49,227 nucleotides of DNA from assembly GCA_023473795.1 (NCBI GenBank), contig JAMCYS010000130.1:1-49227 (forward strand), in the 5' to 3' direction. This DNA is from Chloroflexota bacterium (GTDB lineage: Bacteria > Chloroflexota > UBA6077 > FW602-bin22 > JAMCYS01). Both the position numbers and the translations under genes were made by a program. This document shows positions 1 through 49,227 of the stretch, piece by piece (position 1 is the first letter of the stretch; each line of letters begins with the position of its first letter). The notes below the pieces were generated by a model that worked only from the letters and a program-made list of their open reading frames with translations, had not been told where the DNA came from and did not search any database.

Positions 1-20
1 AGCTGTTGCCGCACACCGGG

Positions 21-121
21 TGGGTGAATTACTTGGCCGTCACCCTGGGTGAATAACTTGGCCGTGGGGTGGGTGAATTACTTGGCCGCGGAAGCCCTCA
101 AGTGGGTGAATTCCCTGGCCG
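21..121. mobile_element. Four direct repeats, probable end of an IS21-like element
   Basis: Four copies of an about 19-bp motif (core GGGTGAATTACTTGGCCG) lie at 21-39, 46-64, 70-88 and 103-121, spaced 25, 24 and 33 bp. The copies at 21 and 70 are identical, the one at 46 has one change and the last is degenerate. Arrays of short transposase-binding repeats at the element tip are a known feature of IS21-family insertion sequences. The element body would lie to the left of the window. The boundary with host DNA is probably near 122-135, where the reading frame of the neighbouring minus-strand gene stops looking like protein. Family assignment is from memory of the family, not a search; no transposase is visible here. 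Confidence 0.5.
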
Positions 122-564
122 CCGACAAGCGGAACGGCTGCTTTCAGCGTCCCGATCAACATGTAGTAGTCCACCGGGCGCAGTACGGCAGGAATCTCCA
201 CATATGACTTGTCCGTCTGTATCAGTGAAGGAACATGCTTGGCTGAACCATGAAAGAACATGTCATGCTTGTTCAGTTCATCGAGCACAGACATATGCAA
301 TCCGCCGACCGTGTATCGTCGAGCAGCCCGGCTCTCCTCCGACGTTGCTCGTTTCAAGTCCCCCTCAACGCCAACCACACCAAGAAGACTCTGGAGAAAG
401 GGTAGCCCCAGCTTGACTGAGCCGCCGCCACTCGTGTCGGACTTCTTGGTTACCTCCGACTCTAGGGCTACGCCTCCAAAGAGGTAGGCTGCACAGTTCA
501 GCATCATCTTCTCGTTCAGGTAGACCGGCTCAAGAAACCGCTTGATATCCTGACTTCTTGCCAT
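40..564 (-). pseudogene. Hypothetical protein truncated by the insertion-sequence end
   Basis: A convincing ribosome site (AGGAGG, 7 bases before ATG at 564) starts a protein beginning MARSQDIKRFLEPVYLNEK. It continues with features of a soluble protein: a YLNE motif, a Gly/Ser/Lys stretch and an ARRYTVGGLHMSVLDEL segment. After about residue 142 the translation only reads through the IS repeats (GQVIHP repeated), so the natural C-terminus is missing. The overall look recalls the DUF6414 family, but I am not sure of that. The gene is therefore a 3'-truncated remnant that may still be translated. No partner genes are visible because the window starts here. Confidence 0.55.
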
Positions 565-923
565 TCGGTGCCTCCTAGAACCCCCAATTACTCACTCGCT
601 GCCCCCAGCAAAGCCTGTCATCCATGCGTCTTCAAGGGGGTATAGAAAGGAATGGACCGATCTGCGGTCAAGCGGAACCATGGTACTATCGAGCGGAGCC
701 GCCGTCAACTCAACGGGCTACCGGTGGGCTAGCCACGTGGGCCCGTACCTCCGCAGGGAGAGCGTCGAGCAAAGTGCCCATGACCTCTCACATCAAGTGT
801 GCACCGCTGACGCTGTAAGTTCTGTCTGCCTGCTGATAGCGCCTCGTAGTTCCTCATCCGCCCATTCGGAGAACGCAGCCTCGTGCAGTCTTGTCGGGGC
901 CTATACCCTATCCCGGATTCTGT
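565..923. other. Intergenic stretch without a supported gene
   Basis: This stretch separates the truncated minus-strand gene from the promoter of the DUF1858-ftsY unit. Short open frames exist on both strands, but none has a ribosome site with good spacing and none reads like a protein family. No repeat or structured RNA was recognised. Confidence 0.4.
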
Positions 924-952
924 TTGACTCCCCATTCGCGCGCCGCTATACT
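924..952 (+). promoter_or_regulatory. Sigma-70-type promoter for the DUF1858-ftsY unit
   Basis: TTGACT at 924-929 and TATACT at 947-952 with a 17-bp spacer, about 40 bp before the GTG start at 1000. Confidence 0.7.
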
Positions 953-999
953 TTGCTTGTCTAATTGCCGCCTCTAGTCGGGCGGGGGAGGAATATAGA

Positions 1000-1236
1000 G
1001 TGTCAGTCGCCGCTGTATCCAAGGAAATGACCATCTCCGAGGTCGTGCAGAAATTCCCTTACTCCGTGCCCGTTTTCTTGAAGCACGGCCTCTTCTGTTT
1101 CGGCTGCGCCGTGGCCCGCTTCGAGAATATCGAGCAGGGCGCCGCCGCACACGGCATCGACCCCGAATTGCTCATCGCCGACCTCAACCAGGCGGTGGCG
1201 GAGAACTCCGCGCGGGCGCCGGCAACCGCCGAATAA
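1000..1236 (+). CDS. DUF1858 domain protein
   Basis: A 78-residue protein made of a single DUF1858 domain, a small helical domain also found N-terminal in ScdA/hybrid-cluster-associated proteins. The diagnostic core is visible: TISEVVQKFPYSVPVFLKHGLFCFGCAVA, followed by a helix ending in a GIDPELLIADLNQAV motif. The CxxC pair (CFGC) fits the proposed redox or metal role of the family, but the true function is unknown. GTG start at 1000 is supported by GGGGGAGGAA 8-9 bases upstream. It lies 6 bp before ftsY and shares its promoter; no functional link between the two is established. Confidence 0.85.
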   Translation: MSVAAVSKEMTISEVVQKFPYSVPVFLKHGLFCFGCAVARFENIEQGAAAHGIDPELLIADLNQAVAENSARAPATAE

Positions 1237-1242
1237 GCCTGC

Positions 1243-2720
1243 ATGCTGGACCGCTTTCGCAAACTCGATAAGAGCATCCGGCGCTCGCAGGATGCCTTCT
1301 TCAACCGCGTCGCCGGCCTCTTCGAGGGGCGCGCCATCGACGATTCTCTCTGGGAGGATCTCGAGGAGCTCCTCGTCCAGGCCGACGTCGGCATTAACGT
1401 CACCATCGAGCTGGTCGGGCGCGTGCGCGAGCGCGTGGACGTCGAGCACGTGCGTGACGCCGAGCGCGCCCGCCGCATCCTCAAAGAGGAGATGGTCAAG
1501 GTCCTCAGCCCCCCCGGTCAGGACCGCGGACTGAACGTCCAACACGGGCGCCTCAACGTCGTCCTCGTGGTCGGCGTCAACGGTACCGGCAAGACGACCA
1601 GCATCGCCAAGCTGGCCGAGTACCTCAAGGACCGGCGCTGGCGGGTGTTGCTGGCCGCGGGCGACACCTTCCGCGCCGCCGCCATCGACCAGCTGCGCAT
1701 CTGGGGCGAGCGCGCGGGCGTGCCGGTCATCGCCCACCAACCGGGCGCCGACCCGGGCGCCGTCGTCTTCGACGCCATACAAACCGCTCCCTCGCGCAAC
1801 GTCGACGTGGTGGTGGTCGATACGGCCGGGCGCATCCACACCAAGTTCAACCTGATGGAAGAACTGAAGAAGATCAGGCGGGTGATCGCCAAGCAGGACG
1901 AGTCGGCGCCGCAGGAGGTGCTGCTCGTGCTCGACGCCACCACCGGCCAGAACGCCCTCAGCCAGGCTCGGCACTTTACCCAGGCGGTCAACGTCACCGG
2001 CCTGGTCATTGCCAAGCTGGACGGCACCGCCAAGGGGGGCATCGTCTTCGCCATCTCCCAGGAGTTGGGCCCGGTCAGGACCGCGGACTGAACGTCCAAC
2101 ACGGGCGCCTCAACGTCGTCCTCGTGGTCGGCGTCAACGGTACCGGCAAGACGACCAGCATCGCCAAGCTGGCCGAGTACCTCAAGGACCGGCGCTGGCG
2201 GGTGTTGCTGGCCGCGGGCGACACCTTCCGCGCCGCCGCCATCGACCAGCTGCGCATCTGGGGCGAGCGCGCGGGCGTGCCGGTCATCGCCCACCAACCG
2301 GGCGCCGACCCGGGCGCCGTCGTCTTCGACGCCATACAAACCGCTCCCTCGCGCAACGTCGACGTGGTGGTGGTCGATACGGCCGGGCGCATCCACACCA
2401 AGTTCAACCTGATGGAAGAACTGAAGAAGATCAGGCGGGTGATCGCCAAGCAGGACGAGTCGGCGCCGCAGGAGGTGCTGCTCGTGCTCGACGCCACCAC
2501 CGGCCAGAACGCCCTCAGCCAGGCTCGGCACTTTACCCAGGCGGTCAACGTCACCGGCCTGGTCATTGCCAAGCTGGACGGCACCGCCAAGGGGGGCATC
2601 GTCTTCGCCATCTCCCAGGAGTTGGGCATCCCCATCAAGTTCGTCGGCACCGGCGAGCACCTGGACGACCTGGCCGAGTTCGACCCCGAGGAGTTCGTCA
2701 GCGCCCTGTTGCGGGTGTAG
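1243..2720 (+). pseudogene. ftsY: FtsY signal recognition particle receptor, disrupted by an internal tandem duplication
   Basis: FtsY is the SRP receptor GTPase that docks ribosome-SRP complexes at the membrane. Seen here: the helical N domain (residues 1-90), P loop [25 protein letters not shown] and KLDGTAKGG motifs. A 557-bp block (about 1514-2070) is repeated immediately at 2071-2627. Since 557 is not a multiple of three, the first frame ends 6 residues after the junction (stop ending at 2091; 282 residues). The true C-terminus ([22 protein letters not shown]) follows only the second copy, in another frame. Removing one copy restores a normal 306-residue FtsY. FtsY is generally essential, so the broken form is either an assembly artefact or a very recent event. 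The ATG at 1243 has no clear Shine-Dalgarno site. Confidence 0.9.
1514..2627. repeat. 557-bp perfect tandem direct repeat inside ftsY
   Basis: Copy 1 covers about 1514-2070 and copy 2 about 2071-2627, offset exactly 557 bp. Every stretch compared by eye is identical, and the encoded 185 residues are the same. The junction (TTGGGC joined to CCGGTC) shows at most a base or so of microhomology. Confidence 0.93.
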
Positions 2721-2828
2721 GGTTGCCCCAGAGTCGGCCGACCGGCGATGATGAGGGCGGGCGCCGGCGGCCCGCCCTTTTCTACTCCGGTTCAGCGCAA
2801 TCTCTCCAGGAGGCCCAGGTTGGCGAAG

Positions 2829-3107
2829 ATGAGAGTAAAGCTGTTTGCCTCCATGCGGGAGGCGGCGGGCGACAAGGAAACCCTCGTCGAGGTCGCCCCC
2901 GGCACGCCGGTGCGCGAGGTCGTCGTCCGGCTGGTAGAGCGCTACCCTGGTCTCGCCGGGAGAGTGATGGACGAGCGCGGCAACCTGAAGGATGCGGTGA
3001 GCATCTTTGCCAACGGCCGCAACGTCCGGCTTTTCGACGGCCTCGACACGCGCCTGCAGGGCGACGAGGAATTGGCCGTCTTCCCCCCGGTCGGGGGTGG
3101 CCGCTAG
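2829..3107 (+). CDS. MoaD/ThiS-family ubiquitin-like sulfur carrier
   Basis: A 92-residue beta-grasp protein. It begins [17 protein letters not shown] and ends with [14 protein letters not shown], the typical MoaD tail in which the Gly-Gly terminus is thiocarboxylated to supply sulfur to molybdopterin. Two residues (Gly-Arg) follow the usual GG position, so trimming might be needed before activation. The ATG at 2829 is chosen because upstream codons do not resemble the family; the nearest AGGAGG (2808-2813) is rather far, 15 bases. It converges on an aldehyde:ferredoxin oxidoreductase gene. MoaD-like proteins often accompany tungsten-pterin enzymes, so a role in that cofactor is a reasonable inference. 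Confidence 0.8.
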
Positions 3108-3217
3108 CCGTAAGCAAGGGGCCGGCCCTGCGGCCCGCCCCTGTGCCCGTTCGATCGCGCTTGCCCTATCTAGTGCCTGGACCAGTGAGTGCGGCCCAGA
3201 CGACCGGGCGTGCCATT

Positions 3218-3238
3218 CCCTCTCCCAAAGGGAGAGGG
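3218..3238. terminator. Hairpin between convergent genes
   Basis: A perfect 9-bp stem, CCCTCTCCC (3218-3226) with GGGAGAGGG (3230-3238) and an AAA loop, sits between the convergent MoaD-like and AOR genes. No long T tract follows on either strand, so it may be a bidirectional terminator or a copy of a common dispersed hairpin. Confidence 0.45.
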
Positions 3239-3278
3239 GGTAGGTTCGTCGCCTGAGCCGAACTTCGCCGTTGCGGCA

Positions 3279-5096
3279 CTAGGCTATTATCCCCAGTTCC
3301 TTCAGCTTGCCGTCCGGCGCCACGCCATCCTGCCAGCCGCGGATCTGGTAGTACTCCGCCAGCATTTGATCCAGCTCGCAAACGCTCTGCGCCGCCGGGC
3401 CGCTGCCCGGTTCCTCCAGGAAGCGCTTTGGCAGAGTGTCGGAGCCCGGGCCGATGCCGTGCAGGTTGTTGAAGTAGCGCTCCAGGTTGTAGACCCGCTC
3501 GCCAATCCGCAGCAGCCCGCCGGCATCCAGCGGCACGCCGATGTAGGCCGCGTACTGGGCGGCAAAGACGTCCAATGGCTCGGCGAAGGTGGAGAACTTG
3601 CAGATGTCGGCGCTGTCGGTGAAGCCGTAGACGTTCTGGAAGGTGGCGACCAGCCCCGCCTTGCCCTGCCAGGCCAGCGGGTCGGTCTTGCCCTGCTGGC
3701 CCAGCACCCAGCCGACTACCTCGGCCGCCGGCGTGTAGCCGCGCAGGTGGCAGGCGCCGCGGTTGCTGGTGGCGTAGCCGATGCCCATGCCCTTGATGCC
3801 GCGCGGATCGTAGGCCGGGATCGACTGACCCTTCACGGACATCGACAGCTCGGGCACTCCCCACTTCTTGGACGCCTGCGCCGGGCCCTCGGCCAGGTCC
3901 ACTCCCAGCCCCTTGCGGGCGGCGATCATCGGCACCAGCTCGGCCATGCCGTCGGTGTCGCCCCAGGCAATGCCTTTGACCGCGCCCTTCTCGGTCGCCT
4001 CCATCGTCATCGACAGCGCGTTGCCCATCTCGATGGTGTCTAGGCCGAAGTCGTTACACCTGTCGATGATGTGAGCTATTGCGGCGACGTCGGCATTGCC
4101 GCAGTTGCCGCCCAGGGCCCAGGCCGACTCGTACTCCACGCTCTCCATCACGAGCCCGGCGTACTTGCCTTCCTTGATCCGCACCTTCTTCTTGCAGCCA
4201 ATGGGGCAATTCCAGCAGGTCGGGTTGTCGATCAGGATCGTGTTGGTCACGGTCTCGCCGCCAACCGCGTCTGCCTGCTCGAACACCGTACGCTGCGCGT
4301 TGCGGGTCGGCAGACCGCCGATCTCGTTGTCCATGTTCATCAACACGTTGGTGCCGAACTTGTGCAGGTCGCCGGTCTTCGGCATGGTTGTGACGGCGGT
4401 GTTGATCCACTTCAGCGCCGCCTTGTCGGCTTCCTTGAAGGCGACAGGGTCCGCAGGCTCGGGGACATTCCTCTTGTTCACCTTGACGACGATCGCCTTC
4501 AGATTCTTGCTGCCGGCCACGGCGCCGGTGCCGCCTCGGCCCGCGGCTCGGTCGTCGTCGTTCATGAAATTGGCGAAGTGCACCTGGTTCTCGCCGCCCG
4601 GGCCGATGGCCATCACACCGACGTCGCCGTGCTTGGCCTTCGCCCACTTGATGGCCTCGTGCGTGCCTTTGCCCCAGATCTCGCTCGCGTCGTGCAGCGT
4701 GACCTGGCCATCGGCCACATAGGCGTAGACGGGCTTGGCGCCCTTGCCCTTGAAGATCACCCCGTCGAGGCCGGCCCACTTCAGCTGGGCGCCGGTCCAG
4801 CCACCCATGTGCGAGTCGACGCAGGTGCCGGTCAGGGGCGAGCGGGCGACGACGCAAAGCCTGCCGCTCATGCGGACCTTCGTGCCCGTGAGAGGACCAG
4901 TCATCACGGCGAGCAGGCTCTCGGGCGCCAGGGGCGCGATGCCGATGCCGTTGTCTAGAAGGTACTTGACCCCCAGGCCGCGGGCACCGACATACTGCTT
5001 GGCCAGATTCTCGTCGATGCCCTCGTAGTGAATCTGGCCGCTCGTCAAGTCGACGCGGGCCACCCTATCTCTGTAACCACCGAGATTCAAGCTCAT
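3279..5096 (-). CDS. aor: Aldehyde:ferredoxin oxidoreductase (tungsten-pterin family)
   Basis: A 605-residue cytoplasmic oxidoreductase, of typical family length. AORs oxidise aldehydes to acids (or the reverse) with ferredoxin, using a tungsten bis-pterin and one [4Fe-4S] cluster. Visible motifs: N-terminal GARGLGVKYLLD, central MTGPLTGTKVRMSGR, the cofactor-binding DDDRAAGRGGTGAVAGSKNLKAI, the cluster ligands CWNCPIGC near residue 290 and the distal Cys in DICKFSTFAEP near residue 505. The start is supported by AAGGAGG six bases before ATG. It stands alone on this strand, converging on a MoaD-like gene. The subfamily substrate cannot be told from sequence alone. Confidence 0.95.
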   Translation of the reverse strand: MSLNLGGYRDRVARVDLTSGQIHYEGIDENLAKQYVGARGLGVKYLLDNGIGIAPLAPESLLAVMTGPLTGTKVRMSGRLCVVARSPLTGTCVDSHMGGWTGAQLKWAGLDGVIFKGKGAKPVYAYVADGQVTLHDASEIWGKGTHEAIKWAKAKHGDVGVMAIGPGGENQVHFANFMNDDDRAAGRGGTGAVAGSKNLKAIVVKVNKRNVPEPADPVAFKEADKAALKWINTAVTTMPKTGDLHKFGTNVLMNMDNEIGGLPTRNAQRTVFEQADAVGGETVTNTILIDNPTCWNCPIGCKKKVRIKEGKYAGLVMESVEYESAWALGGNCGNADVAAIAHIIDRCNDFGLDTIEMGNALSMTMEATEKGAVKGIAWGDTDGMAELVPMIAARKGLGVDLAEGPAQASKKWGVPELSMSVKGQSIPAYDPRGIKGMGIGYATSNRGACHLRGYTPAAEVVGWVLGQQGKTDPLAWQGKAGLVATFQNVYGFTDSADICKFSTFAEPLDVFAAQYAAYIGVPLDAGGLLRIGERVYNLERYFNNLHGIGPGSDTLPKRFLEEPGSGPAAQSVCELDQMLAEYYQIRGWQDGVAPDGKLKELGIIA

Positions 5097-5430
5097 CGCC
5101 TCCTTGCGTTTCTATGCGCGCTGTCAGACAAGTAGGGAAGAAGTGGTAGCAAAGTCTGAAGCCGGATGACCACCCTCTTTCTCGTCCGAGCCCTTGCCGC
5201 CGGCCGGATGGCTCCGGCCAACGATGGGGTCAAGCGAGTCGCCAATTCGGCAAGTCCAGGGTCGCCAGGAACGCCAGCGGAGCCCGCGTACGGGCAAGGA
5301 AGACACACGGTGCAATTCCGGAAAGCAGGCGCCAACCCCGTGTGCGATTCTAGTATAGCACGCCAGTCAAAGCGTGGGCTCGGCTCGGCTTGCGAGATTA
5401 GGTGCTGGTCGGGGGAGATCAGGCGTTGGT
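5097..5430. other. Intergenic region upstream of aor
   Basis: This holds the 5' region of aor on the minus strand. A TATACT hexamer on that strand (rc at 5351-5356) could be a -10 box, but I see no well-spaced -35. No moco/tungsten-cofactor riboswitch could be recognised, and no convincing gene is present on either strand. Confidence 0.35.
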
Positions 5431-6030
5431 CTATGCTGGGGGTTTGCCGGGGCCCAAATTGGCGGTGGGGATCCGGCGCGGGTGCAGCAACATCGCCTGG
5501 ATCACGAGCCACATGGCCCCGAGGCCGATGGCGATGTCGCCGACGCTGAAGACGGTGGCCAGCAGCGTGCCTCCGGGAAACGGCATTACGTCGCACAGCG
5601 GCACCAGTTGCGTTTGCGGCCCTAACAGGACCGAGTTGCCGTAGTGCCCCCGCCACGAGATGACATCCAACTCGTACAGCATCCCGGCTGTCCGCAGAGC
5701 TTCGGCGGAGGCGGGCATGTAGCCACCGTTAGCGACGATCGCGGTGACGTTGGCGGCAGTGCCCGCGAGCGCCAGCCAGAGAGGTCGCAGTGATAGATTG
5801 GCAAGCAGACACAGCAGAATGGGATAGTAGGAGAAAACGTAAAGGTCTCTCGCCAGCAGGGCGCCTTGGGGCAATATGGCAAACAGGCCGCTGAAGGCGA
5901 CGACTTGTAGTAGGGGTCCCACAAGGATAAGCCAGGAGTGGCGAATCGGTATGACGGCCAGTCCGCGCAAAGAGCCGCCGCGCAGGTAACCGTATGCCAG
6001 ACCAACCAGGAGGAAGGAGAGCAGGAACAT
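5431..6030 (-). CDS. DUF5317 membrane protein
   Basis: A 199-residue integral membrane protein of the DUF5317 family, common in Chloroflexota and Firmicutes. It starts MFLLSFLLVGLAYGYLRGGS, has about five hydrophobic helices, and carries the family features NGGYMPAS and a LCDVMPFPGGTLLATVFSVGDIAIGLGAM segment. The start is fixed by the overlap TGATG with the stop of the upstream HD-GYP gene (6028-6032), which indicates translational coupling. No biochemical function is known; the coupling suggests it works with the cyclic-di-GMP phosphodiesterase-like protein or shares its membrane location. Confidence 0.85.
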   Translation of the reverse strand: MFLLSFLLVGLAYGYLRGGSLRGLAVIPIRHSWLILVGPLLQVVAFSGLFAILPQGALLARDLYVFSYYPILLCLLANLSLRPLWLALAGTAANVTAIVANGGYMPASAEALRTAGMLYELDVISWRGHYGNSVLLGPQTQLVPLCDVMPFPGGTLLATVFSVGDIAIGLGAMWLVIQAMLLHPRRIPTANLGPGKPPA

Positions 6031-7367
6031 CAGGAGACTGCCCGTCGGTTGGGTACCGCCTCCAGTTTCAACACCGGGCGCTCGGGCTCGTCCTTGAGCG
6101 CGGACTCTTCGGCCTCCGCCAACACCGCTAGAAACGCTTCGACCACCTCGGGGTCGAACTGGGTGCCCCGGCCGCGTCTCAGCTCGGCGATGGCGACTTC
6201 GTGAGGCAAGGCCTTGCGGTAGGGGCGGTCCGAGGTCATTGCCTCGTAGGCGTCGGCCACGGCGATGATCCGGGCGCCCTGCGGCACGTCCTCGCCCTTG
6301 AGCCCCCCTGGATAGCCCTTGCCGTCCCACCGTTCCTGGTGACAGGCCACCATCTCGCGCATGTGCTCGTAGACTGCCAGCTGGCCGACGATGTTGGCCC
6401 CGATGGCGGGGTGCTCCTGCATCCGTTCCCGCTCTCTGGCGTCGAGAGGGCCGGGTTTGAGGAGTATGCTGCTCTCGATCCCCACTTTGCCCAGGTCGTG
6501 CACCAGGGCCGCGCCCTTAATGGACTCGACGTCGGCCATGTCGAGGTTCATACGCAGGGCCATTGTCTCGCTGAACTCGGCTACACGCGCGGAGTGCCGG
6601 TAAGTGTAAGGGTCTCGCTGGTCGACGGCTGCCGCCAACATCTCCATCGTGCGCTGTGACTGTGTCATCAGCCGCCGGTAGGCCTGAAACGAGTACTGTG
6701 CCAGGTAGATGGGCACCACAAGCAGGGGCAGGCCCCACACGGTCTGGTGGTAGACGACCACGACCAACGTGCCGAGAGGGAACAGGGCTACCATCTGGAC
6801 AGACAGACTGCGTGCCATTGTTCGCCAAACCTGCCAGGGTGGAACCCCTTCGGCCAGCGCCACAATCGTGCAAACCACTGCCGTGTTGGTCAGTAGGTAG
6901 GTCAGGGAAGCTGCCAGGAGCGCCAGTCCGTTGGCCAGGGAAGACAACGGGACGCCTGAACCGTCGTTTATCAGGGTGTAGACAACCCAGGTGACGTTGA
7001 TCATCACCACGACGCACGAGGCGTTGAACAGGGTCTTGTACCAGACGCGGCGGGCGAGAATGTCGGTCAGCAGGCTCGAGGCGACGCCCGCCCAAACGGC
7101 GGACACGGGCCCAAAGAGCATGACCAGAGCAAAAGTGGTGAAGGTGGTTATGGTGACGGTTACCTTGTTGTGGTGGAGAAAGCCGGTCTGTAGATTGATG
7201 CCCAGCCTGTCGGCAACCGTACCGATAATCGCCAGACTGAGGAGGGTGAATTGAGCCTGCGTCTCGCTGGGCCAAATGCCTTCAAAACCACGCAGGACGA
7301 GCAGCGCGCCAGCCGTCAGTATCACCAGCCACAAGAACAAGCGAGCGGAGGGGCGGAGATTGCTCAC
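6030..7367 (-). CDS. Membrane HD-GYP domain protein (putative c-di-GMP phosphodiesterase)
   Basis: 445 residues. The N-terminal half has six or more transmembrane helices (about residues 10-230), starting SARLFLWLVILTAGALLVLRG. The C-terminal half is an HD-GYP domain with HDLGKVG, CHQERWDGKGYPGGLKGEDVP and AVADAYEAMTSDRPYRKAL, all motifs needed for a catalytic HD-GYP enzyme. Such proteins hydrolyse cyclic di-GMP, so this is a membrane sensor-effector. GTG start at 7367 has GAGGG nine bases upstream. It is the first gene of a two-gene operon with DUF5317. The input signal is unknown. Confidence 0.92.
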   Translation of the reverse strand: MSNLRPSARLFLWLVILTAGALLVLRGFEGIWPSETQAQFTLLSLAIIGTVADRLGINLQTGFLHHNKVTVTITTFTTFALVMLFGPVSAVWAGVASSLLTDILARRVWYKTLFNASCVVVMINVTWVVYTLINDGSGVPLSSLANGLALLAASLTYLLTNTAVVCTIVALAEGVPPWQVWRTMARSLSVQMVALFPLGTLVVVVYHQTVWGLPLLVVPIYLAQYSFQAYRRLMTQSQRTMEMLAAAVDQRDPYTYRHSARVAEFSETMALRMNLDMADVESIKGAALVHDLGKVGIESSILLKPGPLDARERERMQEHPAIGANIVGQLAVYEHMREMVACHQERWDGKGYPGGLKGEDVPQGARIIAVADAYEAMTSDRPYRKALPHEVAIAELRRGRGTQFDPEVVEAFLAVLAEAEESALKDEPERPVLKLEAVPNRRAVS

Positions 7368-7528
7368 GGGGTTGACCCTCGCCTAGACCTCACAAACGGC
7401 TACTTCGACCACTGATCCCTGGAGGATTTTACCCTTTGGATGACCGCATGCCTAGTCTCTAACTGGCCTGCCACCAAACCTAAACCCAGTCCTTACTAGC
7501 GCTGGCCAGGAATACCCACCAAAAAGGT

Positions 7529-7587
7529 AGGCGGGCCGCCTTCACGCCTTTCCATAGAATACACTCGGCGTGGTGGTTGGCCCGCCT
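7529..7587 (-). terminator. Possible terminator after the 34-residue ORF
   Basis: Inverted repeat AGGCGGGCC (7529-7537) and GGCCCGCCT (7579-7587) with a 41-nt loop. Read on the minus strand the second arm is followed by TACCTTTTTGG, a short U tract. It lies about 50 bp downstream of the small minus-strand ORF. Confidence 0.4.
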
Positions 7588-7633
7588 GCGAGATGGCTAC
7601 TGTCCGCGGTTTCCTACGAGCGCTGCTGGAGGA

Positions 7634-7738
7634 CTAACCCCAGCGCACGTTCTCCCACCGAGCGTTGGCGGCGGCGGCGGCGATGATGCTGGCGATGGAC
7701 AGGAGTGCGTAGGCGATGCGAGTGATGTTCCACTTCAT
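7634..7738 (-). CDS. Small (34-residue) predicted membrane protein
   Basis: A short frame below usual gene-calling limits. ATG at 7738 follows GGGAGGAA with 7-8 base spacing, an excellent ribosome site. The peptide begins MKWNITRIAYALLSIASI, continues with a run of alanines (a single hydrophobic helix about residues 8-24) and ends NARWENVRWG before TAG. The charged/aromatic ends and one central helix are typical of small membrane proteins. A palindrome (7762-7774) lies just upstream and a possible terminator downstream. No family is recognised; function unknown. The Ala stretch comes from a (GCC)n tract, so conservation should decide. Confidence 0.5.
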   Translation of the reverse strand: MKWNITRIAYALLSIASIIAAAAANARWENVRWG

Positions 7739-7761
7739 CTGGACGTTCCTCCCAACCCTTC

Positions 7762-7774
7762 TTCTATGATAGAA
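7762..7774. promoter_or_regulatory. Palindrome upstream of the small membrane ORF
   Basis: Perfect inverted repeat TTCTAT-G-ATAGAA, 23 bp before the ribosome site of the 34-residue ORF. It contains -10-like hexamers on both strands, so it may be an operator over a promoter. Confidence 0.35.
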
Positions 7775-8031
7775 TCGCTTGGTGATGAAATGGTTGCCAA
7801 CCGCCTACTTGTGGACCGCCCTGTCTCGGTGTTTCGCCTCGACTGCTGCTCTACCGGAGTGGCGCTTAGGGGTGGCCCATACGGGGGACAACCTCTTCAC
7901 TGGTTCATAACCTATCATATGCCCGCTAAGTTTGTCAATAGGTCTGCCGGTCGTATGGGGGATTCTGGCCAAATGTTTACATGCGCCGTGGTCGGAGTCG
8001 CCTGCCGGCCGGCTTCTACGGAGGTTACAGC

Positions 8032-8544
8032 GTGCCCAGTCGCTCTCTTCAACTGCGTTCGTTGCCGCTACTGCTTGCCATAGCCTTGCTTGCCGCCGGC
8101 TGCCTCCCCGGAGGCCAGGCCGGACCGCCGCAGGTGGGCACGGCGGCGCCTGACCTGACCGTGACCACGCTGGACGGTAGCACGGTGCGCCTGGCCGATC
8201 TTAAAGGTCAGGTCGTGTTGCTAAACTTCTGGGCCACCACCTGCCCGCCCTGCCGGGAGGAGATGCCTGACCTGCAGGCCGTCTACTCTGAGGTCCGCGC
8301 GTCGGGCGGCACGGTCCTGGCCGTCGACCAGCACGAGGCCGCCGACACGGTAAAGCGTTTCGTCGACGAGTTTCAGCTGACCTTCCCCGTGGGCGTCGAC
8401 GCCGACGGCTCGCTCTTCGCGCGCTATGGGGTGCAGTTCATTCCCACGTCGTTCGTCGTCGACAAGAACGGCGTCGTGCGCTTCATGAAGGTTGGCCAGA
8501 TGGATAGAGACACGATCCGGCGCTACTTCTCCACTCTGCAGTAG
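8032..8544 (+). CDS. TlpA/ResA-like thioredoxin-fold lipoprotein
   Basis: 170 residues. A lipoprotein signal peptide (LLLAIALLAAGC, lipidated Cys about residue 22) anchors an extracytoplasmic AhpC-TSA/TlpA domain with NFWATTCPPCREEMPDL, the CPPC redox site near residue 73, and the cis-Pro region FIPTSFVVDKNGVV. Proteins of this type reduce disulfides, often during cytochrome c maturation. GTG at 8032 is preferred over the ATG at 7981 because GGAGG lies eight bases before it and the signal peptide then has normal length. It is followed 5 bp later by a TPR protein; the pair resembles split pieces of the cytochrome c biogenesis machinery, but no ccm genes are in view. Confidence 0.88.
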   Translation: MPSRSLQLRSLPLLLAIALLAAGCLPGGQAGPPQVGTAAPDLTVTTLDGSTVRLADLKGQVVLLNFWATTCPPCREEMPDLQAVYSEVRASGGTVLAVDQHEAADTVKRFVDEFQLTFPVGVDADGSLFARYGVQFIPTSFVVDKNGVVRFMKVGQMDRDTIRRYFSTLQ

Positions 8545-8549
8545 GGAGC

Positions 8550-9989
8550 GTGGCTTTGGCTGGGCGCGTGCTGAGGGGGCTGTCACTGGCCGCCGTCGCG
8601 CTGCTGTTTCTGCTCTTCCTCTCTCCCCCGCCTGCGCAAGGGTCGCTGAAAGCCGGTCAGACCCTGGCGCAAGCCGGCCAGTACCGGCAGGCTTTGGCGG
8701 CCTATTCCCAGGCCGCCCAACTCGAGCCCTGGCGCCCGCGGGCCTGGCTGGGCGGCGCCGCGCTCCGTTGGCGTCTGGGCGAGATTAGCGCCGCCGAGCA
8801 ATCCTACCGCACGGCGCTGTCCGTCCACCCCGCAGACTGCGCGGCCCGCCTGGGGCTCGGGCGGGTTCTGGCGGCGCGGGGAGAGCAGACGGCGAGCCTG
8901 GCCGCGCTCTGGCCAACGCTCGCCGTCTGCCCCGACCCGGAGGTCGCCTACCGGGCGGGCATGGCCGCCCTGGCGGCGGGCGATTTCCCTGCCGCGCGGG
9001 AGGGCCTACAGCTGGCCGGCGCCCTTGCCGACGCGGCCGGCCAAGGGGCTCTGGCCAGGCAGGCGAGGCTTAACCTGGCGTTGCTCCTGGCCCCCGAGCA
9101 GCCCGACGCCGCCCTCGCCGAGTTGGCCAAGGCGCAAGACGGTGCCGCGCCGGGAGTGCTGCGCCAACAGGTAACGGCCCGTGAGGCAGTGCTGGCCGCG
9201 CGCCAAGCAGGCTCCTCTGGCCAACGCGACGCCGTTCTTGGCCGGGGAGCGCTGGCCGTGGGGCTGGTCGGCTTGGCCGAGGGCTACCTGCGACGTTCCC
9301 TGGCGGCGGACCCCGGCCTGGCGATGGCCCAGAACTACCTGCCTTTGGCGCTGCTAGCCGCGGGCAAGGGAGAAGAGGCTGAGAGTGCCGCCCAGCAGGC
9401 GCTGCGCGCCCATCCCGACTCCGAGTTGGCTCGCTACGCTCTGGCCGCCAGCGAGCGGGTCCAGGGCCGACCCGGCGAGGCCATTCTGGACCTCAAAGCC
9501 TTGCTGGCCACGGCACCAACGGAGCCCACCTATCTCCTTGAATTGGGCGCTGCCTGCGCGGACTACGGGGATTACGAGTCGGCCGTGACCTTCATCGCTC
9601 AGGCGGCCGAGCAGCCCGGGGCGACGCCGGACGTGCTGCTCGGCGCGGCGCGCTTCCACCTCGACCGCGCCTACCAACCGGAGCGGGCGCTCACCTGGGC
9701 TGAGAAAGCCGACGCCGAGCTGCGCGATGGCGAGTCGGGCACGGCCTATGGCTGGGCGCTCCACCTGGTCGGACGAGACGAAGACGCCATGGGGGTGCTG
9801 ACGCGAGCCGTAGCCCAGTCGCCGCTCTCGGCAGAGGCGTCCTACTATTTGGGCGTGGTTTGTGAGCGGCGCGGCTTGACCGTCCAGGCGGTGGCGGCCT
9901 ACGGGCGCGCCGCCGACCTCGACCCACTTAGCTCATCAGGGCAGAGGGCGGGTCGGGCGCTGCTCGCTTTGGCGGCGCGCAGGCCTTAG
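8550..9989 (+). CDS. Membrane-anchored TPR-repeat protein
   Basis: 479 residues. An N-terminal hydrophobic segment (residues 8-30, LSLAAVALLFLLFLSPPPAQG) works as signal or anchor. The rest is about ten tetratricopeptide repeats (for example GQYRQALAAYSQAAQLEPW, ISAAEQSYRTALSVHPAD, VQAVAAYGRAADLDPLS). TPRs are protein-binding scaffolds; the extracytoplasmic location and the TlpA neighbour suggest assembly of a secreted or membrane complex. GTG at 8550 follows GGGAG. The stop overlaps the 3' end of the convergent surE by four bases. Confidence 0.8.
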   Translation: MALAGRVLRGLSLAAVALLFLLFLSPPPAQGSLKAGQTLAQAGQYRQALAAYSQAAQLEPWRPRAWLGGAALRWRLGEISAAEQSYRTALSVHPADCAARLGLGRVLAARGEQTASLAALWPTLAVCPDPEVAYRAGMAALAAGDFPAAREGLQLAGALADAAGQGALARQARLNLALLLAPEQPDAALAELAKAQDGAAPGVLRQQVTAREAVLAARQAGSSGQRDAVLGRGALAVGLVGLAEGYLRRSLAADPGLAMAQNYLPLALLAAGKGEEAESAAQQALRAHPDSELARYALAASERVQGRPGEAILDLKALLATAPTEPTYLLELGAACADYGDYESAVTFIAQAAEQPGATPDVLLGAARFHLDRAYQPERALTWAEKADAELRDGESGTAYGWALHLVGRDEDAMGVLTRAVAQSPLSAEASYYLGVVCERRGLTVQAVAAYGRAADLDPLSSSGQRAGRALLALAARRP

Positions 9990-10774
9990 CGGTCTGGCAA
10001 CAGGTCCGCCAGCCAGGTGGAGAACAGCTCGGGGTCCCGCACATGGCCGATGTCGGGGGTCAGGGCAGTGAGCGAGACGAACCCGTTGGCGATGGCCCAC
10101 TCGTCTGAACCCACGTCGTCGCCGCTGGGTATGAGTCGCTCGGTGCGGAAGCGATAAGTACCAGGTCGTGCCTCGTGGGGTTGCACGGAGAGTCCGGCCA
10201 GGCAGCAATCGCGCGAAAGATGGGTCAGCCTTACGCCGGCCAGCTTCGCCCCGGGCAGGGCGGGCAGGTTGACGTTGAGGAGCATCTTTTTGGCCGGGGC
10301 TTCGTCGCGTATCTTTCGCGCCAGGCGAGCGGCCACCCCAGCGGCCGTCGGCCAGTCCCAGGTGTCCTCGGCGTTACGCAGGATGGACACGGCCAGCGCC
10401 GGAATGCCCTCCATCGCCGCGACAAGGGCCGCGCCCACCGTGCCCGAGAGCAACGCGTCGCGCCCCACGTTGGCGCCGCTGTTGATGCCTGAGACGATCA
10501 GATCGAAGGGCCCGCCGGGGATGGCGCCGCGCAGCGCCAGCAGCACGCAGCTGGCCGGCGGCGCGCCGACGCTGTGGGCGGTGAGGCCGCCGCGCCCACG
10601 CGCCTTGAGCTCGCGTACGCGCACCGGCCGCTTCAGCATCATCGCCGCCGCGCTGCCGCTCATGTCCCGGTTTGGGGCCGCGACGACGGTCTCACCTACC
10701 TCCGCCATCGCCCTGGCCAGCTGCCAGAGGCCGGGCGAGCCCATGCCGTCGTCGTTGGTCACCAGTATTCTCAT
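9986..10774 (-). CDS. surE: 5'/3'-nucleotidase SurE
   Basis: 262 residues, the usual length. SurE is a metal-dependent survival phosphatase acting on nucleoside monophosphates and short polyphosphates. Hallmarks are intact: MRILVTNDDG at the N-terminus (metal-binding Asp-Asp), APNRDMSGS, VSGINSGANVGRD and SGTVGAALVAAMEG. The start at 10774 is set by the family motif; upstream frame is non-homologous and would run through the promoter. It is divergent from the Tm-1-like operon and convergent with the TPR gene. Confidence 0.95.
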   Translation of the reverse strand: MRILVTNDDGMGSPGLWQLARAMAEVGETVVAAPNRDMSGSAAAMMLKRPVRVRELKARGRGGLTAHSVGAPPASCVLLALRGAIPGGPFDLIVSGINSGANVGRDALLSGTVGAALVAAMEGIPALAVSILRNAEDTWDWPTAAGVAARLARKIRDEAPAKKMLLNVNLPALPGAKLAGVRLTHLSRDCCLAGLSVQPHEARPGTYRFRTERLIPSGDDVGSDEWAIANGFVSLTALTPDIGHVRDPELFSTWLADLLPDR

Positions 10775-10804
10775 CGTTTCCCCCTCCGCGCGGACGCGCA
10801 GGCG

Positions 10805-10834
10805 ATTATGCCACGGGCGGGCTCCCGGCGGCAA
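10805..10834 (-). promoter_or_regulatory. Promoter of surE
   Basis: On the minus strand TTGCCG (10834-10829), an 18-bp spacer, then CATAAT (10810-10805), about 30 bp before the surE start. Confidence 0.55.
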
Positions 10835-10844
10835 GGCCACCGGC

Positions 10845-10873
10845 TTGACAGCCCGAGTGACGGATGCCAAACT
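10845..10873 (+). promoter_or_regulatory. Promoter of the Tm-1-like operon
   Basis: Perfect -35 TTGACA at 10845-10850, 17-bp spacer and a weak -10 CAAACT at 10868-10873. The divergent surE promoter ends only 11 bp away, so the two could compete. Confidence 0.5.
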
Positions 10874-10909
10874 AACCTTTGGCGCCCCAACGAGCGCCCG
10901 GAGGTCCAG

Positions 10910-12154
10910 TTGGCCCTGCCCAAGAGCATCGTCCTCATCGGCACCCTCGACACTAAGGGCGAGGAGTTGCTGTTCGTCAAGCGCCTGGTGGAGGGTCACG
11001 GCCATCGCACGCTGGTTGTCGATACCGGCGTGCTGGGGCAATCGCTCTTCGCCGCCGACGTCGACCGCGACACCGTGGCGCGGTCGGGCGGCGCCGAACT
11101 CGGCGAGCTGAGGGCGGCGGGCGAGCGGGGGCGGGCCCTCACGGCGATGATGGAGGGCGCGGCCAAGGTAGTGCTTCAGCTGCGGGCGGCGGGCCGCCTG
11201 GACGCCGTTCTTGGCTTGGGTGGCGGCTCCGGCACGGCCGTGGCGGCGGGAGCGATGCGCGCCCTGCCTTTCGGCGTGCCCAAGTTGCTCGTCTCCACTA
11301 GGGGCTCGGCCGACGTTTCGCCGTACGTGGGCGGCAAGGACATCGCCATTCTCCATTCCGTCACCGATATCATGGGCCTCAACCCCATCCTGCGGCGGGT
11401 GCTGGCCAACGCGGCCGGCGCCATCTGCGGCATGGCTGAGGTGGAGGGAGAGGGCGAGCGCCGCCGGCCCACCGTGGCAATCACCGCCTTCGGCGTGACG
11501 ACGCCGGCCGCGGAGCGTAGTCGGGACCTGCTGGTGGCCCGGGGCTATGAGGTGCTGGTCTTCCACGCCAACGGCACGGGCGGACGGGCGATGGAGGATC
11601 TGTTGGAGCAGGGGCTGGTGGACGGCGTGCTGGATTTGACGACGACCGAGCTGGCCGATGAGCTGTGTGGCGGCACGCAGAGTGCCGGACCGCGACGCCT
11701 GGAAGCGGCCGCCCGTCTGGGCGTGCCGCAAGTGGTGGTGCCGGGGGCCCTGGACATGGTCAACTTCTTCCGCCCCGAGGCGGTGCCCGAGCGCTATGTG
11801 GGTCGTCAATTCTACCGGCACGGCCCCAGCGCCGTGTTGATGCGCACCACCGCCGTGGAGAACGCCGTTCTCGGCCGTTGGCTGGGCGAGAAGGTCGGCG
11901 CCAGCAGGGGCCCGGCTGTCTTGCTCCTGCCTCTGCGTGGCATCTCGGCCTACGATCGCCAGGGCGAGCTGTTCTATGACCCGCAGGCCGACGAGGCGCT
12001 CTTTGGGGCGGTGCGGGCGGCCGCGGGGCCAGCGCTCGTCGAAGAAAGAGACTTGCACATCAACGATCCGGCCTTCGCGGAGGCGGCGGTAGAGTTGCTG
12101 CTTTGCCTGTTAGACGCGGCCGGCGTAACGCGGGAGGTTAGCAGTGGCAATTAG
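10910..12154 (+). CDS. Tm-1-like ATP-binding domain protein (UPF0261)
   Basis: 414 residues, one UPF0261/Tm-1-like domain. Seen: KSIVLIGTLDTKGEELLFVK at the start, LGLGGGSGTAVAAGAM, the STRGSADVSPYVGGKDIAILHSVTDIMGLN block and FHANGTGGRAMEDLLEQGLVDGVLDLTTTELADEL. The founding member is the N-terminal half of tomato Tm-1, which binds ATP and blocks tobamovirus replication; the bacterial role is unknown. TTG at 10910 is chosen because GGAGGT precedes it by six bases and the family domain starts directly after. It overlaps the next gene by 11 bp, the TIM-barrel protein that corresponds to the C-terminal half of Tm-1, so the two probably form one enzyme or complex. Confidence 0.88.
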   Translation: MALPKSIVLIGTLDTKGEELLFVKRLVEGHGHRTLVVDTGVLGQSLFAADVDRDTVARSGGAELGELRAAGERGRALTAMMEGAAKVVLQLRAAGRLDAVLGLGGGSGTAVAAGAMRALPFGVPKLLVSTRGSADVSPYVGGKDIAILHSVTDIMGLNPILRRVLANAAGAICGMAEVEGEGERRRPTVAITAFGVTTPAAERSRDLLVARGYEVLVFHANGTGGRAMEDLLEQGLVDGVLDLTTTELADELCGGTQSAGPRRLEAAARLGVPQVVVPGALDMVNFFRPEAVPERYVGRQFYRHGPSAVLMRTTAVENAVLGRWLGEKVGASRGPAVLLLPLRGISAYDRQGELFYDPQADEALFGAVRAAAGPALVEERDLHINDPAFAEAAVELLLCLLDAAGVTREVSSGN

Positions 12155-12980
12155 GTACACTCGGGAAGAAGTGAGCGCCCGTCTGAGCGTAACCCTGGCG
12201 GCCAAGAAGCCGCTCGTCGTCGCCGGCACCGGCACCGGTCTCTCGGCGAAGTGCGCGGAGCTGGGTGGCGCCGACCTCATCGTGATCTACAATTCCGGCA
12301 AGTTCCGTATGGATGGCCTACCCTCCGTCTGCGGCATAATGTGCTACAGCAACGCCAACGACGTCGTCTATGAGATGGGCGAGCGCCAGGTCCTGCCCGT
12401 GGTCAAGCAAACGCCTGTCATCGCCGGCGTGTGCGGCACCGATCCTACCAGGGAGATGGGGCGCTTCCTTGGCCAGCTCGTGGATGTCGGCTTTTCCGGC
12501 GTCATCAACTTTCCCACCGTGGGGCGCATCGACGGCAGCCTGCGCCGCGACCTGGAGGCGGTCGGTCTGGGCTTCGGGCGCGAGGTGGAGATGATCGCCA
12601 AGGCGCGGGGGCAGGGGCTGTATACCATGGCCTACGTCTACAGCGCCGACGAGGCTCGGGAAATGGCCCACGCCGGCGTGGATGTGGTTATCCCGCACGT
12701 CGGCCTCACGGTCGGCGGCACCATCGGCGCCAAGCAGGCGATGTCTCTAGAGGAGGCGGCCAAACGGGTGCAAGAGATGCTGCTGGCGGCGCGGGAGGTC
12801 AATCCGGAAGTGGTAGTGCTGGCGCACGGCGGGCCCATCGCCGAGCCTGACGACGTTGCCTACATCCTCGCCGGGACTGACAGCCAGGGCTTCGTTGGCG
12901 CCTCCAGTATGGAGCGTCTGCCGGTGGAGAAGGCCATCGTCGGCGTCATGCAGAAGTTCAAGGGGTTGACGCTGCGCTAG
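12144..12980 (+). CDS. Phosphoenolpyruvate hydrolase-like TIM-barrel protein
   Basis: 278 residues of the PEP-hydrolase-like/TIM-barrel signal-transduction family. Characteristic pieces: PLVVAGTGTGLSAKCAELGGADLIVIYNSGKFRMDGLPS, VVKQTPVIAGVCGTDPTREM, GFSGVINFPTVGRIDG, PHVGLTVGGTIGAKQAMSLEEA and a terminal GFVGASSMERLPVEKAI. The reaction of these proteins is not firmly known; the family name comes from distant similarity to PEP mutase-type barrels. GTG at 12144 follows GGGAGGTT and overlaps the Tm-1-like gene, giving translational coupling. UbiX follows after 10 bp. Confidence 0.85.
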   Translation: MAIRYTREEVSARLSVTLAAKKPLVVAGTGTGLSAKCAELGGADLIVIYNSGKFRMDGLPSVCGIMCYSNANDVVYEMGERQVLPVVKQTPVIAGVCGTDPTREMGRFLGQLVDVGFSGVINFPTVGRIDGSLRRDLEAVGLGFGREVEMIAKARGQGLYTMAYVYSADEAREMAHAGVDVVIPHVGLTVGGTIGAKQAMSLEEAAKRVQEMLLAAREVNPEVVVLAHGGPIAEPDDVAYILAGTDSQGFVGASSMERLPVEKAIVGVMQKFKGLTLR

Positions 12981-12990
12981 GAGGCACGGC

Positions 12991-13581
12991 TTGAACGAGG
13001 AGTACGTCGTCGCCCTCACCGGCGCCTCCGGGGCCGTCTACGGGGTGGAGCTGCTGCGTGCCTTGCGGCGGCTCGGGCGCCCCAGCCACCTTGTCATTTC
13101 GGACACGGCGGCGGCGGTTCTTCCCTTCGAGACTGGCCTCTCGCCTGCCGACCTGGCGGCGCTGGCCACCTGGCAGCACGACCCGGGAGACCTGTTCGCC
13201 AGCATCGCCAGCGGTTCCTACGCCTGGCGCGTTGCCGGCATGGCCATCGTACCCTGCTCCATGAAGACGCTGGCGGCGGTGGCCCACGGCTACGCCGACA
13301 ACCTCATAACCCGAGCGGCCGACGTGATGCTCAAGGAACGGCGCCGCTTGGTGCTGGTGCCACGCGAAACCCCGCTCTCCCCCATTCATTTGCGCAACCT
13401 GCTGGCCCTCGCCGAGCTGGGGGCCGTCGTGCTGCCGCCCGTGCCGGCCTTCTACAGCCTTCCGCGCACCGTCGAAGACATAGTGCGCCAGACGGTGCAG
13501 CGCCTCCTTTTCCACCTGGGCCTGCCGGTTGAACCCAGAGACGGCTGGCAGGGCCTACCCGGCGAGTCGGGCGGTGAGTGA
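12991..13581 (+). CDS. ubiX: UbiX-family flavin prenyltransferase
   Basis: 196 residues. UbiX joins dimethylallyl phosphate to FMN to make prenylated FMN (prFMN), the cofactor of UbiD decarboxylases. Motifs present: VALTGASGAVYGVELLRAL (FMN phosphate site), VISDTAAAV, MAIVPCSMKTLAAVAHGYADNLITRAADVMLKERRRLVLVPRETPLSPIHLRNLLAL and PAFYSLPRTVEDIV, which cover the expected catalytic and ligand-binding segments. TTG start at 12991 has TAGGAGG eight bases before it. It is the third gene of the operon and overlaps the LpdD-like gene. No UbiD is in the window. Confidence 0.92.
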   Translation: MNEEYVVALTGASGAVYGVELLRALRRLGRPSHLVISDTAAAVLPFETGLSPADLAALATWQHDPGDLFASIASGSYAWRVAGMAIVPCSMKTLAAVAHGYADNLITRAADVMLKERRRLVLVPRETPLSPIHLRNLLALAELGAVVLPPVPAFYSLPRTVEDIVRQTVQRLLFHLGLPVEPRDGWQGLPGESGGE

Positions 13582-13978
13582 GTCCGCGGCGGCCGGCCAG
13601 GCGGTTGTGCGCGTCACCCACGGCCGGGGCCGGCTGCGTGTGTGGGCTGTGGCCACCAGGGCGGGCCGCGACCTCTGCGTCGTCATCGCGGGGGGCAGCG
13701 AGCCCCACGTGGGCGCCGTCGCCGTGGCCCAGGCGCGCCCCAGCCTGGCCGACGCGGCTCGCACCAGCGCCACCTCCTCCGTACTCACCCTACTCGGCCA
13801 CAAGGACGACGCCATCGCCCGGGCTGCCGCCGAGCGCCTGGCCGCGGCCCTGGGGTGCACGGCGGTCGTCTCCGCCGGCCTGCACGTCGACGCGGCCACG
13901 GACGCCGAGCTGGAGGTCCTCCAGATGAGGGCCCAGCGCTGCGTGGAGGACCTGCTGGCTGCCCTGACCAACGGTTGA
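13574..13978 (+). CDS. LpdD-like prenylated-flavin chaperone domain protein
   Basis: 134 residues. The core (GRGRLRVWAVATRAGRDLCVVIAGGSEPHVGAVAVAQARP, then SATSSVLTLLGHKDDAIARAAAERLAAALGCTAVVSAGLHVDAATDAELEVLQ) matches my memory of the LpdD-like family: the small subunit of gallate decarboxylase, proposed to help prFMN handling. GTG at 13574 overlaps the ubiX stop by 8 bp, which fits coupling with the prFMN synthase. Identification rests on the IAGGSEPHVGAVA and GHKDD motifs and on the ubiX context; a profile search would settle it. Confidence 0.7.
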   Translation: MSESAAAGQAVVRVTHGRGRLRVWAVATRAGRDLCVVIAGGSEPHVGAVAVAQARPSLADAARTSATSSVLTLLGHKDDAIARAAAERLAAALGCTAVVSAGLHVDAATDAELEVLQMRAQRCVEDLLAALTNG

Positions 13979-14152
13979 TGGCCAAACTGCTACTCTGGCC
14001 GTTCTCCACAGCATCTGAAGGCGGCCTGCTGACCGGGCGGGCAGGTAGTCCAGAGCGCAGCGCCGGAGTGACGCCGGTCGCTACGGAGGATACCAGCATT
14101 CCCTGTCATTGTCCGACCAAGCTGTCAGTATGCAAGAGCGGCATGGCGCCCC

Positions 14153-14734
14153 CTAGGTTCCGGCAAGGCGCCGGCGTCCGGGCAGCGCCGGTTTGCCCTG
14201 CAGGCCGCGGATGAGCAGGTAGAGGTCGACTAGCCAGAGGAAGACCAGAGGCACGTCGGCATAGACCGCCACCTGGTACGCCTCGGGCGTGTCGCCCTGG
14301 AGAACGATCCAGGCGTCGCCTGGCACTTCCTCGCCAAACGTCTCGCGATAGGAGGCGCCCACTTGGGCCGCGAAGGGCACGCTGGCGAAGCGCTGCAGGC
14401 GGCCGGCCAGCCGCACTGGGGTGCCGGCCCGCGGCGGCGCGTAGTCCCGCACGTACAGCCGCCCTCCGGCCTGTGCGACCGGGAAGTAGTAGTACCAGAT
14501 GCCGTAGCGGAAGTGCGGCTGGACCCTGTCCAGCCGGGGTGCCGCCGTGAGCCCAACGTAGCGGTCCTCCGGCACTGCTCCCGCCACAATCTCACCAGGG
14601 GACGGCACCACCAGTGGCTCGGGATCGGAAAAGCCGTAGGCGAAGTTGCGGAGCGAAAGCGCCAGCATCCCCGTCAGGAGAAGCAGAGCCAAGGATTTGA
14701 GGGCCACGTCCCAGCGCTGGTTGCGCAGCAGCAT
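14153..14734 (-). CDS. Two-helix membrane protein of unknown function
   Basis: 193 residues. A first transmembrane helix lies near residues 13-31 (LALLLLTGMLALSLRNFAYGF) and a second at the C-terminus (VFLWLVDLYLLIRGL). Between them is an extracytoplasmic domain of about 120 residues with DRVQPHFRYGIWYYYFPVAQAGGRLYVRDYAPP and a TPVRLAGRLQRF segment resembling an OB-like beta fold. I recognise no family. ATG at 14734 follows GGGAGGAGC. It is the last gene of the oxidase operon, so it may help assemble or modulate that complex. This is context inference only. Confidence 0.65.
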   Translation of the reverse strand: MLLRNQRWDVALKSLALLLLTGMLALSLRNFAYGFSDPEPLVVPSPGEIVAGAVPEDRYVGLTAAPRLDRVQPHFRYGIWYYYFPVAQAGGRLYVRDYAPPRAGTPVRLAGRLQRFASVPFAAQVGASYRETFGEEVPGDAWIVLQGDTPEAYQVAVYADVPLVFLWLVDLYLLIRGLQGKPALPGRRRLAGT

Positions 14735-14818
14735 CGCTCCTCCCTCGCATTCGGGGTTGAAGACGGCGGCGCGGACGGAGGAAATACCGTCCACGCCGCC
14801 GTTGCACCTGGCGTCGAA

Positions 14819-15208
14819 TTACTTCTTCTTCAGCGAGTCGACGTAGGCGGCTAGCGACTCCAACTGCTGGTCGGAGATCGTGTTCTTGTCGAAGGCCGGC
14901 ATTTGGCCTTTGCCGCTGCGCACCTGGGTCTTGATGCCTTGCACGTCCTTGCTCGTCGTCTTCAAAGACGGGCCCACGCCTTTGTCGCCGCCGGGATGAC
15001 AGCCCGTGCAGTTCTTGTCGAAGATCGCCTTGCCCTCGTCCAGGTTCGCGGCGGCAGCCGCGCCTCCGGCGGGGGCGGCAGTGGCGGCGGGCTTGGCCGC
15101 TGTGGGCGATGCGGCTGGCGCCGATTGAGAGCAGCCGGCAAGAAGCAGAGCCAAGACGGCGAAGACTAGGGCGACGAAGGCTAGATTTCTACGAACCACC
15201 GAATTCAC
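14819..15208 (-). CDS. Lipoprotein monohaem cytochrome c
   Basis: 129 residues. Lipoprotein signal (LAFVALVFAVLALLLAGC), an Ala/Pro/Thr linker of about 30 residues, and a small class I cytochrome c domain with the haem-binding CTGCH near residue 68 and a probable axial Met in KGQMPAFDK. It is tethered outside the membrane and can pass electrons by swinging on the linker. It sits in the same operon as a CydA-like oxidase and so is a good candidate for that enzyme's electron donor. Confidence 0.9.
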   Translation of the reverse strand: MNSVVRRNLAFVALVFAVLALLLAGCSQSAPAASPTAAKPAATAAPAGGAAAAANLDEGKAIFDKNCTGCHPGGDKGVGPSLKTTSKDVQGIKTQVRSGKGQMPAFDKNTISDQQLESLAAYVDSLKKK

Positions 15209-15301
15209 ACTCCTCCCTGTGCCGGTTCCGCCGCCCTGAGCGGCACTTTGTTCTGACTACCCTGCCGTTGTCCGACCCGCACCGGCTCGACGGGTCGGTG
15301 G

Positions 15302-16504
15302 CTAGAACGGGAAGCCTTTCCTGGCTTCGTCGACCACCTCTGGGGTGACCAGAGGGTAGCCATGGGCGCGCGCGTGTTTCTCGATTGCCAGACGAGCCAT
15401 GCCACGGGCAAAACCGGGCACCCTCTGCAGGCGGGCACCGGCCTCGGGCGTCCACTCCAGGGGCGGCACCGCCTTGCCCGGCCGCGGCTCGGCCGGCGAG
15501 CTCTGGGCGTCGTCACTCCGCTCGCCGGCGACGAGCACGTTGCCGGTCGCCAGCCGCAGCAGGTTCTCGGTATTGCTGCCGAGCGCCTGCCCTTCCCCGC
15601 GGTGGAGCCCGTGGCGGCCCACCAGCAGCAAAGCCGGCTGAGCGGACTCGACGTAACCGAGGAGGGCGTCGTAGGGCTTGCCTTGCAGGACTTCGCAGCT
15701 TATCGGCACGCCGGCAGCGTTGGCTGCCTCGGCCACGCGGTCCAGGTGCCCCTGGTAGAGGCTGGTCAGCCCGCTGTCGATGATCTCGTCGTGAAGCACC
15801 TCCTGCTCGCGGAACTTGAAGATCTTGGCTGCCTCGCTGGACAGTACAGTGGCGATGCTGCTGAAGGCAACCCTATGGAAGAACGGATCGTAAACCGCCA
15901 GCGCCGTGAGGGAGCCGCCGAAGGTCTTGGCCAGACCGATCGCCCGGCGGGCTGCCGCCCACGAACCGCTGCTGCCATCCACGGCAACGACCAAGCTGGT
16001 GCCTGCTAGAGCCGTGGGCTGGCGCGCGACCAGAGCGTCCATCCCCGCACCGCGCACCACCCGCTCGCAGACGCTACCCAGCAGGCTGCGCGGTCCGTGA
16101 CCCAGCCCGTGCGCCCCCAGGGCAACCAGGTCGGCGCCCGCGTCCTGGGCGGCCTTCAGCAGTACCTCATAATGGTGGCCCTCCAGGTTCTGCCGGCGAC
16201 AGTGTACGCCAACATCTCGGCAGCGGCTCTCCACCACGTCGAGGTACGAGTCGGAGATCAAGGCCAGACCGCGGCCGATTAGGGCATCGTGAATGCCACG
16301 CTGGCGCTCGATCACCTCCTCGCTCTGGTAACGTTCCGGCAGGGAAGGCTCCAATTGGCGAAAGCGGTCGTCGTGCAGTCGACCGGCGTAGACGTGCGTT
16401 GCGGTGAGGGAGGCTCCGGTCGCCTGAGCCAGCTCTAGCGCCACTTTGAGGGCGTGATCGGACCACTGTGAGTTATCGACCGCCACTAGCAGGTTCTTGT
16501 ACAA
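15302..16504 (-). CDS. Tandem universal stress protein fused to a PCP_red domain
   Basis: 400 residues in three parts. Residues 1-150 and about 168-308 are UspA domains (first starting YKNLLVAVDNSQWSDHALKVAL; second TSLVVAVDGSSGSWAAARRAIGLAK and ending LLLVGRHGLHRGEGQALGSNTENLLRLATGNVLVA, the GSNT nucleotide-binding signature). Residues 335-398 match the PCP_red domain of protochlorophyllide reductase B subunits: LEWTPEAGARLQRVPGFARGMARLAIEKHARAHGYPLVTPEVVDEAR. The TTG start at 16504 follows GAGGAGG with eight-base spacing. It is second in the oxidase operon, 42 bp after cydA. The domain order is unusual; the PCP_red part probably acts as a small binding module rather than in chlorophyll synthesis. 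Confidence 0.85.
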   Translation of the reverse strand: MYKNLLVAVDNSQWSDHALKVALELAQATGASLTATHVYAGRLHDDRFRQLEPSLPERYQSEEVIERQRGIHDALIGRGLALISDSYLDVVESRCRDVGVHCRRQNLEGHHYEVLLKAAQDAGADLVALGAHGLGHGPRSLLGSVCERVVRGAGMDALVARQPTALAGTSLVVAVDGSSGSWAAARRAIGLAKTFGGSLTALAVYDPFFHRVAFSSIATVLSSEAAKIFKFREQEVLHDEIIDSGLTSLYQGHLDRVAEAANAAGVPISCEVLQGKPYDALLGYVESAQPALLLVGRHGLHRGEGQALGSNTENLLRLATGNVLVAGERSDDAQSSPAEPRPGKAVPPLEWTPEAGARLQRVPGFARGMARLAIEKHARAHGYPLVTPEVVDEARKGFPF

Positions 16505-16546
16505 GTTTGGCCGCCTCCTCGCCCGGCCGTTGGGAGGGAAGCCAGC

Positions 16547-18391
16547 CTAGGCTGCGCTGGCTCCGGTCGTAGGTGGCGGCGGCGTTGGCTGGCTTTTCCC
16601 CTCTAGCCCTTCGCCGGGGGAGTTGATCGCTGTCAGGCCGGGGGATGTCTGGAGTATCATTAGCCCCAAGAGGGCAAAGAGCAGCATGCCAAACAGGATG
16701 AGCGGAATCGCTATGCCCAAAGGCAGCGGCAAGATAGTCTGTAGCGGGCCCTGGGCTTCGAAGACATCGTCCTTCGCCGCCAACTGGTTGAAGATGAGCC
16801 AAGGGGCGCGCGCGGCCTCGCGAGCGTAACCCATCACGAACATGATCGAGAGGACCAGGAAACCAGCCACTATGGGCAAGATGGCCGTAACCGGCGGTTC
16901 ATCCTGTTCGCCGAGTCGACGGGCCCGGCCCTGGAGGAAGAGAGCGACAATAGGGATGGTGAACGTGACCAGCCCGATGAGGCCGGTGAATTTCCAGGGC
17001 CTCATTTGGCCGAAGGGGAAGTTGACCAGGCCAAGCTGGGAGTAGGGCACCAGGGCGACCAGCGCGCAAAGCACCAGGAGCAACCAGATCACTTCACCGT
17101 AGAAGGCCCAATTGACCTCCTCCTTGAACTGAAGGGGTTGGACCAGCTCGGTCTTCTCTTCCTGAATTGGCTGCGGCTGTTGGCTTGGCTGCTGCCCGGG
17201 GTCAGAAGGCCACGAGGCCCAGCGTGACTCTGCCGCCACGTGCACGGTGAGCACTGTCCGCTCGGTGAGCACGAGCCCCTGCCTGTGCACCCGGTGCACC
17301 ATCAGCAGCGCCAGGACGTAGAGAACCAGAAGCAGGAAGACGATGGCCGCGCTGTCGATCACGCCCCTGAAGAGGCCGCTGTTGTTCTGGCTGATGCCGT
17401 ACCAGGCCACGAACGAGCCCAAGGCGATGGCCACGGCGCCCGCCAGCATCGTCCAGTTGCGTGCGACGTCAAAGCCGCCTTGCTCGAGCCCGTAGCCGCG
17501 CAGCAAGCGCAGCAGGTACCAGTTGCCGACGAGGAAGAGAGCCCCGACCAAAACGATCTGCATGTTGAACGCCCAGCGGGCCTCGCCCATCATGATCGTG
17601 TAGAACGCGGGTAAAGAGGGAATACGAATCTCGTTGACGTAGAAGAAGCCGATCAACGGCATCAGCGGCAGCGGCAGCAGGCCAAAGCGCAAGCCGTAGC
17701 CGGCGAGCCAGCGGAAGTGGGCTTTGCGTGCGTCGCCGGCGGCTCTGAGCGCCCCGATACCCATCACCGTGGCCAGAATCAGGCCGGTGAAGGAGATGGC
17801 GCCCACCACTCTGTGCAGGCTCAGCGGCAGCCAGGTCGGGTTGTCGAAGTATAGCGGGCCGAGCTTGCTGATTAGAACGTCGGGGCCGCCCCCGCCCAGG
17901 GTGAGCGCGTCCGGCTGGGGGGTGAGCATAGCCGCCGCGACGCCGTTGATAATTAGCAAGGTGAACAAGCCGACCGCGACGGTCGCCACGCCCCAGGCGA
18001 TATGGTGGCCGGGATGGGCTCGGTTCCGATCCCAACTGTAAACGTAGTAGTACAGCAGGGCGCCCTCCAGAAAGAAGAAGACCACCTCGAGGGCCAGGGG
18101 CCAGAAGTACATGTTAAGAATGCGCGTCCAGCCGGTGGGCCAGAGCCCGGTGAGCGTGGCCACTAAACCCACGCCGAAGGTGGCGCCGACGCTGAAGCCG
18201 ACCACGTTGGCCCGGGCCAGGCCGTGAGCGAAGCGCACGGAGCGTTCCTCGTCCTTGCGCACCCCCCACCACTCCGAGACCACCGCGATCAGCGGTCCGC
18301 CAAGGGCCAGGTTAGCGAACATGACGTGAACCAAAGCGAAGAGAGCAATAGCGCCGCTGCGCCCGATGAGTGGAACGTCTACAATCGGCAT
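16547..18391 (-). CDS. CydA-like subunit of a cytochrome bd-superfamily oxidase
   Basis: 614 residues, longer than a normal CydA. The N-terminal half follows the CydA fold: GRSGAIALFALVHVMFANLALGGPL with a haem-ligand-type His at residue 22, PLALEVVFFFLEGALLYYYVYSWDRN with the paired glutamates, and LSLHRVVGAISFTG. A Gln/Pro-rich linker near residue 415 is followed by four more helices, including MGYAREAARAPWLIFNQ, equivalent to the end of CydA. No CydB is encoded next to it. The bd superfamily includes non-quinol oxidases, and the cytochrome c in this operon suggests such a type. ATG at 18391 is preferred to the GTG at 18409. Confidence 0.85.
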   Translation of the reverse strand: MPIVDVPLIGRSGAIALFALVHVMFANLALGGPLIAVVSEWWGVRKDEERSVRFAHGLARANVVGFSVGATFGVGLVATLTGLWPTGWTRILNMYFWPLALEVVFFFLEGALLYYYVYSWDRNRAHPGHHIAWGVATVAVGLFTLLIINGVAAAMLTPQPDALTLGGGGPDVLISKLGPLYFDNPTWLPLSLHRVVGAISFTGLILATVMGIGALRAAGDARKAHFRWLAGYGLRFGLLPLPLMPLIGFFYVNEIRIPSLPAFYTIMMGEARWAFNMQIVLVGALFLVGNWYLLRLLRGYGLEQGGFDVARNWTMLAGAVAIALGSFVAWYGISQNNSGLFRGVIDSAAIVFLLLVLYVLALLMVHRVHRQGLVLTERTVLTVHVAAESRWASWPSDPGQQPSQQPQPIQEEKTELVQPLQFKEEVNWAFYGEVIWLLLVLCALVALVPYSQLGLVNFPFGQMRPWKFTGLIGLVTFTIPIVALFLQGRARRLGEQDEPPVTAILPIVAGFLVLSIMFVMGYAREAARAPWLIFNQLAAKDDVFEAQGPLQTILPLPLGIAIPLILFGMLLFALLGLMILQTSPGLTAINSPGEGLEGKSQPTPPPPTTGASAA

Positions 18392-18491
18392 TTGCGTCGC
18401 GCCCTCCACCCCTACTTGAGCGGCGACTACCCCCGGCCGCCGTCGCCTGCCGACCCGCCGCCGGCCACCTTCCAGCGCTTGTCCAGTGATT

Positions 18492-19292
18492 CTATACTAC
18501 GGCCTCCTGGCTTCTCTGGCAAGCGGGACAGTAGTAGGCAGTGCGCCCGCCGATGCTGACTTTGCCGGCGGGTGTACCGCAGATACGGCACAGCTCGGCG
18601 CCGTGGATGCGCATCTCGTAGCGGCCTCGTTCGCCGCGCACGTCGGCGTACTCCGAAGCACCGCCCTCGGCAACAGCCTCGCTCAGCACGCTCTTAAGGG
18701 ATTGGAAGAGCTGTCGGCGCTCCGCCGAGTCGAGACTGCCGGCGGCACGGGCGGGGTACAGACGGGCGGCGTGGCATACCTCGTCGGAGTAGACGTTGCC
18801 CACGCCGGCCAGGCGCGCCTGGTCCATCAGCAGAGCCTTGATGGCCTGTTTGGGGCGGCGCCGCAGCAGCGCCTCGAGACCGGGGAGTCCGAAGTCGGAC
18901 TGCAGCGGCTCGGGGCCGTACCCCTGCTTTTGCCGGGCCGTCTCCTCCTCGGACAAGAAGTGGGCGTGACCCATGAATGTCTTGTCGACCAGCAACTGCC
19001 AGCCGTCGGCGAAGATGAGCGCCAGCTGGGGATCGCCCAAGGGCGCTTGGGCTAGAGTCACCTCTCCACCTAGGCCGAGGTGGAGCCAGATGCTGCCTTC
19101 CGCCAGGTGCAGCAGGCAGGACTTGGCGCGGCGCTCCGCCCCGACGATGGGGCCGCGGGCGCGGCGGGCGAACTCAGCCAGAGGTAGGTTGAGCATCTTC
19201 GGCTGGCGGCAGCGCACGTCAACTAGCTCGCGGCCGACGACGCTGGCGCGCAGACTGGCGGCCAGGTGCTCGATTTCAGGCAGTTCCGGCAC
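18492..19292 (-). CDS. mutM: Formamidopyrimidine-DNA glycosylase
   Basis: 266 residues. Fpg/MutM removes oxidised purines such as 8-oxoguanine and nicks the strand. The mature N-terminus PELPEIEH carries the catalytic Pro and Glu; RRAKSCLLHL supplies the conserved Lys; KALLMDQARLAGVGNVYSDEVCHAARLYP is the helix-two-turn-helix; CRICGTPAGKVSIGGRTAYYCPACQ is the zinc finger. The usual MTG of the M-x-G loop reads LGLGGEV here, a small departure. GTG start at 19292 follows GGAGGTGA. It is the third gene of the cysteine desulfurase-tusA-mutM operon. Confidence 0.95.
   Translation of the reverse strand: MPELPEIEHLAASLRASVVGRELVDVRCRQPKMLNLPLAEFARRARGPIVGAERRAKSCLLHLAEGSIWLHLGLGGEVTLAQAPLGDPQLALIFADGWQLLVDKTFMGHAHFLSEEETARQKQGYGPEPLQSDFGLPGLEALLRRRPKQAIKALLMDQARLAGVGNVYSDEVCHAARLYPARAAGSLDSAERRQLFQSLKSVLSEAVAEGGASEYADVRGERGRYEMRIHGAELCRICGTPAGKVSIGGRTAYYCPACQRSQEAVV
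18494..18522 (-). promoter_or_regulatory. Possible promoter of the oxidase operon
   Basis: Minus strand TTGCCA (18522-18517), 17-bp spacer, TAGTAT (18499-18494), about 100 bp before cydA and overlapping the 3' end of fpg. Confidence 0.45.
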
Positions 19293-19298
19293 GGGCTG

Positions 19299-19541
19299 TC
19301 ACCTCCGGCGGCGCACGTAGGCGTGGAACTCGCCGTCGCGCTCGACCACCCCCAAGCACTCGTGGCCGGTGGTGCGGCACCAGGCAGGCATGTCGGCGAC
19401 GATACCTTCGTCAGTGGCCACCACGTCCAGCACCTGGCCTACCTCGATTTCCTTGATCGCCTTGGCCGTGCGTGCCAAGGGAATGGGGCAGTAGGTGCCC
19501 ACGCAGTCGACGACGGCGTCGGCCTTGACGTCTCCTGCCAC
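19299..19541 (-). CDS. tusA: TusA-family sulfur carrier
   Basis: 80 residues. TusA proteins carry persulfide sulfur on the Cys of a CPxP motif; here VVDCVGTYCPIPLARTAKAIKEIEVGQVLDVVATDEGIVADMPAWCRTTGHECLGV. The CPIP cysteine, the DEG loop and the C-terminal aromatic/basic tail are all present. GTG start overlaps the desulfurase stop (TAGTG at 19539-19543), so the two are translationally coupled. This makes the desulfurase its natural sulfur donor, which is notable because that enzyme lacks the catalytic lysine. Confidence 0.9.
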   Translation of the reverse strand: MAGDVKADAVVDCVGTYCPIPLARTAKAIKEIEVGQVLDVVATDEGIVADMPAWCRTTGHECLGVVERDGEFHAYVRRRR

Positions 19542-20710
19542 TAATTGCCTCCCGGTCGCAAGGGCGACATCGCGCGCAGGCGCTCCACGATGGGCGGCAT
19601 CACTTCCAGAAGATAGTCCACGTCCTCCGCCGTGTTGCCATCGCCCAGTGAGAACATCGCCGAGCCGTTGGCCAAGCCAGGCTCGAGCCCCAGCGCCTCG
19701 AGCACGTGCGATGATTTCAAGGCCCGCGACGTACAGGAGGAACCGCTGGCGGCGGCGATGCCCTTGGCGTCGAGCATCAGCAATACCGACTCGCCCTCGA
19801 CGTAATGGATGCACAGCGAGACGTGTCCCGGCAGGCGCTGAGTCGGGTGGCCGGTGAACGCCAGGTCGGGGATGCGGGCCTCCAGGCCCTCGCGCAGGCG
19901 GTCGCGCAGTACAGAAAGGCGTTCGGCCCGCTGCTGCACCTCGGCTGCCGCCAACTCGGCGGCCCGGCCTAGCCCGACGATGCCGGCCACGTTCTCCGTG
20001 CCGGCCCGTCGGCCCGATTCCTGCAACCCTCCCTCCAACAGTGGCAACAGGCGGGTCCCCTTGCGGACAAAGAGGGCGCCCGTTCCCTTGGGTCCATAAA
20101 ACTGGTGGCCCGCGAGCGTCGCCAGGTCCACTCCCAGCGCCGCCACGTCGGTCGGAACGTTACCAATGGTTTGGGTTGCGTCGATGTGCAGCGGCACTTT
20201 GTGCGCCCGGGCGATCTCGGCCACCTCGGCCACCGGCTCGATGGTGCCGATCTCGTTGCTGGCGTGGGTGAGCGTGATCAAGGCGGTGTCGTCGTCGATA
20301 GCCTCGGCCACAGAACGGGGTGACACGAGACCATAGCGGTCGACGGGCAAGAAAGTGACGCGGGCGCCTTGCCGCTGGAGCGTCTTGACGGCGTGGAGTA
20401 CGGAATAGTGCTCGATAGCAGATGTGATGACGTGGGCTGGCCGATGGCGAGCAGCCGCGGCGACGCCCTTGATGGCCCAGTTGTTGGCCTCGGTGGCGCC
20501 GGAGGTGAAGAAGACCTCCTCGGCTTTGGCGTTAATCAGGCTCGCCACGCTGGCGCGTGCCTGCTCCAAAGCCTCGTGCGGACGACGGCCGAAGTAGTGA
20601 AGGCTGGAGGGGTTGCCGAACTCCTCGCCGAGGAACGGCAGCATCGCTGCCAACACTTCCGGTCGCAGCGGGGTCGTGGAGGCGTGGTCCATATATATCC
20701 TGCGTGTCAT
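19541..20710 (-). CDS. Cysteine desulfurase (NifS/IscS family) with Gln replacing the PLP lysine
   Basis: 389 residues. The fold and most catalytic residues are intact: IYMDHASTTP, TSGATEANN, the PLP-stacking His of SAIEHYS (H101), HIDATQ (Asp and Gln), and the active-site Cys of GSSCTS (C326). In the Schiff-base motif, normally SGHK/AHK followed by YGPKG, the sequence is AGHQFYGPKG: Q203, codon CAG at 20104-20102. The rest of the frame is undamaged, so a point sequencing error or true substitution must be considered. An Archaeoglobus IscS without this lysine is known to me as a precedent. ATG at 20710 has GAGGGGG upstream; the operon continues with tusA and mutM. Confidence 0.93.
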   Translation of the reverse strand: MTRRIYMDHASTTPLRPEVLAAMLPFLGEEFGNPSSLHYFGRRPHEALEQARASVASLINAKAEEVFFTSGATEANNWAIKGVAAAARHRPAHVITSAIEHYSVLHAVKTLQRQGARVTFLPVDRYGLVSPRSVAEAIDDDTALITLTHASNEIGTIEPVAEVAEIARAHKVPLHIDATQTIGNVPTDVAALGVDLATLAGHQFYGPKGTGALFVRKGTRLLPLLEGGLQESGRRAGTENVAGIVGLGRAAELAAAEVQQRAERLSVLRDRLREGLEARIPDLAFTGHPTQRLPGHVSLCIHYVEGESVLLMLDAKGIAAASGSSCTSRALKSSHVLEALGLEPGLANGSAMFSLGDGNTAEDVDYLLEVMPPIVERLRAMSPLRPGGN

Positions 20711-20759
20711 AACGCACCCCCTCTGACTGAGGCCACCCGCCAGGGCAGGGGCCAAGAAG

Positions 20760-20789
20760 AATATAGCCCCGCCCGCCGCGAGCTGTCAA
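20760..20789 (-). promoter_or_regulatory. Promoter of the desulfurase-tusA-mutM operon
   Basis: Minus strand TTGACA (20789-20784), 18-bp spacer, TATATT (20765-20760), about 50 bp before the start codon. Confidence 0.75.
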
Positions 20790-20838
20790 TCTCGCCGGCT
20801 CGGCAGCCAAGCCGGCCTGGTCTGGAGGATGATGCGGA

Positions 20839-21978
20839 ATGAGAATCGCTCAGTTGAGCCCGCTCTGGGAGCGGGTGCCGCCGCCGGCTTACGGCGGCAC
20901 CGAGGCGGTAGTGCACATGATAACCGAGGGATTGGTAGCCAGGGGGCATGAGGTGGTATTGTATGCCTCCGGGGACTCGCTCACTTCGGCCGAGCTGCGT
21001 GCGACGTACCCGCGCAGTCTGCGTACCGCCACGGACCTTGTCGAGCCTGCTCCCTACGAATGGTTGCACATCGCCAACGCCCTGCGGGACGCGGGGCAGT
21101 TCGACGTCATCCACAACCACGAGGGCGAGCCGCCGATGGCCTTCGCGGGTCTGGTGGCTACTCCCATGGTTACCACCATGCACTGCCTCCTCACAAAGGA
21201 CACGAAATTCGTCTGGGAGCATTATCAGGGCTACTTCAACAGCATCAGCCGCGCCGAGTACGCGACCTTACCCGCTTCGGTGCCCCGGGAGCGCTACCTC
21301 GGCGTCGTCTACAACGGCATCGAGACGGCGAATTTCCCCTTCCAGGCCAACAAACAGGAACACCTCCTCTACCTTAGCCGGATCGCCCCGGAAAAGGGCA
21401 CTCATCTGGCCATTGCCGCCGCCCGCAAGGCGGGGTTGCCGCTTCTTCTGGCCGGCAAGGTGGACCGGGTGGACCGAGACTACTTCGAAGCGGCGGTGAA
21501 GCCAGCGATCGACGGCAAGGATGTGCGCTATGTGGGCGAGGTGTCACGCGAGGAGGCAAAGCGCCTCTACGCCGCGGCGATGGGCCTTCTGCTGCCGCTC
21601 AACTGGGAGGAGCCCTTTGGGCTCGTGATCCCGGAGGCAGGGGCCGCCGGCACGCCCGTGATCGCTTTCCGCCGCGGCGCGGCGCCCGAGTTGATCATCG
21701 ACGGCGAGACGGGCTTCCTGTTGGACCCGGGTGACGTCGACGGAATGGCGGCCGCCGCCCGCCGGCTGGACACGATCGATCCCGCGCGTTGCCGGCGACA
21801 CGTGCAAGAGAACTTCGACGTCAGCCGCATGGTCGAAGGCTATCTGGACCTCTACGACCGCCTCATCGCCGAACGGCAGCACAGGCGCCTGGTCGCCGTT
21901 CCCCGTCCGGTCGCGGCCGAAGAGGAGACCGAGTCATCCCAGGCCACGGCCCCCTATCCCTTACGAGAGACGGGCTAG
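20839..21978 (+). CDS. Family 4 glycosyltransferase
   Basis: 379 residues, GT-B fold. N-terminal acceptor domain starts MRIAQLSPLWERVPPPAYGGTEAVVHMITEGLVARGHEV; the donor domain begins near residue 170 (LLYLSRIAPEKGTHLAIAAARKAGLPLLLAGKV) and carries the GT4 signature EPFGLVIPEAGAAGTPVIAFRRGAAPELI, whose glutamates bind the nucleotide sugar. It transfers a sugar from an activated donor to an unknown acceptor. ATG at 20839 follows GGAGG. A sigma-like gene starts six bases after the stop, so the two are co-transcribed. Confidence 0.9.
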   Translation: MRIAQLSPLWERVPPPAYGGTEAVVHMITEGLVARGHEVVLYASGDSLTSAELRATYPRSLRTATDLVEPAPYEWLHIANALRDAGQFDVIHNHEGEPPMAFAGLVATPMVTTMHCLLTKDTKFVWEHYQGYFNSISRAEYATLPASVPRERYLGVVYNGIETANFPFQANKQEHLLYLSRIAPEKGTHLAIAAARKAGLPLLLAGKVDRVDRDYFEAAVKPAIDGKDVRYVGEVSREEAKRLYAAAMGLLLPLNWEEPFGLVIPEAGAAGTPVIAFRRGAAPELIIDGETGFLLDPGDVDGMAAAARRLDTIDPARCRRHVQENFDVSRMVEGYLDLYDRLIAERQHRRLVAVPRPVAAEEETESSQATAPYPLRETG

Positions 21979-21983
21979 CCGTC

Positions 21984-22613
21984 ATGGGAGCAGAGGCACG
22001 AAGCCAACAAGGTCAGCTAGGGCGCCAGCTGCGCGAACTGCGCGCCTACGTGGAACGCCATCTACGGGCGCGCGCCCTCGCCGAGGGAGTGAACCCGGAG
22101 CGCTTGGCGAGTGACGACGTCGTGCACGAGGCTTTTCTGGGGGCGCTGCGGCGCAGGCCGCCCGGCGAGCGCCGCCTGCCCTCACCCAACCAGCTGCGCA
22201 ACCTCGCCCGCGGCGTGATTGGCCGGGAAGTGGCCCGCTGGCGGGCCATCGAAGGGCGCGAAGTCTCGCTGGATACGCCGGTCGTCCCCGCTCAGCCGAT
22301 TGCCCTGGCGGGCATCCATCCGGATGAGCAGTACACGCTCGCGGACATGCTGACGGACCCGAACGCGCCCCTGCCGGCCGAGGTTGTCGAGCAAAAGGAG
22401 CTGACGGACGTCCTGGAGGCGGCCTTCGCCGAGCTGCCGAAAGCTTGGCGCGAGGTCTTCTATATGCGCTACGTCGACGGCCTTTCGGAGCAGGCAGTGG
22501 CCGACCTCTGGCGAGTGCCGGTGGAGACGGTGGTGCACAGTCTCGAGCAGACGCGGGCCTATCTGCGGGAGCGGCTGCTGACGGTCTACGGCGCGGAGCC
22601 GGAGGCCGCCTGA
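21984..22613 (+). CDS. RNA polymerase sigma-70-like (ECF-type) factor
   Basis: 209 residues. The N-terminal part has a divergent region 2 (DDVVHEAFLGALRRRPPGERRLPSPNQLRNLARGVIGREVARWRA) and the C-terminal part a clear region 4 helix-turn-helix (AFAELPKAWREVFYMRYVDGLSEQAVADLWRVPVETVVHSLEQTRAYLRERL). Between them is a 60-residue acidic/proline linker. It may be an extracytoplasmic-function sigma factor or a sigma-like regulator. ATG at 21984 gives the family-length protein. No anti-sigma gene follows; the next gene is convergent. Co-transcription with a glycosyltransferase hints at envelope control, which is inference. Confidence 0.75.
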   Translation: MGAEARSQQGQLGRQLRELRAYVERHLRARALAEGVNPERLASDDVVHEAFLGALRRRPPGERRLPSPNQLRNLARGVIGREVARWRAIEGREVSLDTPVVPAQPIALAGIHPDEQYTLADMLTDPNAPLPAEVVEQKELTDVLEAAFAELPKAWREVFYMRYVDGLSEQAVADLWRVPVETVVHSLEQTRAYLRERLLTVYGAEPEAA

Positions 22614-22690
22614 CCAGCCCATCGGCGCGGTGGGCCTGGGCCGGCAAAGAAGTGCGCAGCCCCGACCGGGCGAGTTCCTCACCCGACTGG

Positions 22691-23512
22691 CTAGTGTTGG
22701 TGGTCGTGCGCCTGGAAATGGCGATGAAGGTGGGCGTGTTCCACGCTGCCGTGGCGATGGGGGTGGGCGTGCACCAGGTTGGCCCGCAGCAGTAGGGCTT
22801 CATCCGCCAGTACCTCGCTCGGTCCGCCGGCGGCCACCAGCCGCTTCTCTTCGTCAAAGACCACGACCCGGTCGGCGATGTCTTCCACGATGTCCAGGTC
22901 GTGGGTGGCCGTGAGCACCGTGTGACCCTCGGCGTTGAGCCGCCGGATGAACTCCACCAGCATGCCGCGGCTGCGCGGGTCCAAGCCCGCGGTCGGTTCG
23001 TCCATGAGGAGCACTTCGGGACGGATGGCCAGCACTGAGGCGAGACAGACCTTCTTCTTCTCACCGGCACTGAGCCGGTAGGGCGGGCGCTCGGCCAGTC
23101 TGCGGATGTCCAGCAGCGCCAACATCTCCTCCACCCTGGCCTTGACCTCAGCCTGCGACAGCCCCAGCTGCAGCGGCCCGAAGGCTACTTCATCCCAGAC
23201 CGAAGCGGAGAAGAGCTGCACGTCGCTATCCTGGAAGACTAGCCCCACCCGGCGGCGAAAGGCAAAGGCGTAGGCGTCGTCGGCCAGCAGACGCTCGTCC
23301 AAGCTTGCCCCGAAAGCGCGGGCGGTGCCGGCACTGGCGAAGTAGAGACCATCCAGTATCTTGAGTAGCGTGCTCTTGCCGCTGCCGTTGGCGCCGAGAA
23401 TGACCAGCTTCTCCCCCGCGTGAACGGTCAGGTCGACGCCCCGCAGGGCCACGACTCCGCCGCCGTAGGTGTAACTCACGTTCCGCAGCTCAAACACCAG
23501 ACCATCGTTCAT
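22691..23512 (-). CDS. nikO: Nickel/cobalt ECF transporter ATPase
   Basis: 273 residues. ABC ATPase with Walker A GANGSGKSTLL, Q loop VFQDSDVQLFSASVWDEVAFGP (typical of CbiO/EcfA), signature LSAGEKKKVCLASVL, Walker B VLLMDEPTAGLDPRSR and switch His ATHDLD. The last 30 residues are His-rich (HAHPHRHGS, HAHLHRHF, HDHQH), suited to Ni2+ binding. It is the last gene of the cooT-nikM-N-Q-O operon and energises uptake. Confidence 0.92.
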   Translation of the reverse strand: MNDGLVFELRNVSYTYGGGVVALRGVDLTVHAGEKLVILGANGSGKSTLLKILDGLYFASAGTARAFGASLDERLLADDAYAFAFRRRVGLVFQDSDVQLFSASVWDEVAFGPLQLGLSQAEVKARVEEMLALLDIRRLAERPPYRLSAGEKKKVCLASVLAIRPEVLLMDEPTAGLDPRSRGMLVEFIRRLNAEGHTVLTATHDLDIVEDIADRVVVFDEEKRLVAAGGPSEVLADEALLLRANLVHAHPHRHGSVEHAHLHRHFQAHDHQH

Positions 23513-23566
23513 TCGCCACCCCGCGGCGAGGATTCACAGCCGGTCGCCCGGCGAGCCACCGCGCTA

Positions 23567-24496
23567 TCAGAGGGCACGGTCTACTCCCAACGCCAGGACG
23601 GCGAGGGCCAGGGCGAAGGCCACCGCCAGCCAGTCGTGCCCGCGCCAGGCGAGCGTTTCGGCGAGCCGCACTTCCCCGCGAAAGCCGCGCGAGAGCATAG
23701 CCAGGTATACCTCGTTGCTTAGTTGATAGGATTTGCCCAGCAGCGCCCCGCTCGCCCCGGCCACCCAGCGCCGCTGTTCGGGGCCGCTCAGCGGGCCGAC
23801 CCGGCGGCTCTGGCGCGCCAGGAACATGGCGTCGGCGCTGCGCAGCAGCAACACGGTGTAGCGGTAGGTCATCGCCAGGATTAGAACCACCGTCTTGGGC
23901 AGATGCAGCATTTCGAGGGCGTGCAGCAACCTTGCCCAGCGGGTGGTGGTCACCAGCAGCACCGCCAGAGCGACAGATGTGCCCACCCGCAAGATCAGGG
24001 TGGCCGCCGTGCGCAGCCCCTGCTCGCTGATGCCCACGTGCTGGGGCAGGGAGAAGATCCACCACGAATGGGCGGTGCCCAAGTCGGCTATTTCCACGAC
24101 CAGATGTCCCGGCGTGATGACGTTGCAGACGGCCGGTAAGGCGATGACGGCGGCGAAGAGAGGCGCCACCGTCCACACCCGCCGTAGAAACGAAGTCAGC
24201 GGCAACCTACCCAGCAGCGCCAGCGCGTTGGCGACAAGGCAGAGCCCGACCAGGACTTCCAGGCGGTGGGCGAAGGCCCCGGCCAGCAGCAGGGCCAGCA
24301 GAGCGGCCATCTTGGCCCGCGGGTCGAGCCGCTGCAAGAGCCCCGGCAGGCGCGCCGTCTCCTCGGCATCGAGCGTGGCCTCCAGCCCGTGGGTGAGTTC
24401 GCGGAGCGTGCGTTCCAGGAAGAAGCCCCCGCCACCCCCCGGCAGTGGCCTCAGCGGCTCGACCCGCGGCGACGCCCGAACGGGGTCGCTAGCCAT
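23567..24496 (-). CDS. nikQ: Nickel/cobalt ECF transporter T component
   Basis: 309 residues of the CbiQ/NikQ family. After a hydrophilic N-terminal 60 residues come about five membrane helices and two coupling motifs, MLSRGF (here YLAMLSRGFRGEV) and the earlier A-R-G-like LARQSRRVG, which contact the ATPase. It overlaps the preceding PDGLE gene by 8 bp. The N-terminal extension (LERTLRELTHGLEATLDAEETARLPGLLQRLDPRAK) is typical of cobalt/nickel members. Confidence 0.9.
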   Translation of the reverse strand: MASDPVRASPRVEPLRPLPGGGGGFFLERTLRELTHGLEATLDAEETARLPGLLQRLDPRAKMAALLALLLAGAFAHRLEVLVGLCLVANALALLGRLPLTSFLRRVWTVAPLFAAVIALPAVCNVITPGHLVVEIADLGTAHSWWIFSLPQHVGISEQGLRTAATLILRVGTSVALAVLLVTTTRWARLLHALEMLHLPKTVVLILAMTYRYTVLLLRSADAMFLARQSRRVGPLSGPEQRRWVAGASGALLGKSYQLSNEVYLAMLSRGFRGEVRLAETLAWRGHDWLAVAFALALAVLALGVDRAL

Positions 24497-24803
24497 CGCT
24501 CGGGCCGTGGCTCAGCCAGCGCCCCAGCAGCCAGGTAACGCCCAGCACGCACCCCACCCCGACGATTGCCGACAACACGTAGCCGACGCTCGGCGGCAGC
24601 CCTCCCAGCCCGTAATCGGGCAGAGGTGCCTGCCAAATGCCGCTGAGGCTGTGCAAGCCGGCGGGGACGAAGCCCAGCATGCCCTCTAGTTCTTCTGGCG
24701 CCCATTCGCCCCAGGCCGCGCCCTCGGCCAGCAGGCCCAGGGGGGAGAGCACCACCAACAGGCCCAGCGCCAGCCAAAGCCATCGCCCCTTCAGCTGGCC
24801 CAC
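24489..24803 (-). CDS. nikN: PDGLE-domain accessory subunit of the nickel transporter
   Basis: 104 residues with two transmembrane helices (LWLALGLLVVLSPLGLLAEG and VGYVLSAIVGVGCVLGVTWLLG) and a short loop with PEELEGMLGFVP, the counterpart of the PDGLE motif. In nickel and cobalt ECF systems this CbiN/NikN-like subunit assists the M component. Both ends overlap neighbours (nikM 13 bp, nikQ 8 bp). Confidence 0.85.
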   Translation of the reverse strand: MGQLKGRWLWLALGLLVVLSPLGLLAEGAAWGEWAPEELEGMLGFVPAGLHSLSGIWQAPLPDYGLGGLPPSVGYVLSAIVGVGCVLGVTWLLGRWLSHGPSDG

Positions 24804-25492
24804 GACGTCACCTCCTTGCTGCGCAGTTGCAGTAACGGTAAGTTCGTCCGCTGCAGAAAGGCTACTGCCAAGCCGGTCACGGCCGCCTCAGCAATACCCG
24901 CCAACGTCAAATGGCCCAGCATCATCGCGGGCAGGGTCTGCGCGATGCTGAATGGCGAATAGAGCGGCGTGCCGTCCGCTGCCACGAACAGCAGCGGCTG
25001 CACTCCGAGTTCGAGCGCCGTGAGCAGCGCGGCGAGGTTGATGCCCACATAGCCGCCCAGCGCCGAGCCCCAGACCTGGCGCCGGGAGCTGATGGGTGCG
25101 CCGGTGCTGACCAGCCTGTAGACTAGATAGCCGGCCAGCGGCATTGCCACCGCCATGTTGAAGCAGTTGGCGCCGATGGCGGTGATGCCGCCGTCGCCGA
25201 AGAGCAGCGCCTGGATTACCAGAGCCACCGAGGTGGCGATAATCGCCGCCCACGGTCCCAGTACCACCGCCGTCAGCACCGAGCCCACCGCGTGGGCCGA
25301 GGTGCCGCCCGGCAGAGGAATGTTGAACATCATGATCGTGAAAGTGAAGGCGGCCAGGAGCGAGAGCACCGGCACCGCCCTCGCCGTCAGCTCCTTCTTG
25401 ACGCGGCTCCCCGCCACGTACCAGAAGGGCGCCGCCGCCGCGTACATCACCGCGCAGGTTTGGGGACTGAGATAGCCGTCCGGAATGTGCAT
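24791..25492 (-). CDS. nikM: Nickel/cobalt ECF transporter substrate-specific component
   Basis: 233 residues. The N-terminal Met-His-Ile-Pro-Asp-Gly (MHIPDGYLSPQTC) supplies the His that coordinates the metal with the free amino group, a hallmark of CbiM/NikM. PLPGGTSAHAVGSVLTAVVLGPWAA carries the second His; GDGGITAIGANCFNMAVAMPLAGY is the family signature. Six to seven membrane helices. ATG at 25492 follows GGGAGAAC. Nickel rather than cobalt is preferred because the first gene of the operon is cooT. Confidence 0.93.
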   Translation of the reverse strand: MHIPDGYLSPQTCAVMYAAAAPFWYVAGSRVKKELTARAVPVLSLLAAFTFTIMMFNIPLPGGTSAHAVGSVLTAVVLGPWAAIIATSVALVIQALLFGDGGITAIGANCFNMAVAMPLAGYLVYRLVSTGAPISSRRQVWGSALGGYVGINLAALLTALELGVQPLLFVAADGTPLYSPFSIAQTLPAMMLGHLTLAGIAEAAVTGLAVAFLQRTNLPLLQLRSKEVTSWAS

Positions 25493-25503
25493 CGCTGTTC
25501 TCC

Positions 25504-25704
25504 CTACTCCGCCCTGGGTAGGCGCTCCAGCACCACTCGTTGGCGGACGAAATCTATGGCCCTTACCTGGGCCCGCATCACTTTCTGCTCGCCGAGGAGG
25601 TCGTTCAGTAGGACCTCGCCGTCGTCGAGGTGCAAAGCCACCACGTTCTCCATGACTTTGCTCTCGCGCCCGCCCTCAGCCAGGAACACCGTCGCCTCAC
25701 ACAT
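25504..25704 (-). CDS. cooT: CooT-family nickel-binding protein
   Basis: 66 residues starting MCEATVFLAEGG. CooT proteins are small SH3-like dimers binding Ni2+ through the N-terminal Cys2, first known as accessory proteins of carbon monoxide dehydrogenase. Visible family pattern: MCEATVFL, VMENVVALHLDDGEVLLNDLLGEQK and RAIDFVRQRVVLE. ATG at 25704 follows GAGAGAGG. Placed 11 bp before nikM, it ties this operon to nickel. No CODH genes lie in the window; the organism likely carries a nickel enzyme elsewhere. Confidence 0.88.
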   Translation of the reverse strand: MCEATVFLAEGGRESKVMENVVALHLDDGEVLLNDLLGEQKVMRAQVRAIDFVRQRVVLERLPRAE

Positions 25705-25865
25705 AGCGCGCCAACCTCTCTCGCTTCAGCGTCAACAGCCTGGGCTTGTCGGTTCCCCACAAACAGAAAGACCACCGTCTGCCGCGGTATGCCGCCGCGC
25801 GGTGATCTTCATGATCGCAGTTCAGTTGAAGAGAAGGCCGATGCCGGCTTCATGCCGGCGAGCGT

Positions 25866-25894
25866 AGCATAGCAAAGGTCGCTCGCCGTGTCAA
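25866..25894 (-). promoter_or_regulatory. Promoter of the cooT-nik operon
   Basis: Minus strand TTGACA (25894-25889), 17-bp spacer, TATGCT (25871-25866). Its -35 overlaps the stop codon of the DUF3842 gene. The leader of about 150 nt to cooT contains paired GCCGGC palindromes near 25845-25860 and could be a regulatory site; no NiCo riboswitch or NikR site was recognised. Confidence 0.8.
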
Positions 25895-26307
25895 GCTAAA
25901 TTGAAACGATTCTTGATCGCCTGGATGGCGACCGTGATCTGCTTGGCCAGAGGGCGCTGCTCGACGCCCACGATCTGTAGGTGCGGCTGGCTGATCGGCA
26001 GGAGCAGTTTCACCCCTCGTGCGTCGGCCACGGCCTGGGCTATGGCCGGCGTGACCTCGCCCATCATCGAATTGGGAATGACGATGCCGATGGGACCCAG
26101 CACGACGTCGGCGAGGTCGATGGAGACGCGAATGGCGTTCTCGCCGGACGCGCCCCGGCTGGCCCTGGCCCGCATCATCTTATCGGTGGCGATGGCCGAG
26201 GTGCCGAGGGCGATGATCTCCACTTCGAGGGAGATCTCCTCGCGCAGTTGGGTCACGATCTGGGCGCCGATGCCACCGCCCATGCCGTCAATCACCGCAA
26301 TGATCAT
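25891..26307 (-). CDS. DUF3842 family protein
   Basis: 138 residues. MIIAVIDGMGGGIGAQIVTQLRE looks like a dinucleotide-binding beta-alpha-beta start; it continues VEIIALGTSAIATDKMMRARASRGASGENAIRVSIDLADVVLGPIGIVIPNSMMGEVTPAIAQAVADARGVKLLLPI, the DUF3842 pattern of anaerobic bacteria. Function unknown. The start lies only about 20 bp from a strong promoter. It ends right at the cooT promoter; DUF3842 genes may be co-regulated with metal uptake, but that is speculation from one context. Confidence 0.85.
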   Translation of the reverse strand: MIIAVIDGMGGGIGAQIVTQLREEISLEVEIIALGTSAIATDKMMRARASRGASGENAIRVSIDLADVVLGPIGIVIPNSMMGEVTPAIAQAVADARGVKLLLPISQPHLQIVGVEQRPLAKQITVAIQAIKNRFNLA

Positions 26308-26327
26308 CCCTAAGCGCTCCTCGCCGT

Positions 26328-26356
26328 AATATAGCGGTGGCCTACTGGGCTGTCAA
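26328..26356 (-). promoter_or_regulatory. Promoter of the DUF3842 gene
   Basis: Minus strand TTGACA (26356-26351), 17-bp spacer, TATATT (26333-26328), close to the start at 26307, so the leader is very short. Confidence 0.8.
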
Positions 26357-26421
26357 ACGCGGCCCGGGCCAGGCAGGACTTGCCGGACCGCGGTCGCGGG
26401 CGGGCGCGCCGCCTCCCTTTT

Positions 26422-28146
26422 CTAGCCCTCCATCACCTCGGCCAGGGTGCCGCCGGGCGGCACCATCGGGTAGACGTTGGCTTCTGGCTCCACCACGAAT
26501 TCCACTAGCGCCGGTCCCTCGGTCTCGCTGGCCCACTTGAGCGCTGCCGGCACCTCCTCCCACTGCGTCACCCGCCTGGCCGGCAAGCCGTAGGCCCGCG
26601 CCACGCCCACAAAGTCGGGGCCCTGAATGGTCGAGCTGGAGTAGCGGCGGTCGTAGAACAGCTCCTGCCACTGGCGCACCATGCCCAGGTAACCGTTGTT
26701 GAGCACGGCGACCTTGACCGCGGTCCCCTCCTGGACCAGGGTGGCAAACTCCTGGATGTTCATTTGCAGGCCGCCGTCGCCGCACACGCACCAGACCTCG
26801 TCCTGGGGGCGACCGAACTTGGCGCCCAGAGCCGCGGGCAGGCCGAAGCCCATGGTGCCCAGGCCCCCGGAGGAGATATAGCTGCGCGGTCGGTCGTAGA
26901 CGTAGTGCTGGGCGGCCCACATCTGGTGCTGGCCCACGTCGGTGACCACGACCGCTCTGCCCTGGCTGTGATGGTAGAGCGCCTCTATCACCGCCGGTGG
27001 CTGCAGGCGCTCACCTGGCGGGGAGGAGCGGGGTACCGCGGCCTCGCGCCAGGCCGCGAGGGTCGCCAGCCAACCGTCATGCTCGCCCTCGGGGCCCGCG
27101 GCCCTCAGGGACTGCAGCACGGCCTGGACGTCGCCGACGACGGGCACGTCGACGTGGACGTTCTTGCCCAGTTCGGCCGGGTCGACGTCGACGTGGACTA
27201 CGGTCGCTTGCCGGCCGAACGCCGCGGCCCTGCCCGTGGTGCGGTCGCCCAGCCTGGTGCCCACTGCCAGCAGCAAGTCACACTCGGTGAGGGCGCGGTT
27301 GGCGTAGGTGCGCCCGTGCATTCCCAGCAGGCCAAAGAAGAGAGGGTGGCTGCCCGGAAAGGCGCCTAGCCCCATGAGGGTCGATACCACGGGCAGCCGA
27401 GCGCCTTCTGCCAGGCGCCGCAGCTCCGCCGCGGCCCCGGAGAGGGCCACACCCCCGCCTACCAGCAACAGGGGCCGTTGGGCCCGGCGTAGTAGCGCCG
27501 CCGCCTTGGCCACCTGGCCGGGGTCACCCGCCAGGCGGCCGCGCAGGTTGTCGCCATCGGGGGTTTCGGGGTAGAAGAAGTTCCCCTTGGCCACCTGCAC
27601 GTCGCGGGGCAGGTCCACGAGCACCGGCCCAGGGCGACCGGAGCGCGCCAGGCGAAAGGCCTTACGGATGGTGGGGCCGACTTCGGCCACGTCCGTGACA
27701 AGGAAGGCGCCTTTGGTGATGCTCTGGACGATGGAGCAGATATCTACCTCCTGGAAGGAGCTGCGGCCTAGCATCGCCGTCGGTACCTGGCCGGTGACCG
27801 CCACCACCGGCGAGGAATCGAGGTAGGCCGTGGCCAGACCGGTCACGAGGTTGGTGGCGCCGGGGCCCGACGTAGCGAAGCAGACCCCCGGTCGGCCGCT
27901 GACGCGCGCGTAGCCGTCGGCCGCGTGCGCCGCGGCCTGCTCGTGGCGCACCAGCACGTGCCGGAGCGGATACTCAGGCAGCACGTGGTAGAGAGGGATG
28001 ATCTGGCCGCCCGGGTAGCCGAAAATGACCTCCACGCCCTCCCGCAGCAGGGCCTCGCAAACCATCTGCCCGCCGCTGCGCAGTGCAGCGCCCGTCGGCC
28101 CGGCAACGTTCGTTGCCCTCCGCTCCGCTCGCGTCGTCACCACCAT
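26422..28146 (-). CDS. ilvB: Acetolactate synthase large subunit
   Basis: 574 residues. Acetohydroxyacid synthase condenses pyruvate with pyruvate or 2-oxobutyrate, the first common step of valine and isoleucine synthesis. Visible: VIFGYPGGQIIPLYHVL and HEQAAAHAADGYARVSGRPG (catalytic Glu), TGLATAYLDSSPVVAVTGQVP, the FAD-binding middle domain, and the ThDP motif GDGGLQMNIQEFATLVQEGTAVKVAVLNNGYLGMVRQWQ. Start at 28146 has AAGGAGG. It stands alone; no ilvN (regulatory subunit), ilvC or leuA follows. A T-box leader precedes it, so it is controlled by charging of a branched-chain tRNA. Confidence 0.95.
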   Translation of the reverse strand: MVVTTRAERRATNVAGPTGAALRSGGQMVCEALLREGVEVIFGYPGGQIIPLYHVLPEYPLRHVLVRHEQAAAHAADGYARVSGRPGVCFATSGPGATNLVTGLATAYLDSSPVVAVTGQVPTAMLGRSSFQEVDICSIVQSITKGAFLVTDVAEVGPTIRKAFRLARSGRPGPVLVDLPRDVQVAKGNFFYPETPDGDNLRGRLAGDPGQVAKAAALLRRAQRPLLLVGGGVALSGAAAELRRLAEGARLPVVSTLMGLGAFPGSHPLFFGLLGMHGRTYANRALTECDLLLAVGTRLGDRTTGRAAAFGRQATVVHVDVDPAELGKNVHVDVPVVGDVQAVLQSLRAAGPEGEHDGWLATLAAWREAAVPRSSPPGERLQPPAVIEALYHHSQGRAVVVTDVGQHQMWAAQHYVYDRPRSYISSGGLGTMGFGLPAALGAKFGRPQDEVWCVCGDGGLQMNIQEFATLVQEGTAVKVAVLNNGYLGMVRQWQELFYDRRYSSSTIQGPDFVGVARAYGLPARRVTQWEEVPAALKWASETEGPALVEFVVEPEANVYPMVPPGGTLAEVMEG

Positions 28147-28170
28147 CGCCCGTCCTCCTTTTGGCCAAAC

Positions 28171-28198
28171 AAAAATCCCGTCCCCCAAGGGACGGGAT
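28171..28198 (-). terminator. T-box-controlled rho-independent terminator
   Basis: A 10-bp GC-rich stem (ATCCCGTCCC at 28175-28184, paired with 28189-28198) followed on the minus strand by TTTTT. It ends 24 bp before the ilvB start. Confidence 0.9.
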
Positions 28199-28446
28199 AG
28201 ACTCCCGCGGTACCACCCTAATTGGCGTAATGCCCGCTCATTCAAGGGTACGTGTGCATACCCTCGTCGCTGCTAACGGCTGACGAAGCCGGCCAAGTCT
28301 ACTCGGCCTGAGGCCTTTCGGTTGGCAGCTCGGGAACGATTTTCGGTCGGTCGGCCTGCGTCCGCTCACACCTACCCGGACTCTCTGGGCAGGCCATCTC
28401 CGCCTACTCTCTCCGTCGGCGCCTTTGAGATGGCTATTGGTTTGTA
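28171..28446 (-). ncRNA. T-box riboswitch upstream of ilvB (probably isoleucine)
   Basis: On the minus strand the conserved T-box core AGGGTGGTACCGCGGGA lies at 28219-28203, followed by a terminator hairpin. Upstream is a Stem I with the typical AGAGAG element and distal loop (28386-28360) closed by GGCCTGC/GCAGGCC. The 3' side of the specifier loop reads GAAAATCG, so the specifier is probably AUC (28340-28338), isoleucine. The UGGU in the T box would pair with ACCA of the uncharged tRNA. Uncharged tRNA-Ile stabilises the antiterminator and turns on ilvB, as expected for acetolactate synthase. Confidence 0.92.
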
Positions 28447-28452
28447 GGCAGC

Positions 28453-28481
28453 ATTCTAGCGAACCCGGGCGCGCTCGTCAA
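28453..28481 (-). promoter_or_regulatory. Promoter of the T-box-ilvB transcript
   Basis: Minus strand TTGACG (28481-28476), 17-bp spacer, TAGAAT (28458-28453). Transcription would begin near 28446 and give a leader of about 300 nt. Confidence 0.8.
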
Positions 28482-28498
28482 TAGCTATATGGCAGATC

Positions 28499-29170
28499 CT
28501 AGCCGGTTTGAGGCAGTTGCCGAGCCAGGGCGGCAATGCTCTGGCCAACCTTCTTGCGGTCGAGGTTCTTGGCCAGCGTCTGCATCTCCTCTTTAGCCTG
28601 CTCGGAGAGGCGGAAGACGTGGCTGCGGTCGGCGAACGCCAGCAGCTGCTGCGCTTGCTGGGGGTGGCCAAGCAACATGGCCGTGTAGGCCAGATGGGTG
28701 AACGCCTCGGGGCCATCGATGCGCTCTACCGCCAGCTGGCGCTCGGCAGAGCGCAGCCACCAGGCGACGGCCGCGGCCAGGCGTCCCGCTTCGTACTCCA
28801 GCGCCGCGTACTGGAGGCAGAGTCGGCGCCGGCGCGGGCAGGCGGCGAGCCCCTGGTCCAGAACCTCGCGCGCGCGCTCGAACTGACCGCTGGCGAGATA
28901 ATGGCGGCCCAAGCGGCAGTACGTGAAGTCCAGTTCCGGGTACTTCGCGAGGTAGCTGCGTGCGAGCTGCGCCTGCGCCTCACCCACGATGACTGAGCCC
29001 AGCGCCGCCTCCGCCGGGTCGCTGTCGCTGCCCAACTGCTCCGCCGCGTCTTGCCACGGCGGCGGCCCAGATTCAGGTCCCCGAGGGCCCGGGGGCTGAG
29101 ACTGGGCTGCGGTAGAGGTGCCTTTGCCACGATCGGAAAACCGGCCGAATAGGATGCGGGAGACGCCCAT
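28499..29170 (-). CDS. TPR-containing protein, function unknown
   Basis: 223 residues. A basic/Gly-Ser/Pro-rich N-terminus of about 60 residues (low complexity, probably disordered) is followed by a helical repeat domain: YCRLGRHYLASGQFERAREVLDQGLAACPRRRRLCLQYAALEYEAGRLAAAVAWWLRSAERQ and FTHLAYTAMLLGHPQQAQQLLAFAD, two or three TPR-like units. The C-terminus is helical. ATG at 29170 has GAGGAGGAA seven bases before. It stands alone with its own promoter, between ilvB and the ugpC leader. No specific function can be inferred. Confidence 0.75.
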   Translation of the reverse strand: MGVSRILFGRFSDRGKGTSTAAQSQPPGPRGPESGPPPWQDAAEQLGSDSDPAEAALGSVIVGEAQAQLARSYLAKYPELDFTYCRLGRHYLASGQFERAREVLDQGLAACPRRRRLCLQYAALEYEAGRLAAAVAWWLRSAERQLAVERIDGPEAFTHLAYTAMLLGHPQQAQQLLAFADRSHVFRLSEQAKEEMQTLAKNLDRKKVGQSIAALARQLPQTG

Positions 29171-29243
29171 CCTGTTCCTCCTCTTCCGCTTTTGGCTGCG
29201 TTCCACCACCTATCAAAATAGTATTGACTGTATCACATGGCCG

Positions 29244-29272
29244 ATTGTACGTTTGGCGACAAGCTCTGTCAA
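29244..29272 (-). promoter_or_regulatory. Promoter of the TPR gene
   Basis: Minus strand TTGACA (29272-29267), 17-bp spacer, TACAAT (29249-29244). Confidence 0.8.
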
Positions 29273-29416
29273 GGAGCGTAGCGGCGTTTGCTTAGTCTAA
29301 TGGTTGCGGGGCAGACTCTCCTTGCCTCCGGCACCGGCGCGAGGCCGGGGCGGGTTGATGCCGTCTGGTGGAGGGGGGCAAACCGACCGAGGGTTTGCCG
29401 GCCGGACGGACGGCAC

Positions 29417-29445
29417 TTGACACTCCGCTTGTCGCTGGCTACAAT
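29417..29445 (+). promoter_or_regulatory. Distal promoter of the ugpC-like gene
   Basis: TTGACA at 29417-29422, 17-bp spacer, TACAAT at 29440-29445, nearly 290 nt before the start codon. A second -10-like TATACT sits at 29713-29718 close to the gene. Confidence 0.75.
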
Positions 29446-29739
29446 GGGGCTCAGGTCCGAGCCCTCTGCCGGGGCGAGGCCCGCATTTCGCATCGGGAGG
29501 TGGCAGCCGAGGGGAAACGTCTCGCTCGCTCCACGGGAGCGGTTGCATTGTCTGTCGCGTCAGCGAAGAGCGGTTTTGGCGGTAATGCCCATCCTCGAGT
29601 GACGCCGGGGATGACCGAAGAGTTCTGTTTTCGCCGATGGTTAGACGCGATGCAGCCGATTGGCCAGACACGCTCTCGCGTGTGGCCGACGGCTCGCTGT
29701 CGTCGCCCACGGCTATACTGTGAGAACTAAGGAGCACCC
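29446..29739 (+). other. Long structured 5' leader of the ugpC-like gene
   Basis: No protein is supported in this stretch. Strong hairpins are visible: GGCTC/GAGCC at 29448-29463, CGCTCC-ACG-GGAGCG at 29527-29541 and a 26-nt hairpin at 29662-29687. It may be a cis-regulatory leader or hold a small RNA; I match it to no known class. Confidence 0.4.
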
Positions 29740-30843
<1,104 letters not shown>

Positions 30844-30860
30844 TTCGTCGGCTCGTTTCC

Positions 30861-30906
30861 CGAAAGCCGAAGGCCGACACCCAGCGGTGCCGGCCTTCGG
30901 CTTTCG
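30861..30906. terminator. Strong hairpin terminator between ugpC and the FtsX remnant
   Basis: A 16-bp perfect stem, CGAAAGCCGAAGGCCG (30861-30876) with its complement at 30891-30906. It ends ugpC on the plus strand and the degraded permease on the minus strand. The T tract is poor. Confidence 0.7.
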
Positions 30907-30924
30907 CTTCCCCTGCCGCCGGCC

Positions 30925-31243
30925 CTACTCGTAGTGGATAGCCTCGAGGATGCGGATAACGGTCGTGCGGGTAGGATTGCCGCCGGCCGGGAGACTCCCC
31001 AGGCTACGGCCAGACCCAGGAGGGCGCCCTCGGCAGGCACCGCGAACTCAAGGTGGTAATCCGACATCGCCGTCATCGAGGCGACGAAGATCCACAAGAG
31101 GGCGATCCGGAAAAGCACCCCAGCAGCCCGCAGGAGAGTCCGATCACGCCGGGCTTCGAGTGCACTATCAGCACGATCTGGCGTCTAGTTATGCCGACGC
31201 TGCGCAACAAGCCCATCTCCTGGGTCCAATTACCCCGCTCGCC
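30925..31243 (-). pseudogene. Remnant of an FtsX/MacB-type ABC permease
   Basis: Translating the minus strand in shifting frames gives a typical FtsX C-terminal end. First WTQEMGLLRSVGITRRQIVLIV (from 31230; family pattern E-I-G-L-L-R-x-I-G), then, one frame over, LFRIALLWIFVASMTA and AEGALLGLAVAWG, then in another frame the tail LPAG...TRTTVIRILEAIHYE before TAG at 30925, matching the family end LPARRAARLxPxEALRYE. Two frameshifts and loss of the N-terminal three quarters make it a dead gene. It ends against the SDR gene. No partner ATPase or periplasmic domain remains. This is a relic of a macrolide-export/lipoprotein-release type system. Confidence 0.65.
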
Positions 31244-31250
31244 AGGGCCC

Positions 31251-32021
31251 CTAGTCCATCAAGTGCCCGCCGTTGACGTCGAGTTCGTGACCGGTGATGT
31301 AGGCTGCCTCATCCGAGGCGAGGAAGAGGATGGCGTAGGCAACATCCTGGGCCGAGGCCAACCGGCCGAGGGGAACAGCCTGACTAGTGGTCTCTCTCAC
31401 TCGCTCCCGCAGCTCGGGGTCCAGCGTGTCCAGGCCGATGTCGGTGTCGGCCAGTCCCGGCGCCACGGCGTTGCAGGTGATGGCATAACGTGCCATTTGC
31501 CTGGCGACGGATTTGGCGAAGCCGGCGATGCCTGCCTTGGCGGCGGCATAATGGCTGCTGCCGAAGAAGCCGCCGCCCATCTTGCCGGCGATGGAGGAGA
31601 CGCAAATGATCCGCCCATAGCGCCGCTCGATCATCCCCGGCAGCACGGCCTTGGTGCAGAAGAATGTCCCCCGCAGGTCGACGTCTTGTACCAGGTCCCA
31701 CTCGGCGGCCGAGATATCGAGCAGCGGCGTCGAACGAGTAATGCCGGCGTTGTTGACCAGAATGTCCACGGGGCCGAGCTCGGCCTGCGCGCGCGCGATT
31801 GTCGCTCGCACCTGCTCTTCATCGCTGACGTCCATGCGCAGGCCGAGCGCTCGTCGGTCCAATCCGCGCACCAGCGCCGCCGTTTCCTCGGCCCCCGGCC
31901 CGTCCAGGTCACAGGCGGCCACGTCGGCGCCCTCGCGCGCCAGCGTCAGCGCGGTCGCCCGGCCGATGCCGCGCTTCGACCCGGCGCCGGTGACGACGGC
32001 AACTCTGCCGGCCAGTCTCAC
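31251..32021 (-). CDS. Short-chain dehydrogenase/reductase (FabG-like)
   Basis: 256 residues, classical SDR. Cofactor site TGAGSKRGIG, NNAG (residues 89-92, ILVNNAGITRSTPL), catalytic Ser in ICVSSIAGKMGG, YxxxK as YAAAK, then VAPGLADTDIG. NAD(P)-dependent oxidoreductase acting on a hydroxyl/keto substrate; the C-terminal ITGHELDVNGG is typical of sugar or polyol members. It begins 17 bp after the stop of the dehydrogenase upstream, and the two form an operon, likely a polyol or sugar-acid oxidation step. Confidence 0.92.
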   Translation of the reverse strand: MRLAGRVAVVTGAGSKRGIGRATALTLAREGADVAACDLDGPGAEETAALVRGLDRRALGLRMDVSDEEQVRATIARAQAELGPVDILVNNAGITRSTPLLDISAAEWDLVQDVDLRGTFFCTKAVLPGMIERRYGRIICVSSIAGKMGGGFFGSSHYAAAKAGIAGFAKSVARQMARYAITCNAVAPGLADTDIGLDTLDPELRERVRETTSQAVPLGRLASAQDVAYAILFLASDEAAYITGHELDVNGGHLMD

Positions 32022-32037
32022 CGCTTCACCTCCGCCG

Positions 32038-33063
32038 CTACCAGTGCAGCACGACCTTCACGCAATCCTCGAGCTTCTTGTCCACGATCTCGAAGCCACG
32101 CTGGGCCTCGCTCATGGGCAGGTGCTGGGTAATGAACATCTTGGCGTCCACCTTGCCCGAGCCGATCAGGTCGACCGCGATCTGCACGTCGGCGCCGGTG
32201 TACATCTGGCTGCCGCGCAGCACTCGCTCGCCGCCCACGATGGTGAACGGATCGTCGATCGTGGCGTTGCCGGCGAAGAGGGCGATCAGAATCACCTGGC
32301 CCCGCTTCTTGATCGAGGTCAGGCCCTGGTTCACCACCGGCGAGAAACCGACCGTGACGAAGGCCGTATCTACGCCCTTGCCATCCGTGACCTGATCCAC
32401 CACCGCCTTGAGGTCGCCCTGGCGCACGTTCACCGTCGCCGTGGCCCCCAGCTCGCGGGCCACCGCCAGGTTGAAGTCCACGGCGTCGGTGACGATGGTG
32501 CTCAGCGCGCCCGCCGCCCGCGCCGCGGCCAGCGTGCAGAGACCGATTGTGCCGCCGCCGAGGATGAGGACCGATTGGCCCAGCTGCAGGTCGGCCTCCC
32601 GCACCGCGTGCACCCCTACCGCCAGAGGCTCGATCATCACCGCTTCGTCGTAGGCCACGTTATCGGGAATCCGGTAGACCACCTGCTCGGGGGCGACGAA
32701 GTACTCCGCGTAGGCGCCGATCCACTTGGTCGTGCCCAGGACCACCTTATCCACGCACAGATTGGGGTGGCCGGCGCGGCAGTAGTCGCAGACGCCGCAG
32801 GAGATCTGCGGCTCCACCGTCACGCGATCGCCTATCTTGAACTTGGTCACGGCGCTGCCCACGGCCACCACGTCGCCGGCCGTCTCGTGGCCGAGGATCG
32901 AGGGCGGGTGGCGGAAGGGGTGGGTGCCCTTGTAGGCGTGCACTTCGGAACCGCAGACGCCCGAGGCCACGACCTTGATCTTGACTTCGTTCTCCTCAGG
33001 TTCCGGTTCGGGCACGTCCTGCATTTCGATCTTGTAGTGGGCAGTCAGTACCGCTGCTTTCAT
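32038..33063 (-). CDS. Zinc-dependent medium-chain dehydrogenase (sorbitol/threonine DH-like)
   Basis: 341 residues. N-terminal GroES fold with catalytic zinc ligands in SGVCGSEVHAYKG and GHETAGDVV, structural zinc four-Cys lobe CGVCDYCRAGHPNLC, and a Rossmann domain with GGGTIGLCTLAAARAAGA. NAD-dependent oxidation of a secondary alcohol, probably a sugar alcohol. The start has AAGGAGAG eight bases ahead. First gene of a two-gene operon with the SDR; a similar dehydrogenase is encoded at 35882. Confidence 0.92.
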   Translation of the reverse strand: MKAAVLTAHYKIEMQDVPEPEPEENEVKIKVVASGVCGSEVHAYKGTHPFRHPPSILGHETAGDVVAVGSAVTKFKIGDRVTVEPQISCGVCDYCRAGHPNLCVDKVVLGTTKWIGAYAEYFVAPEQVVYRIPDNVAYDEAVMIEPLAVGVHAVREADLQLGQSVLILGGGTIGLCTLAAARAAGALSTIVTDAVDFNLAVARELGATATVNVRQGDLKAVVDQVTDGKGVDTAFVTVGFSPVVNQGLTSIKKRGQVILIALFAGNATIDDPFTIVGGERVLRGSQMYTGADVQIAVDLIGSGKVDAKMFITQHLPMSEAQRGFEIVDKKLEDCVKVVLHW

Positions 33064-33130
33064 TCGTCGTCTCTCCTTGCCGGGACGGCCACGACGCCGT
33101 CGGGCTTCGTTCTCGGGATGACTTAGGGCA

Positions 33131-33159
33131 AGTATAGGTCAGCCCTTGGAGGCCCGCAA
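33131..33159 (-). promoter_or_regulatory. Promoter of the dehydrogenase-SDR operon
   Basis: Minus strand TTGCGG (33159-33154), 17-bp spacer, TATACT (33136-33131), about 68 bp before the start. Confidence 0.6.
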
Positions 33160-33189
33160 GCGCGGCTTCTTACGTGAGAGCCACAAAGA

Positions 33190-33255
33190 GCGGACTGAAG
33201 TCTGCACTACGAACGACGGAGCGTTAGCTTGTTTGTAGTCCGGACTTCAGTCCGC
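33190..33255. repeat. Palindromic REP-like element
   Basis: Two 25-bp arms, 33190-33214 and the reverse complement at 33231-33255, agree at 22 of 25 positions (core GCGGACTGAAGTC) and enclose 16 bp. It lies in the gap between amidase and dehydrogenase genes. Similar sequences with GCGGACTTCAGTCCGC are, in my recollection, dispersed in Chloroflexota genomes. Confidence 0.7.
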
Positions 33256-33270
33256 ACCAGCCCGCGCGGT

Positions 33271-34329
33271 CTACTCGGGGAATTGCTGGAAGTAGGCGAG
33301 CGCCGCGTCGCGGTAGGCGCCGGCGATGGCGTCCAGCGTGCTCTCTCGGCTTAGCATCGCCACGTCGCTCGGGTTGCTGAGGAATAGCGACTCCCCCAGG
33401 CAGCCGGGCATCAGCGTGGGCACGTGCGGGCGGGCGCCGACGCCGGGCCCGAGCACGTAGAGGTTGTACGGCCGGCCCTGGAAGATACGGAAGGTGGTGT
33501 CCTCTTTGGTCCCGCGGTCGACGGCGGGATAGCCGAGGGCGCGCAAGCGGTTGAGGATATTCCGCAAGAGCAAATCGGCCAGCGCCGTGTTGCGGTCCGA
33601 GAAGGTCCGCTGCACGTTGTACCAGACCTCGCTGCCCGATTGGCCTGGATCGCCGCTGCCGTTGTTGTGGATAGAGAAGAAGAGATCGGCCCCCGCGGCG
33701 TTGCAGATGTCTATCCTTGCTTGTACGTCGTACGTCAGGCCGCCGCGGTAACTGTTGCCGGTGTAGCGCGGGTCTACCGCGCGGTCGCTATCGCGCGTCA
33801 GCACGGGCTCGACGCCGGCGGCGCGCAGCAGGTCGGCCGCCTTGAGCGCGATCGCCAGATTGATGTCCTTCTCGGCCATGTCGCCGTTCGCCGCCCCTAC
33901 CTCGGGCCCGCCGTGCCCAGGGTCCAGGCAGACTACCCGCTGACCGGGGTGGGCCGGCAAGGTGGGCAGCACGGCCGGTGGCGTCGGCGCGGCCGGCCCG
34001 GGCACTCCCCCCTCACCCCGAGCGGCCACCGCGGGCGTCGCCGTGGGCATGGCCGCCAGAGGCGTGGCGGTTGCCGGGGGCAACGGGGTAACGGCGGCGG
34101 TGGCAGTTGGTTGGGGCGTGGCCATCTCCGTAGGCGCAGGGGCGGCAGTCGCGCTGGGCGCCAAGGTGGGCGTAGCCGTGCTCGCCTGGGCCACGAGGGC
34201 CGGTTCCGTGGCCGCGACCGCGGGCGCGGTTGGAGGAGGTGGCGCCCCGCAGGCCAAGAGCAAGGCCAGCGCGAGTACGATCGTCGCCCAGGGACCAAAA
34301 CAACGGGCGAGACCCCGAACCGGAGACAT
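33271..34329 (-). CDS. N-acetylmuramoyl-L-alanine amidase lipoprotein
   Basis: 352 residues. Lipoprotein signal (ATIVLALALLLACG), a Pro/Thr/Ala-rich linker of about 100 residues, then an Amidase_3 catalytic domain: VCLDPGHGGPEVGA (zinc His), AEKDINLAIALKAADLL with the zinc Glu, and DLFFSIHNNGSGDP (third His) plus KEDTTFRIFQG, where the catalytic Glu sits. It cleaves peptide from peptidoglycan glycan strands. The lipid anchor and linker place it in the wall. It is a single-gene unit with its own promoter. Confidence 0.9.
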   Translation of the reverse strand: MSPVRGLARCFGPWATIVLALALLLACGAPPPPTAPAVAATEPALVAQASTATPTLAPSATAAPAPTEMATPQPTATAAVTPLPPATATPLAAMPTATPAVAARGEGGVPGPAAPTPPAVLPTLPAHPGQRVVCLDPGHGGPEVGAANGDMAEKDINLAIALKAADLLRAAGVEPVLTRDSDRAVDPRYTGNSYRGGLTYDVQARIDICNAAGADLFFSIHNNGSGDPGQSGSEVWYNVQRTFSDRNTALADLLLRNILNRLRALGYPAVDRGTKEDTTFRIFQGRPYNLYVLGPGVGARPHVPTLMPGCLGESLFLSNPSDVAMLSRESTLDAIAGAYRDAALAYFQQFPE

Positions 34330-34380
34330 CTTTGCCGCTCCTAATGTGAGTCGCCGCGCCGCGGAGCGGCGGGCGTCCGT

Positions 34381-34410
34381 ATCTTAGGCAGGTGACCTTC
34401 TCTGGGTCAA
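34381..34410 (-). promoter_or_regulatory. Promoter of the amidase gene
   Basis: Minus strand TTGACC (34410-34405), 18-bp spacer, TAAGAT (34386-34381). Confidence 0.65.
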
Positions 34411-34485
34411 GCAGCCGGCAGTACCAAGCCCCGGCCGGTGCCACGGGACAGCCTAGTCTGGCATCGCCAGAGAGCAGGTCTCACG

Positions 34486-34543
34486 GTTCTGGTGGCCGCT
34501 GGCAGATTCCGTTCTGGTAGCCGCTGGCAGAGACGCCAGCGGC
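34486..34543. repeat. Tandem repeat with hairpin downstream of the NHL gene
   Basis: Two 21-bp copies beginning GTTCTGGT at 34486 and 34511 differ at one base. The second ends in a perfect 9-bp hairpin, GCCGCTGGC (34520-34528) with GCCAGCGGC (34535-34543). It may end the NHL transcript. Confidence 0.6.
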
Positions 34544-34587
34544 GCCAACCCTCTCCGCCAGCTCCTGCGGGTCGCTCCGCCTGCGCC

Positions 34588-35574
34588 CTAGCGCACCCGG
34601 ACGAACTTCTGCAAGACGTTGAACTCGTGCCGGTCGCGCCCCAGCCGCTTGGCGTTGGTGGCCGACACCTCGCCCACGTAGAGGTCGCCGCGGGAGTCCA
34701 ACCGTACCCCGTGCGGTGCCAGGAAGCCGCCCGGCGCCGTTGGCTCGGGCCCGCCTAGGCTCAGCAGCACGCGTCCGGCAAGGTCGCGCACCGTCACCCG
34801 CGGCCGGCCCTCGCCGGGCGCCGGGGCAGGACCGCTGCGCGGTAGGTCTGCCAGATAGCCCAGTTCGGGCACGAAGACGTGCCCCTCCGGGTCTAGAAAC
34901 AGATCGTTCGGCTGGTACACGTCCGGCCATTCGCCCAGATACTCGCCGCCGGGGCTGAAGACCTGGACCCGGCTGTTCATGCGGTCGCCCACGTAGACGG
35001 TGCCGTCTGGCCCCACCAGGATGCCGTGCACCAGGCGGAACTGTGCCGGCCCGCTGCCCGGCTCGCCCCAGGAGAGCAGCAACCGGCCCTCGGGCGAGAA
35101 CTTATGCACCCGGCAATTGGCATAGCCGTCGGACACGAACATGCTGCCGTCGGCCGCCAGGGCCAGGTTGGTGGGCCGGTTGAAGGGCGGCGCCGGCTGT
35201 TTCACCGAGAGGAAGTCGCCCGCCACGTAGCCGGAATCCGCGGGCCGGCCGGGCACGCCCAGGGTCAGCAGCACCTTGCCCTCCGGCGTGCACTTACGCA
35301 CCGTGTGGTCCAGATCGTCCACGCAGTAGATGCTGTCGTCCTGGCCCACGCAGATGCCGTGCGGACGGGTAAACACCCCCTCGCCCCAGGTGCCCAGGAA
35401 GTTGCCCTCGCGGTCGAAGACGACTATCGGGTGCTCGCCGCGAGTGAAGACGTAGACCCGGTCTCGCGAGTCCACCCCCACCGCCGGCACTTCCACCAGG
35501 TCGATCGCCGGTGGGATCTTGGCCCACCCCTCCACCAGTTCGTAGACCAGGTCTCCGCTGCCAAAACGAACCAT
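34588..35574 (-). CDS. NHL-repeat beta-propeller protein
   Basis: 328 residues with five or six NHL repeats (VGVDSRDRVYVFTRGEHPIVVFDREGNFLGTWG, GICVGQDDSIYCVDDLDHTVRKCTPEGKVLLTLG, LALAADGSMFVSDGYANCRVHKFSPEGRLLLSWG, LVGPDGTVYVGDRMNSRVQVFSPGGEYLGEW). The pattern resembles the peptidylglycine alpha-amidating lyase-like propellers. No signal peptide is visible. ATG at 35574 is favoured over TTG at 35580 by the GGAGGG spacing. Substrate unknown; such proteins often accompany sugar or polyol catabolism, as here. Confidence 0.88.
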   Translation of the reverse strand: MVRFGSGDLVYELVEGWAKIPPAIDLVEVPAVGVDSRDRVYVFTRGEHPIVVFDREGNFLGTWGEGVFTRPHGICVGQDDSIYCVDDLDHTVRKCTPEGKVLLTLGVPGRPADSGYVAGDFLSVKQPAPPFNRPTNLALAADGSMFVSDGYANCRVHKFSPEGRLLLSWGEPGSGPAQFRLVHGILVGPDGTVYVGDRMNSRVQVFSPGGEYLGEWPDVYQPNDLFLDPEGHVFVPELGYLADLPRSGPAPAPGEGRPRVTVRDLAGRVLLSLGGPEPTAPGGFLAPHGVRLDSRGDLYVGEVSATNAKRLGRDRHEFNVLQKFVRVR

Positions 35575-35607
35575 CGCCAAACCCTCCTACCTTGGGCTGT
35601 CAAGGCC

Positions 35608-35636
35608 ATTGTAGCCCTTGTGGTGGCGAGCGGCAA
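35608..35636 (-). promoter_or_regulatory. Promoter of the NHL gene
   Basis: Minus strand TTGCCG (35636-35631), 17-bp spacer, TACAAT (35613-35608), 34 bp before the start. Confidence 0.7.
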
Positions 35637-35754
35637 CGGTCCTGGCCCAGGCAAACAGTGAGCGAGCCCTGGAGTCTGCTGTGATCGCTGGCGTCTCCGT
35701 CGTTCTCGACCGCCTGCCGCCGGAGGCGCGAACCTGGTTCCGGCAAAGGTCGCC

Positions 35755-35784
35755 TTGACACCGTCTTTGCCACGCCCCTACAAT
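35755..35784 (+). promoter_or_regulatory. Promoter of the dehydrogenase-kinase operon
   Basis: TTGACA at 35755-35760, 18-bp spacer, TACAAT at 35779-35784, about 100 bp before the ATG. Confidence 0.75.
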
Positions 35785-35881
35785 GCCAATTGGAGGCGGG
35801 CGCGCGGGTGGTCGCCGGATGATCAAGCTTGTCCGTCACCCCGTTAGGCTTCACGCGGCGACGCGAGAAAGAGGTACTGCA

Positions 35882-36928
35882 ATGGCTAAGATGCCCGCGG
35901 CGGTCTTCTACGCCCCCGGCGACATCCGCCTGGAAGAGATCGAGGCGCCGACGGCCGGCCCCGGTGAGGTAGTGGTACGCGTGCGCGCGGCCGGTATCTG
36001 CGGCACCGACGTACGCATAATGAAGGGCGGCAAGAAGGTGGCCGCCCCCATTGTCATCGGCCACGAGTTGGCCGGTGAGATCAGTTCCCTCGGCGAGGGA
36101 GTCTCCGGCTTCAAAGTCGGCGACCGCGTCACCGTCGAGCCGGTGATTCCCTGCGGCAAGTGCGCCCTCTGCCTGCGCGGCAGGCGCAACATCTGCCTCA
36201 CCCGCCCCACCATCGGCTACGAGTACGACGGCGCCTTCGCCAAGTACGTGCGCGTGCCGGCCAGCGGGGTCGCCGCCGGCAACGTCATTGCCTTGCCGGA
36301 GGGCATCTCCTTCGAGGAGGCGGCCATCACCGAGCCGCTGGCGGCGGTGGTCAACGGCATCGACCGCTGCAACATCCAGTTGGGCGATACCGTGCTCATC
36401 CTGGGTGCCGGGCCCATCGGTCTGGCCCACCTGCAGCTCTCCCGGGCGGCCGGCGCCACCCACGTCTACGTCAGCGAGCCCAACGACGAGCGCCGCCAGA
36501 CGACCCTGGAGTTCGGCGCCGACGGCGTGATCAACCCGTTAAGCGAGGACGTGGTGGCGAAGGCCAAGGAATGGAGCGGCGGCGTGGGCGTGGACGTGGT
36601 CATCGTCGCGGCCGGCGTGCCGGCGGCCATGGAGGCTGGGCTCAAGGCCCTGCGCAAGGGCGGCGTCTTCAACATCTTCGCCGGCAGCCCACCCAATAGC
36701 ACCTTCGCCCTGGAGCCGAACATCGTCCACTACGGCGAGCTGATCGTCACCGGCAGCTCGGGCCACACCGCCGCCCATATGAAGCGCGCGGTCGACCTGA
36801 TCACTAGCGGCGTGATCGACGCCAAGCGTCTCATCACCCATCGCTTCCAGCTGGCCGAGATCCAGGAAGCGCTGGGGGCGCGCCAGGCCCTAACCGGCCT
36901 CAAGCACGTCGTGGTGATGCCCGACTAG
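35882..36928 (+). CDS. Zinc-dependent medium-chain dehydrogenase (polyol DH-like)
   Basis: 348 residues. GICGTDVRIMKGG and GHELAGEI give catalytic zinc ligands, CGKCALCLRGRRNIC the structural zinc lobe, and GAGPIGLAHLQLSRAAGA the NAD site. Ends KHVVVMPD. Reaction: NAD-dependent oxidation of a sugar alcohol or similar secondary alcohol. The start at 35882 follows GAGGTACTGCA. It begins an operon with an FGGY kinase (9 bp later) and an aldolase, which suggests polyol to ketose to ketose-phosphate to triose units. Confidence 0.92.
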   Translation: MAKMPAAVFYAPGDIRLEEIEAPTAGPGEVVVRVRAAGICGTDVRIMKGGKKVAAPIVIGHELAGEISSLGEGVSGFKVGDRVTVEPVIPCGKCALCLRGRRNICLTRPTIGYEYDGAFAKYVRVPASGVAAGNVIALPEGISFEEAAITEPLAAVVNGIDRCNIQLGDTVLILGAGPIGLAHLQLSRAAGATHVYVSEPNDERRQTTLEFGADGVINPLSEDVVAKAKEWSGGVGVDVVIVAAGVPAAMEAGLKALRKGGVFNIFAGSPPNSTFALEPNIVHYGELIVTGSSGHTAAHMKRAVDLITSGVIDAKRLITHRFQLAEIQEALGARQALTGLKHVVVMPD

Positions 36929-36937
36929 GAGGGACGC

Positions 36938-38470
36938 GTGGCCGAACCTACCCTTCTCGGCCTGGACATCGGCGCCACCGGCTGCAAGGCCACCCTATAC
37001 AACCTGGACGGGCAACCTCTGCGCACCGGCTACGCCGAGTATCAGATGCATAGCCCGCGCCCGGGCTGGGTGGAGGAAGACGCGGAGGACTGGTGGCGGG
37101 GCGTTGTGGCAAGCCTGCGCGCCGTTACCGCCGAGCGCGAGTTGGCGGCCAGCATCGTCGGCCTGGGTGTCGGCTGCACGAACGCGCTGGTGGCCGTGGA
37201 TGCCGCCGGCGAGCCGCTGCGCCCGGCTATCATGCAGCTGGACCAACGCACCGTGCCCCAGGCGGACTGGCTGCGCCAGGCGGCCGGCGCGGAGGCCCTC
37301 TTCCAGACCACGGGCAACCGCGTGGCCCCCGGCTCCTACTCGGCGCCGCTCATCCTCTGGCTCAAGCAGCACGAACCGGAGGTCTTCCGGGCGGCGCACA
37401 AGTTCCTAGTCCCCTCGGGCTTCGTCGTCCATCGCCTCACCGGCCAGTACACCATGGACTACTCGCGGGGCTCGACGACGGCCCTCTTCGACGTGCGCGA
37501 GCGCGCCTGGTCTTCCCGGCTCTGCGAGCTAGCCGGCATCCCGCGAGCCAAGCTGCCCGACCTCTACGAATCCTGGCAGGTGGTTGGCGGGGTCACGCCG
37601 CAGGCGGCCGCGGCCACCGGGCTGGCCGCCGGCACGCCGGTGGTGGCCGGCTGCATGGACACTGTCGGCGCCGCCGTTGGCTCCGGCGCCGTGCTGCCCA
37701 ACGAGCCCTTCGCCATCATGGGCACGGTGGCGCGCGTTTCCGTGGCCCTGGCCGAGCCCCACTTCGACGACCGCTTCCTCAACTGCTGCCACGCCGTGCC
37801 GGGGCAGTGGCTGGCTATCGCCGTGATGAACGGCGCCGGAGTCTCCCTGCGCTGGTTCCGTGACGTTTTCGGCCAGCCGGAGGTCGCCGCCGGCAGAGAG
37901 CTGGGGCGCGACCCCTACGATCTGTTCACCGAACAGGCCGCGGAATCCCCCGCGGGCGCCAAGGGCCTGGTTTATCTTCCCTACCTAGCGGCAGAGCGCT
38001 CGCCCATCTGGGATCCGTACGCTCGCGGCGTCTTCTTCGGCCTTTCGGTGGCCCACCATCGGGGCGACATAATTCGGGCGATGCTGGAGGGCGTGGCGCT
38101 GAGCGTGCGTCATAACCTTCAGATCATGGAGGAGTCCTTATGCGGACCTCGGGAACGCCTGCGCATCGGCGGCGGCTGCGCGCGCAGCGCCCTCTGGACG
38201 CAGATCATCGCCGACGCCACGGCGCACAGCATCGTGACCCTGCGGGCATCGGAGACCGAGACGCTGGGGGCGGCGGTCCTGGCTGGGGTCGGCACCGGGG
38301 CCTACGCGGATTTTGCCGAAGCCCGGCAGCGTACCCTGCATCAGGAGCGGGAGTTTGTGCCCAACCCGGAGTACGGCCCGCTCTACGACGACTTGTTCGC
38401 CGTCTACCTGCAGCTCTACCAGGATCTCCGGCCCCGTTTCGCCGAGGCGGCGAAGAGGCTACAGTCCTAA
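36938..38470 (+). CDS. FGGY-family carbohydrate kinase (xylulokinase-like)
   Basis: 510 residues. N-terminal ATPase fold GLDIGATGCKATLYNLDGQ, sugar contact motif QLDQRT, then PSGFVVHRLTGQYTMDYS, MGTVARVSVAL, SLRWFRDVFG, YLPYLAAERSPIWDPYARGVFFGLS (FGGY signature region) and GGCARSALWTQIIADAT. It phosphorylates a ketose such as xylulose, ribulose or fuculose; exact substrate unknown. GTG start at 36938 follows AGGAGGGA. Operon with the preceding dehydrogenase and following aldolase. Confidence 0.9.
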   Translation: MAEPTLLGLDIGATGCKATLYNLDGQPLRTGYAEYQMHSPRPGWVEEDAEDWWRGVVASLRAVTAERELAASIVGLGVGCTNALVAVDAAGEPLRPAIMQLDQRTVPQADWLRQAAGAEALFQTTGNRVAPGSYSAPLILWLKQHEPEVFRAAHKFLVPSGFVVHRLTGQYTMDYSRGSTTALFDVRERAWSSRLCELAGIPRAKLPDLYESWQVVGGVTPQAAAATGLAAGTPVVAGCMDTVGAAVGSGAVLPNEPFAIMGTVARVSVALAEPHFDDRFLNCCHAVPGQWLAIAVMNGAGVSLRWFRDVFGQPEVAAGRELGRDPYDLFTEQAAESPAGAKGLVYLPYLAAERSPIWDPYARGVFFGLSVAHHRGDIIRAMLEGVALSVRHNLQIMEESLCGPRERLRIGGGCARSALWTQIIADATAHSIVTLRASETETLGAAVLAGVGTGAYADFAEARQRTLHQEREFVPNPEYGPLYDDLFAVYLQLYQDLRPRFAEAAKRLQS

Positions 38471-38527
38471 TGCCTCCCACCGGCGGGAGAGCAGGCACCA
38501 GGGCCGTGTAGGCTCTATTTAGTCTTG

Positions 38528-38533
38528 TATAAT
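38528..38533 (+). promoter_or_regulatory. Possible -10 box before the aldolase gene
   Basis: A perfect TATAAT lies 27 bp before the aldolase ATG, but no -35 of quality is present. It could allow some transcription separate from the kinase. Confidence 0.35.
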
Positions 38534-38559
38534 TGGCTGCTACCAAGAAAGGAGCGAGG

Positions 38560-39162
38560 ATGAACCCCGAGGAATTGCTCGACCTCAAGAGAGAAGTCAG
38601 CCGCATCTCCATCAAGGCCTACGAACGCGGCCTGGTGTTCGGCACCGGTGGCAACATCAGCGCCCGCATCCCGGGCACCGGACTGGCCCTGATCACCGCC
38701 ACCGGCGTCTCGCTGGGGGATACTACCGTGGAGAACCTGTCCGTCATCGACATCGAGACCGGCGAGCCCACGCCGGATTCGCCGGCCAAGCCCTCGAAAG
38801 AGCGCTATTTCCACGCGGCCGTCTATAGGATCCGACCGGACATCAACGCCCTCTGCCACCTGCACCCGCCGTACGCCACGGCCCTTTCCGTCGACTACGG
38901 CGAGATGCCGCTGGTGACGATCACGGCCGAGGTCAACCTGGTCAAGGTGCCCTGCGCCCCCTGCGCCGTTTCCGGCTCGCAGGACCTGCGCAAGTACGTC
39001 GAGGACACGGTCGCGGCCACCCCCGGCGTCAAGGCCATTCTCATGTGCCGGCACGGACTCCTCTCTTTGGGCCAGACGCTCGTGCAGGCCTACAACCTGG
39101 CCGACCTCACCGAGGACAGCGCCCGCGCCGCCTTCCTGGTGGAGATGCTGCGCAAGAAATAG
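38560..39162 (+). CDS. Class II aldolase/adducin family protein (fuculose-phosphate aldolase-like)
   Basis: 200 residues. Motifs: GNISARIPGTG, ITATGVSLGD, KERYFHAAVYRIRPDINALCHLHPPYATAL (two zinc His) and MCRHGLLSLGQTL (third zinc His). These enzymes split ketose-1-phosphates to dihydroxyacetone phosphate and an aldehyde. ATG at 38560 has AAAGGAGCGAGG. It stands 89 bp after the kinase, likely in the same pathway; a ribulose-phosphate epimerase-like role is the alternative. Confidence 0.88.
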   Translation: MNPEELLDLKREVSRISIKAYERGLVFGTGGNISARIPGTGLALITATGVSLGDTTVENLSVIDIETGEPTPDSPAKPSKERYFHAAVYRIRPDINALCHLHPPYATALSVDYGEMPLVTITAEVNLVKVPCAPCAVSGSQDLRKYVEDTVAATPGVKAILMCRHGLLSLGQTLVQAYNLADLTEDSARAAFLVEMLRKK

Positions 39163-39499
39163 CCCTGGGCGCGTTGGCCTTTCGTTAGGCGCCGCCCTTC
39201 CTACCCCGAGCGGGCAGGCTTGACGGCGTTTGCCTGCCCGCGAGGCGAGCCTGCTCCGCCACCTCCTTGGGCTCGGGCCGGGCTCTGCCCCCCGACTGCC
39301 GCGGGAATTGCCCGGCCTCCGACCCGTCTCCGTGGTACACCACCTGCGCTTGAGTCTTCTCACAGGCGTCGGGCAGTAGCCTGCCTCGGCAGCGCCAGGT
39401 GCCAGTGAGAGGGTCCGGTTTGGTGGAGAACCGGCAGGACAGGGAGCAGGTTCTGTAAAGGAGCCTCAGCCGTACTGGCAGGCCGGCCGGCGCCCGCCG
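39163..39499. other. Intergenic region after the aldolase, ending in the M23 remnant
   Basis: Apart from the hairpin at 39210-39241 no gene or structured element is supported. An antisense open frame covers it and the peptidase, but it has no family resemblance. Confidence 0.35.
39210..39241. terminator. Hairpin downstream of the aldolase
   Basis: A perfect 10-bp stem, GCGGGCAGGC (39210-39219) with GCCTGCCCGC (39232-39241), 12-nt loop. No T tract follows, so it may act as a weak terminator or mRNA end protector. Confidence 0.5.
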
Positions 39500-40033
39500 G
39501 TGCCGCGCACGGGGGCCATAGACGACGACGGTTTGGATGCCCAGCCGGTGGTTCAGACCCTTTCCAATCCCTTCGTCAGCCATCGCTGGTTCTCGCTGGC
39601 GTTTGCCTGGCCCGCGCAAGGCTGGATCTCCACGCCCTTTCACGAGGCAGGTTCCTATTGGGTGGGCGGCTTTCACCAGGGAATTGACATCGCCGTCGGC
39701 TACGGCACGCCCATTCGGGCGGCCGCGTCCGGGGTAGTAGTGGCGGCCGCAGACCAGGGCTGGAACAGGGGCTACGGCGAATACGTGTAGATCGACCACG
39801 GCTGCAACATAACGACGCTATACGGTCACATGGAGAAGGTAGCCGTCGAAGTGGGGGAGCAAGTGATGCGGGGGCAGGTGATCGGCTACGTGGGCTCCAC
39901 CGGTGCCGCCACGGGGCCGCACCTGCACTTCGAGCTGCACGTCGATGGCTACCTGCAGGACCCGCTGCGGTTTCTGCCGGACCTACCGGAGCAGGCGATC
40001 CACGTTACTCCCGGCGATCCTCACGCGGTGTAG
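39500..40033 (+). pseudogene. M23-family metallopeptidase interrupted by one in-frame TAG
   Basis: Codons from the GTG at 39500 run to TAG at 39788-39790, and the same frame continues to 40033. Joined, the protein has a complete M23 (lysostaphin-like) endopeptidase domain: GFHQGIDIAVGYGTPIRAAASGVVVAAA (His and Asp zinc ligands), GYGEYV, stop, IDHGCNITTLYGHMEKVAVEVGEQVMRGQVIGYVGSTGAATGPHLHFELHVDG (HxH zinc ligand). The family has a hydrophobic residue or Gln at the stop position (YVxIDHG). Everything else is intact and no frameshift exists, so this is a recent nonsense mutation, a sequencing error, or readthrough. TAG is an ordinary stop in other genes here. Confidence 0.85.
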
Positions 40034-40039
40034 GCAACG

Positions 40040-40975
40040 CTAGGCCGGCGCCGTCAACAGCACCGCCAAGGCCATCGAAACCAGCTTCGACAGCTCGGGG
40101 TCGGAGCGCGAAACCACCAGGAAGGGTGAGCGTGCCCCCACCACTACCCCGGCGAGGGTGCCGCCCGCGAAGTGGTTCATGGCCTTGCCCAGCATGTTGC
40201 CGGCCTCGATGTCGGGCACGATGAGGATGTCCGCCCGGCCGGCGACTGGACTGCTCAGCCCTTTGAGGTGCGCCGCTTCAGTGGACATTGCTGTGTCCAC
40301 GGCCAGCGGCCCGTCGACCAAACAGCCAGTGATCTGCTGCCGTTCGGCCATTTTGGAGAGGATGGCCGCTTCCACGGTAGCCCTGATCTTGAGGTTGACG
40401 ACCTCGGTGGCGGCCAGGACGGCCACCCGCGGCTGAGCCAGGCCCAGCCCGTGCGCCACGACGACCGCGTTCTGAATGATCTCTACTTTCTGTTCCAGAG
40501 TTGGCGCCACCACCACCCCAGCGTCGCTGAGCAGGATCAACCGGTGATAGCCCGGCATCTCGAAGACGGCCACGTGCGAGAGCAGCCGGCCCGTGCGCAG
40601 CCCCGCCTCTTTGTCGAGACCGGCGTGCATTAGGTGAGCGGTGTCGACCCGGCCCTTCATCAGGAAATCGGCCTCGCCCCGACCAACAAGCTGGGCGGCA
40701 GTGGCCGCTGCCGCTAGGGGGTCGGGCTGGTGCACGACGGCAAGGGGCGAAAGATCGATCCCCTCGGCGGCGGCGATTTGTGTAATGGTAGCCTCGTCGC
40801 CGACGAGGATCGATCTGGCCAGGCCCTCGCGCCACGCCTCCGCTGCGGCCAGAACGCTCTCGCGCTGGTCGGCGGCGGCGATGGCGATCGTGCGATGGCC
40901 GTGCCGCTCGGTGACGGCGCGCGCCGCCGCCAGCAGCTGCTCGAAGTTACGGATCGCCGACCTGCTCTCCACCAT
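40040..40975 (-). CDS. ptb: Phosphate acetyl/butyryltransferase family protein
   Basis: 311 residues. PTA_PTB family: transfers an acyl group between CoA and phosphate, making acyl phosphates for ATP by a kinase. Seen: DADFLMKGRVDTAHLMHAGLDKEAGL (here EADFLMKG), SHVAVFEMPGYHRLILLSDAGVV, NAVVVAHGLGL, VDGPLAVDTAMS and VPDIEAGNMLGKAMNHFAGGTLAGVVVGARSPFLVVSRSD. Length fits phosphotransbutyrylase rather than the longer Pta. ATG follows GGGGAGAGGA. Its first 29 bp overlap the end of scpB. No acyl kinase is in view. Confidence 0.88.
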   Translation of the reverse strand: MVESRSAIRNFEQLLAAARAVTERHGHRTIAIAAADQRESVLAAAEAWREGLARSILVGDEATITQIAAAEGIDLSPLAVVHQPDPLAAAATAAQLVGRGEADFLMKGRVDTAHLMHAGLDKEAGLRTGRLLSHVAVFEMPGYHRLILLSDAGVVVAPTLEQKVEIIQNAVVVAHGLGLAQPRVAVLAATEVVNLKIRATVEAAILSKMAERQQITGCLVDGPLAVDTAMSTEAAHLKGLSSPVAGRADILIVPDIEAGNMLGKAMNHFAGGTLAGVVVGARSPFLVVSRSDPELSKLVSMALAVLLTAPA

Positions 40976-41582
40976 TCCTCTCCCCTTTGAGGCCGCTCGC
41001 CGCGGGCGCGCCCTCCGCGAGCGGCGGCAGTTCTGCCAGGTCGGTTAGCCCGAAGGCCTCCAAGAAGGCGAAGGTCGTGCCGAACAGGACCGGCCGCCCG
41101 ACCGTCTCCGCTCGACCGACTTCGACGACTAGGCCGCGCGCTTGCAGGGATGCCAGAACCCGGTCGCAGTTCACGCCGCGCACGGCCTCGATGCCGGCGC
41201 GGCTGATCGGCTGGCGGTAGGCGACGATGGCCAGGGTCTCCAGGGCAGCGCCGGATAGCCGGCCCTCCCCGGCCAGCCCCAGGAAGGATTCCACATAGGG
41301 CGTGGCCTCCGGCGCCGTCACCAGCTGCACGCGCCCGTCCAAGCGCTGGAGGCGGAGCCCCCTGTCGGCGTAGTCCGCGGCCAGAGTGGCCAACGCCTCC
41401 TCCAGGGCTTCCCGCCCCACGCCGGTCGTCTTGGCCAGCTTGGCCAGCGGCACTGGGCCGTCGGCGACGAACAGCAGGCTTTCCAGAAGGAGCGTCAGGC
41501 GTGGAGGAACCCTCGCCTCGCCAGGGGCGGTCGCTACTGAGGTGCTGTTCGTCTGTTCCCCGCTTCCAATCCCAACCTGCAT
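40947..41582 (-). CDS. scpB: Segregation and condensation protein B
   Basis: 211 residues. ScpB is the winged-helix kleisin-partner subunit of SMC-ScpAB condensin. Seen: LTLLLESLLFVADGPVPLAKLAK (first winged helix), TAPEATPYVESFLG, ALETLAIVAYRQPISRAGIEAVRGVNCDRVLASLQARGLVVEVGRAETVGRPVLFGTTFAFLEAFGL. The ATG at 41582 gives about 30 residues of a disordered N-terminus (GSGEQTNSTSVA). scpA is not adjacent here. The TATAAT at 41621-41616 (minus strand) might be its -10. Confidence 0.93.
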   Translation of the reverse strand: MQVGIGSGEQTNSTSVATAPGEARVPPRLTLLLESLLFVADGPVPLAKLAKTTGVGREALEEALATLAADYADRGLRLQRLDGRVQLVTAPEATPYVESFLGLAGEGRLSGAALETLAIVAYRQPISRAGIEAVRGVNCDRVLASLQARGLVVEVGRAETVGRPVLFGTTFAFLEAFGLTDLAELPPLAEGAPAASGLKGERNGGEQVGDP

Positions 41583-41706
41583 TTCCTTGGCCGTGCCCCC
41601 TTGCCGGGCGGCCGTATTATACACTAGGACGGCGAGCGCGGCCCTGCCGTATTCTCGGTCCGCCAGGTGGGCCGCCAAAGGCACGGCGAGAGCTGCAAAG
41701 AACCTG

Positions 41707-41735
41707 TTGACACTTATCGTCCCTCGTGTTACACT
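41707..41735 (+). promoter_or_regulatory. Promoter of the nrdR-nrdJ operon
   Basis: TTGACA at 41707-41712, 17-bp spacer, TACACT at 41730-41735; transcription start expected near 41742. Confidence 0.8.
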
Positions 41736-41740
41736 TGGAT

Positions 41741-41783
41741 CAAGATGTTGTACTGGCCGGATGGCGGGAGCACAACATATAGT
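41741..41783 (+). promoter_or_regulatory. Twin NrdR boxes
   Basis: Two matches to the NrdR-box core CWATATATWGT: CAAGATGTTGT at 41741-41751 (9 of 11) and CAACATATAGT at 41773-41783 (10 of 11). Their starts are 32 bp apart, three helical turns, the usual spacing. They overlap the transcription start and lie 20 bp before the GTG of nrdR, which fits repression of its own operon. Confidence 0.75.
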
Positions 41784-41802
41784 AAACATAAGGAATGCCG
41801 AG

Positions 41803-42393
41803 GTGCGTTGCCCCTCCTGCGGAGCTGAGGAATTGAAAGTCACTGATAGCCGCGAGCTGGACGACTCGGTGCGCCGGCGCCGGGAATGTCAGACTTGCGG
41901 CCATCGCTTCACCACTTTCGAGCGCCTGGACCGCCTGCGCTGCCCGCGCTGCGGCGCGACCGACAGCAAGGTGTCGACCTACCTCGACCTCGAGCACGGC
42001 CTGCGGCGCAGCCGCGAGTGCCCGCGTTGCGGCAACCGTTTCACCAGCACGGAACGGGTTGACGCCGTGAGCATTCTCGTCGTCAAGAAGGACGGTCGCC
42101 GCGAGGAGTACAACCGCGGCAAGGTGCTGGAAGGCGTGCGCAAGGCCTGCTCAAAGCGGCCGGTTCTCCCCGCGCAGATGGAGGCTCTGGTGGACGAGGT
42201 GGAGGCGGTTCTGTACAACACGGGGCTGCCGGAAGTCGAGAGCCATTACATCGGGGAGCTGGTGGTCGAGCGCCTGCGGCAGCTGGACCTTGTGGCCTAC
42301 ATCCGCTTTGCCTCGGTCTACCGGCCTCTGCAGGATTTGGAAAGCCTGCGTCGGGAGCTGGACTCCCTGCTCCAGAGCCAGCCAGGAGGCTGA
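41803..42393 (+). CDS. nrdR: Transcriptional repressor NrdR with two zinc ribbons
   Basis: 196 residues, about 40 more than normal NrdR. NrdR represses ribonucleotide reductase genes when dATP/ATP bind its ATP cone. Residues 1-43 are the usual zinc ribbon (MRCPSCGAEELKVTDSREL, RRRRECQTCGHRFTTFERLD; Cys 3, 6, 29, 32). Residues 45-87 repeat it (LRCPRCGATDSKVSTYLDLEHGLRRSRECPRCGNRFTSTERVD; Cys 47, 50, 73, 76). An ATP cone follows (ILVVKKDGRREEYNRGKVLEGVRKACSKRPV to RELDSLLQ). GTG at 41803 has AAGGA nine bases before and gives the canonical MRCPSCG. nrdJ follows after 95 bp. Confidence 0.93.
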   Translation: MRCPSCGAEELKVTDSRELDDSVRRRRECQTCGHRFTTFERLDRLRCPRCGATDSKVSTYLDLEHGLRRSRECPRCGNRFTSTERVDAVSILVVKKDGRREEYNRGKVLEGVRKACSKRPVLPAQMEALVDEVEAVLYNTGLPEVESHYIGELVVERLRQLDLVAYIRFASVYRPLQDLESLRRELDSLLQSQPGG

Positions 42394-42488
42394 AAGCGGG
42401 GCGCCCCGCGCGCCCCTCTCTTGCCCTATTCGCAACCAAGCAACGCGTGTTTTGCGACTCATTTCCGTCCGCCGGAGGCAGTAACGAA

Positions 42489-44789
42489 ATGGCCCGCCAG
42501 ACAAAAGGGGAAAAAGTCCCGCTCAACGGCGGCAACGCCACTCATGACTCAGCTGAGGTCACCGTGCGTCTATCGGCCAATGCCCTAACCGTCCTCAAGC
42601 GCCGCTACTTGGCGAAGGATGAGAACGGCGACGTGATCGAGACGCCAGAGGAGATGTTCTGGCGGGTGGCGCGCAACATCGCCTCCGCCGAGCGGCTCTA
42701 CGACCCTCGGGCCGACGTGGAGTCCCTGGCCCACCAATTCTACGAGGTAATGGCGGGCTTGGCCTTCCTGCCCAACTCGCCCACCCTGATGAATGCCGGC
42801 CGTGAGCTGCAGCAGCTTTCCGCTTGCTTCGTGCTGCCGGTCGACGACAGCATGGAATCGATCTTCGAGGCCATCAAGAGCACGGCGCTCATCCACAAGT
42901 CGGGCGGCGGCACGGGCTTCTCCTTCAGCCGCCTGCGGCCCAAGGACGACAAGGTGCTTTCCACCGGCGGTGTGGCCAGCGGACCGATCTCCTTCATGCG
43001 CGTCTTCAACGCCGCCACGGAGGCGGTCAAGCAGGGGGGCACCCGACGTGGGGCCAACATGGCCATTTTGAACGCCGAGCACCCGGATATCGAGGAGTTC
43101 GTCAACTGCAAACGTGACGACGCGGCGCTGCAGAACTTCAACCTCTCGGTCGGCATCAGCGAGCGCTTCATGGAGGCCGTGGAGGCGGACACGGAGTATC
43201 CGCTGGTCAACCCGCGCACCGGCCAGGCGGAGAAGATGGCGTCGGCCCGACGCGTCTTCGACGCGATTGTGGAGAGCGCCTGGGCCAGCGGCGAACCGGG
43301 CATCGTCTTCCTCGACCGCATGAACCGCGATAACCCGACGCCTCAGGTGGGCGAGATCGAGAGCACCAACCCCTGCGGCGAGCAACCTTTGCTGCCTTAC
43401 GAATCCTGCAACCTGGGCTCAATTAACCTGGCCCAGATGGTCGGCAGCAACGGCAACGGGCCGCTCATCGACTTCGACCGCCTGCGTCGGCTGACGGGCC
43501 TCGCCGTGCATTTCCTGGACAACGTCATCGACGTCAACAAGTATCCCTTGCCCGAAATCGAGCAGATGACCAAAGCCAACCGCAAGATCGGCCTGGGCGT
43601 CATGGGTTTCGCCGACCTGCTCATCCAGCTGGGCGTTCCTTACAACTCCCCGCGGGCGCTTGAGGTCGCGGGGCAGGTAATGAAGGCTATCCAGGAGAGC
43701 GCCCGCGAGGCTTCGGCCGAGCTGGCGACCAAGCGCGGCGCCTACGCCAACTTCCCCGGCTCCATCCACGATCGCCCCGGCCAGCCACGCCTGCGCAACG
43801 CCACGGTGACCACCATCGCGCCGACCGGCACGCTAAGCATCATCGCCGGCTGTTCGAGCGGCATCGAGCCGCTGTTTGCCGTCTGCTACGTGCGTAACGT
43901 AATGGACGACGACCGTTTGCTGGAGGTCAACCCCTACTTCGAGCTTGCCGCCAAGCGACACGGTTTCTACAGTGCCGAGCTGATGCGTAAGGTCGCCGCT
44001 CACGCCAGTCTGCGCGAGGTCGAGGAAGTGCCGGAGGAGATCCAACAGCTGTTCGTCACGGCGCACGATGTGACGCCGGAATGGCACGTGCGCGTGCAGG
44101 CGGCCTTCCAGCGCAATACCGACAACGCCGTCTCCAAGACGGTCAACTTCCCGGAGAGCGCTACCAAAGACGACGTGCGCCAGGTCTTCCTGCTGGCCTA
44201 CAAAGAGGGCTGCAAGGGCGTCACCATCTATCGCGACGGCAGCCGCCAGAAGCAGGTGCTGAGTGTCGGCAAGAAGGAGGCGAAGGTCGCTGGGTCGGAT
44301 TTGCCCGCCAGGGTCGAGCCGCGCAACCGGCCCTCGGTAACCGCCGGCTACACCGAGCGCATCCGCACGGGCTGCGGCAACCTGTACGTCACGGTCAACG
44401 AGGACGAGCAGGGGCTGTGCGAGGTCTTTACCCAGATGGGCAAGTCCGGCGGCTGCGCCGCGGCCCAGTCAGAATCGACGGCGCGCATGATCTCTGTTTC
44501 CCTGCGGGCTGGGGTCAGCGCCGACGCTATCGTTAAGCACCTGCGCGGCATTCGTTGCCACTCGCCGGCCTGGGATAGCGGCAGCACGGTGCTCTCCTGC
44601 CCGGACGCCATCGGCATCGTGCTCGACCGCTACCTCAAGCGCAAGAAGGGCGAGTCGCTGCAACCCACCCTCTGGTCGCACGACCAGATGGATACTGTGG
44701 TCGGGGCCTGCCCGGATTGTGGCGGCACCATCGAGCACGAGGGCGGCTGCCTGGTTTGCCACGTGTGCGGGTACAGCAGATGCGGTTAG
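42489..44789 (+). CDS. nrdJ: Adenosylcobalamin-dependent (class II) ribonucleoside-diphosphate reductase
   Basis: 766 residues. Class II RNR makes deoxyribonucleotides with B12 and needs no oxygen. Visible: LPNSPTLMNAGRELQQLSACFVLPVDDSMESIFEAIKSTALIHKSGGGTGFSFSRLRP, GGTRRGANMAIL, STNPCGEQPLLPYESCNLGSINL (thiyl radical Cys and Glu), IAPTGTLSIIAGCSSGIEPLFA, and a C-terminal zinc/shuttle segment CPDCGGTIEHEGGCLVCHVCGYSRC. There is no ATP-cone at its N-terminus. ATG at 42489 has GGAGG about 12 bases before. It is under NrdR boxes through the operon promoter and is followed by dCTP deaminase. Confidence 0.97.
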   Translation: MARQTKGEKVPLNGGNATHDSAEVTVRLSANALTVLKRRYLAKDENGDVIETPEEMFWRVARNIASAERLYDPRADVESLAHQFYEVMAGLAFLPNSPTLMNAGRELQQLSACFVLPVDDSMESIFEAIKSTALIHKSGGGTGFSFSRLRPKDDKVLSTGGVASGPISFMRVFNAATEAVKQGGTRRGANMAILNAEHPDIEEFVNCKRDDAALQNFNLSVGISERFMEAVEADTEYPLVNPRTGQAEKMASARRVFDAIVESAWASGEPGIVFLDRMNRDNPTPQVGEIESTNPCGEQPLLPYESCNLGSINLAQMVGSNGNGPLIDFDRLRRLTGLAVHFLDNVIDVNKYPLPEIEQMTKANRKIGLGVMGFADLLIQLGVPYNSPRALEVAGQVMKAIQESAREASAELATKRGAYANFPGSIHDRPGQPRLRNATVTTIAPTGTLSIIAGCSSGIEPLFAVCYVRNVMDDDRLLEVNPYFELAAKRHGFYSAELMRKVAAHASLREVEEVPEEIQQLFVTAHDVTPEWHVRVQAAFQRNTDNAVSKTVNFPESATKDDVRQVFLLAYKEGCKGVTIYRDGSRQKQVLSVGKKEAKVAGSDLPARVEPRNRPSVTAGYTERIRTGCGNLYVTVNEDEQGLCEVFTQMGKSGGCAAAQSESTARMISVSLRAGVSADAIVKHLRGIRCHSPAWDSGSTVLSCPDAIGIVLDRYLKRKKGESLQPTLWSHDQMDTVVGACPDCGGTIEHEGGCLVCHVCGYSRCG

Positions 44790-44941
44790 GGCCCGGTCCG
44801 GCCGCGAATTCCTCACCAGGGTAGGTGAGGGCCGGGAGGGACGCCGCCAGGGCCAGGCCGGGCGGCATTCCCGCGCCTCTCGGGCAACGCGATCGCAGTC
44901 TGGATCATCTGAAGGGCAGTTCGACCGTTGGGGGAGAAGTG

Positions 44942-45544
44942 GTGGTACTGAGCGATAAGACAATCAAGGAAGAGCTGGCCAAGGGTCGGATAGTAATCGA
45001 GCCGCTGGACGAAAGCTGCTTGCAGCCCTCCAGTGTCGACCTGCACCTGGCCAACCAGTTCCGCGTGTTCCGCAACAACCGCCTGCCATATATCGACGTG
45101 CGCGAAAGCGTGACGGACTTGACCGAGCTGGTGGAGATGGACGGCGATCGACCCTTCATTCTGCACCCGGGTGAGTTCGCGCTGGGCAGCACGCTGGAGC
45201 GGGTCGCCCTGCCCGACGACGTCGTGGCCCGCTTGGAGGGCAAGAGCAGCCTCGGCAGGCTGGGGCTGCTGATCCACTCCACCGCCGGCTTCGTCGACCC
45301 GGGCTGGAACGGCCGGCTGACGCTGGAGCTCAGCAATGTCGCCAACCTGCCGATCGCGCTCTATTGCGGCATGCGTATCGGCCAGATCTCGTTCCTGCGC
45401 ATGACCACACCGGTGGAGAGGCCATACGGCAGCCCCGGGTTGGGCAGCCGCTATCAAGGGCAGACAGAGCCCACCGCGAGTCGATACTACTTGGACTGCA
45501 AGATTGAGCATAAGCTGGGAAGCGACCGCCAAGGCCAAGGCTAG
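44942..45544 (+). CDS. dcd: dCTP deaminase, probably bifunctional with dUTPase
   Basis: 200 residues, trimeric dUTPase-like fold. Motifs: [12 protein letters not shown]-like start, [76 protein letters not shown] and [23 protein letters not shown]. The [25 protein letters not shown] block is the type found in bifunctional DCD-DUT enzymes (Mycobacterium), which convert dCTP directly to dUMP; plain Dcd releases dUTP. GTG at 44942 follows GGGGGAG. It sits after nrdJ, supplying dUMP for thymidylate synthesis. Confidence 0.9.
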
Positions 45545-47192
45545 ACTGGTCCGCGAGCGTGGCACCATCCACAAGGACTGGGGCGGCCGCTTGCCGGTCG
45601 CCCTGGTCTATCCCAACACGTATTCCGTGGGCATGTCCGGGCTCGGCCTGCAGATACTCTACCGCCTATTCAACGACGACCCCGAAGTCGTCTGCGAGCG
45701 AGCCTTCTACGAGCCCGCCGGGCGGTCCCCGTCCGCGGGCGAACCGGTCCTCTCGCTGGAGTCCCAGCGCCCGCTGGGCGACTTCGCCGCTCTGGCCTTT
45801 TCAGTCACCTACGAGCTCGACTACTACCACGTCGTCTCCACGCTGCGCGACTCGGGTCTGCCGTTGTGGGCCGCCGAGCGGGACGACCGCCATCCTCTGG
45901 TGATCGCCGGCGGTCCCTGTCTCACCGCCAACCCCGAGCCCCTGGCGCCGTTCTGCGACGCCATTGTTATCGGCGAGGCCGAACCGATCGTGGTCCAGCT
46001 GCTGGCGGCGCTGGCCGGCGGCGACCGCGAGCAGACGTTGCGGACCCTGGCCGGGGTGCCGGGGGTCTACGTGCCCTCGCTCTACCAACCGATCTACGCC
46101 CCCGACGGCAGCATAGTGGACCTGGAGCGCGCCGGGGAAGCCCCGCCGGTCGTGGGGCGAGTCTGGCTGCGCGACCTCGACGCCGACCCTGGCGCCTCGG
46201 CGGTCTTGACTCCCGACGCCGAGTTGGCCGACATGTTTCTGGTGGAAGTCGCGCGTGGCTGTGCGCGCGGCTGTCTCTACTGTCTGGCCGGCTACTGTTT
46301 CCTGCCGGCCCGCGAGCGCAGCCCCGAAAGCGTGCTGCGGTCGGCCCGCGAGGGGTTGAAGCAGACGCCCAAGATCGGGCTGGTCGGCGCCGCCGTCGCC
46401 GACTACAGCCACTTCGAGGAAGTGGTCCGCGAGCTGCAAGCCGAGGGGGCGCGTGTCTCAGTCGCTTCGCTGCGCGTCGATTCTCTGAGCGAGCCGATTG
46501 CTCGCGCTCTGGCGGGGGGCGGCGCCCGCACGGTGACTCTGGGCGTGGAAGCGGGCTCCCAGCACCTGCGCGACCTGGTCCACAAGGGTGTGTCCACCAA
46601 GGATCTGGAGAAGGCCATCGACGCTGCCGGGGCCGCCGGCTTCGCCCAGGCCAAGCTGTACTTCATGATCGGGCTCCCCGGGGAGAGCGACGCGGACGTG
46701 GAAGCCATCGGCGCTCTGTCCGTCAGCTTGGGAGAGCGCTTCGCTGCTCGCCGCCGTGGCGGCAGGGTGGTGGTATCGGTGACGCCCTTCGTGCCCAAAG
46801 CCCAGACGCCGTACCAGTGGACGGCGATGGCCGAACCTGGTCTGCTGCGTGAGCGCCTGGCGCGTTTGCAGACGGCGTTGCGCCCCCGTAAGATCGAGCT
46901 ACGGGCCGAAAGCGTGGATTGGGCCCTGGTGGAGGGCGTGCTCGCCCGCGGTGACCGGCGACTGGCCGAGGTTCTGGCCAGGATGGATCGCAACTCCCTG
47001 GCGGCCTGGGGCCGGGCCCTCGCCGAGCAGGGGCTGTCGGCCGAGTTCTATCTGCGCCGCCACAGGCCGGTCGGCGAGGTTCTGCCCTGGGCGGCCGTCA
47101 GCACGGGCGTGCGGGCCGCTGCCCTGGCCAAGCTGGGCGGGGAAGACGCCGGCCCTGGGGGCGATGCCTTCGGTCAGGGTGAGCCCAGCTGA
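45504..47192 (+). CDS. B12-binding-like radical SAM protein (TIGR03960 type)
   Basis: 562 residues. N-terminal TIGR03960-type region with [27 protein letters not shown], a B12-binding-like fold, then a radical SAM domain with the cluster motif [11 protein letters not shown] (CxxxCxxC), a TGG-like [16 protein letters not shown] and the ELLMIGLPGE-like [17 protein letters not shown]. Family members often precede a TIGR03936/tRNA-modification-like partner, missing here. Function unknown; a methylthiolase or B12-dependent methyltransferase-like step is possible. TTG at 45504 overlaps dcd by 41 bp. Confidence 0.85.
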
Positions 47193-47226
47193 TCTTGGGC
47201 CGGACGACGAAGCGAGGAAGACGACC

Positions 47227-48069
47227 ATGGATTCTCCGCGGGGCAGGGTGGCGGTGGTGACTGGCGCCAGTCGCGGCGGCGGGCGGGGCATCGCTCTCGC
47301 TCTGGGCGACGCGGGAGCCACGGTCTACGTTTCCGGTCGCAGCACGCGCGGTGCGCCAACCACCGAGGGCCTGCCGGGCACGGTTGAGGAAACCGCCGAA
47401 GCCGTGACCGCTCGGGGCGGCCGAGGAATCCCCGTCGTCTGCGACCACACGGCCGATAACCAGGTCGCCGTCCTCTTCGCCCGCGTGCACTTGGAGCAGG
47501 GCCGGCTGGACCTGCTGGTCAACAACGTCTGGGGCGGCTACGAACGCTACGAGAGCGAGGCTGCCTTCGGCGTGCCGTTCTGGCAGCAGCCGCCCCGCCA
47601 CTGGCACGGCATGTTCGAGGCCGGGCTGCGCGCTCACTTGCTGGCGAGCCAGCACGCGGCGCCTCTGCTCGTGGACCAGAGGCGGGGTCTGATCGTCAGC
47701 ACCGTTGCCTGGGACCGTGGCAAGTACCTAGGCAACCTTTTCTACGACGTCGCCAAGGCGGCCATCGTCCGCCTTGTCTTCGGGATGGCCCGCGAGTTGC
47801 GTGAGCACGGCGTGGCGGTCGTGGCTGTGGCTCCCGGCTTTATGCGCACCGAGCGGGTGGTGGCAGTGGTCGGGGAGGCCCCCGAGTTCGACTGGAGCCA
47901 GACCGAGTCCCCCGAGTACGTTGGCCGGGCGGTGGCGGCACTGGCGGCCGATCCCAATGTGCTAGACAAGTCGGGCCAGGTGCTGGCGGTCGGGGACCTG
48001 GCGCGCGAGTACGGCTTCGTGGACGTCGACGGGCGGCAGGTGCCGTCCTTCCACCTGCCGGATGATTGA
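47227..48069 (+). CDS. SDR family oxidoreductase (DHRS1-like)
   Basis: 280 residues. Cofactor motif VVTGASRGGGRGIALALGDAG, VYVSGRS, LLVNNVWGGYERY (NNxW type), IVSTVAWDRGKYLGNLFYDVAKAAIVRLVFGMARELREHGVAVVAVAPGFMRTERV with the catalytic Tyr and Lys (YDVAK), and EYVGRAVAALAADPNVLDKSGQVL. The insertion after NNVW and the tail pattern are typical of the DHRS1-like clade. Substrate unknown. It is encoded 35 bp after the radical SAM gene and 24 bp before pgeF. Confidence 0.9.
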   Translation: MDSPRGRVAVVTGASRGGGRGIALALGDAGATVYVSGRSTRGAPTTEGLPGTVEETAEAVTARGGRGIPVVCDHTADNQVAVLFARVHLEQGRLDLLVNNVWGGYERYESEAAFGVPFWQQPPRHWHGMFEAGLRAHLLASQHAAPLLVDQRRGLIVSTVAWDRGKYLGNLFYDVAKAAIVRLVFGMARELREHGVAVVAVAPGFMRTERVVAVVGEAPEFDWSQTESPEYVGRAVAALAADPNVLDKSGQVLAVGDLAREYGFVDVDGRQVPSFHLPDD

Positions 48070-48092
48070 GTAGTCCGTTAGGCGGAGGAATC

Positions 48093-48896
48093 TTGGCAGA
48101 GGACAGCGTCTGGCTACATCGTTTCGGCCATTTCTCGGCTTTTACCGAGCTGGCCCAAGGGGTGAGCGGTCGACCCGGCGGCGTGAGCGAGGGCCAGTAC
48201 TGGTCGCTCAATATCGGCCTGGGTTCCGACGACGATCCCGAGGCGATAAGCGAGAACCGGCGACGGCTGGCAGGCGCGCTGGGCATCGCCGCCGACCGCT
48301 TCGTGCGGCCCTACCAGGTCCACGGCGCCGAAGCCCTTGTCGTCGGCCGTGAGGAAGTCGAGGCGGGGTTGCCCGGCCCCGCCGACGTGCCGCGGCGGGT
48401 TGACGTCTTGCTCACCGCCGAGCCGGACGTCTTCCTGATGATGACCTTCGCCGACTGCGTGCCCGTGCTCTTCTATGACCCCGCACGGCGGGTGGTCGGT
48501 CTGGTGCACGCTGGCTGGCGCGGCACTATCGCGGGTGCCCCGCGGCGGGCCCTTGATCTGCTGCAAAAGCGCTTCGGCTCGCGTCTGCGCGACGTGCTGG
48601 TGGGGATCGGGCCCTCGATCGGCCCCGACCACTACGAAGTGGGACCGGAAGTGGCCGCGGCCGCGCGCGCGGCTTTTCCCGCCTGCGAGGGACTCCTCCG
48701 GCCTGGCCCCCGTGGCCGGGAGCACCTCGACCTCTGGCGAGCCAATACTTACCAGCTTGTCGTGGCTGGTCTGCCGCCTGAGAACCTGGAGGTCGCCGGC
48801 CTATGCACGGCCTGCCGCAACGACCTGCTGTTCTCCTATCGGGCGAGCCAGGGGAGGACGGGCTTCCATGCCGCCGTGATCGGGCTGCGCGCGTAG
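48093..48896 (+). CDS. pgeF: Purine nucleoside phosphorylase YfiH/PgeF (laccase-domain)
   Basis: 267 residues. Multicopper-oxidase-like 'laccase' domain protein now known as a purine nucleoside phosphorylase/peptidoglycan editing factor. Motifs: SLNIGLGSDDDPEAISENRRRL, VHGAEALVV, MTFADCVPVLFYDPARRVVGLVHAGWRGTIAG (zinc Cys and His), IGPSIGPDHYEVGPEV and LCTACRNDLLFSYRASQGRTG. TTG at 48093 with GGAGGAATC gives the family-length start. It ends the operon. Confidence 0.92.
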   Translation: MAEDSVWLHRFGHFSAFTELAQGVSGRPGGVSEGQYWSLNIGLGSDDDPEAISENRRRLAGALGIAADRFVRPYQVHGAEALVVGREEVEAGLPGPADVPRRVDVLLTAEPDVFLMMTFADCVPVLFYDPARRVVGLVHAGWRGTIAGAPRRALDLLQKRFGSRLRDVLVGIGPSIGPDHYEVGPEVAAAARAAFPACEGLLRPGPRGREHLDLWRANTYQLVVAGLPPENLEVAGLCTACRNDLLFSYRASQGRTGFHAAVIGLRA

Positions 48897-49153
48897 GTGA
48901 GATAGCCTGGCGCGTCGCTGCCTTTCCCAGTCGACCTGGGTCGCGTCGTTCGCAGTGAGCGCTAGTGGCTGGCGAGCCGGCGGTCTTTTCCATTGCGTGG
49001 CGGCGGATGCTCCGGCCCGCCGCTGCCGGGACGGGACCGACCTGCTAGTACGCGCCACCCGTCTGGTGGAGCGGGACGGCGATGGTTTAGGTTCCACACC
49101 AGCTGGACCTGGCCTGTCACCCGTGTTACCTTAGTCTGGATTTCGCATGGTGA

Positions 49154-49227
49154 TCAAAGATGAACCGCTGCGTAGCGTTCGGTGGGCGGGAAGCCCAAGT
49201 CCTGAAGGATCGCCGCCAGGGGCGGGG
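49154..49227 (-). CDS. Possible C-terminal end of a gene running off the right edge
   Basis: The minus strand reads an in-frame segment PPLAAILQDLGFPPTERYAAVHL to a TGA at 49156-49154. Its composition looks like protein, but 23 residues are not enough to identify it. The rest of the gene would lie beyond the window. Confidence 0.3.
   Translation of the reverse strand, partial: PPLAAILQDLGFPPTERYAAVHL

What the first reader, a model, noticed from the sequence alone, without database searches (positions are those of the whole stretch)
41803..42060. NrdR with a duplicated zinc ribbon
NrdR normally has one zinc ribbon and an ATP cone (about 150 residues). Here a second complete zinc ribbon (Cys 47, 50, 73, 76) is inserted after the first (Cys 3, 6, 29, 32), each with the FT[TS]xER[LV]D tail. 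The second copy has diverged, so this is an established duplication, not an assembly error. It could change DNA reading or the spacing of box contacts in the tetramer.
Basis: partly seen in the sequence, partly recalled or inferred. Interest (0 to 1): 0.72.

Follow-up and report, generated by a model that had tools for sequence, protein, structure and literature searches.

The report
NrdR repressor with two zinc ribbons
In several families of Chloroflexota bacteria, the repressor that controls the genes for making DNA building blocks carries two zinc-binding DNA-contact modules in a row instead of one; the first still has all the DNA-reading residues, while the second has lost them but keeps the residues that pair modules together.

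Summary
Window 41803-42393 encodes a 196-residue NrdR with two in-frame NrdR zinc ribbons (Cys 3/6/29/32 and 47/50/73/76) and one ATP-cone, directly upstream of a class II ribonucleotide reductase (NrdJ). It is not an assembly error: 34 of 400 sampled Chloroflexota genomes have the same architecture, in six families, one of them in a single-contig genome. All 80 relatives fetched from 16 named phyla, and most Chloroflexota, have one ribbon. The second ribbon is under purifying selection. Its divergence is patterned: all four zinc Cys and Arg27/Arg29/Glu42 (E. coli numbering; ribbon-ribbon pairing) are retained, while base-reading Asp15 and Arg17 are gone and Arg28/Arg37 have decayed; ribbon 1 keeps these. 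Operator spacing is unchanged: detected box pairs in double-ribbon genomes lie 31-32 bp apart start to start, as with ordinary NrdR (one genus has 40 bp at nrdR itself), so changed box spacing is not supported. Best reading: an old tandem duplication followed by division of labour, ribbon 1 reading DNA and ribbon 2 acting as a structural or pairing module. I found no description of it in the open-access papers searched. It is a new variant of a known repressor.

The parts
41707..41735 (+). Sigma-70-like promoter, TTGACA (41707) - 17 bp - TACACT (41730)
   Evidence: Direct reading and coordinates; consensus match only, inference
41738..41753 (+). NrdR box 1 (gatCaagatgttGtac)
   Evidence: Best box pair in the upstream region, score 23.4 against shuffle maximum 6.8; coordinates
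41770..41785 (+). NrdR box 2 (gcaCaacatataGtaa), 32 bp from box 1 start to start, spacer 16 bp
41803..42393 (+). nrdR gene with two zinc ribbons and an ATP-cone, 196 aa
41803..41931 (+). Ribbon 1 (residues 1-43): canonical DNA-reading ribbon; Cys 3, 6, 29, 32; D15, R17, R24-R27, R35 kept
41932..42066 (+). Ribbon 2 (residues 44-88): Cys 47, 50, 73, 76; pairing residues R69, R71, E84 kept; D15/R17 equivalents are T59/L61
42076..42336 (+). ATP-cone (residues 92-178)
42489..44789 (+). nrdJ, class II (B12-dependent) ribonucleotide reductase; no ATP-cone found in it
   Evidence: NF006417 1229 bits; PF00317 + PF02867 + TSCPD

Best explanation
The gene encodes the genome's NrdR, the dATP/ATP-sensing repressor of ribonucleotide reductase genes, in a double-ribbon form found in parts of Chloroflexota. 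A tandem duplication of the 44-residue ribbon (shown), probably a single old event (compatible with the trees, not proven), was followed by division of labour. Ribbon 1 still carries the residues that read the palindromic NrdR boxes. Ribbon 2 keeps the zinc ligands and the residues that pair two ribbons but has lost the base-reading residues (shown from sequence), so it most likely acts as a structural module that pairs with a second copy between the DNA-reading ribbons and the ATP-cones (inferred). The operator geometry remains the canonical three helical turns (shown for most promoters with detectable boxes), so the extra domain is accommodated within the usual two-box tetramer (inferred).
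For: Two PF22811 domains plus an ATP-cone in one open frame, NCBIfam NrdR well above cut-off. nrdJ directly downstream. 34 of 400 Chloroflexota genomes double, full-length matches from residue 1; all sampled members of families f24 (19), f33 (6), f36 (5) and f75 (2) are double. Ribbon-2 sequences are one side of a branch in the ribbon tree (support 77); one clade of doubles is not rejected (AU p 0.436 with ribbon 1 + cone; 0.096 with cone only). Ribbon 2 dN is far below dS (for example 25 synonymous, 0 nonsynonymous changes for G097 against G132). Weighted conservation in ribbon 2: Cys 100%, R27, R29, E42 100%, T40 92%; D15 about 1%, R17 0%, R28 42%, R37 61%; ribbon 1 and single ribbons keep them at 92-100%. 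Roles of these residues: D15/R17 contact bases (PMC9110341); R27/R29/E42 bridge ribbon pairs while D15/R17/R26/R28/R37 lie on the DNA face (PMC12176259). Box distances peak at 31-32 bp in doubles as in singles. Ribbon 2 + cone is modelled as an ordinary NrdR ribbon with block pLDDT 82-91.
Against: R27 and R29 also touch DNA phosphates in the S. coelicolor structure, so their retention does not prove pairing; they and E42 could also simply hold the fold. No structure or assembly state of a double-ribbon NrdR is known; in the full-length model ribbon 2 had no alignment depth and low confidence. The cone-only tree gives no clade of doubles, so several origins or transfers are possible. One genus (f24 g44) has 40-bp spacing at its nrdR promoter.
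Confidence: 0.6

Rival explanations
1. Ribbon 2 is an auxiliary DNA-backbone clamp: it contacts phosphates next to the box or in the spacer without reading bases and raises affinity.
For: R12 (R/K 100%), R27 and R29 (100%) are kept in ribbon 2, and these positions contact phosphates in the S. coelicolor complex.
Against: R26, R28 and R37, which share the DNA face with D15/R17, have decayed, while E42, which is acidic and in the ribbon-ribbon interface, is invariant.
Confidence: 0.2
2. Ribbons 1 and 2 of one chain pair with each other in cis, making a single-chain ribbon pair.
For: Both ribbons keep the pairing residues R27/R29/E42, and they are joined by only a few residues.
Against: The boxes stay palindromic with C4 and G13 in the window and in most double-ribbon promoters with boxes, which suggests two reading ribbons per box; ribbon 2 lacks D15/R17.
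Confidence: 0.1
3. The second ribbon lengthens the arms and changes the box spacing that the tetramer reads.
For: One genus (f24 g44) has boxes 40 bp apart at nrdR.
Against: The reductase promoters of the same f24 genomes and of f33, f75, f56 have 31-32 bp, as does the window; spacers of 25-26 bp also occur with single-ribbon NrdR in Streptococcus pneumoniae (PMC12051234).
Confidence: 0.05
4. Assembly or binning artefact, or a decaying duplicate.
For: The window is from a 170-contig draft genome with 4.8% contamination, and its nine same-order relatives with an NrdR match are single-ribbon.
Against: 33 other genomes have it, including single-contig G049; ribbon 2 is under purifying selection in sister species.
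Confidence: 0.02

Closest known systems
NrdR (TIGR00244; solved chains 7P37/7P3F/7P3Q Streptomyces coelicolor; 9FVR/9FXK/9GEX Escherichia coli)
   Same: Canonical first ribbon, ATP-cone, paired 16-bp boxes at three helical turns, beside an RNR gene; best PDB matches by sequence and by fold are NrdR chains.
   Different: A second, diverged ribbon of 44 residues lies between the canonical ribbon and the ATP-cone; published NrdRs are described with one ribbon.
Stand-alone NrdR-type ribbons in viral contigs (L250-L281)
   Same: Same PF22811 ribbon with the RRRR motif.
   Different: Single ribbon without an ATP-cone.
Double zinc ribbon proteins (Pfam DZR, PF12773)
   Same: Two zinc ribbons in a row.
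   Different: The match is below the Pfam cut-off (22 against 27.3 bits); both ribbons here match the NrdR ribbon family instead.

Membership tests
NrdR | N-terminal NrdR-type zinc ribbon with two CxxC, DSR and RRRR motifs | tested here: met
   Ribbon 1: PF22811 61.8 bits; D15, R17, R24-R27 present
NrdR | ATP-cone following the ribbon | tested here: met
   PF03477 92-178, 70.9 bits; the only PF03477 match found in the genome
NrdR | Whole-protein NrdR equivalog score | tested here: met
   TIGR00244 184.8 bits against cut-off 124.65
NrdR | Exactly one ribbon (usual description of known members, not a curated criterion) | tested here: not met
   Two ribbons, 196 aa; this is what makes it a variant rather than an ordinary member
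NrdR | Two palindromic boxes about 31-32 bp apart near RNR genes | tested here: met
   41738-41753 and 41770-41785, nrdJ downstream
NrdR | dATP/ATP-dependent oligomerisation and repression | not testable with these tools
   Needs biochemistry
Double zinc ribbon (DZR) | Pfam DZR score over cut-off | tested here: not met
   22 against 27.3 bits

The most novel reading that the evidence does not exclude
Ribbon 2 is a dedicated trans-pairing module that holds the NrdR tetramer together, so that in these Chloroflexota oligomerisation is uncoupled from DNA reading, which in ordinary NrdR is done by the same ribbon pair.
Probability: 0.45. Interest if true: 0.65.

Novelty: new variant of a known kind. 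Interest (0 to 1): 0.5.

Why it matters
In ordinary NrdR one small ribbon both reads the operator and holds the tetramer together, so the two roles are hard to mutate apart. In these proteins evolution appears to have split them between two ribbons, which gives a natural way to test how nucleotide sensing by the ATP-cones is passed to DNA binding. It also gives a ready sequence test for which ribbon residues serve DNA reading and which serve pairing.

Tried and rejected
Changed box spacing: rejected by the distance spectra, with one 40-bp exception. Assembly artefact: rejected. Origin of ribbon 2 from another zinc-ribbon family: PF22811 is by far the best family (86.8 bits for the two stretches together) and ribbon 2 alone passes its cut-off; PF06827 (zf-FPG_IleRS) is only marginally over its own cut-off (23.5 against 21.3 bits). 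Double ribbons on plasmids or phages: 50 plasmid and 18 phage records hold relatives, one of which covers at least 80% of the query; the listed rows gave no sign of a second ribbon, but the sequences were not read. Viral contigs hold only single, cone-less ribbons. Searching other phyla as whole genomes was not possible: the search centre must be a genome handle from this phylum. Regular-expression extractions that missed some proteins were replaced by a profile-based extraction.

Full report
Observation. The open frame at 41803-42393 starts with GTG after an AAGGA run and encodes 196 residues. Pfam finds the NrdR zinc ribbon twice and one ATP-cone, and NCBIfam calls the whole protein NrdR. 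The next gene is nrdJ, a class II ribonucleotide reductase (42489-44789), and dCTP deaminase follows. Upstream lie a sigma-70-like promoter and two NrdR boxes whose starts are 32 bp apart.

Distribution. Among 100 relatives the ribbon profile matched twice in frame, about 132 bp apart, in the window's genome and in eight others. A profile of double-ribbon proteins searched over 400 Chloroflexota genomes found NrdR in 372 and the full double architecture in 34: f24 (19), f33 (6), f36 (5), f75 (2), f56 (1) and the window's own f1 (1). All sampled members of f24, f33, f36 and f75 are double. The nine same-order relatives of the window with an NrdR match are single. Family codes are anonymous, so I cannot name these families; that the phylum is Chloroflexota is my reading (genome sizes and the named relatives nearest in sequence). 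All 80 relatives fetched from the public genome collection (16 named phyla, four of the loci Chloroflexota) have one ribbon. In 33 of the 34 double genomes the protein is the only match of this search; G230 has a second, unexamined one.

Origin. Ribbon-2 sequences form one side of a branch in a ribbon tree (support 77, only 45 columns). With ribbon 1 plus cone the doubles need two changes and one clade is not rejected (AU p 0.436); the window groups with f75 and f56 (94/93). The cone alone is poorly resolved (AU p 0.096). One old duplication with losses or transfer fits, but several origins are not excluded. Sister species show strong purifying selection on ribbon 2; the window's own protein has no close relative on which to test this.

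Division of labour. In published structures D15 and R17 contact bases and R12, R26-R29 and R37 contact phosphates (PMC9110341); R27, R29 and E42 form salt bridges between paired ribbons, while D15, R17, R26, R28 and R37 lie on the DNA face (PMC12176259). Weighted by sequence clusters, ribbon 2 keeps C3, C6, C31, C34, R27, R29 and E42 at 100% and T40 at 92%, but D15 at about 1%, R17 at 0%, R28 at 42% and R37 at 61%; ribbon 1 and single ribbons keep them at 92-100%. The retained positions 27, 29, 40 and 42 alternate with the decayed 26, 28, 39 and 41, as expected for the two faces of a sheet (inference). The pairing role of ribbon 2 is inferred from this pattern; R27 and R29 also touch phosphates, so a backbone-clamp role remains possible. 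The last ribbon-2 Cys stands 17 residues before the first ATP-cone VVK, as in E. coli NrdR (counted from the sequences), so ribbon 2 sits where a normal ribbon sits relative to the cone and ribbon 1 lies outside it.

Operator spacing. Upstream of nrdR, single-ribbon genomes peak at 31 bp and double-ribbon genomes outside f24 at 32 bp; RNR promoters of double-ribbon genomes peak at 31 bp (examples). In f24 g44 the nrdR promoter has boxes 40 bp apart, while RNR promoters of the same genus have 31 bp. Boxes were not found in f24 g36 or in several single-ribbon genomes, so this is a statement about detectable boxes.

Structure. AlphaFold2 of the whole protein gives a ribbon, a second three-stranded unit and an ATP-cone; ribbon 2 had no alignment depth and low confidence. 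The fragment ribbon 2 + cone is modelled as an ordinary NrdR with ribbon pLDDT of 82-91 per block. The best solved matches are NrdR chains. No oligomer or DNA complex was modelled.

Literature. No paper in the open-access library that I found describes an NrdR with two ribbons; subscription papers were not searched.

Verdict. Real, inherited, selected, and a new variant of NrdR. Confidence is high for the architecture and the residue pattern, moderate for the proposed division of labour.

Noticed in passing
L250-L281 (IMG/VR viral contigs): Stand-alone NrdR-type ribbons without an ATP-cone, including a 96-residue family (L253-L259), possibly phage regulators acting at NrdR boxes.
   Followed up: partly
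L117, L119, L120, L170, L172, L175 (family f24, genus g36): Ribbon 1 has lost its fourth zinc Cys (CSxGH), and no NrdR boxes were found upstream of nrdR (six genomes) or of the RNR gene (three examined).
   Followed up: partly
L153, L154, L168, L169, L171 (family f24, genus g44): nrdR promoters have two conserved boxes 40 bp apart, while RNR promoters of the same genus have 31 bp.
   Followed up: partly
L148 (G006:C17): A 59-aa ribbon-only ORF in a Chloroflexota genome that also has a normal NrdR.
   Followed up: no
genomes without a match (for example G004, G007, G009, G027): 28 of 400 Chloroflexota genomes gave no NrdR match.
   Followed up: no
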